Assembly (NCBI RefSeq): GCF_002797975.1 | Contig: NZ_PGET01000001.1 | Coordinates: 930,001-994,000 of the forward strand | Length of the DNA: 64,000 bases | Origin: [Clostridium] celerecrescens 18A | GTDB taxonomy: Bacteria > Bacillota > Clostridia > Lachnospirales > Lachnospiraceae | Direction of reading: 5' to 3' | In this document: positions 1-64,000 of the stretch, piece by piece | Numbering within the stretch: position 1 is the stretch's first letter | Layout: each line of letters starts with the position of its first letter | The notes under the pieces: model-generated | What the model was told of the DNA's origin: nothing | The model's input: only the letters and a program-made list of their open reading frames with translations | Database searches by the model: none | Made by a program: the position numbers and the translations under genes

Positions 1-1
1 C

Positions 2-496
2 ATCGAAAAGCGGGCGGGAGCACTTTACGAGAAACTCACTGCATGGGCGGAAGAAGTGAAAGGTGAAGGCGAAAAAGCATTAATCCGCTCCGGCGCGGCG
101 GCAACGAACATAGAGGGCACTGTCCGGTTTACTGTATCGGGTTTTGATCAGGCTGTCAAGCTGCTGGGGTTTAGGAAATACCTGTTAGAAATGCAAAGGC
201 AAAGTAAAGACAGGTCATTATCGGGAGAACTTTGGGGGGATTATCTTGTGTTCGCTGCTTTGTTTGGCATCGGAGAGAATGTCCTCGAAAGTATGAAAAC
301 CCTAGACCCTGCATATTTTGATACCTTCGCAGGCATGTACGGCTGCAACGCCTACAACATGAGATACCTTGTAATCATGACGAATCATATTTCGAGCGCT
401 GCAACGCCATCCAATAACACGGACGGGATAAGCGGAGGCGTAAGTTCGGCGGGCGGAGGAGGTTTCTCCGGAGGAGGAGGTGGAGGCAGCCGGTAA
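2..496 (+). CDS. C-terminal end of a DUF2207-family membrane protein (cut by window edge)
   Basis: The frame is open from base 2 to a TAA at 494-496, so this is the 3' part of a longer gene whose start lies outside the window; a GTG at 56 is internal, not a start. The visible part has a soluble alpha/beta segment ending in a Ser/Gly tail (GGGGFSGGGGGGSR). Predicted membrane proteins of the DUF2207 family end in exactly this kind of glycine-rich tail after a cytoplasmic domain, which is the basis of the call. The function of the family is unknown. The identification rests mainly on the tail and general look. Confidence 0.75.
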   Translation: MEKRAGALYEKLTAWAEEVKGEGEKALIRSGAAATNIEGTVRFTVSGFDQAVKLLGFRKYLLEMQRQSKDRSLSGELWGDYLVFAALFGIGENVLESMKTLDPAYFDTFAGMYGCNAYNMRYLVIMTNHISSAATPSNNTDGISGGVSSAGGGGFSGGGGGGSR

Positions 497-695
497 TGGG
501 CTGCCTTCACCATATGCAGTATAGGCGAAATATATTCACTTACATTTTAATATTCTTCATTTTATAAATAAAAAATAACGTCGGAGTGGTCATATAGTAT
601 CTTAAAGCTAAAACGAATGGAATGAACATGTGCGTTATAGACCTCCGGTACTGGAGCTACTTAAACTTTTAAATTTTAGGGGGTAAAATAAAAGC

Positions 696-1274
696 ATGAT
701 TAAAAATGAAATTCTTGTCTTATTAACTCATCAATGGTGTGATTGGGAAGCCAGCTATGTTATTGCCGTAGCAAATTCTTTTTCTGATTATGTGGTAAAA
801 ACTATCGCAATTGATGACTCACCCAAACTATCAATGGGAGGTATCAGGGCCTGTATTGATTATAGTATAGAAAATTATCATACATATGAAAAGCTTGCCA
901 TGGTAATTTTACCAGGAGGTCTGTCTTGGGAAGAAAACGATTATGATGAAATAAAAGATTTCGTTAAAATACTCAAAGAAAAGAATATTTCTATAGCAGC
1001 AATATGCGGTGCGACCTATTTCTTGTGTAAGCACGGTTTTCTCGATTGTGTTAAGCATACGGGAGATTCCTTAGATCTTTTTAAAAGTGCTAAGGGATAC
1101 AAAGGAGAAAACTTATTTATTTCTGCTCAAGTGGTAGTGGATGGCGGTTTTATTACTGCAAATGAAACTGCAGCTGTGGAATTTGCTTATGAAATCTTCA
1201 AAATTCTTAAAGTAGATAGTGATGAGGAAATGAGTCAATGGTTTGACAATTTTAAAAATGGGGCTATTCGATAG
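696..1274 (+). CDS. DJ-1/PfpI family protein (class I glutamine amidotransferase-like)
   Basis: The 192-residue product has the DJ-1/PfpI fold signature. An N-terminal strand (EILVLLTHQWCDWE) is followed by VILPGGLSWEE, and the nucleophile elbow AAICGAT places the conserved cysteine near residue 104. Relatives include chaperone/deglycase-like, protease-like and stress proteins, and the YoaZ-type clostridial members have no settled role. The start is the ATG at 696 behind TAGGGGGTAAAATAAAAGC. It stands alone, with an AT-rich composition like the rest of this accessory stretch. Function beyond the fold cannot be given from sequence. Confidence 0.85.
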   Translation: MIKNEILVLLTHQWCDWEASYVIAVANSFSDYVVKTIAIDDSPKLSMGGIRACIDYSIENYHTYEKLAMVILPGGLSWEENDYDEIKDFVKILKEKNISIAAICGATYFLCKHGFLDCVKHTGDSLDLFKSAKGYKGENLFISAQVVVDGGFITANETAAVEFAYEIFKILKVDSDEEMSQWFDNFKNGAIR

Positions 1275-1314
1275 GTTACATATGGAATAACGATATTCCA
1301 ATAAATATATAAAA

Positions 1315-1683
1315 TCAGATAAAAATGGCCTTAATTATTGACCACAATATTAACAACCAAATGATAAGTACAGGTACAGCATAATACCATTTCCTGACCA
1401 GTTTTTTTTGTGAAATATTCTGGGCTTCAATTCTATATTTTTCAAAGGTTTCTTTTGGTATGAATATAATTGTAAGTGAAATCAATGCAGGAAGTAAAAT
1501 GATATCATCAACATATCCCAATACTGGAATAAAATCTGGAATAAGATCTATCGGAGATAGTGCATAAAGGATCGTTAATACAGCAAAGATTTTAGCGATA
1601 ATGGGCGTTTCAGAACCCTTTAGAGCTAAGAATAGTGCGGGAATATCGGTTTTTAATTGTTTTGCTCTTTCTTTTAAATTCAT
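1315..1683 (-). CDS. DUF1232 (YkvA-like) small membrane protein
   Basis: The 122-residue product carries the DUF1232 signature LSPIDLIPDFIPVLGYVDD near residues 43-61. It is flanked by hydrophobic stretches, and a last membrane segment lies near the C terminus (VPVLIIWLLILWSII). The family is widespread in bacteria and of unknown function. The gene converges on the DJ-1-like gene and has no obvious operon partner. Confidence 0.88.
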   Translation of the reverse strand: MNLKERAKQLKTDIPALFLALKGSETPIIAKIFAVLTILYALSPIDLIPDFIPVLGYVDDIILLPALISLTIIFIPKETFEKYRIEAQNISQKKLVRKWYYAVPVLIIWLLILWSIIKAIFI

Positions 1684-2026
1684 TAAGGCATTCCTTTACT
1701 TATACTCATTTTTGTTTGCTTACCTTACTATGCCATAAGTATCTAAAAAAATCAATATATCAAACTGAATTGATGGAGGTTGTGTGATGTTTACAGCGAG
1801 AGAAGCAAGTAAAATTACGGTTCCTTTTAGTGATGATTGCATAGAAGAGTAGCAAGTATCTGATATGCTTGTAAAATTAGTATTTATCGTATTATTTCAC
1901 ATTGAAAATTTTTGATATTGATAGTTAGAAGGGTTTGCTGTATTATTAAATAAAGTAAATCGGAATTTATTTTGGAAATTGTAACTGTAGATTACTTATA
2001 TATTTATATTTGTAGAGGTAAATGGA
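1684..2026. other. AT-rich intergenic stretch with a 21-codon ORF remnant
   Basis: This gap has no substantial gene. It contains one short ORF, 1787-1852 on the plus strand, reading MFTAREASKITVPFSDDCIEE, which sits behind a good ribosome binding site (GATGGAGGTTGTGTG). The good translation signal in front of a very short ORF suggests the surviving 5' end of a decayed gene, or a real small peptide. No homologue is recognised and nothing downstream continues it. Confidence 0.3.
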
Positions 2027-2512
2027 ATGGAGAAAAATATTTATAGTGATATCAAAACCGTTACACTTGAAAGATTTAAAGTAGCTAGATATGTTATTAT
2101 CAGCCCCGCTCCCGAAAACGACGTCATTGATTATATGGATAGATGGGCGGGAAAAAGCGGCTTATTTGATATTGAAGGCTACAAAAGACAACGGATCGGC
2201 TGGGATTTTCCGTTTGTTACAAAAGAGCAGCAGGAGAGGTTCGGACTAAGGGGCTATGTTGCTGCCTATGTTATACCAGAGAATTTTGTTCCAAAGTGTG
2301 AGGGGGCTGAAATCGCTTATATAGAAAAGGATACTTATGCAACGATTTCTATAACGAATCCGCACAGTAATTCTTTTGAGAACATACCAAAAGCGTACCA
2401 TATGCTTTTGGAGTTTGCAAAAACATCAACATGGGAAAATAGACTTGCTTTTGAAGAAGAATATGATATAGATGGGGTCCACTATATGGACGTATACGTT
2501 CCCATTAATTAG
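2027..2512 (+). CDS. GyrI-like small-molecule-binding domain protein
   Basis: The 161-residue single-domain protein resembles the GyrI-like / AraC effector-binding (SRPBCC-like) family. It begins with VTLERFKVARYVIISPAPENDV and later has the pattern YATISITNPHSNSF followed by a helix (AYHMLLEFAKTS) and a terminal strand (YMDVYVPIN). Such stand-alone domains bind hydrophobic small molecules, and some act as inhibitors of gyrase or as xenobiotic hydrolases. There is no DNA-binding domain here, so it is not itself a regulator. The start at 2027 follows AGAGGTAAATGGA. It is a single gene with no partner. Confidence 0.75.
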   Translation: MEKNIYSDIKTVTLERFKVARYVIISPAPENDVIDYMDRWAGKSGLFDIEGYKRQRIGWDFPFVTKEQQERFGLRGYVAAYVIPENFVPKCEGAEIAYIEKDTYATISITNPHSNSFENIPKAYHMLLEFAKTSTWENRLAFEEEYDIDGVHYMDVYVPIN

Positions 2513-2743
2513 AATAGGATTCTAATAAGCATAATAGGGGTCTACAAATTTCAATTTAATAATGTTAATAACGAACTATTAACTAGTAGTATTTAGTTAG
2601 TAGTTTTTTATTGCCAGAATAATTCTTTCAAGAAAAAACAAAAAAGGAATATAAGTAAGTTGATGTTCTGGTTTAAAAGATATTGAGATAATAAATTAAG
2701 ATTATCTATACTACATTATTATGGAAGCACATATTACATAGAA

Positions 2744-2770
2744 AATACCGGTGATAAAACCACCGGTATT
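2744..2770 (-). terminator. Rho-independent terminator for the minus-strand 2-TM protein gene
   Basis: A perfect 10-bp stem AATACCGGTG / CACCGGTATT with a 7-nt loop lies 40 bases beyond the stop codon at 2810. Read on the minus strand it is followed by TTCTATG with a short T-rich tail. Confidence 0.65.
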
Positions 2771-2809
2771 CAATCATCAATCATTTAATTCAAAAAATGG
2801 AAAAACAGT

Positions 2810-3313
2810 TTAGTGATTGCTCATATATTCTTTTTTTAACCTGTTAAATTCCGATTCTAAACGGTAATCATTTCTCTTTTTTATGTATTCAGCAATACCA
2901 TCCTTAAAGGATGGTTTGGCAAATTTAAAGATTCGGTACAGTAGGCGTATTCCCCAGAATAGAGAAAAGATGACACAAATGAGTACTTTTGTGCCATAAT
3001 CCCAGATTACGGCGAATGATGCAAAACACAATAGGATAAGCATATAATCCAAGGCTTGGGATAATAGATTTTTCTTTATTGCAAGTCTGCGTTTTGCAAG
3101 TTCCAGGATAGTATTGTCGTCAGGAGTTTGAATATTCAGGATGCCATCAGAGTCAACATTTGTTGAAGAATTAACACTTTGTACGATACTTTCTGTAGTC
3201 ATTAAATTTCCCTCCACATACTGTAGTTTCATGCGAATAGTATCTTCAGATATCCACTCTGCCCGTTGATTTTTAACCAGTTGCCGGGCGCGTTTCAGAT
3301 AAGTTGGTTCCAA
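2810..3313 (-). CDS. Conserved 2-TM membrane protein of unknown function
   Basis: The product of about 167 residues has a soluble N-terminal part with the pattern RARQLVKNQRAEWISEDTIR, then a linker, then two adjacent transmembrane helices (ALDYMLILLCFASFAVIW and VLICVIFSLFWGIRLLY), and a basic amphipathic C terminus. I associate the RA-QLVK-RAEW-DTIR pattern with a recurrent clostridial 2-TM family, but no function is known. The start is unclear. The frame begins at a TTG (3313) with no ribosome binding site, while a strong AAAGAGGTGAT lies about 50 bases further upstream with no start codon in this frame. An internal ATG behind GGAGGGAAATTTA would give a protein starting MTTESIVQ. The 5' end may be mutated. 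Confidence 0.55.
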   Translation of the reverse strand: MEPTYLKRARQLVKNQRAEWISEDTIRMKLQYVEGNLMTTESIVQSVNSSTNVDSDGILNIQTPDDNTILELAKRRLAIKKNLLSQALDYMLILLCFASFAVIWDYGTKVLICVIFSLFWGIRLLYRIFKFAKPSFKDGIAEYIKKRNDYRLESEFNRLKKEYMSNH

Positions 3314-3373
3314 AGAAATATTGCTATAATCTACTACATTAATTTGTTTGATATAATATCACCTCTTTATATG

Positions 3374-3439
3374 TTTTTTGTTATGGGTGTCTCCCCGTGC
3401 AGTTCGTTTTTTATTATGGGTGCCTCCCCCTCTGCAAGT
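3374..3439 (+). repeat. Two imperfect 33-bp tandem units
   Basis: Unit one (3374-3406) and unit two (3407-3439) share TTTTTT-RTTATGGGTGYCTCCCC followed by a variable tail. They lie in the gap upstream of the minus-strand 2-TM gene. The purpose is unknown; this may be a slippage product or a remnant of a decayed region. Confidence 0.5.
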
Positions 3440-3571
3440 AATATCATATCATAGTTTTATTGTCTGCTCAACATTTTTAAGGCTGTACGTGGTGGAACAA
3501 AAAGTCAGATCGATGCATGAATGGATTTTATGCCATGACCAGAGGGAGAAAGAAGAATATTCGATGGGGAA

Positions 3572-3727
3572 GACCGGTAAGATCGGGGGATCCTACCGGC
3601 ACTAAATAAAAGGTTGTAACCGAAAAAGCAAGTAAGGGATTTTAAATGTAATACCTGCTTTTTCTCTAAGGTAATAATACCCAATATCTGAGCAAAAGAA
3701 AGGTTAATGTAATGAAGTGTTGTTTAC
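3572..3727 (+). repeat. Copy A of a ~155-bp structured repeat
   Basis: This segment aligns over its whole length with 4572-4725. It opens with a hairpin: CCGGTA-a-GATC (3574-3584), loop GGGG, GATC-c-TACCGG (3589-3599). A second imperfect stem follows (GAAAAAGCA-a-GTA with TAC-c-TGCTTTTTC), then GGTAATAATACC. Copy B has the same architecture, including the A/C internal mismatch, with paired substitutions in the first stem. It ends about 40 bases before the start of the small gene at 3767. It could be a non-coding RNA, a leader element or a small non-autonomous mobile repeat. Confidence 0.6.
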
Positions 3728-3766
3728 GTGTAACAAATTAGAATTTACAAGACTGGAGGTGGGGAT

Positions 3767-4015
3767 ATGAAAAATATGCCTTATGAGATAAAGCAAGAAA
3801 TACGAGGCTATGCAAAGTTACAAATAAGAGTCGTTGATAAGTATCTTAAGATACAGGTAATGATAGAGGAGTATGGAGTTCCTGTTAAAAATCTTTTGTC
3901 TTGTGCAGATGCTTCCACGGGTGCTCCTCCTAAAACAGAAGCATTGGCATTTATAAATAATGTTGAATTTGATGATATCGTGGGAAGTATTAAGGAAATA
4001 AAAGATGTGTTTTAG
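3767..4015 (+). CDS. Small hypothetical protein (82 aa)
   Basis: An 82-codon ORF with a strong ribosome binding site (TGGAGGTGGGGAT before the ATG). The product is charged and probably soluble, with no signal peptide and no motif that I recognise. The centre (CADASTGAPPKTEALAF) looks like a loop between two helical parts. It directly follows copy A of the duplicated repeat, which could be its leader. The good translation start and normal amino-acid mix argue that it is real. Confidence 0.55.
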   Translation: MKNMPYEIKQEIRGYAKLQIRVVDKYLKIQVMIEEYGVPVKNLLSCADASTGAPPKTEALAFINNVEFDDIVGSIKEIKDVF

Positions 4016-4046
4016 TGGTTTATTAATAATCCGCAAAACTGAAAGT

Positions 4047-4068
4047 GACCGAAGCTCTAGCTTCGGCC
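4047..4068. other. Hairpin after the small hypothetical gene
   Basis: CCGAAGCT (4049-4056) and AGCTTCGG (4059-4066) form a tight 8-bp stem between two converging genes. There is no clear T-run on either side, so it is a weak terminator candidate only. Confidence 0.35.
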
Positions 4069-4081
4069 ATGGAATAAGAAA

Positions 4082-4336
4082 TTAACCTAAAGTATAATCT
4101 TTTTTACTTAAATTCCAACTGCGGACACCTAGGTCGGTGTTAAGTTCATATTTATTGCAACAATCGCTGCAATGAATATAAACAACATGTTCTTCAAAAC
4201 CAGGAATGAGATTATGTTCTTCTAGAATTTTGCCTTTTCCGCAAGGGCACTCATATTCAAAGTGCTCAATAATACCCGGACCAGTACCGTAGCCTACGTG
4301 TCCCTTAGCTATTGAATTAGTTAATTTGGTTTTCAT
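4082..4336 (-). CDS. Small zinc-ribbon-like protein
   Basis: The 84-residue protein has four cysteines in two pairs (CPCGKGK and CSDCCNKYEL), typical of a zinc-ribbon knuckle. An upstream in-frame ATG exists, but the start chosen (MKTKLTNS, 4336) is the one with ATTGGAGGTTTACAA placed properly before it. Similar short proteins are scattered in clostridial accessory regions with no known role. Nucleic-acid or protein binding through the ribbon is only a guess. Confidence 0.6.
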   Translation of the reverse strand: MKTKLTNSIAKGHVGYGTGPGIIEHFEYECPCGKGKILEEHNLIPGFEEHVVYIHCSDCCNKYELNTDLGVRSWNLSKKDYTLG

Positions 4337-4571
4337 TTGTAAACCTCCAATATTACAAGTATGATAACAAAGCAATATAAAGTGAAGGTAATAAAAGTAT
4401 AAATTTTTTAAAAATAAAATCTGAAATTTTATAAGGCATTAACATGAAAGTTTGTTATGTAAATGATGTGGCTTTAATAGATATTCAGAAGAAAGAATAT
4501 CTAGTCGTATTAATAGGTGTAAATACGTAAATATAATCATGATTTTGAACATATAAATGCTAGGAGGAGAA

Positions 4572-4725
4572 GTGCCGGCAAGATAAGGAGATCCTGCCGG
4601 CAGTAATTAAAACTTTTATTGAAAAAACAAGTAGGGGAAATTAAATTAATACCTGCTTTCTCTTTAAGGTAATAATACCAAATATTTGAATAAAAGAATG
4701 ATCAATGTAATGAATTGTTATTTAC
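4572..4725 (+). repeat. Copy B of the ~155-bp structured repeat
   Basis: Homologous to 3572-3727 with an offset of 1000 bases. The first hairpin is TGCCGGCA-a-GAT (4573-4584) with ATC-c-TGCCGGCA (4591-4602). Relative to copy A, a T-A pair has become C-G on both sides, and the stem is longer at its base. The conserved downstream block includes AATACCTGCTTTCTC and TAAGGTAATAATACC. No gene follows closely. Confidence 0.6.
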
Positions 4726-4801
4726 AGGATATTAACTTAGATAAAAGGGTATATTGAATATTAAAAGATAAAAATAAAAGTCTGAAGATTAGAATAAAAA
4801 G

Positions 4802-4835
4802 GAGTGCCACGTAGTTTGGGGAGAATGTGGCACTC
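4802..4835 (-). terminator. Terminator-like hairpin, minus orientation
   Basis: GAGTGCCAC and GTGGCACTC form a 9-bp stem. On the minus strand it is followed by CTTTTTATT. There is no minus-strand gene to its right before 5232, so it may be the remnant of a lost transcript or a free inverted repeat. Confidence 0.4.
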
Positions 4836-5231
4836 TAAAAAAGAGCTAAATATATTATAACACTTTAATGAATTAAAGTATATTAACTTAATTCATAAAA
4901 AAATATTAACTTATTAAGCAATATGATTAATGTGTATAAGATACATTCATTAATTAAGTAAAAATTCCTATCTGACATCGTACAGTACATTGATAACTTA
5001 ATATTGATAGCTAGTAAGTGTGATGCTATTCTATTCATGAGTATTATTAATAGTTAGTGAAGGAGAAGACAGAAGGGTTAGTAGGAAACCTCCAAACTTT
5101 TTACTTAAGTATATAGCAGGTTATTTGAAAATAATAGATGCCATAAGGCTGAGCTGATAATTTGTATTGATATTTAGTAGTGATTAGAGTATCCTTATTT
5201 CAGAAAATGAGAATTTACAGGAGGAATGAAT

Positions 5232-5795
5232 ATGGAAGCAAGAAAATTATTGGATGCGTTATTGGTTGCTGAAAAGTTAAAAGATACAACTCGCCATTGC
5301 TATACTACCAATGGCAGACACGAGAGTGTTGCAGAACATAGTTGGATGATGACATTGATGGCTTTTTTTATGAGGGATGAGTTCCCCGAAGCCAACATGG
5401 ATAAGGTTATCAGAATGTGCATTATTCACGACTTGGGAGAATGCTTTACTGGAGATATACCTACTTTTGAAAAGAACCAGGACCATGAGCAGACCGAAAA
5501 AAATCTGCTATATAACTGGGTTCGTTCCTTACCGAAGGAATATGAAGTAGAAATGCGGGAACTTTATGAGGAAATGGAAGAGCGTAAAACAGCTGAAGCT
5601 CAAATTTATAAAGCCATAGATGGTCTAGAGGCATTGATTCAGCACAATATGTCCGACTTGTCTACTTGGATTCCGAAAGAATTTGAACTAAACTTAACCT
5701 ATGCAGATGATAAGGTTGCGTTCTCCGATTATTTAAAATCTTTAAGGCAAGCTGTTCTAGAAGATACCATAAAAAAGATTGGTGAAGCTAAGTAA
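5232..5795 (+). CDS. HD-domain hydrolase (YfbR / 5'-deoxynucleotidase-like)
   Basis: The product of about 187 residues has the HD-hydrolase layout: a first metal-ligand histidine in SVAEHSWMM (near residue 35), the HD doublet in CIIHDLGECFTGD (near 67) and a later Asp in AIDGLEAL. This is the arrangement of YfbR/YGK1-like enzymes, which dephosphorylate deoxynucleoside monophosphates. Substrate is inferred from family only. AGGAGG ends one base before the ATG at 5226, so the second ATG at 5232 with normal spacing is the preferred start. The gene stands alone. Confidence 0.82.
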   Translation: MEARKLLDALLVAEKLKDTTRHCYTTNGRHESVAEHSWMMTLMAFFMRDEFPEANMDKVIRMCIIHDLGECFTGDIPTFEKNQDHEQTEKNLLYNWVRSLPKEYEVEMRELYEEMEERKTAEAQIYKAIDGLEALIQHNMSDLSTWIPKEFELNLTYADDKVAFSDYLKSLRQAVLEDTIKKIGEAK

Positions 5796-5861
5796 CCTTA
5801 TTTACTTGCCCTTTAGCAATTGAATATTGATAGCTGATGTGTTATAGTAGAAGAACACTAG

Positions 5862-6214
5862 TTCTGTATTGGGGAAGGAGATTGTGGGGATGATACTTGT
5901 TCGTCATGTGTTATTGCAGGGGATTACATTTTCCTGGCTCACCATGGAGGAGGTCATGACAAAGATGATTTTATCCACCAGATTCGAAAGACGTTTGAAA
6001 GCATGGAGAATACGCTTGCTTCTATTGATGCTACTCTGAATGATGTGGTACAGATAAATCTTTATTTCAGAGATATTAAAGATTTTCGATTAGCTGCTGA
6101 TGTTTTTAATATTTCAAAAATGGATCGCCCGCAAGAATGACAACAACGACTGAGTTTGTCAGTGAAAATTGTTTATGTCAAATGGATGGTGTTGTATATA
6201 AACCATTGCAGTAA
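5862..6214 (+). pseudogene. Broken RidA-family (YjgF/UK114) gene
   Basis: Translation in the frame from 5892 gives the RidA-like run VIAGDYIFLAHHGGG, then TFESMENTLASIDATLNDVV and INLYFRDIKDFRLAADVF. Close to 6108 the frame shifts: the rest of the family (YFKNGSPARMTTTTEF, VSENCLCQMDGVVYKPLQ) continues in another frame to the TAA at 6212-6214, while the first frame stops at TGA 6138. The N terminus has no usable start codon back to a stop at 5859. RidA proteins hydrolyse reactive imine/enamine intermediates. This copy is clearly inactive as written. Confidence 0.75.
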
Positions 6215-6519
6215 TAATAGTTACAGATAACCAAAAACATTCTACTTATAAGTAACATTTACATAATATAAGGGGAGCATGAATGAGATAACAATCTTAT
6301 AACCTTTAGATGTTTTCCTAAATGACCCATCAAATTCCCTTCTAGTCGAATTCTAAAAGGCACTATTTTGAAAAATGGTGAATTCTAATTATTAATGGAA
6401 GTTATACACGAAATTACTTAGAGGCAGCGCATAGCACTGCCCCTAAGCAAAATAACACAAGAATGTCCGCTGGTCGCGCTCTCGATTTAGAAACAAAGAG
6501 CTCCTCTTTAAAAAAAATA
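6215..6519. other. AT-rich gap downstream of the RidA remnant
   Basis: No gene supported. It contains a hairpin at 6418-6447 (TTAGAGGCAG with CTGCCCCTAA) and a short palindrome AAAGAG-CTC-CTCTTT near 6497. The first could end transcription of the minus-strand DUF2935 gene, though it lacks a T-run. Confidence 0.4.
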
Positions 6520-7425
6520 TTAAGACAATTGTCGAAGCAACCGGATATAATGGTTTGATTCGCGTAGTACATGATCCGCCAACAAAGGTAAAATGATACT
6601 GCGTATTTTGCATTCATTGATTCCTTTTGTACCCGCTTCTTTAAAATCCCGGTACTTCTCAGTTTTTTGCAAGGTTGTATCCGTTACGCTGTCAATGGTC
6701 ATATCAGTAGCCGCCATTGCCGCTTTCATTAGATCATTATATTCCCCAGCAAAATCATTTGCTGTATTTATGAGGTCGCATTCAGTTGGATCAAGCAAAC
6801 CTCGGATAAATAATGCATGTTCCATCATAATCTGATCCCAAAACAGCTCGGTTTCTTTTAGGTCATCCTCTGGATTCTGCCGGTTTTCCAGCGTGATTAA
6901 ATGGCTGTGATACAATTTGGCTTCACGTAAGATATGATCAATAAGCAGTGGGTAGTTTGCCGTGAACATACGACAGGATAATACATCATTCAATAATCCT
7001 GTTTTGAAACCGATAAGTCCTTCCAGCATAGGTCTGGCGAAGGCATTTAGCTGACTTACCTGCTGTACCAATGCAGGAGTAATCAAGGGATTGGCATCAC
7101 CATGAAGTGCTTCTTCCAGCCTCGTGATCTCCTGATTAATGGCTATGCCGGTAAAGTATTGTGTTTTTTGTTCGCTGCCAAGGGTGTAATCCGTGACGAT
7201 TTCACCGGAGGACGCCACAAGTGGACTGATAATGCCATTCCCCAACACTACAGCATTATGTAAAATAGTCTCAAACTGCTGCTTGTATTGATCTGCAACT
7301 TTGGAAAAGTCAGGATTGGCAGGAGTGAAGCCAGCCTCTAAGAATAAGGAATGTTCTTTCATGATGCGCCCAAAAAACATATTTAGCTCAAGTGATAGAA
7401 TTACATATTGCTGATCAGTAATCAT
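6520..7425 (-). CDS. DUF2935 domain protein
   Basis: The 301-residue all-helical protein is built as two similar halves. Each half begins with a hydrophobic helix followed by a charged one (LELNMFFGRIMKEHSLFLEAG and ETELFWDQIMMEHALFIRG), and each contains a later His-Glu rich helix (LIDHILREAKLYHSHL and LADHVLRESNHYIRLL). This duplicated four-helix pattern matches DUF2935, found in clostridia and bacilli. The conserved His/Glu suggest a metal-binding ferritin-like bundle, which is inference. The start has AAAGGAGATTTCCT before the ATG. It is divergent from the GGDEF/HD-GYP gene. Confidence 0.82.
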   Translation of the reverse strand: MITDQQYVILSLELNMFFGRIMKEHSLFLEAGFTPANPDFSKVADQYKQQFETILHNAVVLGNGIISPLVASSGEIVTDYTLGSEQKTQYFTGIAINQEITRLEEALHGDANPLITPALVQQVSQLNAFARPMLEGLIGFKTGLLNDVLSCRMFTANYPLLIDHILREAKLYHSHLITLENRQNPEDDLKETELFWDQIMMEHALFIRGLLDPTECDLINTANDFAGEYNDLMKAAMAATDMTIDSVTDTTLQKTEKYRDFKEAGTKGINECKIRSIILPLLADHVLRESNHYIRLLRQLS

Positions 7426-7578
7426 AGGAAATCTCCTTTATTGTTCTACCAATATCATATGACGGGACTGACGGCTTATTAACTGAAAAATAAAAAATGT
7501 TTTATTTTAGTAACATTTTCTATCACTTGCAATGAATTATATGGGTTTTTGCTTATTTTACGTGCAAACATTTTCAGG

Positions 7579-7607
7579 TTGAACTTTACAAAAGAAATAG
7601 TTATACT
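7579..7607 (+). promoter_or_regulatory. Sigma-A type promoter for the GGDEF/HD-GYP gene
   Basis: TTGAAC (7579-7584), a 17-base spacer and TATACT (7602-7607), about 45 bases before the start codon. Confidence 0.5.
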
Positions 7608-7650
7608 TATTTTATGCGAGGCCAGCCGGTAAGTAATAAAGGAATGAGCC

Positions 7651-10347
7651 ATGCAGGAAAGGGCGCGTTTAACCGAAGCGATCAGGAAGATGAGATTACG
7701 AAGACCACGAAAAAGCATGTCAATCCAAAATGTGACAATCGTCACATTTATCTGTCTGTTCCTTTTGTCCCTGGTGACTATTGAAAAACTTGTTCTGAAT
7801 AATTGGCAATCTTCCATAACCAGAGAGACTGCCGGGATTTCTGAAAAGATGAATCAGGATGTGATTGAAAAGATGAATTCATTTTTCAGGGTTCCAGTTA
7901 CGGCAGATGAACTAGGGAAAAAGTTGATTGAAAATAAAACGATTGATTTTTTAAACGAAAAGAGTCGCAACTCTTTTTTTATTGGCATTTTAGAATCTTA
8001 TGAGAAAGAGATTTACAGTTTTACATATGCATCGGTTGATGGAGAATACTATGGGGCCCTCAGAAATAATAAGGGGGAACTTGAACTAATAAAGAATAAT
8101 GATGAAACAGGCGGAGAAATCTGGCGCTGCGATGTAAATGAAGACATGACAGCAGGGGCGTTGATACAAAACGCAGGCACCTTTGATCCCAGGCTGCAGG
8201 AATGGTATCAGGCGGCTGAAAAAGAGAAGGGGCCTGTTTTTTCACCTGCATACAGAGATTTCATCATCAATGACCTTACAGTGTCTGTTTCATGTCCCGT
8301 ATATGATGAGGCCGGAACGCTTAAGGGTATATTAGGGACTCATATGCTTCTTTCCGATTTTGGGGATTATCTGAAAAACGAGGGAGCCGGTTTCAAGGGC
8401 CATGTATCTGTTATAGAGAAAGATACCCGGTATTTAATTGCAAATTCCATGGGGGAAGATAATTATACCGTTGATGGAGACGGATCACTGAAAAGAAATA
8501 CGATTGATGACCTTTCTCTTCCGGCCTGGAAGAACAGTTATGAGATGTATCTTAAATCCAAGAAGACAGAATTCTCATGGAAGGCGGGAGAAACGGACTG
8601 GTATGCGAACGTAAAAGAATACCGGATAGGAGGTCTTGACTGGGTCATTATTTCTGTGATTCCGGGAAGTTTTTTGGCTGCAGAACTGAACCGGAATATC
8701 GAGGTCTCGGCGGAACTGGCTGTTATTGCCGGCGCTTTTTCCATAAGTATTTTTTTCTTGATCATCCGAAGGCTCTATAAGCCTATCAATGGCTTACTGA
8801 CCATTGCGGAGAACATTTCTGCAGGAAATTTAGAGCAAAGAGTGGAGATCGTTAGGAATGATGAAATAGGTAGAATATCCAATGTATTTAACCGCCTGGC
8901 AGATAATCTGCTTGATATGGTAAAACACCTGGAATGTATTGTTGAAATGCGGACCAAAGAGTTAAATAAAGCAAATGAGGTATTAAGGGAGAGTCAGTCC
9001 CAGCTTCAGCTCATACTGGATACCGCGGCGGAAGCAATATTAGGTACGGATTTAAACGGAAGATTCACATTCTGCAATAAAAGCTGTCTACGCCTTCTGG
9101 GATATTCAAAGCCTGAGGAATTGCTGGGAAGCGATATGCAGTTCTTTGCAGATTTTCTTAGTCCTGAAAAGAATAGAGGAGAAAGAAACGGTGTTCTTAG
9201 ACGGGCCGACGGTACCTGCTTTGATGCGGAGTACCGTGCCCTGCCCCAATTAAGGGAAGGAAAGCATGTTGGGTATGTTATAACCTTTGCCGATATTACC
9301 GAGCGAAAGAAGGGGGAGGAAAAGATCCGCTTTTTAAGCTATCATGATCCTCTGACCGGATTGGTAAACCGGAGGCGTTTTGAGCAGGAGATGAAGAATG
9401 CAGACACGCAGCAGAACCAGCCGGTTTCCCTGATTTTTCTGGATTTAAACGGCTTAAAGCTCATCAATGATACCTTTGGGCATACGGCTGGAGATGAATT
9501 CATTGTTAAGGTCGCCCAGGTCTTGAAAAAGAACTGCAGGGAAGGGGATGTTGCCGCACGGATCGGCGGCGATGAATTTACGGTGCTGCTTCCCCGCACG
9601 TCCAGGGAAGAGGCGGAGTCCATAGCTTTGAGGGTCAAAAATCAGGTTTCCGTGGAAAAGGTAAACATGGTGTCTTGCAGTGTTGCGGTGGGAGTTGGAA
9701 CAAAAGCCAAGCACTGGCAGAAAATTGAACGGATCCTGGAGACTGCAGAGAACGAGATGTATAAGGAGAAGAGTATTTCTTCCATAAACTTTGGAATTCA
9801 TGCAATTAACGGCATTATCACTTCTCTTCATATGAAAAGCCCATGTGAGAAAAAACACTCAGAAGAAGTCAGCAAGCTGTGCGAAAAGATCGGCATGGCA
9901 ATGGGGCTTCCTGAAACAGAAATTAAAAAACTGAGGGACGGAGCATACCTCCACGATATCGGTAAGATCACCCTGAGTGATTCGATTCTTGAAAAGACTC
10001 ATGAACAACTGACGGAAGCAGAGCATGAGATGATGAGACAGCATCCGGCCATCGGATACCGCATCCTGAATCTGTCCCAGGAAACACTGGACCTTGCCAA
10101 CGGCGTGTACGGACATCACGAATGCTGGGATGGTTCCGGGTATCCCAAGGGCTTAAAGGGCGAGGAGATCCCGCTTATTTCCCGTATTTTATCTGTTGCA
10201 GAAGGGTATGAGAGAATCATAAACCGTGAAAATAACCGGGAAGCAGGAAAAGAAAAAGCGCTGCAAGCAATTTTAAATGGTTCCGGTCAAAAGTATGATC
10301 CAACGATTGCCGAATTGTTTGTACTCATCATGAAGGAAGATGAATAA
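7651..10347 (+). CDS. Membrane sensor with dCache, HAMP, PAS, GGDEF and HD-GYP domains
   Basis: The 898-residue protein has TM1 near residues 27-48 and a large extracytoplasmic dCache-type sensor to about 345. TM2 (about 352-375) is followed by HAMP and a coiled segment. PAS lies near 449-550, GGDEF near 556-715 and HD-GYP to the end. The cyclase motif GGDEF is intact (about 638) with an RxxD inhibitory site (REGD) just before it. The HD-GYP half has HDIGK (about 767), HHECWDGSGYPKG and GEEIPL, but the usual VADxYDA is VAEGYER, so a metal-ligand Asp is replaced by Glu. It should make, break or sense cyclic di-GMP at the membrane; which activity dominates cannot be told. Start has AAGGAATGAGCC before ATG. 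Confidence 0.92.
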   Translation: MQERARLTEAIRKMRLRRPRKSMSIQNVTIVTFICLFLLSLVTIEKLVLNNWQSSITRETAGISEKMNQDVIEKMNSFFRVPVTADELGKKLIENKTIDFLNEKSRNSFFIGILESYEKEIYSFTYASVDGEYYGALRNNKGELELIKNNDETGGEIWRCDVNEDMTAGALIQNAGTFDPRLQEWYQAAEKEKGPVFSPAYRDFIINDLTVSVSCPVYDEAGTLKGILGTHMLLSDFGDYLKNEGAGFKGHVSVIEKDTRYLIANSMGEDNYTVDGDGSLKRNTIDDLSLPAWKNSYEMYLKSKKTEFSWKAGETDWYANVKEYRIGGLDWVIISVIPGSFLAAELNRNIEVSAELAVIAGAFSISIFFLIIRRLYKPINGLLTIAENISAGNLEQRVEIVRNDEIGRISNVFNRLADNLLDMVKHLECIVEMRTKELNKANEVLRESQSQLQLILDTAAEAILGTDLNGRFTFCNKSCLRLLGYSKPEELLGSDMQFFADFLSPEKNRGERNGVLRRADGTCFDAEYRALPQLREGKHVGYVITFADITERKKGEEKIRFLSYHDPLTGLVNRRRFEQEMKNADTQQNQPVSLIFLDLNGLKLINDTFGHTAGDEFIVKVAQVLKKNCREGDVAARIGGDEFTVLLPRTSREEAESIALRVKNQVSVEKVNMVSCSVAVGVGTKAKHWQKIERILETAENEMYKEKSISSINFGIHAINGIITSLHMKSPCEKKHSEEVSKLCEKIGMAMGLPETEIKKLRDGAYLHDIGKITLSDSILEKTHEQLTEAEHEMMRQHPAIGYRILNLSQETLDLANGVYGHHECWDGSGYPKGLKGEEIPLISRILSVAEGYERIINRENNREAGKEKALQAILNGSGQKYDPTIAELFVLIMKEDE

Positions 10348-10384
10348 TGCTGCTTCATCATAGATTTCCAGCATTTGCGAATGG

Positions 10385-10413
10385 TTGTTCGTTTCCATTA
10401 TATGTGCTATAAT
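10385..10413 (+). promoter_or_regulatory. Promoter with hairpin leader upstream of the chemoreceptor gene
   Basis: TTGTTC (10385-10390), a 17-base spacer and TATAAT (10408-10413) form a good promoter. The transcript would carry a leader of roughly 165 bases containing a stem CTACGG (10416-10421) / CCGTAG (10434-10439). I could not match the leader to a known riboswitch. Confidence 0.5.
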
Positions 10414-10585
10414 TCCTACGGCATAGCAGTTGTCCGTAGAAACAATGATTACAGTACGATGATTTATGAGACTGCAGTTGGAAAGATACTATGTCTGAAT
10501 TTCCATATACTTAAGAGAAATGCCTGTAATTAAGATTCAAAATTCAGGATTTTTCAAATTGCAATTTTGAGGAGGCACTAGAAAC

Positions 10586-12529
10586 ATGAAGTACTTAAGA
10601 AACAAGCTTTTATTATTTATCTCTTTGCTGCTAATCTTTACGGTCATATTCCTGACCACTATTTCTTCGATTCTTTATTACCAAAGCTCCATGGCTGAAG
10701 CAGAGCAGAATTCGTCTTATCTGGCAGCAGCATATCAGCAGGGTATCGATTCGGTATTAAATATTTACCGCAGTGAATTAAAGGTAACTGCCTCAAAGAG
10801 CTTTTTAACAGATGGCAGAACAACAGATCCAGAAATAAAACGCCTGCTGGATGAGGAGGCGGAAGCTTCAGGTTTTCATTACATAACAGTAGCGGATGCA
10901 CAGGGAAACAATGACAAAGGGGACCAGATTGCAGATCAGGACTTTTTTATAGAGGCCCAAAAAGGAGTTGTCTATATTTCTGATCCGTTTTTGAATGAAG
11001 ATCAGAAGCTGAGTCTTTATATAGCAGCTCCTATTTCCGGAACCGGAAAAGTATTGTATGGATCTCTTCCTTATGAAGCCATCAGCGGTGAACTGACAAA
11101 AATCAAAATTGGTGAAAATGGTTATGCCTTTGTTATTGATAAGAATGGACTGACTGTTATTCATCCGAACGAAGATGACGTATCCAATCCAAGAGACTAT
11201 TTTGAACTGGCAAAAAAGGATCCCTCCTATGCACCTACTGCTAAAATTTTTAAGGAAATGACTTCCAGCAAAACAGGTACCGGTTTTAGCTATTATAACG
11301 GACAGCGCCGTCTGGTGGGATATGTTCCCTTAGCCGGGCCGGAAGGCTGGTCGGTTGCAGTCACCACACCTTTGACACAGATCGAAGAAAATATGAGCTA
11401 TACTCTGATCATGTGCGTGATCGCCGGGCTGGTTCTGCTTTTAGCAGCCATTGCTATTACCCGTATATTCTCCAAAAAGATCACCGAACCGATTGTGACT
11501 GCGACGCAAAGGATCGAACGACTGGCCAGGGGAGAACTTGATGAAGACATTGAGCCGGTGAGAGGAAAAGATGAAAGTGCACGGCTTATCATGGCTTTGC
11601 AGAATACCATCCATGGATTGCGGTCATATATCATGGATATCTCAAATGTTCTGAATGCCGTGGCTGCTAAGGATTTAACCGTAAGAAGTGCTATTCAGTA
11701 TCAGGGTGATTTCGTTCCGATCCAGTCGGCCCTGGATCAGATCTTAGACTCTTTAAACAGTACCCTATGGAATATCACACAGGCAACGGATCAGGTACGT
11801 TCCAGTTCTGCACAGGTTGCGCTTGGCGGACAGAACCTTGCAGAAAATTCTGCGGAACAGGCGGCGACCACAGAGAGTCTGACCAATTCTCTGGAAATGG
11901 TATCTCATCACATTCAGGAGAATGCAGAGCATTCTCTGGCTATGAAGAACATGACAGAGTCAGCGCTTTTGGAGACTCAGCATGGAGATGAGGAAATGCA
12001 CAGGCTGCAGCAGTCCATGGCAAGCATTGACGCTTCAGCAAAAAAGATCCAAAGCATCATTCACATCATCGATGATATTGCTTTCCAGACCAATATTCTG
12101 GCGCTTAATGCTGCGGTAGAAGCAGCTCGTGCCGGTGAGGCAGGAAAGGGATTTTCCGTGGTGGCAGACGAAGTACGGGAGCTGGCTTCCAAAAGTGCGG
12201 ATGCAGCAAAGCAGACAACTGATCTGATTCACAGCACCATTGAATCTGTAAAACAGGGAAAACAGAACACAGAGCAGACTGCCGATGTGTTTAAGAAGAT
12301 CGTAGAGCAGACGAGTTCCGTTAATACGCTCGTGTCTAGAATATCCGAATCACTGGAGAGCCAGGCAGGCAGTGTGTCTGAACTGGGAGAGGGAATGCAG
12401 AAGATCTCCATGGTCACTCAGGCCAACTCAGCAACAGCAGAGGAAAGTGCGGCGACCAGTGAAGAGCTTTTAAGCCAGATGCAGATGTTAAAAGAGCGGG
12501 TTATGGAGTTTCAGTTAATACAGTCTTAG
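10586..12529 (+). CDS. Methyl-accepting chemotaxis protein (Cache-type)
   Basis: The 647-residue transducer has TM1 near residues 7-28, an extracellular Cache sensor to about 270 (with [20 protein letters not shown], typical of dCache_1), TM2 about 271-293, HAMP, and a long coiled-coil signalling domain. The conserved hairpin tip is [20 protein letters not shown] near residue 495. There is no C-terminal CheR-binding pentapeptide. The receptor would relay an extracellular ligand, often an amino acid or organic acid for this Cache class, to CheA/CheW. It follows the GGDEF/HD-GYP gene but has its own promoter. Start behind GAGGAGGCACTAGAAAC. Confidence 0.95.
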
Positions 12530-12551
12530 AAGAAAGGTTTATAAAAAATGA

Positions 12552-12580
12552 TTGACAAATAGGCAGGATAATAGTATATT
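12552..12580 (+). promoter_or_regulatory. Strong promoter of the cysteine importer operon
   Basis: TTGACA (12552-12557), exactly 17 bases, TATATT (12575-12580). The start of transcription would fall near 12587, inside the adjacent palindrome. Confidence 0.75.
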
Positions 12581-12595
12581 AAACATATATGTTTA
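12580..12595 (+). promoter_or_regulatory. 16-bp perfect palindrome over the transcription start (candidate operator)
   Basis: TAAACATATATGTTTA is its own reverse complement. The symmetry continues imperfectly on both sides into the -10 box and GTAT. Its position at the start site fits a repressor-binding operator. The cognate regulator is not identified. Confidence 0.45.
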
Positions 12596-12622
12596 GTATG
12601 TATAAGGAGAAATCAAAACGAT

Positions 12623-12709
12623 ATGAAAACGAACTGCGTGTGTAACATGAATCTTAAGATGAATTGTTGCAGCTGTAGATGCTTCATGAGAAGAGATACA
12701 GTTTATTAA
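12623..12709 (+). CDS. 28-residue cysteine-rich leader peptide
   Basis: A short ORF begins MKTNCVCNMN and ends CCSCRCFMRRDTVY. Six of 28 codons are cysteine: residues 5, 7, 15, 16, 18 and 20. It lies 36 bases into the predicted transcript, with AAGGAGA (12604-12610) ahead of the ATG, and is followed about 60 bases later by a strong intrinsic terminator and then by an importer whose binding protein resembles the cysteine-binding protein CjaA. By analogy with amino-acid attenuators, ribosome stalling at Cys codons could sense charged tRNA-Cys. The codon run TGC TTC (12680-12685) is complementary to GAAGCA (12774-12779) in the terminator 5' arm, so the peptide region could take part in an antiterminator. 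Translation is inferred. Confidence 0.65.
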   Translation: MKTNCVCNMNLKMNCCSCRCFMRRDTVY

Positions 12710-12770
12710 CGTGTGCGTTTTGGTATCTGATTTCCAATTTTTTATCCTGTAACACAGGGAAAATAAAGGG

Positions 12771-12808
12771 AAGGAAGCAGGTATATGCGTATACCTGCTT
12801 CCTTTTGC
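12771..12808 (+). terminator. Attenuator/terminator between Cys leader and importer genes
   Basis: A perfect 15-bp stem, AAGGAAGCAGGTATA with TATACCTGCTTCCTT, closes a 4-base loop (TGCG) and runs into TTGCATTT. A small preceding hairpin (CCTGT-AAC-ACAGG, 12746-12758) may be part of the switching structure. It stands in front of the operon it would control, which is the hallmark of attenuation rather than of ordinary termination. Confidence 0.75.
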
Positions 12809-12915
12809 ATTTATTAATATATAACTTATCGGACCTTGCAAAGCGAGTGAAGATAAAAAGGGAGGAAGGTAATCGATGGAACACATAAGTAAAAAGGAGG
12901 GAGAAAGGAAAAATC

Positions 12916-13575
12916 ATGGATTTTGAGTTTATTCGTGCCTATACGCCGCTATATGCAGAGGCGGCAGGTATGACACTTCGAATATCTTTTCTGGGGATCC
13001 TGCTGTCAGCAGCCATTGGCCTTTTGTGCAGCCTGGTTAAGATTTTTAAGATACCGGTGTTAAAGAGTATTGTGAATGGCTATATTGAGGTGTCCAGGAA
13101 TACGCCTCTTTTGATCCAGCTGTTTTTTTTATACTTTGGACTTCCTAAAATCGGTATTGTTTTAAGCTCTGAAAGCTGTGCAGTCACAGGGCTGGCATTT
13201 TTAGGAGGAAGCTACATGGCGGAAGCATTCCGCACGGGAATTGAACAGGTACCGGTTATCCAATCGGAATCGGGTCTCAGCCTGGGACTTACAAAAGGGC
13301 AGGTATTTCAGTATATCATCCTTCCTCAGGCGGTTACCACCTCAGTCCCTGTATTTTGTGCCAACATTATATTTCTTATAAAAGAAACATCGGTGTTCAG
13401 TGCGGTCGCACTGGCTGACTTAATGTTTGTGGCAAAGGATCTGATAGGAATTTATTATAAAACAGATGAGGCCCTCCTAATGCTGGTGGCAGCGTACTTA
13501 ATCATCTTGCTGCCAATATCCTTATTCTGTTCCTGGTTAGAAAGGAGGGTCCGCTATGCAGAATTTGGGAATTAG
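12916..13575 (+). CDS. Amino-acid ABC transporter permease 1 (cysteine importer)
   Basis: The 219-residue polar amino-acid permease has about five hydrophobic helices and the HisM/GlnP-type signature EVSRNTPLLIQLFFLYFGLP. The EAA loop appears as SGLSLGLTKGQVFQYIILPQA and docks on the ATPase. It is first of a four-gene operon (permease, permease, ATPase, binding protein), and its stop overlaps the next start by 20 bases. Substrate is inferred from the operon's binding protein and the Cys leader. Ribosome binding site AAAGGAGGGAG. Confidence 0.9.
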   Translation: MDFEFIRAYTPLYAEAAGMTLRISFLGILLSAAIGLLCSLVKIFKIPVLKSIVNGYIEVSRNTPLLIQLFFLYFGLPKIGIVLSSESCAVTGLAFLGGSYMAEAFRTGIEQVPVIQSESGLSLGLTKGQVFQYIILPQAVTTSVPVFCANIIFLIKETSVFSAVALADLMFVAKDLIGIYYKTDEALLMLVAAYLIILLPISLFCSWLERRVRYAEFGN

Positions 13576-14233
13576 GATACTGTTTGAGGGAAATAATTTT
13601 CTGCGGTTGTTGGGCGGTCTCCTGGTATCACTTAAGATCGCAGTTTTATCCATGGTTTTATCCGTGGGACTTGGAATACTTCTTGGAATGGTGATGACCA
13701 GTAAAAAAAGGCCAGTCCGGTTTTTTACAAGGCTTTATCTGGAGGCAGTCAGGATCATGCCTCAGCTGGTCCTTTTGTTTCTTGTTTATTTTGGAGCTGC
13801 AAAGCATTTGAATGTAAATTTCTCCGGGGAAATGGCCGCGGTCATTGTATTCACCTTTTGGGGGACTGCAGAAATGGGGGATCTGGTTCGAAGCGCTCTG
13901 GAATCCATACCGGTTCATCAGTATCAAAGTGGCTTTGGACTGGGAATGACGGAGCTTCAAGTATACCGGTATATTGTGATTCCTCAAACGATACGCAGGC
14001 TGCTTCCATCGGTCATGAATCTTTTGACAAGAATGATCAAAACCACTTCTCTTGTTGTATTGATCGGCGTGATTGAGGTGGTTAAGGTTGGAAAACAGAT
14101 CATTGACTCCTCCAGGTACACGGTACCTGATGCGGCCCTCTGGGTATACGGAGTGATCTTCATTCTGTACTTTGCGATTTGTTACCCATTTTCCAGGGCT
14201 GCTGCCCTGCTAGATAAAAAATTAAAGGATTGA
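13556..14233 (+). CDS. Amino-acid ABC transporter permease 2 (cysteine importer)
   Basis: The 225-residue partner permease contains [20 protein letters not shown] and the EAA loop [20 protein letters not shown]. The two permeases probably form the heterodimeric channel of the importer. It overlaps the upstream gene and is 4 bases from the ATPase gene, implying translational coupling. Confidence 0.9.
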
Positions 14234-14237
14234 TCAT

Positions 14238-14990
14238 ATGAGTCAGGAAATGATTTTAAAGACAGAGAATCTCAGGAAGTCCTATGAAAACGGGCAGCCG
14301 GTTTTAAAGGATATTTCCTTTACCTTGGAAAAAGGGGAGGTAGTGGTGGTCGTAGGACCTTCCGGCTGCGGAAAAAGTACCTTTTTACGATGTCTCAACA
14401 TGCTGGAGCCCATTGATTCCGGTACCATTCAGTTTAAGGACCGGATCGTTGACAGGGGCAAACGGGATGTTTATGAAATAAGACAGAAGATCGGCATGGT
14501 ATTCCAGAGCTACGATTTATTCCCACATAAGACCATTCTGGGCAATATTATTCTGGCCCCTTTAAAGGTGCAGAAAAGGGATAAAAAAGAGGTGACAGCG
14601 GAAGCAGAACAGCTTCTGGCCAGGGTAGGACTTCTGGATAAAAAGGATTCTTATCCCAGGCAGTTGTCCGGCGGACAGAAGCAAAGAGTGGCTATTGTAC
14701 GGGCGCTTATCATGCATCCGGAGATCCTGCTCTTAGACGAGATCACGGCAGCCCTGGACCCGGAGATGGTACGGGAGGTGCTGCAGGTGGTGTTAGAACT
14801 GGCAAAGGACGGAATGACCATGGTCATTGTCACACATGAGATGGAATTTGCCAAGGCAGTGGCTGACCGTGTCCTGTTCATGGATCAGGGCGTTGTAGTG
14901 GAAGAGAGCCTGCCGGATGAATTTTTTGCTTCACCCCGGACAGAGCGGGCAAAACAGTTTTTAAATACGTTTCATTATGAAGCGTTATAA
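14238..14990 (+). CDS. Amino-acid ABC transporter ATPase (cysteine importer)
   Basis: The 250-residue ATPase of the GlnQ/HisP class has Walker [10 protein letters not shown] near residue 40, Q-loop [11 protein letters not shown], signature [15 protein letters not shown] near 143, Walker [15 protein letters not shown] and switch His in IVTHEM. It powers the two preceding permeases. The Walker B neighbour reads DEITAALDP where most relatives have DEPTSALDP; the catalytic Glu is kept. Confidence 0.92.
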
Positions 14991-15018
14991 AATAAAAAAT
15001 AACATGGAGGATGTAATT

Positions 15019-15888
15019 ATGAAGAAGAAATTACTAGGTGCATTATTAGGCATTACCATGGCGGCAGGCCTTTTGGCAGGCTGCAGCCAGGCAAAGGACA
15101 ATGGAGGAAACACCGGAGGAGCAGCTGCAAAGGCAAGAACCTTATCTGAGATCAAGGAAGCCGGAACCATTAAAATCGGCGTATTCAGCGACAAGAATCC
15201 ATTTGGATATGTGGATTCCAATGGAAAGATCCAGGGCTATGACGTATATTTTGCTAAGCGGCTGGCAAAGGACTTACTTGGCAGTGAGGATAAGGTTGAA
15301 TTCGTATACGTAGAAGCTGCCAGCCGGGTGGAATATTTAAAATCCGCCAAGGTGGATGTGATTTTGGCTAATTTCACAGTTACTGATGAGAGAAAGGAAC
15401 AGGTGGATTTCGCACTTCCTTATATGAAGGTAGCTCTTGGCGTCGTATCTCCTGATGCAGCTCTGATTAACGATGTGGCACAATTAAAGGAAAAGACCCT
15501 TATTGTGGTAAAGGGAACTACGGCTGAAACTTATTTTTCCGAAAATCATCCAGAAGTAAAGCTGTTAAAGTTTGATGAGTATCAGGAAGCTTATGACGCT
15601 CTTCTGGACGGAAGAGGAGATGCCTTCTCTACCGATAATACGGAAGTTCTTGCATGGGCCCTTCAGAATAAAGGATTCACGGTAGGAATCGAGTCCATTG
15701 GAAATCTGGATACCATTGCTCCAGCCGTTCAGAAAGGAAATAAGGATCTTCTGGATTGGATCAACAGCGAGATCGAAACTCTTGGCAAGGAGCAGTTCTT
15801 TCATAAGGATTTTGAGGAGACCCTAAAGCCTGTATATGGAGATGAGATCGATCCTGAAAATCTGGTTGTGGAAGGCGGCCAGGTTTAA
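15019..15888 (+). CDS. Cysteine-binding lipoprotein of the ABC importer (CjaA-like)
   Basis: The 289-residue protein has a lipoprotein signal peptide (MKKKLLGALLG... LLAGC, lipobox LAGC) and a family-3 amino-acid-binding fold. Several stretches match my recollection of Campylobacter CjaA, a structurally known cysteine-binding protein: VEFLKS-like VEYLKSAKVDVILANFT, QVDFALPYMKVALGVV, KGTTAETYF and DAFSTDNTEVLAWA. The start is the ATG at 15019 behind ATGGAGGATGTAATT; an upstream in-frame ATG at 14977 would destroy the signal peptide. It is last in the operon. Cysteine or cystine is the likely ligand. Confidence 0.88.
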   Translation: MKKKLLGALLGITMAAGLLAGCSQAKDNGGNTGGAAAKARTLSEIKEAGTIKIGVFSDKNPFGYVDSNGKIQGYDVYFAKRLAKDLLGSEDKVEFVYVEAASRVEYLKSAKVDVILANFTVTDERKEQVDFALPYMKVALGVVSPDAALINDVAQLKEKTLIVVKGTTAETYFSENHPEVKLLKFDEYQEAYDALLDGRGDAFSTDNTEVLAWALQNKGFTVGIESIGNLDTIAPAVQKGNKDLLDWINSEIETLGKEQFFHKDFEETLKPVYGDEIDPENLVVEGGQV

Positions 15889-15952
15889 AAGGCGGAAACT
15901 GAGAAAAAATATCATCAGCTGCTTTATGAGAACTTAATGAGAAAAATAACCG

Positions 15953-15981
15953 GCAGGGCGTCTTGACGTCCTGCTTTTTTT
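15953..15981 (+). terminator. Terminator after the cysteine importer operon
   Basis: GCAGGGCGTC and GACGTCCTGC pair (one mismatch) and are followed by seven T residues. Confidence 0.75.
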
Positions 15982-16001
15982 ATTTCATAATAGCATTGTT
16001 A

Positions 16002-16016
16002 TATAACAGTGTTATA
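16002..16016 (+). promoter_or_regulatory. Candidate TetR operator
   Basis: TATAACA-G-TGTTATA is a perfect 7+7 palindrome 13 bases before the TetR start codon, a usual place for autorepression. A similar half site, TTGTTATAAA, occurs before the ABC genes near 16731. Confidence 0.5.
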
Positions 16017-16029
16017 AAAAGGAGAAATA

Positions 16030-16647
16030 ATGAGCGCTCAGGTAAAAGATACACATGTTGCCATTTTAGAGGCGGGCAAAAAGGAATTTTTGGAGTATGG
16101 CTATGAGGGGGCTTCCCTAAGAAGGATTGCCAGGGAGGCTTCTGTTACAACAGGAGCCATATATGGGTATTTTCCCAGTAAGGAAGCGCTTTTTGACGCA
16201 TTGACCGGAGATGCGGCGGATGGACTCCTGGAAAGGTACAGACAGGTTCATGACGAATTTGCAGGTCTGCCTCCCAGCGAGCAGGCGGCTGCTCTGGATC
16301 ATATTACCGATGAAACGATTCCCTGGATGATCAACTATATTTATGACCGGTTTGATATATTCAAACTGTTTTTTTGTAAGAGCAGTGCGGGAAGCTGTGA
16401 CAGCTATTTCGCTCAGTTGGTTAAAATTGAAGAGAAATCAAGCTGGGATTTTATCAATGCCATGAAAGAATCAGGGCATGAGGTTATGGAAATTGACGGC
16501 ACCTTGATCCATATCTTATCCCGGTCATTTTTTCAGCAGATTTTAGAGTTTGTGGCCCATGATGTCCCACGGGAAAAAGCTCTTTCCTACTCGCTGGTTC
16601 TGGGGACTTTCCAGCACGCAGGGTGGAAGAAGATTATGGGACTTTGA
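16030..16647 (+). CDS. TetR/AcrR family regulator
   Basis: The 205-residue regulator has an N-terminal helix-turn-helix of TetR type (ASLRRIAREASVTTGAIYGYF, near residues 26-47) and an all-helical ligand domain. It stands directly before a two-gene ABC half-transporter operon in the same direction, with palindromes in front of both. Local control of the transporter is likely. The inducing ligand is not evident. ATG behind AAAAAGGAGAAATA. Confidence 0.92.
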   Translation: MSAQVKDTHVAILEAGKKEFLEYGYEGASLRRIAREASVTTGAIYGYFPSKEALFDALTGDAADGLLERYRQVHDEFAGLPPSEQAAALDHITDETIPWMINYIYDRFDIFKLFFCKSSAGSCDSYFAQLVKIEEKSSWDFINAMKESGHEVMEIDGTLIHILSRSFFQQILEFVAHDVPREKALSYSLVLGTFQHAGWKKIMGL

Positions 16648-16695
16648 TGCAGCTTAGCTGTTTCCGGTTCTTTAAAACAAAAAAGCTTTACATAA

Positions 16696-16715
16696 TGGTT
16701 AGTTTAAGCTAACCA
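16696..16715 (+). promoter_or_regulatory. Inverted repeat before the ABC half-transporter operon
   Basis: TGGTTAG-TTTAAG-CTAACCA lies directly upstream of a possible -10 box (TATACA, 16720-16725). The site is well placed for a repressor, perhaps the adjacent TetR protein, although its sequence differs from the palindrome at 16002. Confidence 0.5.
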
Positions 16716-16776
16716 ATTTTATACAGGGAGTTGTTATAAATAGACAGTAACATTTTACCAAGAAAGGTGGTTTATC

Positions 16777-18600
16777 ATGAAACAAATTAATTCTGCGGTT
16801 GCAAAGCCCAAAACAGGCATGGCCAGGTTGATGGAGCTCGCGGCGACAAAAAAGCCTCTTATGGTCTCCTCCGTGATCTTATCGGCTCTGGCATCTGTCG
16901 TCTCGTTTGTGCCTTATATCGCCATTTACTTTGTGGTGAAGGAAGTCATGGGAGTATTTCCTGACTTTAAGAATCTTGATCTGCAAAGAACGGTTGGCTT
17001 CGGGTGGCTGGCCTTTGGGGGAATCCTGCTTAATGTATTGCTGTATTTTATGGCTTTGATGTGTTCCCATCTGGCCGCTTTTGGTACTCTGTATGAGCTG
17101 AAAGTGAACTTTGCCTCCCATCTTGCCGGATTGCCTCTGGGATTTCATATGCTGGTCGGCAGCGGTAAACTGCGTAAGATCATGGATGAAAACATTGAGA
17201 AGATCGAGGGATTCATCGCCCACCAGCTTCCTGATCTGGTGGCCTCTTTTGTAGCTCCGGTGGTCATGTTCATCATTCTTCTGGCAGTAGACTGGCGTTT
17301 TGGGCTTGCGGCTGTGGTTGGCATTGTCATCGCCTTTGCGATCCAGATCAAAGCATATGGTAATGACGGGGCTAAAACCATGATGGCAAACTACCAGAAC
17401 GCTCTGGAGGATATGAACAATGCATCCGTGGAGTATGTCCGTGGAATCACTGTTGTCAAAGCGTTTAAGCAAACGGTGTTCTCCTTCCGCCGGATGCACA
17501 GTGCCATAAAGGAATACACCCGAATGATCATTCCTTATACCATGAGCTGGGAAAACTATATGTCCGCTTTTCAGACGGTCATCAATAACATTTATTTATT
17601 CCTGATCCCGGTTGGTATCCTGATCGGGCTGCATACATCTGATTATCCTGGTTTTGCAGCCACTTTTATCTTTTACCTGATTTTTGTTCCATCCATTGCC
17701 TCTGTTTTGATGAAGATCATGTATGTTTCTAACACCGGGATGCAGATCATTGGCGGTGTGGAGCGAATGGATGAAATCCTGAATACTGCTCCTCTGACGA
17801 ATCCCCAGAGACCGAAGGAAATTTCCAGTCATGAGATTGTATTTGAAAACGTATCCTTTTCTTACGTCGGTCAGGAGGCCCAGGCGCTTTCTGACATTTC
17901 TTTCCGGGCGGAGGAAAATCAGATCACCGCGATCGTTGGCCCATCCGGCGGCGGCAAAAGCACCATTGCCCATCTCATTCCACGGTTTTTCGATGTAACG
18001 GAGGGAAGGATCAAAATCGGAGGCGTTGACGTACGGGATATGAGAAACGAATATCTGATGGAAAAGGTCAGCTTTGTATTCCAGGATGTGTTTCTCTTTA
18101 AGCAAAGCATTATGGATAATATCCGTTTGGGGAATCAGAGTGCCACTGATGCGCAGGTGATCGCTGCGGCAAAGGCGGCGCAGTGCCATGAGTTCATTGA
18201 AAAGCTGCCGGAAAAATATCATACGGTCATAGGAGCAAAAGGCGTCCATCTCTCAGGAGGAGAGCAGCAGCGGATTGCAATTGCCAGAGCCATTGTAAAA
18301 GACGCCCCCATTGTTCTTTTAGATGAGGCAACTGCATTTTCCGATCCAGAGAACGAACATCTGATCCAGCAGGCCTTTCAGAGGCTGATGCATGGGAAGA
18401 CGGTAATCATGATAGCCCATCGCCTTTCAACCATCCGCAGTGCGGATAAAATCATAGTAGTAGACAAAGGCTGCCTTGTGGAGCAGGGCAGGCATGATGA
18501 ATTACTGGAAAAACGGGGGAAATATTCTGATATGTGGAACGTATATACGAAAGCTCTTGACTGGAAGATGGATAGAAAGGGGATGAAAAACCATGTTTAA
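16777..18600 (+). CDS. ABC half-transporter 1 (fused membrane and ATPase domains)
   Basis: The 607-residue protein has six transmembrane helices in the first ~320 residues and an ATPase domain with Walker A GPSGGGKST (about 388), signature LSGGEQQRIAIARAI (about 491) and Walker B IVLLDEATAFSDPENE (about 511). The DEATAF-DPENE form next to a partner with DEATASLDPENE is typical of the YbtP/YbtQ and IrtA/IrtB-like heterodimers, which are exporter-fold proteins that in known cases import metal-siderophore complexes. Other members are drug exporters, so direction is open. It overlaps the partner gene by 8 bases and follows a TetR regulator. Confidence 0.9.
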   Translation: MKQINSAVAKPKTGMARLMELAATKKPLMVSSVILSALASVVSFVPYIAIYFVVKEVMGVFPDFKNLDLQRTVGFGWLAFGGILLNVLLYFMALMCSHLAAFGTLYELKVNFASHLAGLPLGFHMLVGSGKLRKIMDENIEKIEGFIAHQLPDLVASFVAPVVMFIILLAVDWRFGLAAVVGIVIAFAIQIKAYGNDGAKTMMANYQNALEDMNNASVEYVRGITVVKAFKQTVFSFRRMHSAIKEYTRMIIPYTMSWENYMSAFQTVINNIYLFLIPVGILIGLHTSDYPGFAATFIFYLIFVPSIASVLMKIMYVSNTGMQIIGGVERMDEILNTAPLTNPQRPKEISSHEIVFENVSFSYVGQEAQALSDISFRAEENQITAIVGPSGGGKSTIAHLIPRFFDVTEGRIKIGGVDVRDMRNEYLMEKVSFVFQDVFLFKQSIMDNIRLGNQSATDAQVIAAAKAAQCHEFIEKLPEKYHTVIGAKGVHLSGGEQQRIAIARAIVKDAPIVLLDEATAFSDPENEHLIQQAFQRLMHGKTVIMIAHRLSTIRSADKIIVVDKGCLVEQGRHDELLEKRGKYSDMWNVYTKALDWKMDRKGMKNHV

Positions 18601-20344
18601 TTGGAAGGAATCACTGATGCTTACGGATAAAGGCTACAGGGATTTAAAGAAGGCCGTTGCCGCCTGTACAATCACGAATCTGTCACTCATGCTTCCCTTT
18701 ACAGTGACCATTCAGGTTTTCGCCGAGCTTTTAAAGCCAATGATGGCCCAGGAGATTTCCTGGACGAGGATGTGGTTTTTATTCGGCTTCGGCGTTGTTT
18801 CTGCAGTGCTTGTATTTCTTGCCAGTAAAAATGACTATAAAAAAACCTATGTCACTTCTTATCTGGAAGCAGAAAATTCCAGGATCAGTGTTGCGGAACG
18901 GATCCGGAAGCTGCCTATGAACTTCTTTAACTCAAAGGACCTTTCCGAGCTGACCACAAACATTATGGCTGACTGTTCCACTACGGAACATGTGTTGAGC
19001 CACATCATCCCTCAGCTGAGTGCCAATGCCATTTCTATTTCTATTATCTGCGTGATGATGGCTCTTTTTGACTGGAGAATGGCACTCTCCGTGTTCATAA
19101 CTGTGCCTGTTGCGCTGCTTGTCATCTTAAGCAGTAAAAAGATTCAGGCAAGATTAAGTGAGAAGCAGGTGGAAGCAAAACTGAAAGCTTCCGATCAGGT
19201 GCAGGAGTATTTAGAGGGGATTAAGGTTATAAAAGCCTGTGGCTTAGACGGCTCGAAGTTTTCGGCATTAGATGATGCCCTGCGCCTGATGAAGAAAATG
19301 GCAATCAATATGGAATTTGTCACCGGAACTTTTGTCACCGGAGCTCAGATGATTTTACAGGCAGGTGTAGGGCTGACCGTTTTTGTCGGAACCTATCTGC
19401 TGACAGGGGGCAGTATCCAGCTCATCCCCATGCTCATGTTCTTTGTTATTGTCGTTAGGATTTACGGCCCGGTCCTTGTGGAATTTACCCTTTTGCCGGA
19501 ATTGTTTTATCATCGGATTGCCACAAAACGGATGCGCACCCTTATGGATGTTCCGGTCATGGATGGTGAGGGTGTTAAGCCGCTGACACACTGGAATATT
19601 GAGTTTGAGAATGTTTCCTTTGGTTATAATGTGGAAAATTACCGGGAAGACAGGGTGATCAAAAACCTGTCCGTATCCATTCCTTCTGACGCCATAACGG
19701 CTCTGGTGGGCCCTTCCGGCTGCGGGAAAAGCACCATCTCAAGGTTGATTGCCCGGTTCTGGGATGTAAATGAGGGAAGTGTAAAGATCGGCGGAATTGA
19801 TGTGAAAACCCTGGATCCGGAACATCTGATGAGCTATATGTCCTTTGTATTCCAGGATGTGGTGCTGTTTAACGATACAGTCTACAATAATATCCGCATC
19901 GGAAACATGGAGGCTACGGAGGAACAGGTTATGGAAGCAGCGAAGGCTGCCTGCTGTGACGGATTTATAAGCGCTTTGCCCCAGGGATATGAGACGATGC
20001 TGGGGGAAAACGGCTGCACACTTTCCGGAGGGGAACGGCAGCGGATCTCCATCGCCCGGGCGCTGTTGAAAAATGCGCCTATCGTACTTTTAGATGAAGC
20101 AACTGCCTCCCTTGATCCAGAGAATGAGGCACTGATCCAGCAGGCAATTTCCAGACTGATCGAAGGTAAAACGGTAATCGTCATCGCTCACCGTCTAAGG
20201 ACCATATCAGGGGCGGATAAGATTATCGTGCTCAAGGAAGGCAGGCTGGCTGAAGAAGGCACTCATGAGGAACTGATGAACAACAAGGGGCTTTATGAAA
20301 GGCTGTATAGGATTCAGCAGGAAAGCCTGGGATGGAGTGTCTAA
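18593..20344 (+). CDS. ABC half-transporter 2 (fused membrane and ATPase domains)
   Basis: The 583-residue partner of the preceding protein has six transmembrane helices, then Walker [10 protein letters not shown] (about 373), signature LSGGERQRISIARAL (about 476), Walker B IVLLDEATASLDPENE and H-loop IAHRLRT. Both ATP sites of the heterodimer look complete. Siderophore or tetrapyrrole uptake, or drug/peptide export, are the main options. No ligand-specific neighbour settles it. Confidence 0.9.
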   Translation: MFNWKESLMLTDKGYRDLKKAVAACTITNLSLMLPFTVTIQVFAELLKPMMAQEISWTRMWFLFGFGVVSAVLVFLASKNDYKKTYVTSYLEAENSRISVAERIRKLPMNFFNSKDLSELTTNIMADCSTTEHVLSHIIPQLSANAISISIICVMMALFDWRMALSVFITVPVALLVILSSKKIQARLSEKQVEAKLKASDQVQEYLEGIKVIKACGLDGSKFSALDDALRLMKKMAINMEFVTGTFVTGAQMILQAGVGLTVFVGTYLLTGGSIQLIPMLMFFVIVVRIYGPVLVEFTLLPELFYHRIATKRMRTLMDVPVMDGEGVKPLTHWNIEFENVSFGYNVENYREDRVIKNLSVSIPSDAITALVGPSGCGKSTISRLIARFWDVNEGSVKIGGIDVKTLDPEHLMSYMSFVFQDVVLFNDTVYNNIRIGNMEATEEQVMEAAKAACCDGFISALPQGYETMLGENGCTLSGGERQRISIARALLKNAPIVLLDEATASLDPENEALIQQAISRLIEGKTVIVIAHRLRTISGADKIIVLKEGRLAEEGTHEELMNNKGLYERLYRIQQESLGWSV

Positions 20345-20386
20345 GGGGTAAAATTGCCTCAAAACAGTCAGGAGGATTGGATCCAG

Positions 20387-20826
20387 GTGAAAACCAGCCA
20401 TATTGTATATAAGGTAGATGACTTGCACCAGGCAGTAAAAGAGTATAAGGAAAAGGGATTCGTAGTTGAATATGGGACAAAGAAAAACCCATATAATGCG
20501 ATTATTTATTTCTCCGAAGGTCCTTATCTGGAACTGCTTGCTTCAACAGGAATGCCGAAAATCATAAAGAGGATTGTGTGTTTGTTTGGTAAGAGCAGAT
20601 TGGCAGACCGCCTGAATTATTCGGATAATGACTTATTTTAACATTGATCCGAAACCTGTGAACTTTATACACCCGAATGGTATAAGAAGAATTAAGAACA
20701 TATCCTTCGGAGCGAGGGAAGAGTTGATACCAATTATCAGGGAACTATGCGACGATCCTGTATTGACCCTGTTTACAGGGAGAGGAATCAAAGATCTGGA
20801 TATGCAGTTAGGAAAATATAATTTAG
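20387..20826 (+). pseudogene. VOC/glyoxalase-like gene with internal deletion and frameshift
   Basis: The first part (GTG at 20387 behind AGGAGG) begins KTSHIVYKVDDLHQAV and goes through YFSEGPYLELLAS, the start of a glyoxalase/VOC-like domain. It breaks at NYSDNDLF, stop 20639-20641. A second frame from about 20628 carries what looks like the end of the same protein (FNIDPKPVNFIHPNGI, FGAREELIPIIRELCDD). The central part, perhaps 70-80 residues, is missing. The second frame then reads without a stop through the terminator, so the original 3' end is altered too. Inactive as written. Confidence 0.65.
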
Positions 20827-20851
20827 GCCGCCATTTTTTGGCGGCTTTTTT
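20827..20851 (+). terminator. Rho-independent terminator
   Basis: GCCGCC-ATTTTTT-GGCGGC followed by TTTTTT. It ends the ABC half-transporter / VOC remnant transcript. Confidence 0.75.
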
Positions 20852-20959
20852 GTTTCAGAACAAGATGCCAGGCAGGTGGTCTGATCCAGTGGTACCGGGC
20901 GGCTTTTATAATAAAATTATCTATTATGTACATGTACGATTGCTATAACAATAAAAAAT

Positions 20960-21032
20960 AGTGCAAAAGTTCAGAATGACAAAAGAAATGTAAGAATATT
21001 AAATGGAAAAGTGCACATCAAGACCTTATAAT
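20960..21032 (+). promoter_or_regulatory. Possible activator-dependent promoter of the sugar-phosphate importer
   Basis: TATAAT at 21027-21032 has only a poor -35 (TGGAAA, 21004-21009, spacing 17). AGTGCAAAAG (20960-20969) and AAGTGCACATC (21010-21020) are direct repeats sharing AGTGCA with a 51-base offset, about five helical turns. A weak -35 with upstream direct repeats would fit activation by an AraC-type response regulator such as the one at 31044. This is speculative. Confidence 0.3.
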
Positions 21033-21100
21033 TAGATCATAAGAATTAAATATTTCATATAAGCGTGAACTAAAATAATTTATTAAAGGAGAGGTTATTT

Positions 21101-22216
21101 ATGAAAAAAAGATTATTAACAGCTTCACTGGCAGCACTGGCAGCATTAAGCTTATCTGCCTGCAGCGGCGGCGGAAAGCCTGTAGAAACAACTGCAGCCC
21201 CCCAGACGGCGGAGACGACGGCATCTGCCGAAACAAAGGCAGAGGAGTCCAAGGACGGAGCAGACGCTGCGAAGGCACCGGAGGATTACAAAGGAACTGT
21301 TGTCGTATATTCTCCCCATGATGCGGACCCACTCAATGCAGGCGTGAACTTATTCATGGAAAAGTATCCAAACGTTAAGGTGGAAGTTGTTGCAGCCGGT
21401 ACAGGAGAACTGTGCAACCGTATTGCAGCAGAGTCCGCTAACCCCATTGCAGACGTATTGTGGGGCGGAGGCGCAGACTCACTGGCAGCGTTTAAGGATC
21501 ATTTCGCTCCCTATGTATGTGCCAATGACGAGTTCATCGGCGATGCTTATAAGGACGCCGAGGACATGTGGATCGGTGAAAGCCCTCTGCCTATGGTCAT
21601 TTTTTATAACAAGAACTTAATCGAGAAGGATGGCCTTACCATTCCCGAGACATGGGAAGATTTAACTAAGCCTGAATGGAAAGGCAAGATCGCATACTGC
21701 CTGCCATCTAAGTCCGGCTCCGCGTACACGCAGCTGTGTACCATGATCCTGGGCCATGGCGGCAAGGAAGACGGCTGGGATTTCATTAAGAAATTATATG
21801 ACAATCTGGATGGAAAGATTGTTGACTCTTCCGGCAAGTGCCACAAGATGGTTGCAGACGGCGAGTTTTACGTAGGCCTGACCCTGGAGAAATCCGCAGT
21901 TCAGTATAAAGATGATCCGTCCGTTGGATTCGTATATCCCAAAGACGGAACCAGTGCGGTACCAGATGGTGTAGCTCTTGTAAAGGGAGCTCCCAATGAG
22001 GAGAATGCAAAGCTGTTTATCGATTTCGTTACATCAAAAGAGTGCCAGACAGAGCAGAGCAAGAACTGGGGACGACGTCCGGTAAGAAGCGACATGGAAG
22101 TAGGCGAAGGTATGGCTAAATTACAGGATATTGTGCTGGTGGATTATGATTTTGACTGGGCAGCAAATGAGAAGGAAGCCATTATTGAGAAATTCAATGA
22201 TATTATGGTCGACTAA
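21101..22216 (+). CDS. ABC importer binding lipoprotein (AfuA/FbpA-like; sugar phosphate or iron)
   Basis: The 371-residue lipoprotein has lipobox LSAC near residue 21, a Thr/Ala/Glu-rich linker to about 65, and an extracellular binding domain of the FbpA/AfuA class (TVVVYSPHDADPLNAGV, IADVLWGGGADSLAAF, PETWEDLTKPEWKGKIAY). Proteins of this class bind ferric iron or, as shown for Actinobacillus AfuA, hexose phosphates. The FbpA-type Tyr-Tyr iron motif near the C terminus is not evident. Together with the mutase gene and the Hpt-like sensor set downstream this favours sugar phosphate. It is first in the operon. Confidence 0.85.
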   Translation: MKKRLLTASLAALAALSLSACSGGGKPVETTAAPQTAETTASAETKAEESKDGADAAKAPEDYKGTVVVYSPHDADPLNAGVNLFMEKYPNVKVEVVAAGTGELCNRIAAESANPIADVLWGGGADSLAAFKDHFAPYVCANDEFIGDAYKDAEDMWIGESPLPMVIFYNKNLIEKDGLTIPETWEDLTKPEWKGKIAYCLPSKSGSAYTQLCTMILGHGGKEDGWDFIKKLYDNLDGKIVDSSGKCHKMVADGEFYVGLTLEKSAVQYKDDPSVGFVYPKDGTSAVPDGVALVKGAPNEENAKLFIDFVTSKECQTEQSKNWGRRPVRSDMEVGEGMAKLQDIVLVDYDFDWAANEKEAIIEKFNDIMVD

Positions 22217-22243
22217 TAAAAAGGATAGGAATACATTCTGACG

Positions 22244-22283
22244 AAAAGACTGTCCCGGCCCTTATGGGACAGGACAGTCTTTT
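22244..22283 (+). terminator. Intra-operon terminator between binding protein and ATPase genes
   Basis: AAAAGACTGTCC pairs perfectly with GGACAGTCTTTT across a 16-base loop. It lies between two genes of one operon and would allow more binding protein than membrane components to be made. Confidence 0.65.
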
Positions 22284-22331
22284 ACTGTAACAGACAGAAA
22301 GGCACCGAAGGTTTAAGGAGGAACGAAAGGT

Positions 22332-23411
22332 ATGAGCCATGCAGTAATTATTAAACAGGCCGTGAAAAAATACGGTGATTTTACAGCACTAAATGGGGTG
22401 GATCTGGAGATGAAGCCGGGGGAATTTTTCACGTTACTTGGTCCCTCCGGATGCGGTAAGACAACTTTGCTTCGTATGATTGCAGGATTCAATTCTGTGG
22501 ATGGCGGGGAGATTTGCTTTGATGACAGGGTAATCAACAACTTGGATGCCCACAAGAGGGATATCGGCATGGTGTTTCAGAACTACGCCATCTTTCCCCA
22601 TCTGACCGTGGCGGAGAATGTGGCTTACGGTCTGAAAGCAAAAAAATATCCCAAAGATCAGATTTCTGGCAAAGTAGAGGAAGCCCTCGACCTGGTGCAG
22701 ATCAAAAATCTAAAGGACAGGAAACCAAATGAGCTTTCCGGTGGACAGCAGCAGCGGGTGGCTCTGGCAAGGGCATTTGTCATTGAGCCGGGGGTACTTC
22801 TTATGGATGAACCCTTATCCAACTTGGACGCAAAGCTCAGAGTACAGATGAGAACGGTTATTAAAAAGCTGCAGAGACGGCTTGGGATCACCACCATTTA
22901 CGTTACTCACGATCAGGAGGAAGCTCTGGCTATTTCTGACCGGATCGCAGTAATGAAAGAAGGTAATATTATGCAGGTAGGATCACCGGAAGAGATTTAT
23001 AAGAAGCCGGCGAATACCTTTGTAGCCGGATTCATCGGAGTTTCAAATTTTATTGACTGTGAAGTGGATGGAAGCGATCCGGAGAAAGCCGTATTAAATA
23101 TTAAGGGGGAATGCAGCTTAACCTGCAGGCTGAATTCCGCCTACAAAGGAAGCGGGATCATTTCCGCAAGGCCGGAGCAGTTATTTTTTGATGAAGAGGA
23201 AGGACTTCCTGGCAAGATCGTCATTTCCACCTTCCTGGGAGATTTTATTGAGTATGAAATCCAGCTGAACAACGGGCAGACCATACAATTGAATGAATAC
23301 ACAAAGGATGCCGGCGACTTGCGGCCGGACGGTCAGGAAGTGAGGGTGAACTTTGATATCAGTGCGGTAGGTGTATACGATGCTAAAACCCAGGAGGTGA
23401 TATCATGGTAA
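22332..23411 (+). CDS. ABC importer ATPase (AfuC/PotA-type)
   Basis: The 359-residue ATPase has Walker A GPSGCGKTT near residue 37, signature LSGGQQQRVALARAF and Walker B VLLMDEPLSNLDA. A C-terminal TOBE-like regulatory domain starts at about 240. The layout is that of iron, spermidine and sugar-phosphate importers. It overlaps the permease gene by 7 bases. Confidence 0.92.
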   Translation: MSHAVIIKQAVKKYGDFTALNGVDLEMKPGEFFTLLGPSGCGKTTLLRMIAGFNSVDGGEICFDDRVINNLDAHKRDIGMVFQNYAIFPHLTVAENVAYGLKAKKYPKDQISGKVEEALDLVQIKNLKDRKPNELSGGQQQRVALARAFVIEPGVLLMDEPLSNLDAKLRVQMRTVIKKLQRRLGITTIYVTHDQEEALAISDRIAVMKEGNIMQVGSPEEIYKKPANTFVAGFIGVSNFIDCEVDGSDPEKAVLNIKGECSLTCRLNSAYKGSGIISARPEQLFFDEEEGLPGKIVISTFLGDFIEYEIQLNNGQTIQLNEYTKDAGDLRPDGQEVRVNFDISAVGVYDAKTQEVISW

Positions 23412-25057
23412 AGAAAGGATGGAAGTTTGACTTCTGGTTTTGGGTAAAAGTAGTGGTGGTAGGCTTCATGCTGCTGTTCCTGATTTACCCTTTCTGTACC
23501 CTGATTACGCGAAGCTTCTTCTCCGGCAAGGTGGAAGGCTTTACCCTTGAGAACTACATCCGGTTTTTCACGAAAAAGTATTATTATTCCTCTCTTGTGC
23601 GAAGTCTGTTCGTCTCCATTGTCACCACGGCTTCGACTTTGGCCGTAGGGGTGCCCATGGCCTATCTGATGTCCAGATATAACGTTTTTGGAAAGCGTTT
23701 TATCCATATTTTCATTATTATGAGTCTTATGAGCCCGCCGTTTATCGGCGCTTACAGCTGGATCATGCTGTTCGGGCGTGCTGGCTTTGTGACTCGGTTT
23801 TTTGAAAGTATCGGGATCTTTCTTCCAAGTATCTATGGTAAATTGGGCATTATTCTTGTTTTTACCTTCAAGTTGTTTCCCTATGTGTACTTATATACAT
23901 CAGGGGCAATGGGAAGCATTGACTCAAGTCTTGAGGAGGCGGCGGAAAATCTGGGAAGCAACAAGCTTCGCCGGCTTTTGACCATCACCATACCGGTCAT
24001 TCTGCCATCCATTGCAGCGGGAGCCATTATGGTATTCATGACCAGCCTTGCGGACTTCGGCACGCCAATGCTCATCGGCGAAGGCTATATGGTACTTCCC
24101 GTCTTAGTATACAACGAATATATGAGTGAGATCGGCGGAAATGCTCATTTAGCCAGTGCCCTGTCTGTGATTGTAGTGCTCTGCTCGACTACGGTGCTCT
24201 TGCTGCAGAAATATTTTGTGACCAGAAAAAATTATGTCATGACAGCAATGAGACCTCCTAAGGAAGAGCAGCTTCACGGTTTCAAGCGCTTCCTGGTAAC
24301 ATTGCCGGTTGTGCTGGTAACATTTATCGGCATCCTTCCCCAAATCGTAGTGGTGGTCAGCAGCTTTATAAAAAGCGATTTTACAGGTTTCAAAAAAGGT
24401 TTCAGTATCGAAAGCTATGTGACGATTTTTAACAGACTGTGGACCAATATCCGGAATACGTTCGTGTTCTCCGCCACAGCTATTGTATTCATTATCATAC
24501 TGGGAATGCTGATATCCTACATCGTAGTGCGTCAGAAAGGGATAGCAGGACAGTTGATGGATCTTCTCATTATGTTCCCCTTTGTCATTCCGGGCGCGGT
24601 TCTGGGCATCAGCCTGATCGTGGCCTTTAATAAGCAGCCCATGATCCTTACGGGTACTGCTGCTATTATGATAATCGCCTTTGTAGTCAGGAAGCTGCCT
24701 TATACGGTACGGTCTGGCAGTGCGTTCCTGCAGCAGATGGACCCCAGTGTGGAAGAGGCCTCCATCAGCCTGGGCGTATCACCCATGAAAACCTTTGCAA
24801 AGGTGACCGCAAGGCTTATGGCACCGGGAATCCTGTCAGGAGCTATCTTAAGCTGGATTACCTGCATCAATGAGCTGTCCTCCAGCGTTATGCTTTACGG
24901 CGGCAAGACAAGTACCATATCCGTAGCCATTTATACGGAAGTTGTCCGAAACAGCTATGGTACGGCGGCTGCACTGGCTTCCATATTAACTGTCAGTACG
25001 GTTATATCCCTGCTCATTTTCCTGAAGGTAAGCAAGGGAAAGGTTTCGGTTGTATAG
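23405..25057 (+). CDS. Fused double-domain ABC importer permease (AfuB-type)
   Basis: The 550-residue protein consists of two permease halves in tandem, about 12 transmembrane helices. There are two EAA docking loops (EEAAENLGSNKLRRLLTITI and EEASISLGVSPMKTFAKVTA). The fused form is typical of FbpB/AfuB. A single chain therefore forms the whole channel. Confidence 0.92.
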   Translation: MVKKGWKFDFWFWVKVVVVGFMLLFLIYPFCTLITRSFFSGKVEGFTLENYIRFFTKKYYYSSLVRSLFVSIVTTASTLAVGVPMAYLMSRYNVFGKRFIHIFIIMSLMSPPFIGAYSWIMLFGRAGFVTRFFESIGIFLPSIYGKLGIILVFTFKLFPYVYLYTSGAMGSIDSSLEEAAENLGSNKLRRLLTITIPVILPSIAAGAIMVFMTSLADFGTPMLIGEGYMVLPVLVYNEYMSEIGGNAHLASALSVIVVLCSTTVLLLQKYFVTRKNYVMTAMRPPKEEQLHGFKRFLVTLPVVLVTFIGILPQIVVVVSSFIKSDFTGFKKGFSIESYVTIFNRLWTNIRNTFVFSATAIVFIIILGMLISYIVVRQKGIAGQLMDLLIMFPFVIPGAVLGISLIVAFNKQPMILTGTAAIMIIAFVVRKLPYTVRSGSAFLQQMDPSVEEASISLGVSPMKTFAKVTARLMAPGILSGAILSWITCINELSSSVMLYGGKTSTISVAIYTEVVRNSYGTAAALASILTVSTVISLLIFLKVSKGKVSVV

Positions 25058-25120
25058 TCCATCTAAAGTTTTCACAGGAAGGCTTTGGGAATTTTTAGAA
25101 AACATGGAGGGATACGAAGG

Positions 25121-26569
25121 ATGGTAGCGTTTGGTACTGGTGGCTGGAGAGCCATTATCGGAGAAGATTTTACAAAGGAGAATATCCAGAAGCTGGCGCT
25201 TGCCGTCAGTCTTAAGATGAAAGCGGAAAACGTAGAGGGGGAAGGGATTGTCATAGGATATGACAGGCGTTTCCTGTCCAAAGAGGCGGTTATCTGGGCC
25301 TGTGAGATATTTGGGAATCAGGGAATCAAGGTGTATTTCGTAAACCGCAGTTCCCCCACACCCCTCATCATGTTTTATGTAATGAAGCACCGGTTGAGCT
25401 ATGGCATGATGGTAACGGCCAGCCATAATCCGGCCATTTATAACGGGGTCAAGGTGTTTACTTATGGCGGGCGTGATGCGGATGAAGTCCAGACCCAGGA
25501 TATTGAAAAATATCTTTTAGAAGCGGAGAGGATCTATGAACCAAACCATGAGGCGGCGGGACAGATGCCTCCATCCTCTTACCTTGAGCTTGTAAAAAAA
25601 GGAGTGGTAGAGGAAATCAATCCTCTAAATGAGTATCTGGATAATATCATATCCGTCATTGATATGGATGCCATACGGTCCCGGGATTTCCGGGTCGCCA
25701 TTGACCCCATGTACGGAGTTAGCCTTACCGCCTTAAGCACCATCCTTTCTGTTGCAAGGTGTACCATTGAAACCATTAATGACCAGCATGATACTTTGTT
25801 TGGCGGAAAGATGCCTGCGCCAACAGAGCAGACCTTGCGAAACTTACAGAATTATGTGCTGGACCGGTACTGCGATATCGGAATCGCTACGGATGGAGAT
25901 GCGGACAGACTGGGGGTTATTGACGATCAGGGCCGTTATCTCCACGCCAACAACATTCTGGTGATGCTGTATTATTATCTTTTGAAATACAAGGGCTGGC
26001 GGGGGCCTGTAGTTCGAAGCCTTTCCACCACCCATGTTCTGGACCGGGTGGCGGAGAGCTTTGGGCAGAAATGTTATGAGGTTCCCGTAGGGTTTAAGTT
26101 TGTATCCGCGAAAATGCAGGAGACGGATGCCATCATCGGCGGAGAGTCCTCCGGCGGCCTGACGGTTAAGGGACATATCCATGGCAAGGATGGGATCTAT
26201 GCCGCCTCGCTACTGGTAGAAATGATGGCCGTATCAGGGAAAAAACTGTCTGAGATTGCAGGAGATATCCGCAGAGAGTATGGGGCGATCCATATGGCAG
26301 AGCGGGATTACCGCTTTACCAATGAGGAAAAGGAGAGAATCAACCAGATTCTCATGATTGACCGGAAACTGCCTGAGTTGCCTTTCGATATTGGCAAGAT
26401 CTCATATATCGACGGTTGTAAGGTTTACTTTAAAAACGGCGGCTGGGTGATTGCAAGATTCTCCGGCACAGAGCCGTTGCTGCGGATCTTCTGCGAAATG
26501 GGAGCAGAGGCGGATTCTGTGAGCGTGTGCAGTTTGTTTGAGGAATATCTGGGACTGCAGGAAGGATAG
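25121..26569 (+). CDS. Phosphoglucomutase/phosphomannomutase family enzyme
   Basis: The 482-residue alpha-D-phosphohexomutase has all four signature loops. These are the phosphoserine loop TASHNPAIYNG, the metal loop ATDGDADRLG, the sugar loop GGESSGG and the phosphate loop RFSGTEPLLRIF. It interconverts hexose 1- and 6-phosphates or a similar pair. The N terminus (VAFGTGGWRAIIGEDF) is typical of the shorter clostridial class. The start at 25121 follows GGAGGGATACGAAGG; an ATG at 25085 upstream has no signal. It lies 63 bases after the importer permease and is probably co-transcribed, which supports a phosphorylated-sugar substrate. Confidence 0.9.
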   Translation: MVAFGTGGWRAIIGEDFTKENIQKLALAVSLKMKAENVEGEGIVIGYDRRFLSKEAVIWACEIFGNQGIKVYFVNRSSPTPLIMFYVMKHRLSYGMMVTASHNPAIYNGVKVFTYGGRDADEVQTQDIEKYLLEAERIYEPNHEAAGQMPPSSYLELVKKGVVEEINPLNEYLDNIISVIDMDAIRSRDFRVAIDPMYGVSLTALSTILSVARCTIETINDQHDTLFGGKMPAPTEQTLRNLQNYVLDRYCDIGIATDGDADRLGVIDDQGRYLHANNILVMLYYYLLKYKGWRGPVVRSLSTTHVLDRVAESFGQKCYEVPVGFKFVSAKMQETDAIIGGESSGGLTVKGHIHGKDGIYAASLLVEMMAVSGKKLSEIAGDIRREYGAIHMAERDYRFTNEEKERINQILMIDRKLPELPFDIGKISYIDGCKVYFKNGGWVIARFSGTEPLLRIFCEMGAEADSVSVCSLFEEYLGLQEG

Positions 26570-26590
26570 GGATAGGAAGAGAAAGAAGAG

Positions 26591-26636
26591 GAAGAGGCTG
26601 CTGCAAAAAGGAAATTATGGAGCAACAGCCTCCTCT
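26591..26636. repeat. Hairpin with left arm of an 18-bp inverted repeat
   Basis: GAAGAGGCTGCTGCAAAA (26591-26608) pairs imperfectly with GCAACAGCCTCCTCTT (26621-26636) and perfectly with the distant 27274-27291. It can serve as terminator of the importer/mutase operon, but GAGGCTG(C/T)TGC is also the style of insertion-sequence ends. Confidence 0.5.
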
Positions 26637-26647
26637 TAATTGTATAG

Positions 26648-27298
26648 TATAAAACCATTTGTCTGGACGAAAAATTCGATTCAGATAATGAAGACTTTAT
26701 ATTATTGACAGCTCAAACCAGCTGGCAGGCAGAGGTTCTATTTTTACTTAATCAGATATATGACGAAATGCACAGCGAGAAACGCAGTCTGCTTCGTTTA
26801 TTGTCACAGGCAGTATCTCTGTGTGCCTGTATAGAAGAACATATTCAGCATATTTCCGGACATAATGATGCCGAAGAATCATGGATGATTATCCGAAAGA
26901 TGACCGGGTACATTCATCAGCATTATGACCTTAAAATGATAATGGATGATATTGCAGCAGCCGGTACCGTATGTAGAAGTAAATGATATGAACTTTTTAA
27001 TAAGTATGTGGGACAGACTCCTAACAATTATCTGTTTCAATACCGTATCCAAAAAAGCCGTGAAATGCTGCGGGAAACCAAAAGACCTATCTGCGAAATA
27101 GCATTTGCATGCGGTTTTCAAACTGCAAGCTATTTTTCCTATGTTTTTCGTAAAGAAATGGGCATCATACCCAGGACTTTCGTAAGCAATCCCAGAATTT
27201 TCCCATGCAGTAACAATAAACTTACAAAAACAGCAGGTGAGCGCAATCACTCAAATGCAGTTCACCATTATTATTTTGCAGCAGCCTCTTCGTTATAA
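26648..27298 (+). pseudogene. AraC-family regulator remnant
   Basis: The C-terminal AraC/XylS helix-turn-helix pair is recognisable (YIHQHYDLKMIMDDIAAAG, then YELFNKYVGQTPNNYLFQYR and ICEIAFACGFQTASYFSYVF). The frame is interrupted by TGA at 26984-26986, where relatives have a sense codon (probably Cys) between RSK and YELF. The N-terminal ligand domain is mostly missing, with the frame open only from 26648. Both ends abut copies of an inverted repeat. Not functional as written. Confidence 0.7.
27274..27291. repeat. Right arm of the 18-bp inverted repeat
   Basis: TTTTGCAGCAGCCTCTTC is the exact reverse complement of 26591-26608. It lies at the end of the AraC remnant and two bases from the end of the PP2C-like gene. 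Confidence 0.7.
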
Positions 27299-28138
27299 AG
27301 TGTCAAAGCGGATATAGGTGCGGTCGTCAAAGCTGTCATTTCCCTTAACCAACCCTTTGGTTCCCTTATTTTCCCGAAAGCAGAGGGGATCTTTTTGTAT
27401 GAGCTCCTTAAGAGCGGCTTCGCTTTCAGCCAGAGTCTCCTTAAGAACGGGATAGCCGTCGCTTGCAAGGACTAACCGGGAGTTGGGAGGTACGGTATGG
27501 ATGATGACACGATTTGAGTGAATGGGAAAACCGTTTAACACATCATATCCATAGTCAGAGTCCTCATTGGCGAAAAGAAGCTGGCGGCGCAGGAGAGGAA
27601 GAATGTATTCCCTCCCGGTGTCATGGCTGGAAAGTGACGCTTTTGTCCGTCCTGATAGAAGCTCTGTTTGAATATAAAGGCTTCTGACCTGGGAAAGCAG
27701 GCTGTCAATGGCTTTCACTTGCTGATGGTGGACGCCGCCAATGAGACATTGGCAGTCACCAAAGGCCCATACCTCCCTGCGGCTGATGCTATACAGTATA
27801 ATAACTGCCTGCAGGCGTTCTTCAGGTCTTTCTTCCAGGATGGAGCGTCGTGATCGGCAGGCTATGGCCAGGGAGTCGTTTAAATAGTCCATGGCGCCGG
27901 TTCCGTCAATGTTGGGAGGCATGGTGCTTAAGGCATTAAGCAGTACCTCTTTTGCGTAGCATCCGCTGGTCATGTTACCAGGACGGTCTCCCGGAGGTTC
28001 GGGCCAGGTAAGGGCTCCCTTGCTTGTAACCCCGTCGATTACTGCGATAAAGTTCTCATTTACAAACAGTCCATCTTCGCACCGGCTGCTTCCGATGTGC
28101 TTTGGGATAATGGATTGTTCTATGATATGTACGGCCAT
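27293..28138 (-). CDS. PP2C-like serine/threonine phosphatase family protein
   Basis: The 281-residue protein has a PP2C-type skeleton: ED-FV-N-FIAVIDGVTSKG (first metal Asp), then SGCYAKEVL, VWAFGDCQCLIGG (metal GD), LVLASDGYP (metal DG) and the terminal SFDDRTYIRF. The usual DGHGG is DGVTS, as in divergent members. It would dephosphorylate a protein or small target. The start MAVHIIEQSI (28138) has TTGGAGGTGCCTGCC before it. It is transcribed divergently from the sensor set at 28272 with a shared palindromic region. Role in this locus unknown. Confidence 0.7.
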   Translation of the reverse strand: MAVHIIEQSIIPKHIGSSRCEDGLFVNENFIAVIDGVTSKGALTWPEPPGDRPGNMTSGCYAKEVLLNALSTMPPNIDGTGAMDYLNDSLAIACRSRRSILEERPEERLQAVIILYSISRREVWAFGDCQCLIGGVHHQQVKAIDSLLSQVRSLYIQTELLSGRTKASLSSHDTGREYILPLLRRQLLFANEDSDYGYDVLNGFPIHSNRVIIHTVPPNSRLVLASDGYPVLKETLAESEAALKELIQKDPLCFRENKGTKGLVKGNDSFDDRTYIRFDTL

Positions 28139-28163
28139 GGCAGGCACCTCCAATTGTCTATTA

Positions 28164-28187
28164 GGTAAAGTTTACCATATATGTGGT
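28164..28187. promoter_or_regulatory. Palindromes in the divergent PP2C / sensor promoter region
   Basis: GGTAAA-G-TTTACC (28164-28176) is a perfect palindrome. It is followed by the imperfect one ACCATATATGTGGT (28174-28187). A TATAAT at 28221-28226 serves the plus-strand sensor operon. The palindrome is well placed to control both directions. Confidence 0.45.
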
Positions 28188-28271
28188 CTTCTGCCCATGG
28201 TAAAATAAGCATTTTTTTGATATAATGGATAAAACGAAACCATATGGCGGACAGGAGAGGAGGAAGCGTCT

Positions 28272-29336
28272 ATGAGACTTTTTGACAGCACCAGGAAGAG
28301 ATGGCCGGCGGTCTGCACGCTGTCTCTTATTTGCTGCATCCTGCTGTCTTCCTGCCAGCCGGAAACGGGAGAACAGCCCATGAACTCCCAGGCGGATCTG
28401 GTGGTTTACTCGGTTCAGGAAAAAGGGATATGTGAGCCTATTGTCAAGGAGTTTGAAGAACGTACAGGCCTTAATGTAAAGGTAGAAAACGGATCTTTGG
28501 AGGAGTTGTTAAGAAAATTAGAGGATGGCATCGGCCCATATGGAGATGAGGGGGAAGTATGGGATGTGGTATTTGGGGTAGGAATTGAGACCCTGGAAGA
28601 AAAAAAGGAATACTGGCAGGCTTATGAAAGCCCGGAAGTTCCAGCCATAGTCGGGGCGTTCCGGTGTGAAGATCATAAGTGGACCAGCTTTTCCGCCTGC
28701 CCCTTAGTTATCATGTACAACACCAATGTGGTGACATACCGGGAGGTGCCTGCGGGCTGGGCCAGCCTGTTGGAGCCAAGATGGAAAGGCAGGGTTGCTT
28801 TTGTAGATCCCGGTATGTCGGATATCTATTCCTCAGCACTGGCAACGGCTGTCTATACATACCGGGGAGAAGGAGATTATATGAAGCAGCTGGCAGATAA
28901 CCTGGAATACGGGAGTCTTTCCAGCTTATCGGAGGTGAATTCCGGGATTTTGGATGGCAGATATTCCCTGGGGGTCACCATAGAAGGGGCGGCCCAGGCG
29001 CTGCGCTTAAGAGGCGCAGATGTGGACTACATTTACCCGAAAGAAGGGACCACGGTGCTGCCGGATGGTACAGCCATTGTAGACGGCTGTCCCCACCCTG
29101 AGGCGGCCAGGCGTTTTTTGGATTTCACGGTCAGTAAGGATACTCAGAGGATTCTTGTTTCGGATTTAAACCGGCGCTCCGTGCGGATGGATGTACCTCC
29201 TCTTCCAGGACTTTTCCCTGTTAGCAGGCTTTCTATCATAGATATGGATTTAAAAGGTTTGTCCGGGGAAAAAAAAGAAATCCTGAAGCAATGGAATAAG
29301 GTTCTGAATGTTTACAAAAGGAGGACTGGAGGATGA
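28272..29336 (+). CDS. Extracellular binding lipoprotein of a three-component sensor (HptA-like)
   Basis: The 354-residue lipoprotein has lipobox LSSC near residue 28 and a binding fold related to AfuA/FbpA (ADLVVYSVQEKGICEPIV, PAGWASLLEPRWKGRVAFVD, YPKEGTTVLPDGTAIVDGC). It resembles the importer binding protein at 21101 but lies in a different operon: its stop overlaps the histidine kinase start by 4 bases. In Staphylococcus the same gene order is HptA-HptS-HptR, where HptA presents phosphate/hexose-phosphate information to the kinase. The same role is inferred here. Confidence 0.82.
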   Translation: MRLFDSTRKRWPAVCTLSLICCILLSSCQPETGEQPMNSQADLVVYSVQEKGICEPIVKEFEERTGLNVKVENGSLEELLRKLEDGIGPYGDEGEVWDVVFGVGIETLEEKKEYWQAYESPEVPAIVGAFRCEDHKWTSFSACPLVIMYNTNVVTYREVPAGWASLLEPRWKGRVAFVDPGMSDIYSSALATAVYTYRGEGDYMKQLADNLEYGSLSSLSEVNSGILDGRYSLGVTIEGAAQALRLRGADVDYIYPKEGTTVLPDGTAIVDGCPHPEAARRFLDFTVSKDTQRILVSDLNRRSVRMDVPPLPGLFPVSRLSIIDMDLKGLSGEKKEILKQWNKVLNVYKRRTGG

Positions 29337-31051
29337 AGTGGTACGCTCAGTTTTCTTTTAAGACACGGATATTTTTGGGGTGTCTGTTGGTAGCTCTGGT
29401 GCCTCTTACCTTTTCAAGCGTGGTAGTTACCAGGCTTTTTACAGCTTCCATTAACCGGCAGTTGGCGGTGGAGGGAAACCGGCAGCTGGAGGAGGTAAGC
29501 GCAAAACTGACCCAGCTATTTGAAAACTGTGAGAAGGCCTGTGAGACTTTTACAGCGGACGGTACAGCAGCCAGGGTGATGATCGATAAGGATGCCATTG
29601 AGATGCAAAAGGATTTATATCTGTCCTTATATCAGGCGGTTCAGGAGATATACAGCAGCGCTCAGTTCAGCATTTATGATTCCGGCGGAAAGCTTCGTTT
29701 TACAACGGATACTGCATCAAAAAACAGTTCTCTCCCCATCCGCTGGGGGTTATTAAAGAAGGCCCAGGAGGTGAGAGGGATCACCTATTACAGGACGGAT
29801 CCCTATCTTCCGGGAACGGATAAAAATATCCTGATGCAGGGAGCCTATTCCCTGGAAAATTCCCATGGAGCAAGAACCGGATATGTGGTCCTGGATTTTT
29901 CCCGTGAAAACTTTGACAATCTGTTAAATGGCTTCTATTCTTCCGGAGATACATTTTTGGTGCTGGATTCCCATCAGAGGCCCATGTACTGTTCCAGCCC
30001 GGAGTATGGGGAAAAGGAGATCAATGACATCATCTTTCATGGAGTATCAGGACATGAGGGAGATAAGGGAAGAGGAGTGTATACCAGGTATTTATGGACC
30101 AGGGAACCTTCCCAGGGAATCTATGTCATCTTAAGACGTTCCGCACCAATCAGTGCAGAGGCCATCCGCACCATGGGAACGGTAAGCATACTTTTATCGG
30201 CTCTGGGCCTGGTTCTCTGCCTGATGATTTCCGGTGCTCTGTCAAGAGGCATTGCCCAGCCGGTAAGCCAGCTGGATAAGGCTATGGCAAAGGTGAAAAA
30301 AGGGGATTTATCCATCCGCATTCATACAAGCCGGCAGGATGAGCTGGGAAGGCTGACGGAAAGCTTTAACCAGATGACAGGCGACTTACAGAAATACTTA
30401 GAGGACACGGTTCAAAAGCAGAAGGATTTAAATAAGACCACCATTAAATTGTATCAAACCCAGCTAAACCCTCATTTTCTTTATAATACCCTGGATACGA
30501 TTAAGTGGAATGCCAGGATCAACCAGATCCCGGAAATAGCCATATTGGCAGAGAATCTGGCGGTGATCCTGCGAAGAAGTATTTCCAGCCGCCCTTTCAT
30601 CACCTTGAGGGAGGAATTAGAAACCATTGAAAGCTACATTCAGATCCAAAAAATCCGTTTTACAGGACGTTTTCTCTATGAAACCGAGATACCGGACCAA
30701 TTGGAGGACTGCATGGTGCCCAGGATGTTTTTACAGCCCTTGGTGGAGAATGCCATCATTCATGGGCTTGATGGGTGCGAGAACGGATACATCTGTATTT
30801 TTGCTGATCAGAAAGATGGAGTATTAAGCATATCCATTACGGATGACGGGTGCGGGATGGATAAGGAAATGGTGGACTGGATCAACAGTGACAATCCCAT
30901 CAAAAGAGATGGACACTTAGGGCTTTTTAATGTGATCCGTATACTGAAAATTTATTACGGACAGGAATATGGGATCAGGGCGGAAGTGACAAAGGAGGGA
31001 ACCACCATTGCGTTAAGGCTGCCGGTCCAGAGGGAGGTGACGGATGTATAA
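29333..31051 (+). CDS. Sensor histidine kinase (YesM/LytS class, HptS-like)
   Basis: The 572-residue kinase has TM1 near residues 11-33, an extracytoplasmic sensor of about 245 residues, TM2 about 280-300, HAMP (LDKAMAKVKKGDLSIRIH), His_kinase domain with LNPHFLYNTLDTIKWNARI (His near 380) and HATPase with MFLQPLVENAIIHG and DDGCGM. This class pairs with AraC-type response regulators and often with binding proteins for sugars. It is coupled by overlap to the genes on both sides. Confidence 0.92.
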   Translation: MKWYAQFSFKTRIFLGCLLVALVPLTFSSVVVTRLFTASINRQLAVEGNRQLEEVSAKLTQLFENCEKACETFTADGTAARVMIDKDAIEMQKDLYLSLYQAVQEIYSSAQFSIYDSGGKLRFTTDTASKNSSLPIRWGLLKKAQEVRGITYYRTDPYLPGTDKNILMQGAYSLENSHGARTGYVVLDFSRENFDNLLNGFYSSGDTFLVLDSHQRPMYCSSPEYGEKEINDIIFHGVSGHEGDKGRGVYTRYLWTREPSQGIYVILRRSAPISAEAIRTMGTVSILLSALGLVLCLMISGALSRGIAQPVSQLDKAMAKVKKGDLSIRIHTSRQDELGRLTESFNQMTGDLQKYLEDTVQKQKDLNKTTIKLYQTQLNPHFLYNTLDTIKWNARINQIPEIAILAENLAVILRRSISSRPFITLREELETIESYIQIQKIRFTGRFLYETEIPDQLEDCMVPRMFLQPLVENAIIHGLDGCENGYICIFADQKDGVLSISITDDGCGMDKEMVDWINSDNPIKRDGHLGLFNVIRILKIYYGQEYGIRAEVTKEGTTIALRLPVQREVTDV

Positions 31052-31808
31052 AGTCATAGTTGTGGAAGATGAGACGATGGTCCGCCGGGGAATCATTTTG
31101 ACCATTAACTGGGCGGCTCTGGACTGTGTGATAGCGGGCGAGGCCGCTAATGGGGAGGAAGGGGCCAGTCTGGCAAAACGGCTTTCCCCGGATATTATCG
31201 TGACAGATGTGAAGATGCCCCGTATGGACGGGGTGGAGATGATCACCAAACTTCGGGAAGAAGGGTGCAGAGCGAAGTTCATTATTCTGACTGCTTACGG
31301 GGATTTTAAGTACGCCCAAAGCGCGTTGCGGTTAGAGGTCAGTGATTATCTCTTAAAGCCCTTAAAGGATGGAGATTTAGAACAGGCCATCCTGCATATC
31401 CGGAGCCAAATCGAGCAGGGGAAAGAAAAAGAGGCAGGAGAGGTTTCGGCACCGGTGCTTCTTTTTAATGCGGACAAGAAATCCAAGAACAAATATGTGG
31501 CTGAGGCCATCCGGTACATCCGGATGCATTATCAGGAGAACATCACCATTAGTACGGTGGCGGAATATCTGGAAATCAGCGAAGGATATTTGAGCCGGGT
31601 GTTAAAAAAGGAAACGGATTATACCTTTACCAGCTATCTAACGTTTTACCGGATGCAGGTAGCCATGTCCCTGCTAAAGGATTGCCGGGTCAAGGTTTAT
31701 GAGGTGGCGGACCAGGTGGGTTATTCGGACACCGCTTATTTCAGTGCACAGTTTAAGAAGCTTTTGGGAGTATCCCCTTCGGAATATCAGGAAAGATGCG
31801 GCAAATGA
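31044..31808 (+). CDS. AraC-type response regulator (HptR-like)
   Basis: The 254-residue regulator has a receiver domain with acidic pair VVEDE, phospho-acceptor in IIVTDVKMPRMDG and Lys in YLLKPLKDG. A linker follows, then a C-terminal AraC helix-turn-helix pair (ISTVAEYLEISEGYLSRVL and VYEVADQVGYSDTAYFSAQF). It overlaps the kinase gene by 8 bases. The likely target is the importer promoter at about 21030 and perhaps its own operon. Confidence 0.93.
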   Translation: MYKVIVVEDETMVRRGIILTINWAALDCVIAGEAANGEEGASLAKRLSPDIIVTDVKMPRMDGVEMITKLREEGCRAKFIILTAYGDFKYAQSALRLEVSDYLLKPLKDGDLEQAILHIRSQIEQGKEKEAGEVSAPVLLFNADKKSKNKYVAEAIRYIRMHYQENITISTVAEYLEISEGYLSRVLKKETDYTFTSYLTFYRMQVAMSLLKDCRVKVYEVADQVGYSDTAYFSAQFKKLLGVSPSEYQERCGK

Positions 31809-31837
31809 GAAGGGCTTTGTTTGCCGGTTTAATTCTA

Positions 31838-31866
31838 TTGTAAATGAATGGTAAATATGGTATAAT
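31838..31866 (+). promoter_or_regulatory. Promoter of the desulfoferrodoxin gene
   Basis: TTGTAA (31838-31843), 17 bases, TATAAT (31861-31866). Confidence 0.65.
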
Positions 31867-31913
31867 GAGAATATAATTCAATAAAGATTCAAAAGACGAA
31901 GGAGGTTATTGCT

Positions 31914-32288
31914 ATGAAGTTTTTAAAGTGTAACCGTTGCGGTAATATTGTAGCGGTTGTAGAAGAAAAGGGCGGTACCATTACGTGCTGTGGAGAGAAT
32001 ATGCACGAATTGGTAGCCAATACAACAGATGCTGCAACTGAGAAGCACGTTCCGGTAATTGAGATTGACGGTCAGCATGTAAAAGTTACAGTTGGTTCCG
32101 TTGAACATCCAATGCTTCCTGAACATTTCATCGGTTGGATCGCATTAGAGACCAAGCAGGGCAATCAGAGAAAGATATTGAATCCAGGTGACAAACCAGT
32201 GGCTGAATTCATGCTTTGCGACGGAGATGAAGTAGTTGCCGCATACGAATACTGTAATCTTCACGGATTATGGAAAGCAGATAAATAA
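31914..32288 (+). CDS. dfx: Desulfoferrodoxin (superoxide reductase)
   Basis: The 124-residue protein has an N-terminal desulforedoxin domain binding Fe(Cys)4 (CNRC near residue 6 and TCCGEN near 29). The catalytic superoxide reductase domain has its ligands in EKHVPVIE, SVEHPMLPEHFIGW and EYCNLHGLW. It reduces superoxide to peroxide without making oxygen, a typical defence of strict anaerobes. Both iron centres look complete. Single gene with its own promoter and terminator. Ribosome binding site GAAGGAGGTTATTGCT. Confidence 0.97.
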   Translation: MKFLKCNRCGNIVAVVEEKGGTITCCGENMHELVANTTDAATEKHVPVIEIDGQHVKVTVGSVEHPMLPEHFIGWIALETKQGNQRKILNPGDKPVAEFMLCDGDEVVAAYEYCNLHGLWKADK

Positions 32289-32296
32289 TAAAGTTG

Positions 32297-32334
32297 AAAA
32301 GCTCATGGACCTGATGGTCTGTGAGCTTTTTTTT
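32297..32334 (+). terminator. Terminator of the desulfoferrodoxin gene
   Basis: AAAAGCTCATGGACC pairs with GGTCTGTGAGCTTTT (one mismatch) and is followed by a T-run of eight. Confidence 0.85.
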
Positions 32335-32347
32335 GCGATACCAATGA

Positions 32348-32376
32348 TTGACATCTGCCCCGATTTGCTCTAGTAT
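32348..32376 (+). promoter_or_regulatory. Promoter of the DUF4317 gene
   Basis: TTGACA (32348-32353), 17 bases, TAGTAT (32371-32376). Confidence 0.65.
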
Positions 32377-32416
32377 TAATTCTGAAGTTTTACATTAGGA
32401 TAGGAGAAGCCGTAGA

Positions 32417-33574
32417 ATGAATAAGAAAGAAGCTAACGAAATAAAGAAACTTTTTACTCCTGCTAACTGTGCCATCAGCCGTATCTGTGGCTGTTATGTG
32501 GATGCGGAAAAAAACAAAAGAACGGAAATTAAGGAGGCATTTTTATCCCTCCCAGAGGAAGAAGCGTTTAAATATTTTGCCATCTTTAGAAGCGGCCTGT
32601 CAGGGACGATCGGCAAGAACATGGTCAATATGGAATTTCCCTTACATACGGAAGCTGAAGGCGGAACCCAGAACTTTCTGTTAAAGCTTCGGGACAGCCA
32701 GTTAAAGGATGATGCCCTGATCGAGGAATTTTATGATAAGGTGATCGCAAGCTACGACTACGGCGAGAATTTTTACATCATCCTCATTCATTGCGCCTAC
32801 GATATTCCCGCAAGGTCCTCTGATGGACTTGAAATGGATGATGCCTCTGATTTTGTTTATGAATTCATCCAGTGCTCCGTCTGCCCGGTTAAACTGTCAA
32901 AGGCCGGCCTTTGTTACAATTCTGAGTCTAACGTAATCGAAAACCGCAGCAGGGACTGGATCGTGGAGGCTCCTGATACCGGCTTTTTATTTCCGGCCTT
33001 TAACGACCGGAATACGGATATTCACAGCCTTTTATACTATACCAAAAACCCGGAGCAGATGCCGGAACGCTTAATTGATGAGCTGCTTGGCTGTGTGATC
33101 CCTATGTCAGCCAAGAGCCAGAAAGAAACATTCCAGGCTCTCGTGGAGGAAACGCTGGGAGATAACTGCGATTTTGAAACGATTAAGAATCTTCACGAAA
33201 ATTTAAATGAGATTCTTGAAGAAACAAAGGATGAACCGGCTCCCTTTACCCTGGACAAGTATCAGATGAAAAGGCTGTTGGAGAACAACGGAGCCAGCCA
33301 GGAGAAGCTTGAGGAGTTTGAGCAGCGTTATAGCGAAAACGAAGAAATGTCTGTGCCTCCCTTTATCGCTTCCAATGTGGTTAATACCAGAAGCTTTGAG
33401 ATCAAGACAACAGATGTGAGTATAAAGGTAGCGCCTGATAAAACCCATCTGGTAGAAAACCGGATGATCGACGGCCGGCCATGCATTGTCATAGGCATCA
33501 GTGAGCATGTGGAAATCAACGGAATCACAGTAAGGCCCATAGCAGCAGATAGAACAATGGAGCCGGAAGAGTAA
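32417..33574 (+). CDS. DUF4317 family protein
   Basis: The 385-residue protein starts MNKKEANEIKKLFTPANCAI and contains CGCYVDAEKNKR, the opening of DUF4317, a family common in Lachnospiraceae and Ruminococcaceae with no known function. It appears cytoplasmic, acidic and without membrane segments. It has its own promoter and a GATAGGAGAAGCCGTAGA ribosome binding region. Useful mainly as a taxonomic hint. Confidence 0.88.
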   Translation: MNKKEANEIKKLFTPANCAISRICGCYVDAEKNKRTEIKEAFLSLPEEEAFKYFAIFRSGLSGTIGKNMVNMEFPLHTEAEGGTQNFLLKLRDSQLKDDALIEEFYDKVIASYDYGENFYIILIHCAYDIPARSSDGLEMDDASDFVYEFIQCSVCPVKLSKAGLCYNSESNVIENRSRDWIVEAPDTGFLFPAFNDRNTDIHSLLYYTKNPEQMPERLIDELLGCVIPMSAKSQKETFQALVEETLGDNCDFETIKNLHENLNEILEETKDEPAPFTLDKYQMKRLLENNGASQEKLEEFEQRYSENEEMSVPPFIASNVVNTRSFEIKTTDVSIKVAPDKTHLVENRMIDGRPCIVIGISEHVEINGITVRPIAADRTMEPEE

Positions 33575-33577
33575 TAC

Positions 33578-34738
33578 TCACCGGCTCCTTAATGGATGTA
33601 CCAAGCCTTTAAAAAGGGTTTGGGCACAAAGAACAACGGTCTGGTCAAAGAGAAATGCCGCTGCGGCTGACAGAATTAGAACAAGAAGAAAGGAAAGCAG
33701 GGTGCTGCCTGCCATTCCGAAATTAAGTCCGGCGATATGGAGCCGTTCCCTTACAAAATAGAGCACGGCCCAGTGTACCAACAGGATGGAATAACTATGC
33801 CGGATTAAGAAGTTCATTACGATCCCAGGCTTTGGAAGCCGGTCTTCCAGGGCGCGGAGCATAAGAATGACCGAGGCTGCCAAGAGGATCATGGCAGGGG
33901 CGCCTTCTGCCAAAAGGATGGCCTTGTAATCAGGCCGCAGGGCAGTACAGAGGACGGTAAATAAGCAGGCTGCGAAACCTAGTCCCCACCAGGCTTTCCT
34001 GTATTTCATGGAAATTGGTTGTGCAAAGTAATAGCCAAGTAAAAATACCCCTTCCCATGGGCTGATCATAAGCTCAAAGTTTAAGGGAAGGCCTATGGCA
34101 GGCAGATAAACTGCCAGACAGCGGAAGAGAAGGATTAAAACCGCCAGTCCGTGAAGCATGGAGTCGTTTAGATGCTTTAATAGGATACTGAAAAAAGGAG
34201 CCAGGATATACAGAGACAAAATGACATAGATCACCCATAAATGGGGGGCCCACCCAATAGGGCCTGCCGCCATATCCTTTAAGGCTCTGAAAATGCCGCT
34301 TAGGAAGCCGGAATTGAAATACTGGCAGGAGAGCAGGATATAAATGCAGTAGTAACAAAAAAAGGGAAGGGCCACCTGGAAGAATCTTTTATAGTAAAAA
34401 GAAGCCAGGCTGTCTCTTTGTTCCCTAAGGATCAAAGCGCCGCTGTTCATGATAAACAGGGTGTTGCAAACCAGAAGAATGGAAGAAAGAGACTGCACCG
34501 CCACCCATTCTTTGGTCCCGGAAGTAAGTCCGGCTGTGGAAAAATCCACACAGTGGACTAAAATGACGAAAAGAGCAGCAATCAGACGGATATAATCCAG
34601 ATAAAGAATCCTGCTTTTTCCGGCATCATTTCCTAAAAACAGATGTTTTATGTAATCTGTGTCCTGGATCTGCCGCCTGATATGAATGCAGCAGGAAATT
34701 GCTATAAAAGCCAGTATTGTCATCTGTAATTTTCCCAT
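33578..34738 (-). CDS. Acyltransferase-3 family membrane protein
   Basis: The 386-residue protein has about ten transmembrane helices. The acyltransferase-3 signature is at the start of the core: LYLDYIRLIAALFVILVHC, with the conserved His. Such enzymes O-acylate cell-surface sugars, peptidoglycan or antibiotics. An extra N-terminal helix precedes the core. It converges on DUF4317 and is divergent from the FokI-like gene. The acceptor is unknown. Confidence 0.85.
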   Translation of the reverse strand: MGKLQMTILAFIAISCCIHIRRQIQDTDYIKHLFLGNDAGKSRILYLDYIRLIAALFVILVHCVDFSTAGLTSGTKEWVAVQSLSSILLVCNTLFIMNSGALILREQRDSLASFYYKRFFQVALPFFCYYCIYILLSCQYFNSGFLSGIFRALKDMAAGPIGWAPHLWVIYVILSLYILAPFFSILLKHLNDSMLHGLAVLILLFRCLAVYLPAIGLPLNFELMISPWEGVFLLGYYFAQPISMKYRKAWWGLGFAACLFTVLCTALRPDYKAILLAEGAPAMILLAASVILMLRALEDRLPKPGIVMNFLIRHSYSILLVHWAVLYFVRERLHIAGLNFGMAGSTLLSFLLVLILSAAAAFLFDQTVVLCAQTLFKGLVHPLRSR

Positions 34739-34911
34739 AAGTTCTGTTCCTTTCCGGTCCGGTTATTCTCGCGAAGGCTTGAGTTTCCACCATTATATCA
34801 CAGGAAACCGGTCATCACAAACCAAACGCTTCGGGTGTTCCATGGAAAATTACGTGGTCAATCCAGGGAGGCTATGATATACTTAAGAAAAATGAAACGT
34901 ACAGAGAGGAA

Positions 34912-36651
34912 ATGACAGTGGCAGATCGGACATTTGGCTGGGTACAGGAGGCCTATACCCTGGATAACTTAAAAAATGTGGTATCCGCGTTCGTGCCGGA
35001 TTCAAAGATCAACAGGATCCTGCGCATGGATAAAATACCCAGGCTCATATCGGAAAAAGACGGGAGAGATGAGTTTATACGGGAATTAAGCGGCGAGGAG
35101 ATCACCATTCCTTATACCCATTTAAAGGGAAAGGGGACACCTGTCGGCTATACAAGGAGCAATGCCCCCTGTTCCGGAATTATCCAGGCAGTTCTGCCAG
35201 GGCAGCGGAAGGAATACCAAAGCGACTGGCCTGCAGATTCCTTTCTGAGATGGGCGGTAAGCATTGGCTTTCTCCATTACAGCCGGACCGATGATGTTTG
35301 TTCCCTGTCCCCCCTGGGGCGTCAATATGCGGAGGCAGCCGAAGGAAGCGAGGAAGAAGCCGGCGCATTAAAGACCGCATTGCTTTCCTATCCGCCCGTA
35401 TGCAGGGTGCTGTCCCTGTTAGGAGAAGAAGGGCATCTGACAAAGTTTGAGATAGGAGCAAGACTTGGCTTCATCGGAGAGGCAGGCTTCACCTCCATTC
35501 CCCAATACATGATCCTGCAGGGACTGGCGGAAGCAGAAACCAGGGAAGAGAGGACAAAGCTTCTTCAGGATACGGAAGGAACCAGCGATAAATACGTCAG
35601 GACTATTTGCAGCTGGCTTTTACAGATGGGCTGGATCAATAAGGTGGCAAAGGAGGTAACTGTTTCTATTGGTGGCCTGACCTGCACCGGAACCATTCCC
35701 CAGTCTTATCAGCTGACGTTAAAGGGAAGGACCATATTAAAACATGTCACAGGAGTTTCAAGGTTTCCAAGGATTCCCAAACGGGTGATGTGGGATATGC
35801 TGGCTACCAAGGTAGCTGACCGGGAATATTTACGCAACCGGCGGACCCATATTATAAAATGTCTGGAAGGTGCCTACCGCTCCCCTTTGCAGGTAAAGGA
35901 GTATTTAAAAGGCATGGGTATGGAAGAGGAGGAGGAGACGATTCTCGATGACCTCCGAAGCTTTGAAAATATTGGGCTTCAAGTGAAAAAGACAGGAAAT
36001 ACCTATCGGATCATGGATGAGATTACCGGTCTTGAACTGCCTTTTAAGAGCCATGGGCCGGTACCGGTGAAATCAGAGGTGTCCTTATGCAAGGATTATC
36101 TAAGATCCCATTTGAACCATGTGGATCATAGGTATCTGATTCTTTTGGATTTGGGATTTGACGGCACCTCTGACCGGGATTATGAGATACAGACAGCCCA
36201 GCTTCTGACTGGAGAACTTAACTTTAAGGGAGCCAGGCTTGGCGATACCAGAAAGCCGGATGTGTGCGTATATTATGGAGAAGATGGGCTGATCATTGAT
36301 AATAAGGCTTATGGAAAGGGGTATTCCCTTCCGATCAAGCAGGCTGATGAGATGTACCGTTATATCGAGGAAAATAAGGAACGGAATGAGAAGCTTAATC
36401 CAAATAAGTGGTGGGAGATCTTTGACAAAGATGTGATTCACTATCACTTCGCATTTGTTTCCGGGGCCTTTACCGGCGGATTTAAGGAAAGGCTTGAGAA
36501 CATCCGGATGCGTTCCGGGATTTACGGAGCCGCAGTCAATTCCATGAATCTTCTTTTGATGGCGGAAGAACTGAAGTCCGGAAGACTGGATTACAAAGAA
36601 TGTTTTAAGCTTTTTGACTGCAATGACGAGATTGTGTTACAACGTTCTTAG
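34912..36651 (+). CDS. FokI-like type IIS restriction endonuclease
   Basis: The 579-residue protein aligns end to end, as I recall the sequence, with FokI (583 residues). It shares RTFGWVQ at the same position 6-12, SDWPADSFLRWAVSIGF, HLTKFEIGARLGF, GFTS-P, EGTSDKYVR, and RIPKRVMWDMLATKVADREY in the three recognition subdomains. The C-terminal nuclease domain has RKPD (Asp 450) and LIIDNKAYGKGYSLPI (Asp 463, Lys 465), and the dimer helix QADEMYRYIEEN with Asp 479 and Arg 483 equivalent to FokI Asp 483 and Arg 487. The catalytic residues are complete. FokI residue Asn 13, a DNA contact, is Glu here. No methyltransferase gene lies anywhere in the window. Confidence 0.93.
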   Translation: MTVADRTFGWVQEAYTLDNLKNVVSAFVPDSKINRILRMDKIPRLISEKDGRDEFIRELSGEEITIPYTHLKGKGTPVGYTRSNAPCSGIIQAVLPGQRKEYQSDWPADSFLRWAVSIGFLHYSRTDDVCSLSPLGRQYAEAAEGSEEEAGALKTALLSYPPVCRVLSLLGEEGHLTKFEIGARLGFIGEAGFTSIPQYMILQGLAEAETREERTKLLQDTEGTSDKYVRTICSWLLQMGWINKVAKEVTVSIGGLTCTGTIPQSYQLTLKGRTILKHVTGVSRFPRIPKRVMWDMLATKVADREYLRNRRTHIIKCLEGAYRSPLQVKEYLKGMGMEEEEETILDDLRSFENIGLQVKKTGNTYRIMDEITGLELPFKSHGPVPVKSEVSLCKDYLRSHLNHVDHRYLILLDLGFDGTSDRDYEIQTAQLLTGELNFKGARLGDTRKPDVCVYYGEDGLIIDNKAYGKGYSLPIKQADEMYRYIEENKERNEKLNPNKWWEIFDKDVIHYHFAFVSGAFTGGFKERLENIRMRSGIYGAAVNSMNLLLMAEELKSGRLDYKECFKLFDCNDEIVLQRS

Positions 36652-36671
36652 GCACATGGAGGTTTGATGAT

Positions 36672-37340
36672 ATGGTGTTGGGAGAATACCTTCCTTTCTG
36701 GAATAAGCTGACAGAGAAACAGAGAATGCTCTTAAAAGATAAAGCCAGGGAAGCCAGGTTTGAAAAGGGTACGCTGGTCCATGGCGGTGCTGACGGCTGC
36801 AGCGGGCTTTTGCTTGTGACCGCGGGGCAGCTAAGGGTTTTCATGTTATCGGATGAGGGGCGGGAGCTGACGCTTTACCGTCTGCTTGAGCGGGATATCT
36901 GCCTTTTTTCCGGTCCCTGTATGGTTAAAAACATTCAGTTCGATGTGACGGTGGAAGCGGAGCAGGATTCCGTGGTTTCTGTAATCCCGCCGGAAGTTTA
37001 TAAGACGCTGATGGAGCAGTCGGCAGTTGTTTCCAATTTTACCAATGAGCTTATGGCTTCCCGTTTTTCCGATGTCATGTGGCTGATGGACCAGGTCTTA
37101 AATAAGAAAATGGATGGCCGCCTGGCCGCTTTTCTTCTGGAAGAGGGAAGGCTTAACGGTTCCAGTGAGCTTTCCATCACCCATGAGCAGATTGCCCATC
37201 ACCTGGGAACTGCAAGAGAAGTGGTTACCCGGCTTTTGCGCTTGTTCCAGGCAGATCATCTGGTAAAGCTCACCAGAGGAAACGTGGAGCTGCTGAATGA
37301 AGAGGGGTTGGAGCTGCTTGCTGCGAACAGTCTGCGGTAG
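36672..37340 (+). CDS. Crp/Fnr family transcription regulator
   Basis: The 222-residue protein has an N-terminal cyclic-nucleotide-binding-like domain and a C-terminal winged helix (ITHEQIAHHLGTAREVVTRLL). There are three cysteines but no Fnr-type N-terminal Cys cluster, so it is not a classical iron-sulfur Fnr. The Cys near residues 79-85 (DICLFSGPC) may be redox-active, as in some clostridial Crp relatives. It stands 21 bases after the FokI-like gene and upstream of a SulP transporter, which is a frequent Crp-SulP pairing. Confidence 0.9.
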   Translation: MVLGEYLPFWNKLTEKQRMLLKDKAREARFEKGTLVHGGADGCSGLLLVTAGQLRVFMLSDEGRELTLYRLLERDICLFSGPCMVKNIQFDVTVEAEQDSVVSVIPPEVYKTLMEQSAVVSNFTNELMASRFSDVMWLMDQVLNKKMDGRLAAFLLEEGRLNGSSELSITHEQIAHHLGTAREVVTRLLRLFQADHLVKLTRGNVELLNEEGLELLAANSLR

Positions 37341-37367
37341 AAATCCTTGTACTATTTGAAAAACATT

Positions 37368-37406
37368 GGAAATTTCCTTGCATTCTTCCTTTTTCACAGT
37401 TATATT
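37368..37406 (+). promoter_or_regulatory. SulP promoter with an overlapping palindrome
   Basis: TTGCAT (37378-37383), 17 bases, TATATT (37401-37406). GGAAATTTCC (37368-37377) is a perfect palindrome that ends at the -35 box and could be the site of the neighbouring Crp/Fnr regulator. Confidence 0.55.
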
Positions 37407-37452
37407 ATAAAAAGTTTATAAAATATTTATAATGTACAGAGGAACAGGAAAG

Positions 37453-39090
37453 ATGAAGGATATTATCCCACAGTTTTTTTTATCAATGAAGCATTACACA
37501 AGGGAGCAGTTTGTAAAGGATGTCATTTCAGGGATCATCGTGGCGATCATTGCTCTGCCCCTTTCCATCGCCCTTGCCCTGGCTTCCGGTGTGACGCCGG
37601 AGCAGGGGCTTTATACAGCCATTGTTGCAGGCTTTGTGATTTCTTTTTTGGGTGGCAGCAAGGTGCAGATCGCAGGGCCTACGGCAGCATTTGCATCCAT
37701 TGTAGCCGGAATTGTCTTAAAAAACGGGCTTGACGGCCTGGCTGCTGCAACCGTCATGGCCGGGATTCTCCTTGTAATCATGGGGTTTTTACGACTGGGA
37801 AGCCTGATACGCTTTATTCCATATACCATTACAAGCGGGTTCACCGCTGGCATTGCGGTGACCATTTTTATCGGCCAGATAAAGGATTTCCTTGGTCTTA
37901 CCTTTGAAAAGGCGCCGGTGGAGACCATGGAAAAGCTGGAGCAGGTGGTACGCACCATCGGAACCTTTAATCCAATGGCGCTGGCCATAGGAATGATCGC
38001 TCTTGCCGTACTTATCATCTGGCCAAGATATTTTAAAAAGGTCCCCCCATCCCTGATTGCAGTTATTCTGACTGCTGTTTTAGTAAAAGTACTGGATCTT
38101 CCGGTTCATACCATAGGGGATCTGTATACCATCTCTCCGAAACTTCCGGAACTGCATATTCCGAGGCTGTCCTTTGCCATGATGGGAAAGGTCATGCCCG
38201 ATGCAGTGACCATCGCGGTGCTGGCCGCCATCGAATCATTGTTGTCCTGCGTTGTGGCTGACGGTATGATAGGCAGCAGGCACAATTCAAACATGGAACT
38301 GATCGCCCAGGGTGTTGGAAATACCTTCTCCGCCCTGTTTGGAGGAATTCCTGCGACTGGCGCAATTGCACGGACAGCCGCCAACGTTAAAAACGGGGGA
38401 AGGACTCCTGTGGCTGGAATGGTTCACGCGGTTCTTTTGCTGTTGATCCTCATATTCCTGATGCCCTATGCAGCTCTTATCCCTATGCCGGCCATTGCAG
38501 CGATTCTGTTTATGGTTGCTTACAATATGAGCGAGTGGAGAGAATTTGTTTCAATTGTAAAAACTTCCCCCAAAAGCGATTGGTCGGTGCTTCTGGTATC
38601 GTTTGTCCTTACTGTGGTATTTGATCTGGTTATGGCCATCGGCGTCGGCCTGGTCATCGCTTCTTTGCTGTTCATGAAGCGGATGGCAGATGTGGCCGAG
38701 GTAAATGGCTGGAAGTATCTGGAGGATGAAGAGGATCATGATGGAGACCGAATTGACTTAAAGCCGGTTCCGGGACATGTAGCCGTATTCGAAATCAATG
38801 GCCCGATGTTCTTTGGAGCCGCTGATAAGATATCCAAGGTAGTCTTAGAAGATGGAAAGAGAGTGCTGATCCTTCGTATGCGGAGCGTGCCGGCCATGGA
38901 TACAACTGCATTAAAAAGTTTAAAAAAGCTTTACAACAGCTTAAAAAGAAAGAACGTTACACTGGTATTATCCCATGTAAACGAGCAGCCCATGTCAATG
39001 ATGGAACGGGCGGGATTTGTAGAAGATATGGGAAGAGAGAATATTGCGGGATGTATTGATGATGCTTTAATGCGCGCCTCCGTATTATAA
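37453..39090 (+). CDS. SulP family anion permease with STAS domain
   Basis: The product of about 545 residues has 12-14 transmembrane helices from near residue 25 (IVAIIALPLSIALALASG, a SulP hallmark) to about 430. A C-terminal cytoplasmic STAS domain follows (VAVFEINGPMFFGAADKI, RMRSVPAMDTTALKSL). SulP proteins move sulfate, bicarbonate or dicarboxylates; no carbonic anhydrase or sulfur gene nearby decides. The start MKDIIPQF at 37453 is preferred; an ATG at 37432 has no ribosome binding site. Confidence 0.93.
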   Translation: MKDIIPQFFLSMKHYTREQFVKDVISGIIVAIIALPLSIALALASGVTPEQGLYTAIVAGFVISFLGGSKVQIAGPTAAFASIVAGIVLKNGLDGLAAATVMAGILLVIMGFLRLGSLIRFIPYTITSGFTAGIAVTIFIGQIKDFLGLTFEKAPVETMEKLEQVVRTIGTFNPMALAIGMIALAVLIIWPRYFKKVPPSLIAVILTAVLVKVLDLPVHTIGDLYTISPKLPELHIPRLSFAMMGKVMPDAVTIAVLAAIESLLSCVVADGMIGSRHNSNMELIAQGVGNTFSALFGGIPATGAIARTAANVKNGGRTPVAGMVHAVLLLLILIFLMPYAALIPMPAIAAILFMVAYNMSEWREFVSIVKTSPKSDWSVLLVSFVLTVVFDLVMAIGVGLVIASLLFMKRMADVAEVNGWKYLEDEEDHDGDRIDLKPVPGHVAVFEINGPMFFGAADKISKVVLEDGKRVLILRMRSVPAMDTTALKSLKKLYNSLKRKNVTLVLSHVNEQPMSMMERAGFVEDMGRENIAGCIDDALMRASVL

Positions 39091-39111
39091 AAGCCAGAAA
39101 GGCAAAATCAG

Positions 39112-39160
39112 GCCATAAGAAGCCAGAGAAAAGATAATTTTCGGCTTCTTATGGCTTTTC
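39112..39160 (+). terminator. Terminator of the SulP gene
   Basis: A perfect 13-bp stem GCCATAAGAAGCC / GGCTTCTTATGGC, loop of 18 bases, then TTTTC. Confidence 0.8.
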
Positions 39161-39358
39161 CATTTTCAATGAGCCATTTATTAAAAAATGGATTGCTGTT
39201 GTTGTAAAACTGTGTGTATGTATATGAATACAGCTTATTTTTGTATGTATTAGAATACCTGGATCCGCAGAGGGAAGTCCGGATGAGATTTTTTCAAATC
39301 CGAAAGAAGAGAGAACCAGACAATTTTTATCAAGGATTTTTTCCCTGGATTTCAATAA
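39161..39358. other. Intergenic stretch between SulP and deacetylase genes
   Basis: Between the two terminators there are about 200 bases with no supported gene. A plus-strand frame from 39283 runs through the second terminator and into the deacetylase end, so I do not count it. Confidence 0.5.
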
Positions 39359-39407
39359 AAAAGATGAGCTTTGAATGGTATAAAACCATTTTAAAAGCTC
39401 ATCTTTT
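39359..39407 (-). terminator. Terminator of the polysaccharide deacetylase gene
   Basis: AAAAGATGAGCTTT pairs with AAAGCTCATCTTTT. On the minus strand it is followed by TTTATTG. It may work in both directions. Confidence 0.75.
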
Positions 39408-39440
39408 ATTCCATAAATACAATTTTAGAAGACAGCGTTT

Positions 39441-40298
39441 CTACTGAGCCACCAGCTGATCCAGAGACTTGAACTGATAGCCCATTTCCTCCCATTTCGT
39501 CAGCAATTCATCAAGAATCTGGGCGTTGGTGCTGGAGGTGCTGTGTAAGAGCACGACAGCGCCGGGATGGATCCTGCCTAAAAGCTTTTTAAAGGCTTCT
39601 TCCTTTGTGGGCTGCTTATCCTGATACCAGTCAACGTAGGCAAGGCTCCAGAAAAAGGTTTTGTAGCCTATATCATTCGCCATTTTTAAATTGGCCTCAC
39701 TGTATTTCCCCTGTGGCGGACGGTAGTATTGTTTCATGGGCTGTCCGGTAGTCTGTTCAAAAAGGTTCTCTAAATCCTTAATCTCTTTTTCAAATGCTTC
39801 TTTTGAAGATATCTTAGACATATCCGGATGGTGATAGGTATGATTGCCTACGATATGGCCTTCTGCAACCATACGCTTTACTAACTCCGGAGCAGTCTCT
39901 ATGTAATTTCCTACTACAAAAAAGGTGGCCGGGGCATTATGTTTCTTTAATGCATCCAGTATAGCAGCGGTATTTCCGTTTTCGTATCCGGCATCAAAGG
40001 TCAGATAAAGAACTTTATCCGGGGTTTTTTCAGCGTAATAGGCATTGTACTGTTTCAAATAGTCCATGGTAGCATTGGCTACCGGCGGCTGCCCTTCCTG
40101 CTGGAAACTTAACCCCCAGTTTCCATCTGCAGCAGTCTCCACGGCCCTGTGTTGTTCGACCATCATGGCTCCAAGGTGGCCGGCCAGAAAGGCGCAGAGG
40201 AAAAGCAGGAATACCATAATTGCTTTCTTTCCTGTTTCTGGAGGGATAGAAAGCTTTCTGATTCTTTCTGCAATCTTTAATTTTTGCAAAAATTTCAT
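39441..40298 (-). CDS. Polysaccharide deacetylase (PdaA-like)
   Basis: The 285-residue protein is membrane-anchored or secreted by one N-terminal helix (IMVFLLFLCAFLAGHLGAMM) and has a NodB-homology domain from about residue 95. Motifs are TFDAGYE (metal/catalytic Asp), GNHTYHHPDM (the H-x3-H zinc pair), YYRPPQGKYS, WSLAYVDW and VVLLHS. PdaA deacetylates N-acetylmuramic acid on the way to spore-cortex muramic delta-lactam. The TFDAGYEN form suits that class, hinting at a spore-former. Single gene; start ATG behind CGGAGCTTTATTC. Confidence 0.9.
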   Translation of the reverse strand: MKFLQKLKIAERIRKLSIPPETGKKAIMVFLLFLCAFLAGHLGAMMVEQHRAVETAADGNWGLSFQQEGQPPVANATMDYLKQYNAYYAEKTPDKVLYLTFDAGYENGNTAAILDALKKHNAPATFFVVGNYIETAPELVKRMVAEGHIVGNHTYHHPDMSKISSKEAFEKEIKDLENLFEQTTGQPMKQYYRPPQGKYSEANLKMANDIGYKTFFWSLAYVDWYQDKQPTKEEAFKKLLGRIHPGAVVLLHSTSSTNAQILDELLTKWEEMGYQFKSLDQLVAQ

Positions 40299-40357
40299 GA
40301 ATAAAGCTCCGTTATATTACATTTGTTTCAATATATGAAACGGACCTCTGTCCTTAT

Positions 40358-41296
40358 TCAAAAAGATTGTATTACCGTACCTGCTTTACCTTCCAGACTT
40401 GCTTCTGCTTTGTCCAGAGAGGTAATGATGGCTTTCCGGTTTTTGCCGTTTTGCAAAAAATCCACGGAGGCTTCTATTTTTGGGAGCATAGAGCCTGATT
40501 CAAACTGTCCTTCCTGAATGTAGCCTTCTGCTTCCTCCAGACTCATCTGGCTGATGGGACGTTCATCAGATGTTCCGTAATTCAGAGTAACATTGTCAAC
40601 GTTAGTAAGGATCATGAGCACATCGGCTTCGATTTCCTTTGCAAGCAGTCCGGCCGCCCGGTCCTTTTCAATGACTGCGCTGGCGCCCTTTAAGCGATAT
40701 CCCTGTTCCATCACCGGTATGCCGCCGCCTCCGCAGGCGATGACGATCTGGTCTGCATCCATAACGGCCTTTATGATGTCTATTTCCACAATGGATACAG
40801 GCTTAGGAGAAGCCACGACTCTGCGGAAGCCTTTGCCGGGCACTTCCTCCACATAGTTCCCCTTTTCTTCTTCCTCTTTTGCATCTTCCGCGGACATAAA
40901 ACGTCCCACAGACTTCATGGGGGTGTAAAAAGCCTCGTCATAAGGGTTTACCATCATCTGTGTCAAAATGGTGGCGGCAGATTTGTAAATGCCGCGTTTT
41001 GCAAGTTCTGCCTGAATGCCATTTTGCAGATCATAACCGATGTAACCCTGGCTCATGGCAGAGCATACGGACATGGGCGCAGAAGTATAGCCGTCGTGAA
41101 GTTTACCGAATTCATTCATAGCTGTGTGGATCATGCCCACCTGCGGAGCATTGCTGTGGGTGACTGCCACCTGCCAGCCGGCCTCAATAAAATCTGCGAT
41201 TACTTTTGATGTTTCGGCAACTGCCTTTTTCTGTTCCGGAAGATTTGTTCCCAATGCATGATGTCCCAAAGCCAGGACAATACGTTTTTTTGCCAT
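40358..41296 (-). CDS. arcC: Carbamate kinase
   Basis: The 312-residue amino-acid-kinase-fold enzyme contains VTHSNAPQVGMI, CSAMSQGYIGYDLQN, VIACGGGGIPV, VIEKDRAAGLLA and MLPKIEA, all characteristic of carbamate kinase. It makes ATP and carbamate from carbamoyl phosphate in arginine, agmatine or purine breakdown. The N-terminal loop reads ALGHHALG where many relatives have ALGGNALG; similar clostridial variants are known to me. No arginine deiminase or carbamoyltransferase gene is nearby. Start behind GAGAGGGAACAGAT. Confidence 0.95.
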   Translation of the reverse strand: MAKKRIVLALGHHALGTNLPEQKKAVAETSKVIADFIEAGWQVAVTHSNAPQVGMIHTAMNEFGKLHDGYTSAPMSVCSAMSQGYIGYDLQNGIQAELAKRGIYKSAATILTQMMVNPYDEAFYTPMKSVGRFMSAEDAKEEEEKGNYVEEVPGKGFRRVVASPKPVSIVEIDIIKAVMDADQIVIACGGGGIPVMEQGYRLKGASAVIEKDRAAGLLAKEIEADVLMILTNVDNVTLNYGTSDERPISQMSLEEAEGYIQEGQFESGSMLPKIEASVDFLQNGKNRKAIITSLDKAEASLEGKAGTVIQSF

Positions 41297-41653
41297 ATCT
41301 GTTCCCTCTCAATTCCGTATAGTTTGGTCAAAAAGTATAAAGATATTATATTATCAGATAATAAAAAAATCAACAGGTTTAAAGAGATGGGAACCTTTAG
41401 AAAGATTGGAATGATTCTTTAGAAATAATTATGAAAATTTTGGTAGATATCCTGTGATTGGATGGTATAATGTACACGAAAGCAATGAACAGCGCAAAAT
41501 AAAGCAGGCAAAAAAATTTGTTGTACTTGCACATTAGAAATTTTTTGCCTGCCTTTCATAGGGCGAATGCCCGTGAGTGTAAACCTACGGTTTTACAAGC
41601 TGCACTGCGGATGTATGGTACAAAGTATAAGAAAATGAAAGGACACCATATTA
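41297..41653. other. Divergent intergenic region with a hairpin leader before the CPBP gene
   Basis: A TATAAT-like box lies at 41466-41471 with a poor -35. Downstream, AAAGCAGGCAAAAAAATTT (41501-41519) pairs with AAATTTTTTGCCTGCCTTT (41538-41556) in a near-perfect 19-bp stem with an 18-base loop. GGGCGAATGCCC (41561-41572) forms a second small hairpin. The stem is not followed by a T-run, so it may protect or regulate the leader rather than terminate it. Confidence 0.45.
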
Positions 41654-42397
41654 ATGATATCAATCATCCTGCATCTGATCCTTCCCATGTTTTTTTATAC
41701 AGCCATGACGACAGTTTTATATTTATACTTAAACTTAGGCCCATTGGAAGCCACCGCCTTATCCGCCATTTTAGTCTCCCCCGTGCTATATTACTTTTAT
41801 TCCGCAGACCAAAGGCGCCGTGGAGCCCAAGCTTCCCCAGGATTTAATCTTCATGGCTGCTTAATCTATATCTTAATATTTGGATCATCCTTATGCATCC
41901 TCGGCAATTATATAGTGAATATACTTGGACTAACTGAAATATCCGTGTCCTATAAGGAAGCGGAAAATAACTTATATTCTGCGTCCTTTCCCCTTCAGCT
42001 CCTTGCTTCCGGCTTTATGATCCCTTTTGCAGAAGAGATCATATTCCGTGGACTGGGTTTTGCCGCGCTTAAGGAAAAGCTACCCTTTTGGCTGTCTGCA
42101 GCCTTATCCGCAGCTCTTTTCGGGCTTTACCATGGAAATCTTCCCCAGGGAGCTTATGCTTTTCTCATTGGCCTGGCAGTTGCCTGGCTGTATGAGATTT
42201 CAGGAACATTGCTGGCCCCTTATCTATTTCATGTATCAGCAAATTTACTGTCGCTCTTGGTAGTGAATACTGAGCGTTTGAATTCTTTGTTTTATACAGA
42301 CCGGAGGCCGGTTTTGGCGGCCGCATCAGCGGTGGTGTCTGCCATTTGTGCAATCCGCATTTATCAGAAAAACAATTTTAAGGAGGATGTTGTGTGA
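41654..42397 (+). CDS. CPBP family intramembrane metalloprotease (Abi/CAAX-like)
   Basis: The 247-residue protein has about seven transmembrane helices and the three CPBP motifs: PFAEEIIFRGLGF (Glu-Glu and Arg), FGLYHGNLPQG (His) and HVSANLLS (His). The family includes Rce1-like CAAX proteases and bacteriocin-immunity proteins, and the substrate here is unknown. The next gene starts inside its stop codon region (GTGA overlap), so the two are translated together. Confidence 0.9.
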   Translation: MISIILHLILPMFFYTAMTTVLYLYLNLGPLEATALSAILVSPVLYYFYSADQRRRGAQASPGFNLHGCLIYILIFGSSLCILGNYIVNILGLTEISVSYKEAENNLYSASFPLQLLASGFMIPFAEEIIFRGLGFAALKEKLPFWLSAALSAALFGLYHGNLPQGAYAFLIGLAVAWLYEISGTLLAPYLFHVSANLLSLLVVNTERLNSLFYTDRRPVLAAASAVVSAICAIRIYQKNNFKEDVV

Positions 42398-43413
42398 AAC
42401 TTTTATCTGTAGCAATTCCATGTTACAACTCTGAGTCCTATATGAGGCACTGTATTGATTCTCTGCTGCCGGGAGGCGATGAGGTTGAGATCCTTATTGT
42501 GGATGACGGATCTACCAAAGACCATACAGCAGAAATCGCGGATGAATATGAAAGAAATTATCCGGAAATCTGCCGGGCGATCCATCAGGAGAACGGCGGC
42601 CATGGCGCGGCAGTCAATGCTGGCTTAAAAAATGCCACTGGAATTTATTTTAAGGTGGTAGACAGCGATGACTGGGTGGACGAGTCTGCTTATAAGGAAA
42701 TTCTGGATACTTTGCGGCGATTTGTTTATGGGGAAGAGACCCTGGATATGCTGATCAGCAATTTTGTATATGAAAAGCAGGGAGCAGCCCGGAAAAAAGT
42801 CATGAATTACCGCACCGCCCTTCCTAAGAATGAGATGTTTAGCTGGGATGAGGTCAAGGTGTTCCTGCTTGGGCATTATATTCTCATGCATTCGGTGATT
42901 TACCGGACAGAGCTTCTGATACAATGCGGTCTGGAACTTCCCATGCACACTTTTTATGTGGATAATATATTTGTTTACCAGCCGCTGCCTCACGTAAGAA
43001 CCATGTATTATTTGGATGTAAACTTCTACAGGTACTTTATCGGTAGAGATGACCAGTCTGTAAACGAATCGGTCATGATCGGCCGCATTGACCAGCAGAT
43101 CAAGGTGACAAAACTAATGCTTGGCTATTACGATGTAATGAAGATCAAGCAGCGTAAGCTGCGTCATTACATGGTGCGGTATTTGGAGATCATGATGACC
43201 ATATCCTCCATCCTTGCAATTAAGTCAGATAATGATGAAAATATGGAAAAGAAAAAGGAATTATGGCAACATCTACGCAAGCAGAACTTACCGCTGTTCC
43301 TAAGGCTTCGGTGGGGCTTTATGGGTCAGGGAGTCAATCTCCCTGGAAAAAGCGGAAGGAAATTCCCTATTACGATCTATAAAATGACCCAGAAATTTTT
43401 CGGTTTTAACTAA
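42394..43413 (+). CDS. Glycosyltransferase family 2
   Basis: The 339-residue GT-A enzyme has an N-terminal catalytic domain (SVAIPCYNSESYMRHCIDSL, ILIVDDGSTKDHTA, VVDSDDW containing the metal-binding DxD-type site) and a C-terminal helical part. There is no transmembrane segment, so it is a cytoplasmic or peripheral transferase probably adding a sugar to a cell-surface glycan or lipid. The GTG start overlaps the CPBP gene stop; ribosome binding site AAGGAGGATGTT. Confidence 0.92.
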   Translation: MKLLSVAIPCYNSESYMRHCIDSLLPGGDEVEILIVDDGSTKDHTAEIADEYERNYPEICRAIHQENGGHGAAVNAGLKNATGIYFKVVDSDDWVDESAYKEILDTLRRFVYGEETLDMLISNFVYEKQGAARKKVMNYRTALPKNEMFSWDEVKVFLLGHYILMHSVIYRTELLIQCGLELPMHTFYVDNIFVYQPLPHVRTMYYLDVNFYRYFIGRDDQSVNESVMIGRIDQQIKVTKLMLGYYDVMKIKQRKLRHYMVRYLEIMMTISSILAIKSDNDENMEKKKELWQHLRKQNLPLFLRLRWGFMGQGVNLPGKSGRKFPITIYKMTQKFFGFN

Positions 43414-43431
43414 AACTACTATTGGCATTAA

Positions 43432-43483
43432 AAAACAAATATCCCCTGGCCTATCAATGAAAGGCGTCAGGGGATATGTTTTA
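43432..43483. terminator. Bidirectional terminator between glycosyltransferase and PAP2 genes
   Basis: ATATCCCCTG and CAGGGGATAT form the core stem, extended by A-rich and T-rich flanks (AAAACA / TGTTTTA), between converging genes. Confidence 0.75.
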
Positions 43484-44146
43484 ACTGATTGCTTTTTCGG
43501 TAACTTTCTCCCTGCTGGGAACAAAGGAGTCAGAGTATACAAAGTGGTACATCACATAGGCCATAACCAATGAACCAAGACCGTCAAAGGCAGAATGCTG
43601 TTTTAAGAAAACAGTTGCAAGGCTGATGGAAATCATCAGGATCAGGGAACCGGTCTTCACTGAACGGTATTTTCTTAATCGTTCACTGTGAAGGACTGCA
43701 ATGTGTACACAAATAGAGTTATAAACATGGATACTGGGGAATACATTGGTACAAGTATCCGTGGAATAAAGAACCGCTACAATATCTGAGCAGATATTTT
43801 TCCCTGGATCAATCACTGGTCGGAAATCCGTACCGTTTGGAAACACGGTGCAGATCACCAGACTGATGGTCATCCCAGTAAACAGCATGGTACACAGTCT
43901 GTAATAATCTTTTACATCAGTATAAAAAAAGAATAAAATAGCAGAAGCTATATAAACAAACCATAAAAGATATGGAATAATGAAATATTCATTAAAAGGA
44001 ATCAGGTCGTCTAAAGCAACATGCATGATATAGTAGTGGTTAGTCACCGACTTTTCCAGGTAAATAAACCACGGAATATAGATAAAGGCGTAGCCGAGGA
44101 TCCAGACATGCCTGTACCTGTGAAGCAGATTTTTCATATAAGTCAT
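43481..44146 (-). CDS. PAP2-type membrane phosphatase family protein
   Basis: The 221-residue protein has about six transmembrane helices. C-terminal motifs resemble PAP2: TNVFPSIHVYNS (the S-x-H motif) and KQHSAFDGLGSLVM (the HS-x3-D motif). The N-terminal KxxxxxxRP motif is not clear. It probably acts on lipid phosphates or on inositol-phosphoceramide-like substrates, as annotated for relatives. Single gene, convergent with the glycosyltransferase. Confidence 0.8.
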   Translation of the reverse strand: MTYMKNLLHRYRHVWILGYAFIYIPWFIYLEKSVTNHYYIMHVALDDLIPFNEYFIIPYLLWFVYIASAILFFFYTDVKDYYRLCTMLFTGMTISLVICTVFPNGTDFRPVIDPGKNICSDIVAVLYSTDTCTNVFPSIHVYNSICVHIAVLHSERLRKYRSVKTGSLILMISISLATVFLKQHSAFDGLGSLVMAYVMYHFVYSDSFVPSREKVTEKAIS

Positions 44147-44467
44147 CTTTCTCCGTTCTGGCGATTGGTATCATGATTATCAACTTTGGAGGATTATATC
44201 ATACTCGTTTTGACAGTACAATAGTATTTTACAAATGTTAATATTTAATTCAGAGAAGATTAAGCGAAAGGTTCGTTTTTGCTGCCGGTATTCCATGGAC
44301 AGTCCTTCCTTCTTTCTATAATATATGGTATATGCAGAAAGGGGTATGCCCTGCTCTGCTTCATCCCGCCGCTCGATGGCAAATATAATCTTTTTATAAA
44401 ATGGTTGATAGACGGTCAAACTTTGTGTATAGTATAAAGGCAGACTTTTACACGAAAGGAATGGAAT
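44147..44467. other. Intergenic region with promoter for the COG2426 gene
   Basis: About 320 bases without a gene I accept. A minus-strand frame (44180-44419) lacks a ribosome binding site and family features. Towards the right end there is a good promoter, TTGATA (44405-44410), 17 bases, TATAGT (44428-44433), 30 bases before the next start. Confidence 0.55.
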
Positions 44468-44947
44468 ATGTTACAAAAATATATGACCGTTTTCTTAATC
44501 TCCATGGTTCCGCTGATAGAGCTTCGCGGTGCAATTCCATATGCAACAGTGATGGGACTTCCGCTTTTTCAGTCCTATATCGTTGCGATTCTTGGAAATA
44601 TGCTTCCGGTACCTATCATATACCTGTTTGCCAGGAAGGTTCTGGAATGGGGAGCAGATAAGCCAGTGATCGGCGGCTTTTTTTCCTGGTGCCTGGAAAA
44701 AGGAAAGCGTGGCGGCGAAAAACTGCAGGCGAAAGCTGGACAGGGGTTGTTTATTGCACTTTTGTTATTTGTGGGAGTTCCCCTTCCGGGAACAGGTGCC
44801 TGGACCGGCACTTTGGCAGCCAGCCTGCTTGATATTGATTTTAAATCCAGTATTTTAGCCGTGATGGGAGGCGTCCTGGTGGCAGGAGTTATTATGGGAC
44901 TTGCCAGTGCAGGAGTTTTAGGGGCGCTTCAGTCCGTGATTTTCTAA
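44468..44947 (+). CDS. COG2426 small membrane protein (putative small multidrug export family)
   Basis: The 159-residue protein has four to five transmembrane helices and the COG2426 pattern: VPLIELRGAIPYA near the N terminus, GNMLPVPIIYLFAR, and FVGVPLPGTGAWTGTLAASL. The paired inverted PLIELRG and PLPGTGAW loops recall the DedA-like fold. Transport function is only a database label. Start behind GAAAGGAATGGAAT. Confidence 0.88.
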   Translation: MLQKYMTVFLISMVPLIELRGAIPYATVMGLPLFQSYIVAILGNMLPVPIIYLFARKVLEWGADKPVIGGFFSWCLEKGKRGGEKLQAKAGQGLFIALLLFVGVPLPGTGAWTGTLAASLLDIDFKSSILAVMGGVLVAGVIMGLASAGVLGALQSVIF

Positions 44948-44971
44948 GATACTGGTAGGAAGAAGGGCAGA

Positions 44972-45658
44972 ATGGAACGAAGGAATGAAGAGGGATTAAC
45001 GGAAAAAGAGTTTCTTTTGCAGTATCGTCCGGGGAATTATGAACGCCCGTCGGTGACCGTGGATATGCTGATTTTTGCGGTGGATGAGGAAGAGATGGAA
45101 ACTGAAGCTCTTTTCATTAAGCGGAAAAACCATCCATGCATCGGACAATGGGCGATTCCGGGAGGTTTTGTAAATGTGGATGAATCCCTGGAGGCCGCAG
45201 CAGCCAGGGAGCTGGAGGAAGAGACTGGGTTAAAAGCTATTTGTCTGGAACAGCTCTATACATGGGGGAGCGTGAAGCGTGATCCCAGAACAAGAGTCAT
45301 TTCAGTATCCTATATGGCCGCAGTACCTAAGAATCAGCTGACTCCAAAGGCCGGAGATGATGCCGAAGAAGCCTGTTGGTTCCAGGTGAAGAAAAAGAAG
45401 CTCTCTGAACTGGAGAATGGAGCCACCTATGCGCTTACCATTGAAAATGAAGAGGAACATATTTTTATGAGCTATCGGATTACCGAAACCTATGAGCGTC
45501 AGGGAATGATGTGGAAAAAGGAAACGGAGATCGATCTTTTGCCGGCCATTGATGTGCTGGATCAGGAAAAGCTGGCATTTGACCATGCTGAGATCTTAAA
45601 CGTTGCAATGGACCGTTTGGAAGAATTGGAAAAAGAATATAGCGATCAGATTTTTTAG
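44972..45658 (+). CDS. NUDIX hydrolase (ADP-ribose pyrophosphatase-like)
   Basis: The 228-residue protein has a complete Nudix box near residues 66-88 (GGFVNVDESLEAAAARELEE, ETGL). It is preceded by HPCIGQWAIP and followed by QLYTWGSVKRDPRTRVISVSY. The C-terminal part resembles a winged-helix extension as in NrtR-like proteins, but without a clear DNA-binding helix. Hydrolysis of a nucleoside diphosphate derivative such as ADP-ribose is expected. It lies 25 bases after COG2426 and ends at a terminator. Confidence 0.9.
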   Translation: MERRNEEGLTEKEFLLQYRPGNYERPSVTVDMLIFAVDEEEMETEALFIKRKNHPCIGQWAIPGGFVNVDESLEAAAARELEEETGLKAICLEQLYTWGSVKRDPRTRVISVSYMAAVPKNQLTPKAGDDAEEACWFQVKKKKLSELENGATYALTIENEEEHIFMSYRITETYERQGMMWKKETEIDLLPAIDVLDQEKLAFDHAEILNVAMDRLEELEKEYSDQIF

Positions 45659-45664
45659 CAGATC

Positions 45665-45692
45665 ACACCGCCTGATTCAGGCGGTGTTTTTA
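45665..45692 (+). terminator. Terminator of the NUDIX gene
   Basis: ACACCGCC-TGATTCA-GGCGGTGT followed by TTTTT. Confidence 0.8.
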
Positions 45693-45793
45693 AGTTATTG
45701 TAAGAAAATTTTAATCGGAAAATTATGGATTTTATGCTATACTGTTATAAGAAAAGATTCTTGCATGCAGAAATATACAGGAGATAACAGGAT

Positions 45794-47074
45794 ATGGCAA
45801 AAAAATCATGCAGGCTATGGAGCCTGGTAATCAGTATCAGCATTCTGGCGTCAATACCATCATATGGTGAGACGCCCCTAATACAGCCGTTTCCGGGAAC
45901 CGCGGGACAGACAGAGTCGGGAAGCGTGCCGTCGGGAAACACGTCTGGTGAGATCGGACCTGGAGTCGGCGCCGGAACCGGCGGGGGAAGTACTCAGACG
46001 GGAAACACTCCCAATACCGGAGGAACATTACCTGCTGACATAAAACAGCCGGCCATTCAATCGGAAGGTGCGATCCTTATGGATGCATCTACAGGAACCC
46101 TGCTTTATTCAAAGAACGGGGAAACAAGATACTATCCTGCCAGCATTACAAAGCTTATGACTGCCCTACTTGTTGCAGAAAAGTGTAATTTGTCAGAAAC
46201 AGTGACATTCTCAAAGGCTGCCACCACAAACCTGGAATCAGGTGCGGTGACGCTGGGACTTACGGAGGGGGACAAGCTGACGGTAGAGCAGAGCCTCTAC
46301 GGACTCATGCTAAAGTCTGCCAATGAAGTGGCCAATGGTCTGGCAGAGCATGTTTCAGGAAGTGTCAGCGCGTTTTCTGCCCTGATGAATGCCCGGGCAA
46401 AGGAGCTTGGCTGTACTGGAACCAATTTTGTCAACCCCAATGGACTTAACAGCTCCAGCCATTATACCACACCTCATGATATGGCCCTTATTGCCAGAGC
46501 TGCTTATCAGAATGATACGGTGAAAAAGATATCCTCTACCTTAAGTTACCAGATACCGGCCACAAAGAAGGCTTCGGCCAGAACAGTGACTATGGGGCAT
46601 AAGATGCTTAATCCGGGAGATTCCAGATATTATCCGGGAGTAATAGGAGGTAAGACAGGCTTTACTTCCCTGGCCGGCAATACCTTAGTCACCTGTGTGG
46701 AAAAGAACGGCGTCCGGCTGATTGCGGTTATCATGAAGAGTAAATCCACTCATTATGAGGATACAAAATCTCTGCTTGATTATGGATTTGCCTTAAAGGC
46801 TGCCGGGGGGACAGCACAGGCTTCTTCCCAGGGCTGGGTCCAGGACGGGACGAAATGGTATTACGGAAAGCAGGATGGTAATAAGGCCTGCAACGAGTGG
46901 CAGAATATAAACGGAGTGTATTACTGGTTTGGTACTGATTCTTATATGGCGGCAAGCCGATGGGTGGAGAGCAATGGAAAATGGTATTATCTGGGAGCCA
47001 ATGGAGCCATGCTTAAGGATACCATTACGCCCGATGGATACCGCCTGGACTCTTCCGGAGCCTGGATGCGGTAG
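45794..47074 (+). CDS. D-alanyl-D-alanine carboxypeptidase with C-terminal cell-wall-binding repeats
   Basis: The 426-residue precursor has a signal peptide (residues ~1-27), a Gly/Ser/Thr/Pro-rich linker to about 75, and a serine peptidase domain of the DacA/DacF type. Active-site motifs are YPASITKLM (S-x-x-K), LKSANEVANG (S-x-N) and GGKTGFT (K-T-G). From about residue 345 there are aromatic repeats of the choline/cell-wall-binding type (GWVQDGTKWYYG, RWVESNGKWYYLGANGAM). It trims pentapeptides in peptidoglycan outside the cell. Replacement of the usual PBP5 C-terminal membrane anchor by wall-binding repeats is notable. Confidence 0.93.
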   Translation: MAKKSCRLWSLVISISILASIPSYGETPLIQPFPGTAGQTESGSVPSGNTSGEIGPGVGAGTGGGSTQTGNTPNTGGTLPADIKQPAIQSEGAILMDASTGTLLYSKNGETRYYPASITKLMTALLVAEKCNLSETVTFSKAATTNLESGAVTLGLTEGDKLTVEQSLYGLMLKSANEVANGLAEHVSGSVSAFSALMNARAKELGCTGTNFVNPNGLNSSSHYTTPHDMALIARAAYQNDTVKKISSTLSYQIPATKKASARTVTMGHKMLNPGDSRYYPGVIGGKTGFTSLAGNTLVTCVEKNGVRLIAVIMKSKSTHYEDTKSLLDYGFALKAAGGTAQASSQGWVQDGTKWYYGKQDGNKACNEWQNINGVYYWFGTDSYMAASRWVESNGKWYYLGANGAMLKDTITPDGYRLDSSGAWMR

Positions 47075-47089
47075 GAACATGGATTTTTT

Positions 47090-47127
47090 GGCATAGAAAA
47101 AGAGCCTAAAGGCTCTTTTTCTATGCC
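47090..47127. terminator. Bidirectional terminator
   Basis: A perfect 17-bp stem GGCATAGAAAAAGAGCC / GGCTCTTTTTCTATGCC with loop TAAA. It overlaps the stop codon of the minus-strand XRE gene. Confidence 0.85.
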
Positions 47128-47396
47128 AAATCCTCTGAAGGAGCATTGTCCTGTTTTGTATCCGCTTCGCATTCTGACATCAGGGTGGCCTCGCTTATAT
47201 CGGCCCGGTATTCCATGATTTCTTCGACATCGCAGTCCAGAATCCTGCAGAGCATATCAATGGTATGAGTGGAAACGAAGTTATTTTTCTTAAGCCGCCC
47301 GATTTGCCCGGCACTGACCTTGCAGTACTTTATCAGATGATACTGGCTGATGTTTTTCTTTTTCATGGTTTCCCATAGTCTGTCATAAACAATCAT
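47121..47396 (-). CDS. XRE-family helix-turn-helix protein
   Basis: The 91-residue protein has an HTH_3/Cro-like domain spanning most of the length (LWETMKKKNISQYHLIKYCK, SAGQIGRLKKNN, HTIDMLCRILDCDVEEIMEY). The acidic C-terminal tail has no recognised domain. Small regulators of this kind are common singletons in Lachnospiraceae. Target unknown. Start behind CAGAGGTGATAAATC. Confidence 0.88.
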   Translation of the reverse strand: MIVYDRLWETMKKKNISQYHLIKYCKVSAGQIGRLKKNNFVSTHTIDMLCRILDCDVEEIMEYRADISEATLMSECEADTKQDNAPSEDLA

Positions 47397-47490
47397 GATT
47401 TATCACCTCTGTCCTTAATTAAACCGTGATTATCCAGTATTGCATATTATCCATAAGTGGTTTATATTATGGAAAAGGAGGATTATATCT

Positions 47491-47709
47491 ATGAAAAAGA
47501 AAATATTTAACGTGATTTTTTATCTTATCTGCTTTTTTGTACTCTTCAAATCCATTTATCACCTTGCGTTTACAGTCCCGCCGGCTCCGGGAGCTCCAGG
47601 TTACCAGGAATATTATTACGGTACCATTGTCATGAGTATCGGCATCGGGCTTATGGTTATCGTACCCAATCTCATCATAGAATATCTGATGGGCAACTGG
47701 TCTTCTTAG
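47491..47709 (+). CDS. Small two-helix membrane protein
   Basis: The 72-residue protein has two hydrophobic helices (FNVIFYLICFFVLFKSIYHL and GTIVMSIGIGLMVIVPNLII) joined by a Pro-rich loop (PPAPGAPGY). The start MKKKIFNV at 47491 is preferred because AAAAGGAGGATTATATCT precedes it; an upstream ATG at 47440 has no such signal. No family recognised. Confidence 0.6.
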   Translation: MKKKIFNVIFYLICFFVLFKSIYHLAFTVPPAPGAPGYQEYYYGTIVMSIGIGLMVIVPNLIIEYLMGNWSS

Positions 47710-47786
47710 ACTTGACGCAGACAGGCCCTTCATTGTATGATGAACAGAAAGCAGGAAAAGAATGAAGGAAGAAGAGGAGAGATCAG

Positions 47787-48641
47787 ATGGGGTTTGCTTC
47801 CGTAGCTATCTGCGCCGCAGTAGGCGCAGGCTTATATTTGCGTTCTGAGTATGAAAAAGAACAGCTTAGCATAGAGAGAACTGTTTTGGAAAGCGCTAAG
47901 ATAAAAACGGATCGCACCATTGTGTTCCTATCCGACCTTCATGAACACCGGTTTGGCGACGGCAATGAAAGGCTTCTGGCCGCTGTGGATGAGGCGGCTC
48001 CTGATCTTGTGCTGGCAGGCGGCGATATGATCATCAGCAAGGGGAAAGCGGATATGGCCGCTGCCTTAGAGCTTTTGGAAAAGCTGGCAGGCAAATATCC
48101 TGTCATTTGCGGCAATGGCAATCATGAGAACCGTCTGCTTTGGGAACATCAGGTGTACGGAGAAGCATATGAAGCTTATGTGCACAGTTTAAAAAAGCTT
48201 GGAATCAAAGTTCTTGATAACCGGACGGAATGGTATGGAGAAGATATTGCTGTTACCGGGATTGATTTAAAAAAAGGGGCTTACCGGAAGTTCCATCCGG
48301 ATCGTTTATCAGAGGAAGAGATTGAACAAAAGGTGGGAAAGGCATCGAAGGAGCGGTTTCAGATTCTGCTGTGCCATTCTCCCCTTTATTTTTCCTCATG
48401 CAGAAGCTGGGGAGCAGATTTGACTCTGTCCGGCCACTTTCATGGGGGAACCATAAGGCTCCCGTACCTTGGAGGGGTCATGACGCCTCAATATCAATTT
48501 TTCCTTCCGTACTGTGCCGGTGAGTTTACAGAAGATGGGAGGCATATGATCGTGAGCAGAGGGCTTGGGACCCATTCCATCAATATCCGCTTAAACAACA
48601 AACCTCAACTGGTAGTGGTGGATTTAAAAATGAAATCATGA
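47787..48641 (+). CDS. Metallophosphoesterase (YaeI-like)
   Basis: The 284-residue calcineurin-fold enzyme has an N-terminal membrane helix. Motifs are FLSDLHEHRFG (DxH), LAGGDMI (GD), GNGNHENR (GN-H-E/D), LLCHSPLYF and SGHFHGG (GH-x-H). YaeI/YkuE relatives are membrane-associated and act on phosphoesters including lipids such as UDP-diacylglucosamine. The substrate here is unknown. It follows the small membrane protein by 77 bases. Confidence 0.9.
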   Translation: MGFASVAICAAVGAGLYLRSEYEKEQLSIERTVLESAKIKTDRTIVFLSDLHEHRFGDGNERLLAAVDEAAPDLVLAGGDMIISKGKADMAAALELLEKLAGKYPVICGNGNHENRLLWEHQVYGEAYEAYVHSLKKLGIKVLDNRTEWYGEDIAVTGIDLKKGAYRKFHPDRLSEEEIEQKVGKASKERFQILLCHSPLYFSSCRSWGADLTLSGHFHGGTIRLPYLGGVMTPQYQFFLPYCAGEFTEDGRHMIVSRGLGTHSINIRLNNKPQLVVVDLKMKS

Positions 48642-48725
48642 TTTTGGGCCTTCCATATATTTACAGATGAAGTAGGATTTGATATACTTGTCAAAGGCAT
48701 GTCTTAATCTGCCTTGGAGGATTTT

Positions 48726-49559
48726 ATGGGAATCTCTTATAAACTGGATAATTTCGAGGGGCCGCTTGATTTACTGCTTCATTTGATCGAGAAGAATAAG
48801 GTGAATATCTACGACATTCCCATAGCGACGATCACGGAGCAGTACCTTGACTTTGTAAATCACATGGAAACAGAGGATTTAAACATTGTCAGCGAATTTC
48901 TTGTCATGGCTGCGACCCTCATTGATATAAAGGCGCGCATGCTGCTTCCCAGGGAGACCAATGAGGAAGGCGAGGAAGAGGATCCAAGGGCCGAGCTTGT
49001 GGCACGTCTTTTGGAATACAAATATTATAAATATATGTCCATGGAGTTAAAGGACCGGGAAGTGGGGGCTGAACGTCTGCTGTATAAATCCCCTTCCATT
49101 CCTCCTGAGGTGGCAAAGTACGAACCTCCGGTGGATTTGGACAAGCTCCTTGACGGGCTTACCCTGGCGAAACTCCAGGAAATTTTCCGGGCGGTTACGA
49201 AACGAAAGTCGGACCGTGTGGATCCTATCCGCAGCCGGTTTGGCAATATCCGGAGGGAATCCATAAGCCTGGAGGACAAGATAAAATCGGTCATGGATTA
49301 TGCCAGAGTGCACCGGAAGTTTTCTTTCCGCGGGCTGCTTGAGCAGCAGCCGGACCGGATCCTGGTTGTTGTGACATTTTTAGCGCTTCTGGAGCTCATG
49401 AAGATCGGCAAGATCAGGCTGACCCAGGAGCATTTGTTTGATGACATGTTCATTGAAACCCTGGAACCAGAAGGGGAAGACGGGGAACTGGATTTGTCGG
49501 AACTGCAGGATGAAGGGGAAGGAATTAAGGGAGAGGAAATCGATGGAATCGATGGATAA
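48726..49559 (+). CDS. scpA: Segregation and condensation protein A
   Basis: The 277-residue kleisin subunit of the SMC-ScpAB condensin begins MGISYKLDNFEGPLDLLLHL, the family's N-terminal signature, and has a winged-helix C terminus (VVVTFLALLELMKIGKI). Start at 48726 with TTGGAGGATTTT before it; an earlier ATG at 48714 overlaps that site. Its 3' end overlaps scpB by 17 bases, as usual for this pair. Confidence 0.96.
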   Translation: MGISYKLDNFEGPLDLLLHLIEKNKVNIYDIPIATITEQYLDFVNHMETEDLNIVSEFLVMAATLIDIKARMLLPRETNEEGEEEDPRAELVARLLEYKYYKYMSMELKDREVGAERLLYKSPSIPPEVAKYEPPVDLDKLLDGLTLAKLQEIFRAVTKRKSDRVDPIRSRFGNIRRESISLEDKIKSVMDYARVHRKFSFRGLLEQQPDRILVVVTFLALLELMKIGKIRLTQEHLFDDMFIETLEPEGEDGELDLSELQDEGEGIKGEEIDGIDG

Positions 49560-50193
49560 GGATACTCTTTTGGCCGATGGGCCGAAGAAGAGCACAAAAG
49601 AAGAAAAGGTGTGGGAAGCCGTGATCGAGGCGGTTCTCTTTACCATGGGAAATTCCGTTGAACTTAAGGCTCTTGCCGCTGCGATTGAACAGGATGAGGC
49701 CACGGCTAAGGAAGTGGTTCTCCGTTTGATGAAGCGCTATGATACGGGGAAAAGAGGGATGCAGATCCTTGAACTGGAAGACAGCTACCAGATGTGCACG
49801 CGGTCTGAATATTACGAGAACTTGATCCGTGTGGCATCTGCGCCTAAAAAGCAGGTTCTTACGGAAGTGGTTCTGGAGACGCTGTCCATCATAGCTTACA
49901 AGCAGCCTGTGACAAAGCTTGAAATAGAGAAAATCAGGGGCGTTAAATCGGATCATGCGGTCAATAAACTGGTGGAATACAACCTGGTATATGAAGTGGG
50001 CCGCGTGGATGCTCCAGGCCGTCCGGCACTATTTGCCACCACAGAGGAATTTTTAAGAAGATTTGGCATCGGATCTACTCAGAATCTTCCGGTTGCGGAT
50101 CCTGTTGTAACAGCTGAGATACGGATGGAAGTGGAAGAAGAGCTTTCTGAAAGCGGTGATCTGCTTCCGGAAGAAGATAAAAAAGATGATTAA
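49543..50193 (+). CDS. scpB: Segregation and condensation protein B
   Basis: The 216-residue protein has two winged-helix domains: [20 protein letters not shown] and [20 protein letters not shown] with [15 protein letters not shown]. It acts as a dimer on ScpA in chromosome condensation. Start at ATG 49543 behind GAGAGGAAATCG, inside the scpA end; earlier in-frame ATGs lie deep within scpA. An acidic tail follows the second domain. Confidence 0.95.
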
Positions 50194-50260
50194 CATTAGG
50201 AAGACACCCCTTTCAGGGATACCTTTATGCCGAAAAGATGGGCAGGAAAGAGGAAATAAG

Positions 50261-50698
50261 ATGACACAAACCATAAGAATTAAATATTTTACGGATAAAA
50301 TAGAACGATTACGCTACATTGACGGCAAATCTGACTGGATTGATCTGCGGGCAGCACAGGAAGTGGAGATGAAGGCAGGCGAGTTTAAACTGATTCCCCT
50401 GGGGATAGCTATGGAACTGCCGGCTGGATTTGAAGCCCATGTGGTTCCAAGAAGCAGTACATTTAAGAATTACGGCGTGATCCAGACCAACAGCATGGGA
50501 ATTATTGATGAGACATACTGCGGGGACAATGACCAGTGGTTTTTCCCTGCCTATGCGTTGCGGGATACGGTGATCCATGTAAATGACCGCATCTGCCAGT
50601 TCCGCATTATGGAGCATCAGCCTGCTTTATGTTTAGAAGAAGTGGAACTTCTGGGACATGAGGACCGCGGCGGCCATGGAAGCACAGGAAAACAATGA
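50261..50698 (+). CDS. dut: dUTP diphosphatase
   Basis: The 145-residue trimeric-type dUTPase has its motifs in order: [19 protein letters not shown] (motifs 1-2), [18 protein letters not shown] (motif 3, catalytic Asp), [12 protein letters not shown] (motif 4) and [11 protein letters not shown] (motif 5). It hydrolyses dUTP to dUMP and keeps uracil out of DNA. Start at 50261 behind GAGGAAATAAG. It follows scpB closely and may share its transcript. Confidence 0.92.
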
Positions 50699-50748
50699 TA
50701 TTGGTGAGATAGTGGCGAATCGAACTTCTTAAAGTTGGAGATAATAGC

Positions 50749-51528
50749 ATGAGAAGAAAGACAGGATATGCGGCTGCCATCCTAGGGCTGGCACTGACAG
50801 TTACCATAGCAGCTGGCGGCTGCGGAAAAAAAGAAAACAAATATTCTTACCGGGCCGCAGGAATCGAGGCTCTTAACCAGGGCAATTATGACAATGCCGT
50901 GGAAGCGTTTGATCAGGCCATCGACTCATCCAAAGGATTAGTTGGGAAATTTGATGTGGATGTATTAAAGTACCGGGCAGAAGCCGAATACCTGGCAGGA
51001 GACTATTCTTCCGCCGCAGATACCTATGGCATACTCATAAAGGTGGATAAAGAACGGCCGGAATATTTAAATCTGCGTTCCGTTTCAAGGGCAGGGGCCG
51101 GCGATTTAAACGGTGCCATAGAGGACTATAAGAAAAGCGCTGAACTGGATAAAGAGAAAAAGGCACCGGGCAGGATGAAAGCCCTGCTGGCTGCAGGAGC
51201 AGCCATGGAAAAGGCCGGAACGGCTTCTGATGCCATGAGCCTCTATGAGGAAGCCCTTAGTGAAGGGGAAGAAAGCGCACAGCTTTATAACCGGATGGGC
51301 TTATGTAAGATGGCTGATGAAGATTGGGATGGAGCAGCCGAATATTTTAAGAAGGGCCTTTTAACAACCGACAGTTCAGAGGTCCCGGAACTTTTGTTTA
51401 ATCAGGCGGTTGCCGAGGAGCGTAAAGGGGAATTTAAAACAGCCCTGGATCTGATGCAGCAGTATGTCTCAGCTCACGGCCCTGATGAGGAAGCGGAGCG
51501 GGAGATCACATTTTTAAAGACAAGATAG
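50749..51528 (+). CDS. TPR-repeat lipoprotein
   Basis: The 259-residue lipoprotein has lipobox AAGGC near residue 25. It is followed by about six tetratricopeptide repeats (for example YRAAGIEALNQGNYDNAVEA, LYNRMGLCKMADEDWDGAAE). It is an extracellular, membrane-tethered scaffold with no enzyme domain. It is 13 bases upstream of hflX, so possibly co-transcribed. Partner unknown. Confidence 0.88.
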   Translation: MRRKTGYAAAILGLALTVTIAAGGCGKKENKYSYRAAGIEALNQGNYDNAVEAFDQAIDSSKGLVGKFDVDVLKYRAEAEYLAGDYSSAADTYGILIKVDKERPEYLNLRSVSRAGAGDLNGAIEDYKKSAELDKEKKAPGRMKALLAAGAAMEKAGTASDAMSLYEEALSEGEESAQLYNRMGLCKMADEDWDGAAEYFKKGLLTTDSSEVPELLFNQAVAEERKGEFKTALDLMQQYVSAHGPDEEAEREITFLKTR

Positions 51529-51541
51529 GTTGGGATGATTG

Positions 51542-52813
51542 ATGGCAGAGCTGATTGAGTTAAAGGAAATAGAAGAACGGGTAATCCTGGTGGCAGTAAG
51601 TACCGAGGATGAGAATGACACAAAGGCGTCCCTTGACGAGCTGGAAGAGCTGGTAAAAACGGCTGGAGCCGTTACCGTGGATAAGATAATCCAGAACCGG
51701 GAGAGAATCCATCCGGGGACTTATCTGGGAAAAGGAAAGATTGAAGAAATAAAGGACCGTATCTGGGAGCTAGATGCAACCGGAATCGTCTGCGACGATG
51801 AACTGTCTCCGGCCCAGCTTCGTAATTTGGAAGAGGCCCTGGATACAAAGATCATGGACCGGACCATGGTGATCCTGGATATTTTTGCTTCCAGAGCCAC
51901 CACCAGGGAAGGGAAGATCCAGGTGGAGCTGGCACAGCTTAAGTACCGGTCGGCCCGTCTGGTGGGCCTTAGAAGCTCCTTGTCCCGTCTGGGAGGCGGA
52001 ATCGGTACCCGCGGACCCGGAGAGAAAAAGCTGGAAATGGACCGCCGTCTGATCCATGACAGGATCGGAATGCTAAAGGCCGATTTAGAGGATGTGAAAC
52101 GTCACAGAGAAGTTGTCAGGCAGCAGAGGGATAAAAACCATGTTCCTACCGCCGCCATTGTAGGCTATACCAATGCCGGGAAATCCACCTTGTTAAACAG
52201 GCTTACAGATGCCGGGATACTGGCTGAGGATAAGCTGTTTGCAACCCTGGATCCAACCACAAGGAATTTAAGCCTGCCGGGCGGGCAGCAGATTCTTTTA
52301 ACGGATACGGTAGGATTTATCAGGAAGCTTCCCCATCATTTGATCGAAGCTTTTAAAAGCACCCTGGAGGAAGCCAAGTACAGCGATATCATCCTTCATG
52401 TGGTGGACTGTTCCAATCCCCAGATGGACATGCAGATGTATGTTGTGTACGAAACGTTGAGGGAGCTTGGGGTTTGTGATAAGGTGATGGTTACAGTGTT
52501 CAATAAGATCGATACGGCAGAAGGCGGTGTGATCCTGAGGGATGTATCTTCCGATCACCAGGTGAGGATCTCTGCAAAAACCGGAGAAGGCCTTGACGAA
52601 CTTTTAAATCTTTTAGAAACCATTCTTAGAAACCAGAAAATATATCTGGAAAAGGTTTATTCCTATAAGGAAGCAGGGAAAATCCAGCTGATCCGCAAAT
52701 ACGGGCAGCTGCTTAAGGAAGAGTATCAGGAAGACGGAATTCTGGTGAACGCCTATGTGCCATCGGAGCTGTTTGCCTCTCTGGCAGACAATGCCGATGC
52801 CTTTAATGAATGA
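51542..52813 (+). CDS. hflX: GTPase HflX
   Basis: The 423-residue GTPase has an N-terminal HflX domain (GTYLGKGKIEEIKD, CDDELSPAQLRNLEE, RTMVILDIFASRA), a Gly-rich loop GGGIGTRGPGEKKLE, then G domain motifs G1 GYTNAGKST (near 208), G3 DTVGFIRKLPHHLIEAF and G4 FNKID, and a short C-terminal domain. HflX binds the 50S ribosome and splits stalled ribosomes. Start MAELIELKEI at 51542. Ends in a very strong terminator. Confidence 0.96.
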   Translation: MAELIELKEIEERVILVAVSTEDENDTKASLDELEELVKTAGAVTVDKIIQNRERIHPGTYLGKGKIEEIKDRIWELDATGIVCDDELSPAQLRNLEEALDTKIMDRTMVILDIFASRATTREGKIQVELAQLKYRSARLVGLRSSLSRLGGGIGTRGPGEKKLEMDRRLIHDRIGMLKADLEDVKRHREVVRQQRDKNHVPTAAIVGYTNAGKSTLLNRLTDAGILAEDKLFATLDPTTRNLSLPGGQQILLTDTVGFIRKLPHHLIEAFKSTLEEAKYSDIILHVVDCSNPQMDMQMYVVYETLRELGVCDKVMVTVFNKIDTAEGGVILRDVSSDHQVRISAKTGEGLDELLNLLETILRNQKIYLEKVYSYKEAGKIQLIRKYGQLLKEEYQEDGILVNAYVPSELFASLADNADAFNE

Positions 52814-52868
52814 AAAAACACAATATGTGGATTCGTATTAAAAAACCAATCCACATATTGTGTTTTTT
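52813..52868 (+). terminator. Terminator of hflX
   Basis: A perfect 21-bp inverted repeat: left arm 52813-52833 (AAAAAACACAATATGTGGATT), right arm 52848-52868, the right arm ending in six T residues. The left arm overlaps the final base of the hflX stop codon. Confidence 0.85.
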
Positions 52869-52883
52869 CTTTTCTTCTGCTAT

Positions 52884-52957
52884 AATGTTACTTATCAGGA
52901 ATCGCTTTTAAAGTCTCTGATAAAAGGCAGTATATTTTCTGCCGTACATACGATTAT
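52884..52957 (+). repeat. First unit of a tandem structured repeat in the nrdD leader
   Basis: About 74 bases related to the unit at 52980-53056. It forms two hairpins: TTATCAG / CTGATAA, then GGCAG-TATATTTT-CTGCC. A conserved tail GTACATACGATTAT follows. A TATAAT (52881-52886) at its left edge could be the promoter -10. Confidence 0.6.
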
Positions 52958-52979
52958 CGGATTTGTTTTTTATTCCGGT

Positions 52980-53056
52980 AATGTTATAGCTTATCAGAAA
53001 TCGGTTTTAAGATTGCTGATAAAAGGCAGTATTTTTACTGCCGTACACCCGATTAT
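52980..53056 (+). repeat. Second unit of a tandem structured repeat in the nrdD leader
   Basis: It repeats the first unit at a 96-99-base offset with the same two hairpins. The second hairpin is here GGCAGT-ATTTTT-ACTGCC, one pair longer. Inner bases of the first hairpin differ but can still pair (AATC with GATT). It lies 78 bases before the nrdD start. Confidence 0.6.
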
Positions 53057-53134
53057 GAAAACTTGTTTTCATAATGTACTGTATGATAAAAATAGGAACA
53101 TAAGGGGTTTTGCAGAGGAAAGGAGTTTAGTTTT

Positions 53135-55501
53135 ATGATCCAGGTGGTAAAAAGAGATGGGGAAAGTGCTGAATTCAGTCTGAATAAAATCACGGAAGCG
53201 ATTAAAAAAGCATTTAAAGCCACTCAAAAGGAGTATAACAATGAAATACTGGAACTGCTGTCTCTTCGGGTAACTGCTGATTTTCAGGGGAAGATGACAG
53301 GAGGCCAGATCGCGGTTGAACAGATTCAGGACAGTGTAGAACACGTTCTTGAGCAGGCGGGATATACCGATGTGGCGAAGGCTTATATTTTATACAGGAA
53401 GCAGAGAGAAAAGATACGGAATATGAAGGATACCATTCTGGATTACAAAGCTGTGGTGAACAGCTACGTAAAGGTAGAGGATTGGCGTGTCAAGGAAAAT
53501 TCCACTGTTACCTATTCCGTCGGAGGGCTGATATTAAGCAACTCCGGTGCGGTTACGGCGAATTACTGGCTGTCTGAAATTTATGACCAGGAGATCGCTA
53601 ATGCACACCGGAACGCGGATGTCCATATTCACGATTTGTCCATGCTCACCGGATACTGCGCCGGCTGGTCCTTAAAGCAGCTTCTTCTTGAGGGACTTGG
53701 CGGAATACCGGGAAAGATCACTTCTTCCCCTGCAAAGCATTTATCCGTACTTTGTAACCAAATGGTTAATTTCCTGGGAATCATGCAGAATGAATGGGCA
53801 GGAGCCCAGGCCTTTTCTTCTTTTGATACTTATCTGGCTCCTTTTGTAAAGGCTGACGATTTATCCTACCGGGAAGTGAAGAAATGCATTGAATCCTTTA
53901 TCTATGGCGTGAATACGCCAAGCCGTTGGGGAACTCAGGCTCCGTTCTCTAATATTACTCTGGACTGGACCGTTCCTGCTGATATGGCAGAGCTTAACGC
54001 AATCATTGGCGGTGAAGAAGCGGATTTTAAATATAAAGACTGCAAGGCTGAGATGGATATGATCAATAAGGCCTTTATTGAAACCATGATAGAGGGAGAC
54101 GCCAATGGGCGGGGCTTCCAGTATCCCATTCCTACTTACTCCATTACCAGGGATTTTGACTGGTCCAATACTGAAAATAACCGGCTGCTGTTTGAGATGA
54201 CCTCCAAGTACGGTACCCCTTACTTTTCAAATTATATAAACAGCGATATGGAGCCAAGCGATGTAAGAAGTATGTGCTGCCGCTTGCGACTTGATTTAAG
54301 AGAACTTAGAAGGAAAACCGGCGGATTCTTCGGTTCCGGCGAAAGCACCGGTTCCGTGGGCGTTGTAACTATCAACATGCCAAGAATCGCTTACCTTTCT
54401 CATAATGAGGCTGATTTTTACAAGCGCCTGGATCATATGATGGATATTTCAGCCCGGTCATTAAAGACCAAGCGGGAGGTCATAACAAAACTTTTGAATC
54501 AGGGACTCTATCCTTATACGAAACGCTATCTGGGCAGTTTTGAAAATCATTTTTCCACCATTGGCCTGATCGGTATGAACGAAGTTGGCTTAAATGCCAA
54601 GTGGCTGGGCCAGGATATGACGAATGAAAAAACCAGACAGTTTACAAAGGATGTGTTAAATCACATGCGTGAAAGGCTGTCGGATTATCAGGAAATCTAC
54701 GGAGACTTATACAATCTGGAGGCAACCCCGGCAGAGTCTACCACATACCGTCTGGCAAAGCATGACAAGAAGCATTATCCGGATATCAAAACAGCAGGAA
54801 ATCCGGGAGATACCCCTTATTATACCAACAGCTCCCACCTTCCTGTGGATTATACGGCAGATATCTTTGATGCGCTTGATATTCAGGATGAGCTGCAGAC
54901 CCTCTATACATCAGGAACCGTATTCCATGCATTTCTGGGAGAGAAGCTTCCTGACTGGGAAGCTGCGGCAAAGCTGGTACACACCATTGCGGAGAATTAC
55001 AAGCTGCCTTATTATACCCTGTCGCCGACCTATTCCATTTGTTCGGAGCACGGATATCTTTCCGGCGAGCATAATGTATGTCCGGTCTGCGGAAAAAAGG
55101 CTGAGGTATACAGCAGGATCACCGGATACTACCGGCCGGTGCAGAACTGGAATGAGGGTAAAACCCAGGAATACAAGAACCGGACAACATACGATCCAGT
55201 CCGCTCTGTACTGAAAAAAGAAGCTGCTTTAGAGAACCAGGATAAGACATCGGTGAAAAATGCGGAGATCCCGGCCGGTACCTATCTCTTTACGACTAAG
55301 ACCTGCCCGAATTGCCGGATGGCAAAACAGTTTTTACAAAACATGGATTATGAAGTAGTAGATGCAGAGGAAAATGCAGAGCTTGCCACAAAGTTTGGGA
55401 TTATGCAGGCCCCTACTCTGGTGGTTATAAAGAACGACCAGATCCAGAAGATCACCAATGCTTCTGATATCAGGAAGTTTGCGGAAAGCACGATCTGCTG
55501 A
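53135..55501 (+). CDS. nrdD: Anaerobic ribonucleoside-triphosphate reductase with C-terminal redoxin domain
   Basis: The 788-residue protein has an N-terminal ATP-cone (residues ~1-90, MIQVVKRDGESAEFSLNKI) for allosteric control and a glycyl-radical barrel (GYCAGWSLKQLLLEGLGGI, SMCCRLRLDLRELRRKTGGF). A zinc-binding CxxC-type site is near 645-660 (CSEHGY and CPVCGKK), followed by the glycyl-radical loop RITGYYRPVQNWNEGK. After a linker, from about residue 708, there is a redoxin-like domain with TKTCPNCRMAKQFL and MQAPTLVVI. It makes deoxynucleotides without oxygen. The fused redoxin could supply electrons in place of formate. The activase NrdG is not next to it. ATG behind AAAGGAGTTTAGTTTT. 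Confidence 0.95.
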   Translation: MIQVVKRDGESAEFSLNKITEAIKKAFKATQKEYNNEILELLSLRVTADFQGKMTGGQIAVEQIQDSVEHVLEQAGYTDVAKAYILYRKQREKIRNMKDTILDYKAVVNSYVKVEDWRVKENSTVTYSVGGLILSNSGAVTANYWLSEIYDQEIANAHRNADVHIHDLSMLTGYCAGWSLKQLLLEGLGGIPGKITSSPAKHLSVLCNQMVNFLGIMQNEWAGAQAFSSFDTYLAPFVKADDLSYREVKKCIESFIYGVNTPSRWGTQAPFSNITLDWTVPADMAELNAIIGGEEADFKYKDCKAEMDMINKAFIETMIEGDANGRGFQYPIPTYSITRDFDWSNTENNRLLFEMTSKYGTPYFSNYINSDMEPSDVRSMCCRLRLDLRELRRKTGGFFGSGESTGSVGVVTINMPRIAYLSHNEADFYKRLDHMMDISARSLKTKREVITKLLNQGLYPYTKRYLGSFENHFSTIGLIGMNEVGLNAKWLGQDMTNEKTRQFTKDVLNHMRERLSDYQEIYGDLYNLEATPAESTTYRLAKHDKKHYPDIKTAGNPGDTPYYTNSSHLPVDYTADIFDALDIQDELQTLYTSGTVFHAFLGEKLPDWEAAAKLVHTIAENYKLPYYTLSPTYSICSEHGYLSGEHNVCPVCGKKAEVYSRITGYYRPVQNWNEGKTQEYKNRTTYDPVRSVLKKEAALENQDKTSVKNAEIPAGTYLFTTKTCPNCRMAKQFLQNMDYEVVDAEENAELATKFGIMQAPTLVVIKNDQIQKITNASDIRKFAESTIC

Positions 55502-55683
55502 AAGGAACCCCTTCCTCCGTCAATCCATCATTAAGATATGGTAGTCAGTAAAAAGATTCTATGCTATAATGGCATGGAATCTTTTGTCATTTCAAGCATA
55601 AATAGGGATGCCGGAATATAAAAAGAACGGACCCCGTTTGGAAAGATGGCAGAAAAAATGTGACTGAAGAGGAGCTTAGAAAG

Positions 55684-57051
55684 ATGAAGAGAGAAAAATT
55701 TTCATCACGACTGGGATTTATCCTGATCTCAGCAGGATGTGCCATTGGCCTTGGAAACGTCTGGCGATTTCCGTATATTGTAGGCCAATACGGAGGAGCG
55801 GCTTTTGTTTTGATTTATGCGGTGTTTCTGCTCATTTTGGGCCTGCCTATTGTGGCAATGGAATTTGCCGTGGGACGTGCCAGCCAGAAGAGTATCGCTT
55901 TGTCTTATGATGTGCTGGAGCCAAAGGGCAGCAAATGGCATTATGCCAAGTACCTGGGGATGGCGGGAAATTACATTCTTATGATGTTTTATACCACGGT
56001 TTCCGGCTGGATGGTTCTATATTTTTTTAAGATGGCTAAGGGAGATTTTGTGGGTCTTGATGCGGAAGGAGTAGCCGGGGAGTTTGGGAACATGCTTGCG
56101 AATCCTGTTATCATGGGGATATTTATGATCATCATGGTAGTCGGCTGCTTTTCTATTTGTGCAAGAGGGCTTCAGGGCGGCGTGGAAAAGATCACAAAAT
56201 GGATGATGTTATGCCTGTTGGGCCTAATGGCCATACTGGCCGTTCATTCGGTGCTCATGGAAAACAGCAGGGCAGGACTGGAATTTTACTTAAAGCCTGA
56301 TTTTAATAAGATCAGGGAAGCAGGGATCGGTGAAGTCATATTCGCTGCTATGGGACAGGCTTTTTTCACCTTAAGCATTGGAATCGGTGCTCTTGCCATC
56401 TTTGGAAGCTACATCGGAAAGGATCACAGGCTGGCAGGAGAAGCCATCAGTGTGGCTGTTTTGGATACCTTTGTGGCTTTTATGGCGGGACTTATTATTT
56501 TCCCTGCCTGTTTTGCATTTCATATCGAGCCAGGGCAAGGGCCAAAGCTGGTCTTTGTGACGCTGCCTAACGTATTTAACAACATGGCAGGCGGAAGACT
56601 GTTAGGCAGTCTGTTTTTCCTTTTTATGTCATTTGCAGCTATTTCCACGGTAATTGCAGTTTTCCAGAATATCGTATCTTTTGCAACGGATTTAACTGGA
56701 TGCACCGTAAAAAAAGCGGTGTGGATGAATGCAGCAGCCATTATCCTTTTATCTCTGCCCTGCGTGCTTGGATTTAATGTGTGGAGCGGATTTATGCCTT
56801 TTGGCGAAGGAAGCAATGTGCTGGACTTGGAAGACTTTATTATCAGCAATAACTTACTTCCCTTAGGAAGTCTGATCTATCTGGCTTTCTGCACCTCCAG
56901 ATATGGCTGGGGATATGAGAATTTCATGAAGGAAGCCAACGAAGGAAGGGGAATCCGCTTTCCCAGATGGGCAAGGGCTTATGTAACGTTTGTTCTTCCT
57001 GTTATTGTTCTGGTGATCTTTATCCAGGGCTATGTGGCTAAATTCTTTTAA
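55684..57051 (+). CDS. Sodium-dependent amino-acid symporter (SNF family)
   Basis: The product of about 455 residues has 11 transmembrane helices of the LeuT fold. It opens with RLGFILISAGCAIGLGNVWR and FPYIVGQYGGAAF, the hallmark of neurotransmitter:sodium symporters, and has FFTLSIGIGALAIFGSY for TM6-7. The length and 11-helix form resemble MhsT, which takes up hydrophobic amino acids with sodium. The start at 55684 has GAGGAGCTTAGAAAG before it; a GTG at 55660 is an alternative with a poor site. Single gene. Confidence 0.93.
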   Translation: MKREKFSSRLGFILISAGCAIGLGNVWRFPYIVGQYGGAAFVLIYAVFLLILGLPIVAMEFAVGRASQKSIALSYDVLEPKGSKWHYAKYLGMAGNYILMMFYTTVSGWMVLYFFKMAKGDFVGLDAEGVAGEFGNMLANPVIMGIFMIIMVVGCFSICARGLQGGVEKITKWMMLCLLGLMAILAVHSVLMENSRAGLEFYLKPDFNKIREAGIGEVIFAAMGQAFFTLSIGIGALAIFGSYIGKDHRLAGEAISVAVLDTFVAFMAGLIIFPACFAFHIEPGQGPKLVFVTLPNVFNNMAGGRLLGSLFFLFMSFAAISTVIAVFQNIVSFATDLTGCTVKKAVWMNAAAIILLSLPCVLGFNVWSGFMPFGEGSNVLDLEDFIISNNLLPLGSLIYLAFCTSRYGWGYENFMKEANEGRGIRFPRWARAYVTFVLPVIVLVIFIQGYVAKFF

Positions 57052-57073
57052 AAGGCTAAGTATAACCGTATTT

Positions 57074-57117
57074 CAGCACAGAGGCCCGCAGGCCAAACCC
57101 TGCGGGTCTCTGTGCTG
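57074..57117 (+). terminator. Terminator of the SNF symporter gene
   Basis: CAGCACAGAGGCCCGCAGG and CCTGCGGGTCTCTGTGCTG pair over 19 positions with one wobble. There is no T-run beyond TTAT. Confidence 0.65.
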
Positions 57118-57192
57118 TTATCCGGCCTTGTGGTAATCTGATTATTTTAAACGGCAGGCTGGAAAAAATAGACTTATAAAAATAAATATGGT

Positions 57193-57209
57193 ATATTATG
57201 TCATAATAT
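57193..57209. promoter_or_regulatory. Palindrome upstream of the MBL-diiron / HD-GYP operon
   Basis: ATATTATG-T-CATAATAT is a perfect 8+8 palindrome about 90 bases before the first start codon. It could be an operator or part of the promoter. Confidence 0.4.
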
Positions 57210-57298
57210 GCAGTATTTACATGGCAGAATTTTTATGCCGAACGGCATGCCATAGAAGGAAAGGAACGCAGCCAATTATATATTGGAGGACAATACAA

Positions 57299-58120
57299 AT
57301 GAATAAGCAGGATTTGAATTACAAAGAGTATGTCGAAATTGCAGAAGGGATTTACTGGGTAGGCTTTTTTGACGAAAGTGCAGGTCTTCACTGCAATCCT
57401 TACCTAATAGTAGACGGTGGTGAAGCAGTGCTCATCGACAGCGGAAGCCGTGATGATTTCAGCACAGTTATGTTAAAAGTTATGCGCACGGGAATCAGCC
57501 CGGGCAAGATCAGCCGCCTGATTTATCAGCACTATGATCCGGATTTATGCGGTAATATTCCCCATATAGAAACGCTCATTAACAGCGAAGATTTAAAAAT
57601 TATTTCCCATCATGAAAACAATATTTTCATCAATTATTATTCCATGAGTACACCGAAGCAGTGCATTGAACAATTAGGATTTCATTTTGAATTTGCCAGC
57701 GGCAGGCGTCTTGAATTTATCAGGACGCCTTATTCCCACTCACCGGGCAGCTTCATTACTTATGATGTGAAGACAAAAACATTATTCAGCAGCGATATTT
57801 TCGGAAGCTACGATTACAACTGGGACTTATATACAAGGATCGGCACGGAATGCAGGGACTGTACGCCTTTTAAGATCTGTCCCATCACCCGGAAAGCATG
57901 CCAGATAAAGGGAATTCTAGACTTTCACCAGCGAATTATGCCATCGAAAAAGGCGCTGCAGTATGCCCTTGAACGGATAGAGGAGCTGGATATTTCCCTG
58001 ATCGCACCTCAGCATGGAAGTATCCTTGATACTCCTGCGGCGCAGGAAGCCGCAATCAGACAGCTGAAAGAATTGACCAATGTGGGGATCGACTATTTTC
58101 TTAAGGAGGAAGAAAATTGA
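57299..58120 (+). CDS. MBL-fold diiron protein (oxygen-binding ODP / flavodiiron-like domain)
   Basis: The 273-residue metallo-beta-lactamase fold resembles the diiron half of flavodiiron proteins rather than hydrolytic MBLs. The metal loop is YQHYDPDLCGN, where flavodiiron proteins have H-x-E-x-D-H. Other ligand candidates are TPYSHSPGSFITYD, LFSSDIFGS and APQHGS. There is no flavodoxin domain. Stand-alone domains of this type (ODP of Treponema denticola) bind oxygen and feed chemotaxis signalling. The His normally following the metal-loop Asp is Leu here. The start at 57299 has TTGGAGGACAATACAA. The next gene begins in its stop codon. Confidence 0.8.
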   Translation: MNKQDLNYKEYVEIAEGIYWVGFFDESAGLHCNPYLIVDGGEAVLIDSGSRDDFSTVMLKVMRTGISPGKISRLIYQHYDPDLCGNIPHIETLINSEDLKIISHHENNIFINYYSMSTPKQCIEQLGFHFEFASGRRLEFIRTPYSHSPGSFITYDVKTKTLFSSDIFGSYDYNWDLYTRIGTECRDCTPFKICPITRKACQIKGILDFHQRIMPSKKALQYALERIEELDISLIAPQHGSILDTPAAQEAAIRQLKELTNVGIDYFLKEEEN

Positions 58121-59388
58121 GGCGGACGGACGCAGCCCTGCTGGGACAAAGAATAGGATTGGAACGGTCGGGTTCAGATGAATATGTAAAAGCCATGCTT
58201 GACCATTTTGTAAAACAGGTGGATAACCAGACTTATACCAAACTGGTCTCGGAGATCATGGAGCGGTATGTTGACGTGTCAAAACAGCTGGAAATAAAGA
58301 GCAGGGAATTGGAGAAAAGTGACGCCTCCCGCCGGGAAGCCCAGGAAATTGCACTAATAGGAAACTGGGAACTGAGCCTTTGCACAAAAAAGCTATGGTG
58401 GTCGGACACCATGTACAGAATCCTGGAGACAGACCAGTCCGTAGAACCGGATCTGATGGTTTATTTTCAAAAGGTTTATCCTGATGATAAAAAACTGGTG
58501 AATCAAATTTATCATGATATGCAAAGCGGAATGGTGCCTGCTGAATACCGGTACCGGCTGTTGATGGAGGGAGACCGGATCAAGTGGGTTCAGATCCGGT
58601 TTGTGGGATCAAAGGATTCCAATGGAATGCTTGCCAAAGTCCATGGCACGATCCAGGACATCACCAGTACGAAGGCGATTGAGGAAAAGCTGGAGGAATA
58701 TAATCATCATTTAGAAGATCTGGTACAGAAAAAGGTGGCGGAGGTATCCGCTTCTCAGATGGCCACGATCCATGCGTTAGTAAAGCTTTCGGAGTCCAGG
58801 GATGATGAGACAGGAGAGCATATTGTCAGAACGTCACAATACTGCAGACTCCTTGCGGAAAAACTTTGGGAAATGGGGGCTCATAAGAAGGAAATAGACC
58901 GGGCCTTTATAGATGGTATCACCCAGGCCAGTCCTTTGCACGACATTGGAAAGGTGGGAATTCCGGATGGGGTTCTGCTAAAGCCCGGCAAATTGACACC
59001 AGAGGAATTTGAGATCATGAAAACCCATACCACCATCGGATATCAGACCCTGGCCAGCATTGAAAAGAAGGATACAGGAAGCGCATTCATCAAAGTCGGT
59101 AAGGAAATCACACTTTGCCATCATGAAAAATGGGATGGGAGCGGATACCCAAAGGGGTTTAAAAGGGAAGAAATTCCAATATCAGCGCGTATTATGGCTT
59201 TGGCCGATGTGTATGACGCGCTGCGCTCAAAACGTGTGTATAAAGAGAGTTTCTCCCACGAGAAAAGTTTGGGGATTATTACTCAGGGAAGAGGCAGTCA
59301 TTTTGATCCTCTTTTAGTAGATCTTTTCCTTGAACATGATTCCTCTTTCCGCGAAATATTCGATGGGACTTTAACTGGCAAGGAATAA
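58117..59388 (+). CDS. PAS / HD-GYP cyclic di-GMP phosphodiesterase
   Basis: The 423-residue cytoplasmic protein has an N-terminal helical part (1-70), a PAS-fold domain (about 80-195, NWELSLCTKKLWWSD, VHGTIQDITSTKAI), a coiled coil, then HD-GYP (about 215-405). All HD-GYP motifs are complete: GEHIVRTSQY, LHDIGKVGIP, KTHTTIGYQT, CHHEKWDGSGYPKGF, EEIPISARIMALADVYDAL. It should hydrolyse cyclic di-GMP. Start is TTG at 58117, overlapping the MBL-diiron stop (TTGA), with AAGGAGGAAGAAAA in front, so the two proteins are made together. Confidence 0.92.
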   Translation: MRRTDAALLGQRIGLERSGSDEYVKAMLDHFVKQVDNQTYTKLVSEIMERYVDVSKQLEIKSRELEKSDASRREAQEIALIGNWELSLCTKKLWWSDTMYRILETDQSVEPDLMVYFQKVYPDDKKLVNQIYHDMQSGMVPAEYRYRLLMEGDRIKWVQIRFVGSKDSNGMLAKVHGTIQDITSTKAIEEKLEEYNHHLEDLVQKKVAEVSASQMATIHALVKLSESRDDETGEHIVRTSQYCRLLAEKLWEMGAHKKEIDRAFIDGITQASPLHDIGKVGIPDGVLLKPGKLTPEEFEIMKTHTTIGYQTLASIEKKDTGSAFIKVGKEITLCHHEKWDGSGYPKGFKREEIPISARIMALADVYDALRSKRVYKESFSHEKSLGIITQGRGSHFDPLLVDLFLEHDSSFREIFDGTLTGKE

Positions 59389-59412
59389 ACGGCTGAATGA
59401 ATTTAAGTTTCA

Positions 59413-59455
59413 AAAAGTTCGTGTTTTCCTCTGACGTTGGAGAACACGAACTTTT
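59413..59455. terminator. Bidirectional terminator between HD-GYP and Rrf2 genes
   Basis: AAAAGTTCGTGTT pairs with AACACGAACTTTT, loop of 17 bases, between converging genes. Confidence 0.8.
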
Positions 59456-59467
59456 ATATGCCATTGT

Positions 59468-59908
59468 TTAGATTTCGTAATAATTGGCCTGGCCATCCAG
59501 CCTTTTTTGTTCTTCCACCAAATCTGCCAGGGTGATGCCGTCTACCACATCGGAGATCGCATGATCCAGCTTTTTCCATACCATGAGTGTGGCACAATTA
59601 TGGGAACGGCTGCAAGGGTTGACTTCATCTTCCAGACAAGATACGGGAACCAGACTTCCCTCAGCAAGGCGCAGGATCATGCCGACGGTATACTCCGAAG
59701 GATCCTTTGTCAGATAATAACCGCCCTGGGCACCCCTTCTGCTTTTCACGTACCCGGCCCTGCTTAAGATGGTGACGATCTGTTCCAGATATTTATCCGA
59801 TATTTCCTGGCGTTCCGCCACCTGATTGATTTTTGTGCATTCGCCCGGATGAAGTGCAAATTCAAGCATCATACGAAGGGCGTAGCGTCCCTTGGTAGAA
59901 AATTTCAT
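59468..59908 (-). CDS. Rrf2-family regulator (IscR/CymR-like) with three cysteines
   Basis: The 146-residue protein begins MKFSTKGRYALRMMLEFALH, the Rrf2 start, with the winged helix reading ISDKYLEQIVTILSRAGYVK, SRRGAQGGYYL. Three cysteines at C-x7-C-x5-C (SCLEDEVNPCSRSHNC) match the position of the Fe-S ligands in IscR. It may sense iron-sulfur status or, as CymR does, sulfur supply. On the minus strand a promoter TTTACT, 17 bases, TACAAT lies upstream near 59963-59991. No Fe-S assembly operon is adjacent. Confidence 0.92.
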   Translation of the reverse strand: MKFSTKGRYALRMMLEFALHPGECTKINQVAERQEISDKYLEQIVTILSRAGYVKSRRGAQGGYYLTKDPSEYTVGMILRLAEGSLVPVSCLEDEVNPCSRSHNCATLMVWKKLDHAISDVVDGITLADLVEEQKRLDGQANYYEI

Positions 59909-60006
59909 GGTAAAAAATCCCCTTCCTAATTATTCTTATCTGTTTAGTAGGATATAAAAATATTGTACACGAAACCACCTGGAAAGTAAACCTCAAATTA
60001 TCCGGC

Positions 60007-60058
60007 TTCCCAATTCATGAAAATGGATGTATACTAATATTCATTGGGGAATTGGGAA
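60007..60058. promoter_or_regulatory. Inverted repeat spanning the MATE gene promoter
   Basis: TTCCCAATTC (60007-60016) and GAATTGGGAA (60049-60058) are exact inverted 10-mers 32 bases apart. They flank a -10-like TATACT (60030-60035). They could be a paired operator or a leader hairpin. Confidence 0.4.
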
Positions 60059-60075
60059 AAGAAGGGAGGAAATTT

Positions 60076-61434
60076 GTGAAAAAAAAGCAAAGTACAAACC
60101 AGATTATTATGACGGAAGGCGAAATCTGGAAACAGCTCCTTGCTTTTTCTGTGCCTCTTCTGGCCGGAAACTTATTTCAGCAGCTTTATAATACCGTGGA
60201 CTCCGTGGTAGTTGGCAATTTTATCGGAAGCGATGCCCTGGCTGCCGTAGGTTCAAGCAACTCTCTGATCAATTTGATCATTGGCATGTTCATGGGAATC
60301 GGCACAGGTGCAGGCGTCATCATATCCCAGTATTATGGGGCAAGGGATGAGATGAAGCTTCACTGGGCGGTTCACACCAGCATGGCATTAAGTTTGATGG
60401 GAGGCCTGATCCTGATCGTATTAGGGGTGCTTATGTCACCTTTTATTTTAAGCTGGATGGGGACGCCGGAAAAGGTCATGCCCAGTTCAGTAGCGTATTT
60501 AAGAATATTTTTCTGCGGTTCTCTGTTTAATATTGTATACAATATGGGAGCAGGAATTTTAAGGGCAGTGGGAGATTCCAAAAGGCCTCTTTATTATCTT
60601 TGCGTGTCTTCTGTGATAAATATCGTCCTGGATCTGGTTTTTGTGGTGGTCTTTGGTATGGGTACAGCAGGAGTGGGGTATGCAACAGTTATAGCCCAGG
60701 CAGTCTCTTCAGTTCTGGTCGTATGGGCATTGGTTAAAACAGAAGATATCTACCAGCTTGTTCCGGGGAAAATAAGAATAGACAGGAGGATGATGGTGCG
60801 TATTTTAAAGCTTGGCATTCCAAGCGGAATCCAGCAGTCTATTATTTCCCTGTCCAATGTCATTGTTCAGGCAAATGTCAACAGCTTTGGCTCTGCCGCT
60901 ATGGCGGGATTTGGCGCTTATAGCAAGATTGACGGATTTGCCATGCTCCCCCTTCAAAGTTTCTGTATGGCGGCTACCACCTTTACCGGACAGAATATCG
61001 GAGCAAAAAAACCAAAACGGGTAAAGCAGGGGGTGTTTCAGGGCATTGCCATAAGTATGGCATATACGGCATTCATTTCAGTAATTTTATATCTGAATGC
61101 AGAACATATCCTTAAAATCTTTTCAACGGATGAAGACGTTATTGCCTATGGATATTCCACCATGCTGGTACTGCTTCCTTTTTACTGGACCATAGCCATT
61201 CACCAGATTTTAATGGGCAGTATCCGGGGCAGCGGGCGGACAATGGTATCTATGCTGATCGGCGTGGGAAACATGTGTATACTGCGTATGATCTATATTA
61301 ATCTGCTGGTGCCATTTTTCCCCAGTTTTGGAGCGGTGATGTGGTGTTATCCTATAACATGGATTACAACCATGCTGATGGACTGTGTTTACAGCATAAA
61401 GGCCAAGTGGATTCCAAATGGTAGCAATGAATAG
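60076..61434 (+). CDS. MATE family efflux transporter
   Basis: The 452-residue protein has 12 transmembrane helices in two similar halves, starting MTEGEIWKQLLAFSVPLLAG, NLFQQLYNTVDSVVVGNFIG and repeated later as ILKLGIPSGIQQSIISLSNV. MATE proteins export cationic drugs or metabolites with Na+ or H+. The start is GTG 60076 behind AGAAGGGAGGAAATTT; an upstream TTG at 60052 has no signal. nadE follows 16 bases downstream. Confidence 0.93.
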   Translation: MKKKQSTNQIIMTEGEIWKQLLAFSVPLLAGNLFQQLYNTVDSVVVGNFIGSDALAAVGSSNSLINLIIGMFMGIGTGAGVIISQYYGARDEMKLHWAVHTSMALSLMGGLILIVLGVLMSPFILSWMGTPEKVMPSSVAYLRIFFCGSLFNIVYNMGAGILRAVGDSKRPLYYLCVSSVINIVLDLVFVVVFGMGTAGVGYATVIAQAVSSVLVVWALVKTEDIYQLVPGKIRIDRRMMVRILKLGIPSGIQQSIISLSNVIVQANVNSFGSAAMAGFGAYSKIDGFAMLPLQSFCMAATTFTGQNIGAKKPKRVKQGVFQGIAISMAYTAFISVILYLNAEHILKIFSTDEDVIAYGYSTMLVLLPFYWTIAIHQILMGSIRGSGRTMVSMLIGVGNMCILRMIYINLLVPFFPSFGAVMWCYPITWITTMLMDCVYSIKAKWIPNGSNE

Positions 61435-61450
61435 ATAGGAGATAAAAGAG

Positions 61451-63361
61451 ATGAAACATGGATATATCCGGGTTGCCGCGGCAACCCCTGATGTAAAGGT
61501 AGCAGACCCGGAATTTAACAGGGAGCGGATTTGTGAGCAGATAAAAGAGGGAATTAAACGTGAGGCAAAACTCATGGTGTTTCCGGAGCTTTGCCTCACG
61601 GCCTATACCTGCGGCGATTTATTTGGGCAGGATGCCCTGTTAAGAAAGGCCCGAAAGGAGCTTAAAGAGATTTTAAAGGCTACGGAAGGCTACGATCTTC
61701 TATGCTTTATAGGCATGCCCTGGGAATGGGGAGGAAAGTTATATAATACGGCCGTTGCCATACAAAACGGCAGGATTCTAGGGATCGTACCAAAGACGAA
61801 TCTACCCAATTATTCAGAGTTTTATGAACTGCGTTATTTCCAGCCGGGAAACGATATACCTGTGATGGTAAAATGGGAAGATGAACTGATTCCCATGGGT
61901 GCCAATATTCTTTTTGCATGTGAGGACATTCCCCAGCTTATCGTGGCTGCGGAGGTCTGCGAGGATGCATGGGTTCCAAATCCTCCATCCATCCGCCATG
62001 CTACCGCCGGAGCAACGGTGATCGTAAACTGTTCTGCCAGCGATGAGACAACAGGTAAGGATATTTACCGGAGAAGCCTTATCACGGGACATTCTGCCAG
62101 TCTGGTATGTGGTTTCATCTATGCCAACGCAGGAGAGGGTGAATCCACTCAGGATCTTGTATTCGGCGGCCAGAACCTCATAGCAGAAAATGGCTCTCTG
62201 CTTGCAGAATCCAAACGTTTTGGAAATGAAACCATATACGGGGATATGGACTTGGAGAGGCTGATTCATGAAAGACGGCGGATGACAACCTTTCCCAAAG
62301 CCGACCATACGAATTATACGGTGGTTTCTTTTAAAATGAAGAAAAAGGAACTGGACTTAAAGAGATCCATTGATCCAAGGCCCTTTGTCCCGGACAATGA
62401 GAAGGAGAGGAACAGAAGATGTGAGGAAATTCTTTCCATACAGGCTATGGGCTTAAAAAAGAGGCTTGCCCATACTGGCTGTAAGCATGCGGTGATAGGA
62501 ATATCCGGAGGCTTAGATTCCACCCTTGCCCTTCTTGTGACAGTCCGGGCCTTTGATATGCTGGAAATCACCAGAAATCAGATCCATGCGGTGACCATGC
62601 CCTGTTTCGGAACAACGGACCGTACCTATCAGAATGCATGCACCCTGACCAAAACCCTTGGAGCTGAGCTTATAGAGGTGAATATCAGGGAAGCCGTAAG
62701 CCTTCATTTCCGGGATATTGGACACAGGGAGGATGTTCACGATGTAACCTATGAAAACTCCCAGGCCAGGGAGAGGACCCAGGTGTTAATGGATATGGCA
62801 AACAAGCTGAATGGAATGGTCATAGGAACGGGTGATATGTCTGAGTTAGCTCTAGGCTGGGCAACCTATAACGGCGACCATATGTCCATGTACGGAGTGA
62901 ATTCATCGGTGCCGAAGACCCTGGTGCGCCATCTGGTACACTACTATGCGGATACCTGCGGGGAAGAGTCTTTAAGCGGTGTGCTTCTTGATGTTTTGGA
63001 CACGCCTGTTAGCCCGGAACTTCTTCCGCCTCAGGATGGAGAGATTGCCCAGAAGACAGAGGACCTGGTAGGCCCTTATGAGCTTCACGATTTCTTCCTG
63101 TACCAGATCTTAAGGTTTGGCTGCCGGCCGGAGAAGGTATACCGCATGGCGGTCTACGCCTTTACAGGTAATTATGAGAAGGAAGTCATTTTAAAATGGT
63201 TAAAGGTATTTTACCGCAGATTTTTCAGCCAGCAGTTTAAGCGTTCCTGCATGCCTGACGGACCCAAGGTAGGTTCTGTGGCAGTATCCCCAAGGGGAGA
63301 TTTACGCATGCCAAGTGATGCCGTAAGCCGCCTGTGGCTGGAAGAACTGGAAAATTTATAA
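61451..63361 (+). CDS. nadE: Glutamine-dependent NAD+ synthetase
   Basis: The 636-residue two-domain enzyme has an N-terminal nitrilase-type glutaminase with catalytic Glu in MVFPELCLTAY (about 45), Lys in VPKTNLPNYSEFYE (about 117) and Cys in AAEVCEDAWVP (about 172). The C-terminal synthetase has the ATP P-loop GISGGLDSTLA (about 351) and TGDMSELALGWATYNGDHMS. It amidates deamido-NAD to NAD+. Complete and of usual length. Start behind TAGGAGATAAAAGAG. Confidence 0.96.
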   Translation: MKHGYIRVAAATPDVKVADPEFNRERICEQIKEGIKREAKLMVFPELCLTAYTCGDLFGQDALLRKARKELKEILKATEGYDLLCFIGMPWEWGGKLYNTAVAIQNGRILGIVPKTNLPNYSEFYELRYFQPGNDIPVMVKWEDELIPMGANILFACEDIPQLIVAAEVCEDAWVPNPPSIRHATAGATVIVNCSASDETTGKDIYRRSLITGHSASLVCGFIYANAGEGESTQDLVFGGQNLIAENGSLLAESKRFGNETIYGDMDLERLIHERRRMTTFPKADHTNYTVVSFKMKKKELDLKRSIDPRPFVPDNEKERNRRCEEILSIQAMGLKKRLAHTGCKHAVIGISGGLDSTLALLVTVRAFDMLEITRNQIHAVTMPCFGTTDRTYQNACTLTKTLGAELIEVNIREAVSLHFRDIGHREDVHDVTYENSQARERTQVLMDMANKLNGMVIGTGDMSELALGWATYNGDHMSMYGVNSSVPKTLVRHLVHYYADTCGEESLSGVLLDVLDTPVSPELLPPQDGEIAQKTEDLVGPYELHDFFLYQILRFGCRPEKVYRMAVYAFTGNYEKEVILKWLKVFYRRFFSQQFKRSCMPDGPKVGSVAVSPRGDLRMPSDAVSRLWLEELENL

Positions 63362-63375
63362 AAGAGAGGTACGTT

Positions 63376-64000
63376 ATGATAACCAGCAGTGCCAATGCAA
63401 GGGTGAAACAGGTGATGAACCTGTCAAAGAAGGCCAAAGTCAGAAATTTAAACGGCCTCTTTGTAGCGGAAGGCCTTCGCATGTTTAAGGAAATTCCGGT
63501 GGACAGGATCGACAGCGTATTTGTATCGGAAGGTTTTTTAAAGGCTGAAGACCATAAAAGGCTTTTGTCAGAAGTGAAGTACGAGGTTGTTTCGGAGGAT
63601 GTGTTTAAGGTCATGTCAGATACCCAGACACCTCAGGGGATTTTAGCCATTGTCAGGCAGCATGCCTTTAAGGAAGAGGACTTGCTGGCTGCACCTGGCC
63701 CTTTGTTTCTGATGATTTTGGAAAACATTCAGGACCCGGGGAATCTTGGAACGATTCTCAGGGCCGGGGAAGGAGCTGGAATCACCGGTGTGCTCATGAG
63801 CGATACTACGGCGGACGTTTATAATCCAAAGGTAATCCGTTCCACCATGGGATCAGTTTTCCGCGTTCCATTTGTTTATACGAAAGACCTTACGGCCTCT
63901 TTAAAGGCCCTAAAAGCCGGCGGGGTCAGATTGTATGCGGCACATTTAAATGGCAGGAATAATTATGAAAAAGAGGATTATACTGTTGATACAGGCTTTT
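63376..64000 (+). CDS. SpoU/TrmH-family RNA methyltransferase (3' end outside window)
   Basis: The first 208 codons are visible. An N-terminal substrate-binding domain (MITSSANARVKQVMNLSKKA, LFVAEGLRMF) is followed by the SPOUT methyltransferase start (LMILENIQDPGNLGTILRAG), the SAM-knot motif 1. Similar proteins methylate the 2'-O of 23S rRNA or tRNA. It follows nadE by 14 bases with AAAGAGAGGTACGTT as ribosome binding site. The frame is still open at the window edge. Confidence 0.92.
   Translation, partial: MITSSANARVKQVMNLSKKAKVRNLNGLFVAEGLRMFKEIPVDRIDSVFVSEGFLKAEDHKRLLSEVKYEVVSEDVFKVMSDTQTPQGILAIVRQHAFKEEDLLAAPGPLFLMILENIQDPGNLGTILRAGEGAGITGVLMSDTTADVYNPKVIRSTMGSVFRVPFVYTKDLTASLKALKAGGVRLYAAHLNGRNNYEKEDYTVDTGF

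Follow-up and report, generated by a model that had tools for sequence, protein, structure and literature searches.

A 64,000-nucleotide stretch of the [Clostridium] celerecrescens 18A genome (the window) contains a short cysteine-rich open reading frame and an intrinsic terminator in front of an operon for an amino-acid ABC importer. We think it very probable, from comparison of this region with its counterparts in other genomes, that it is a leader-peptide (ribosome-mediated) transcription attenuator that senses charged tRNA-Cys. An earlier, sequence-only reading of the window had arrived at an attenuator with Cys as its signal. That interpretation gains support from similar leaders at importer loci within and beyond the genus Lacrimispora and from matching leaders upstream of cysK and metN.

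A Cys-codon leader and a terminator precede a probable cysteine importer

Three elements named in the sequence-only reading, namely the promoter, the 28-codon ORF with six Cys codons and the perfect 15-bp intrinsic terminator, are present as it described them (Table 1). The leader region folds with a z score of -5.79 and none of 200 shuffles is equally stable, much of the signal coming from the terminator. Terminator-like sites number two (0.3 expected in shuffles), the second being the same hairpin on the opposite strand.

Table 1. Features of the putative attenuator and the importer operon, in window coordinates
Feature	Position	Strand	Details
Promoter	12552..12580	+	TTGACA (12552-12557), 17 nt, TATATT (12575-12580); 11 of 12 matches to consensus
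Leader RBS, AAGGAG	12604..12609	+	Read directly; 13 nt to ATG, a rather long spacing
Leader peptide ORF, MKTNCVCNMNLKMNCCSCRCFMRRDTVY	12623..12709	+	28 codons, 6 Cys; TAA at 12707-12709
Cys run, C-C-S-C-R-C	12665..12682	+	TGT TGC AGC TGT AGA TGC; putative regulatory codons; relatives use TGT and TGC
Hairpin P, inside the ORF	12672..12702	+	GCTGTA/TACAGT plus CTTC/GAAG; candidate transcription-pause hairpin
Region 1, AGATAC	12694..12699	+	Can pair with 12723-12728
Region 2, GTATCTGATTTCC	12723..12735	+	Candidate antiterminator strand; holds the leader stop codon in most relatives
Intrinsic terminator	12771..12806	+	15-bp stem (arms 12771-12785/12790-12804, 100% complementary), 4-nt loop, then TTTT (U tract)
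Region 3, GGAAGCAGGTAT	12773..12784	+	Pairs with region 2 or the terminator 3' arm
Second short ORF, MEHISKKEGERKNHGF	12876..12926	+	3' of the terminator; SD-led, GGGAGGAAGG in front; 11-nt overlap with the permease start
Amino-acid ABC permease 1	12916..13575	+	First gene under the putative control
Amino-acid ABC permease 2	13556..14233	+	
ABC ATPase	14238..14990	+	Best NCBIfam match TcyN (L-cystine), under cut-off
CjaA-like binding lipoprotein	14977..15888	+	Probable start near 15019

The importer's NCBIfam assignments are imprecise: permease matches are mixed and all equivalogs shown score under their cut-offs. For the binding protein, the nearest solved structures are 2yjp (E 1.6e-93) and 1xt8 (E 8.6e-92), which we take to be gonococcal Ngo2014 and CjaA, respectively, both cysteine binders. 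The CjaA likeness drawn in the sequence-only reading thus holds up and, going by similarity to these two proteins, the operon probably encodes a cysteine importer.

The palindrome that the same reading had offered as a second control layer is present (AAACATATATGTTT, 12581-12594) and lies within a near-symmetric AT-rich 24-mer (12576-12599) over the presumed start site. This element is a possible operator in the window. A general operator role is weakened by the few leader loci that pass a shuffle test for start-site symmetry at p<=0.05 (6 of 20 in Lacrimispora and 2 of 17 elsewhere), so the palindrome is not generally conserved. Repeats resembling TCCTATT..ATAGGA occur at the corresponding place in some other genera (L151 and L188).

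Past the terminator, the second short ORF may couple translation to that of the permease. An overlap in the same frame, by an ORF of 14-17 codons, is found at 13 of 22 Lacrimispora loci and is missing in the remaining nine. On the other side, a chemoreceptor gene (10586-12529) lies directly 5' of the attenuator, and the sequence 5' of the promoter at L013 and L029 resembles, by eye, the 3' end of this gene.

A comparison with NCBIfam gave no match for the window's leader peptide. The RNA of the leader reached no Rfam family at threshold, and a loose threshold gave only sub-gathering matches, none of them T-box or SAM. Elements of this kind are thus likely overlooked by routine annotation. At the Rfam gathering threshold, T-boxes and S-boxes were likewise absent from 73 fetched importer loci and 20 metN loci, and we therefore set aside the idea that the window element is a T-box, an S-box or a member of another Rfam family. 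The sole Rfam match at threshold near importers was a Clostridiales-1 RNA (RF01699) in another genus (L054, 2577-2730). Elsewhere in the window's own genome, six further CCxCRC matches lie, by eye, in a collagen-like gene or unrelated sequence and were rejected as leaders.

The leader is widely conserved in Lacrimispora

The window itself comes from the genus Lacrimispora, and importer loci of the genus include those of L. celerecrescens, L. algidixylanolytica and L. xylanisolvens. Of 25 Lacrimispora genomes, 22 have an orthologue of permease 1, and at 21 of these 22 importer loci a leader ORF with a C-R-C-F motif (C-R-Y-F once) occupies the same position. The exception (L029, in genome G013) retains the promoter, has lost the leader segment and appears to be a natural loss of the attenuator. 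Promoter counterparts can be aligned at the Lacrimispora importer loci (L009 and L010 being incomplete at the left edge of the alignment), and ribosome-binding sites comparable to the window's precede the leader ORFs at the other loci. All 20 distinct Lacrimispora leader loci combine an SD-led leader ORF with a terminator downstream of it. In searches with a covariance model of the element, at least 21 of the 25 genomes each yield a single strong copy (E <=1e-26) among the candidates scored, which always lies at the importer locus; counts from this model are lower bounds, with 125 candidates per genome scored in Lacrimispora and seven per genome in the wider search. Three importer loci from metagenome bins whose titles say Paenibacillaceae (L124, L128 and L132) are 83-84% identical to the window's and belong to the same genus, so that these titles look wrong.

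Within the leader, Cys codons in the upstream part of the run swap between TGT and TGC across Lacrimispora. Over 20 loci, codons in the conserved tail are nearly invariant: all have AGA ahead of the final Cys, and 19 each have TTC and GAT. This pattern agrees with selection that acts on the Cys codons in the upstream part and on the RNA, in the form of hairpin P, further downstream. The conservation of the tail across the genus might instead point to an arrest peptide, a nascent chain (CRCFxRRDTV) that would itself halt the ribosome, the signal being cysteine or something else and not the supply of tRNA-Cys. We regard this as very unlikely: the tail is nearly as fixed in its codons as in its peptide, which is what hairpin P would lead one to expect, and the upstream Cys codons interchange. 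Moreover, the tail is absent, by eye, from most leaders of other genera, and Met largely replaces Cys at metN. Sensing of tRNA-Cys through the codon run remains our preferred reading.

A covarying terminator and a candidate antiterminator

For analyses of RNA structure we aligned 21 sequences, comprising 20 from Lacrimispora and L052. Two further sequences (L135 and L154) were dropped from this alignment (A2), their terminators having been misplaced in alignment A1. Terminator positions are paired in 99.0% of cells, five pairs show two-sided changes and the covariation score is unmatched in 500 shuffles. Hairpin P is paired in 98.1% of cells across the 21 sequences, compared with 27-54% in slid controls, and shows one two-sided change. 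RNAalifold selects hairpin P together with the terminator.

Several alternative pairings were evaluated. Region 2 can pair with region 3 in 94.4% of cells over 12 pairs (31-57% in slid controls), with no two-sided changes because region 2 hardly varies. Compared with shuffled leader tails, the energy of the region 2:3 duplex has a mean z of -1.20 at 37 importer loci. Among these, the 17 loci outside Lacrimispora have a mean z of -1.34, four of them at p<=0.05. At 18 metN leaders from outside Lacrimispora the duplex is not clearly beyond shuffled sequence (mean z -0.43), and the same is true of most Lacrimispora metN and cysK leaders examined.

The sequence-only reading had proposed a different alternative fold, between TGCTTC (12680-12685) and GAAGCA (12774-12779) in the terminator 5' arm. 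This complementarity is present and conserved, with 97.6% of cells paired over six pairs (43-67% in slid controls). It shows no two-sided changes, and a ribosome held up at the Cys codons would cover TGCTTC, which argues against it as the main antiterminator and leaves region 2 as the better candidate. A pairing of regions 1 and 2, which might act as an anti-antiterminator, is formed in 86.5% of cells (14-56% in slid controls); this role is weakened by the lack of covariation support. The covariation test suggested by the earlier reading thus has a divided outcome: the terminator is backed by covariation, whereas the antiterminator is backed by conservation and energy, without covariation and not at metN.

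The position of the leader stop codon relative to region 2 bears on how a ribosome might choose between these folds. Among 23 loci modelled, the stop codon lies within region 2 in 18, the ORF ends 24-27 nt past the start of region 2 in four, and only in the window does the ORF end upstream of region 2. In 22 of 23 loci, a ribosome at the ORF end would thus sit on region 2 or have recently passed over it, and modelled region 2:3 pairing there is <=0.28. With the ribosome placed at the run's first Cys codon, modelled region 2:3 pairing goes up at 18 loci, is equal at three and goes down at two; at several loci it stays low (<=0.25).

These features suggest the following mechanism. RNA polymerase would start at the promoter and a ribosome would translate the leader behind it. 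When Cys-tRNA is ample, the ribosome would clear the Cys run and translate as far as the stop codon; in relatives of the window it would by then occupy region 2 or have passed it. With region 2 kept from region 3, the terminator would form and the importer would be off. Under a shortage of Cys-tRNA, the ribosome would instead stall in the Cys run and leave region 2 free. Region 2 would pair with region 3 before the terminator 3' arm is made, and polymerase would presumably continue into the importer genes.

The window's own leader ends early

The near relatives L009, L010 and L013 have leaders of 35 codons that end ...DTVYLRVRFGI*, compared with 28 codons in the window. Codon 29 is TAA in the window and TTA in the nearest relatives. 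At the 20 other Lacrimispora leader loci the ORF extends into or past a TATCTGA-type sequence, and the window alone stops earlier. The run itself also varies, reading CCSC in the window and L015 and CCCC in the three near relatives.

In the fold model of the window, region 2:3 pairing is 1.68 with a ribosome at the stop codon and 1.17 without a ribosome. The early stop would thus leave region 2 free even with a ribosome at the stop, so that raised basal read-through is predicted. Attenuation may therefore be weaker in the window than in its relatives, and a nonsense difference in this strain may have made the importer partly independent of cysteine. The TAA may represent strain variation or a sequencing error.

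Cys leaders occur at related importers in other genera

We next considered importer loci more broadly. Deduplication by the last 150 nt upstream gave 148 distinct loci, 21 from Lacrimispora and 127 from other clostridial genera, with four distant paralogues (L034-L037) excluded. Strict leaders were defined as SD-led ATG ORFs, 8-60 codons long, in which some stretch of six residues contains three or more Cys. By this rule, 19 of the 127 non-Lacrimispora loci have a Cys leader, compared with none on the antisense strand and 0.13 expected from dinucleotide shuffles (ATG starts only; 0.6 when ATG, GTG and TTG starts are allowed). Several of the 19 are mutually related (for example L055/L136, L151/L175 and L197/L198), so they represent fewer than 19 independent cases. 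In a scan of all twenty amino acids, Cys alone stands out, followed by Met (5 observed and 0.57 in shuffles) and Phe (4 and 0.7). At the remaining 108 of the 127 loci, the sequence immediately upstream holds no Cys leader that passes this rule.

Of the 19 leaders, 17 have a terminator behind them, compared with 45 of 109 leaderless loci, which include L029 (Fisher p 1e-4; the stretches searched differ slightly between the two groups). At the two leaders that fail the terminator rule (L080 and L175), hairpins with looser T tracts can be discerned by eye. The succession of Cys-rich ORF and terminator that the sequence-only reading had put forward to be sought in related genomes is therefore found within Lacrimispora and beyond it.

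These counts bear on the possibility that the window holds an ordinary intergenic terminator and an ORF that arose by chance, so that control of the importer would rest entirely with its promoter. The near-symmetric start site and the terminators at leaderless loci are in keeping with such an arrangement. Against it, the conserved promoter of the importer and the leader are both upstream of the terminator, and leader counts are well over those of shuffles and antisense sequence. We judge this explanation exceedingly improbable and retain attenuation by the leader.

Leader sequences diverge considerably between genera. Cys spacing is variable, most leaders of other genera are without the Lacrimispora tail and, by eye, the common feature is mainly the Cys runs. 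A DNA pattern for the Lacrimispora leader found no leader among 395 other family genomes, and the leader peptide sequence thus looks genus-bound. CRCFxRRD was rejected as a family-wide motif: its DNA pattern occurs in 14 of 397 family genomes, two of which are Lacrimispora leaders (the window's own and that of G016). Of the other 12 matches, six were ruled out by context and six by reading frame alone.

Sister leaders at metN and cysK track the downstream pathway

The covariance model also recovers elements with Met/Cys leaders before metN in other genera (L232, L233 and L234), exemplified by the L232 leader MKTFNHQNTNQNMMMMVGCVNMCMMCMMNMAYLRMRRII, and another Met/Cys leader before a gene that is metQ-like by eye (L231). 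Within Lacrimispora, Met/Cys leaders are found at 23 of 23 metN loci, the window's own genome included, and at two second metN copies. In that genome, metN (G000:C1:1211649-1212626, L266) has the Met/Cys leader MNQWRAMQMNMNKMNGMCMMMCRVSECIKIR and a terminator. MetN from L232 and from the own genome, and the own-genome MetQ, match MetN/MetQ models under curated cut-offs.

For metN in other genera, matches in 134 family genomes provided 90 upstream regions, 89 of them long enough. Met is enriched in short ORFs at these 89 loci (15 observed and 0.05 in shuffles), with Cys second by ratio (5 and 0.4). The Cys-versus-Met contrast between importer and metN loci has a Fisher p of 6e-4, in a comparison where importer counts include the start Met and metN counts exclude it.

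A similar situation is encountered at cysK, whose product scores over the cut-off of TIGR01139. Thirty cysK loci were fetched; 16 met the strict SD rule and five (L369, L371, L372, L374 and L382) were added on reading. CCCQAVC-type leaders precede 21 of 23 close orthologues, including the own-genome copy, versus none of seven fetched paralogues of about 71% identity. In front of the own-genome cysK (G000:C1:567081-568004, L369) lie a leader containing RCCCQAVC and a terminator. Beside cysK in another genome, a second leader (CCCCCKC) with a hairpin and T tract precedes a gene for a 328-aa protein (L398, G002:C1:512000-516500) that by eye looks like a glutathione-dependent reductase and has no NCBIfam match. 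A further CCCC leader, MKNTMVSTRNNHSASFEKMDCCCCKTVCICMNTACFCMY, with a hairpin and T tract has no assignable gene directly behind it (L397, G009:C1:4225050-4229050).

Cys-rich peptides could alternatively sense metal or redox state, in trans or via the leader, without any counting of codons. Cys clusters are able to bind metal, and a leader before a reductase-like gene would suit a redox role. We find this highly unlikely given that the methionine importer has Met runs in place of Cys runs, that Cys spacing varies and that nearly every leader has a terminator after it. With Cys leaders at the importer and cysK and Met/Cys leaders at metN, codon runs thus seem to track the downstream pathway, which favors attenuation through codon sensing.

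Relation to known attenuators

Classical leader-peptide attenuators are found at the trp, his and leu operons of Escherichia coli. The system described here shares with them an SD-led short ORF with a codon run, an intrinsic terminator and a competing antiterminator, the last a candidate in this case. As in textbook trp, a ribosome at the stop codon would mask the antiterminator strand, here according to modelling. It differs from the E. coli systems in that the codon is Cys (Met/Cys at metN), importers are controlled and the region 1:2 pairing is poorly supported.

Cys-codon runs upstream of cysteine-related genes are a feature shared with actinobacteria and mycobacteria, to judge from the accessible portions of the literature cited below. 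Mycobacterial poly-Cys ORFs are reportedly leaderless, as the title of Canestrari et al. 2020 has it. Compared with that leaderless attenuator as so described, the window's ORF is SD-led and followed by a terminator, its start site being presumed. Available text on actinobacterial Cys leaders before sulfur and cysteine genes describes them as being without conserved terminator hairpins (PMC1262725). Excerpts on mycobacteria describe Cys-rich uORFs upstream of sulfur and cysteine genes as proposed or reported to be cysteine-responsive (PMC4633059, PMC9094748), and the cysteine genes of M. smegmatis are cited as subject to translation attenuation in the accessible part of PMC13236596.

A Streptomyces lividans leader, metL, precedes metNIQ and, in the available text, is a mixed Met/Cys peptide (...CMCRRMCAF) that is leaderless and has no typical intrinsic terminator (PMC8079986). 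The Met/Cys run before metNIQ is shared, whereas the clostridial leaders are SD-led and have a terminator. Histidine leader peptides at hisS/hisZ in Bacilli are presented, in the accessible part of the source, as attenuators replacing a T-box (PMC2965389); leader-peptide attenuation in Firmicutes is common to both cases, but the amino acid there is histidine and that text describes no Cys/Met leader. In Campylobacter jejuni, the short ORF CJsORF19 (MMYQMR) before the methionine importer gene Cj0772c is, in the part available, proposed only (PMC11955535). It too is short, rich in Met and located ahead of a methionine importer gene, though it has six residues and belongs to Campylobacter.

The sequence-only reading named no described clostridial example of this form, and our search of the open-access literature, with most subscription papers outside its scope, likewise found no clostridial Cys/Met leader-peptide attenuator. 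The mechanism is thus a known one, and what is most likely new, as far as the open-access literature shows, is Cys/Met leader-peptide attenuation in Clostridia.

Implications for sulfur amino-acid control in Clostridia

In other Firmicutes, such genes would be controlled by T-boxes or S-boxes. Our comparisons make it reasonably likely that Clostridia, chiefly Lachnospiraceae, instead place a sulfur amino-acid regulon on leader-peptide attenuators, in which one RNA scaffold has been adapted to different amino acids through an exchange of the codon run, with Cys codons for the cysteine importer and for cysK and Met/Cys codons for the metNIQ genes of some genera, and from which the window's nonsense difference may partly release the importer. 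The proposed parts of this scaffold are an in-ORF CTGTA/TACAG hairpin, a TATCTGA strand over the stop codon and a CAGGTA terminator.

Cys-directed attenuation is known from actinobacteria, where the accessible parts of the sources place it without an intrinsic terminator, and the clostridial trp-type version would differ in this respect. That related elements carry different codon runs offers a natural test of codon sensing, and short Cys/Met-rich ORFs could be used as evidence on the substrates of unassigned transporters. If these interpretations are true, leader peptides, besides T-boxes and S-boxes, would govern sulfur amino acids in Clostridia.
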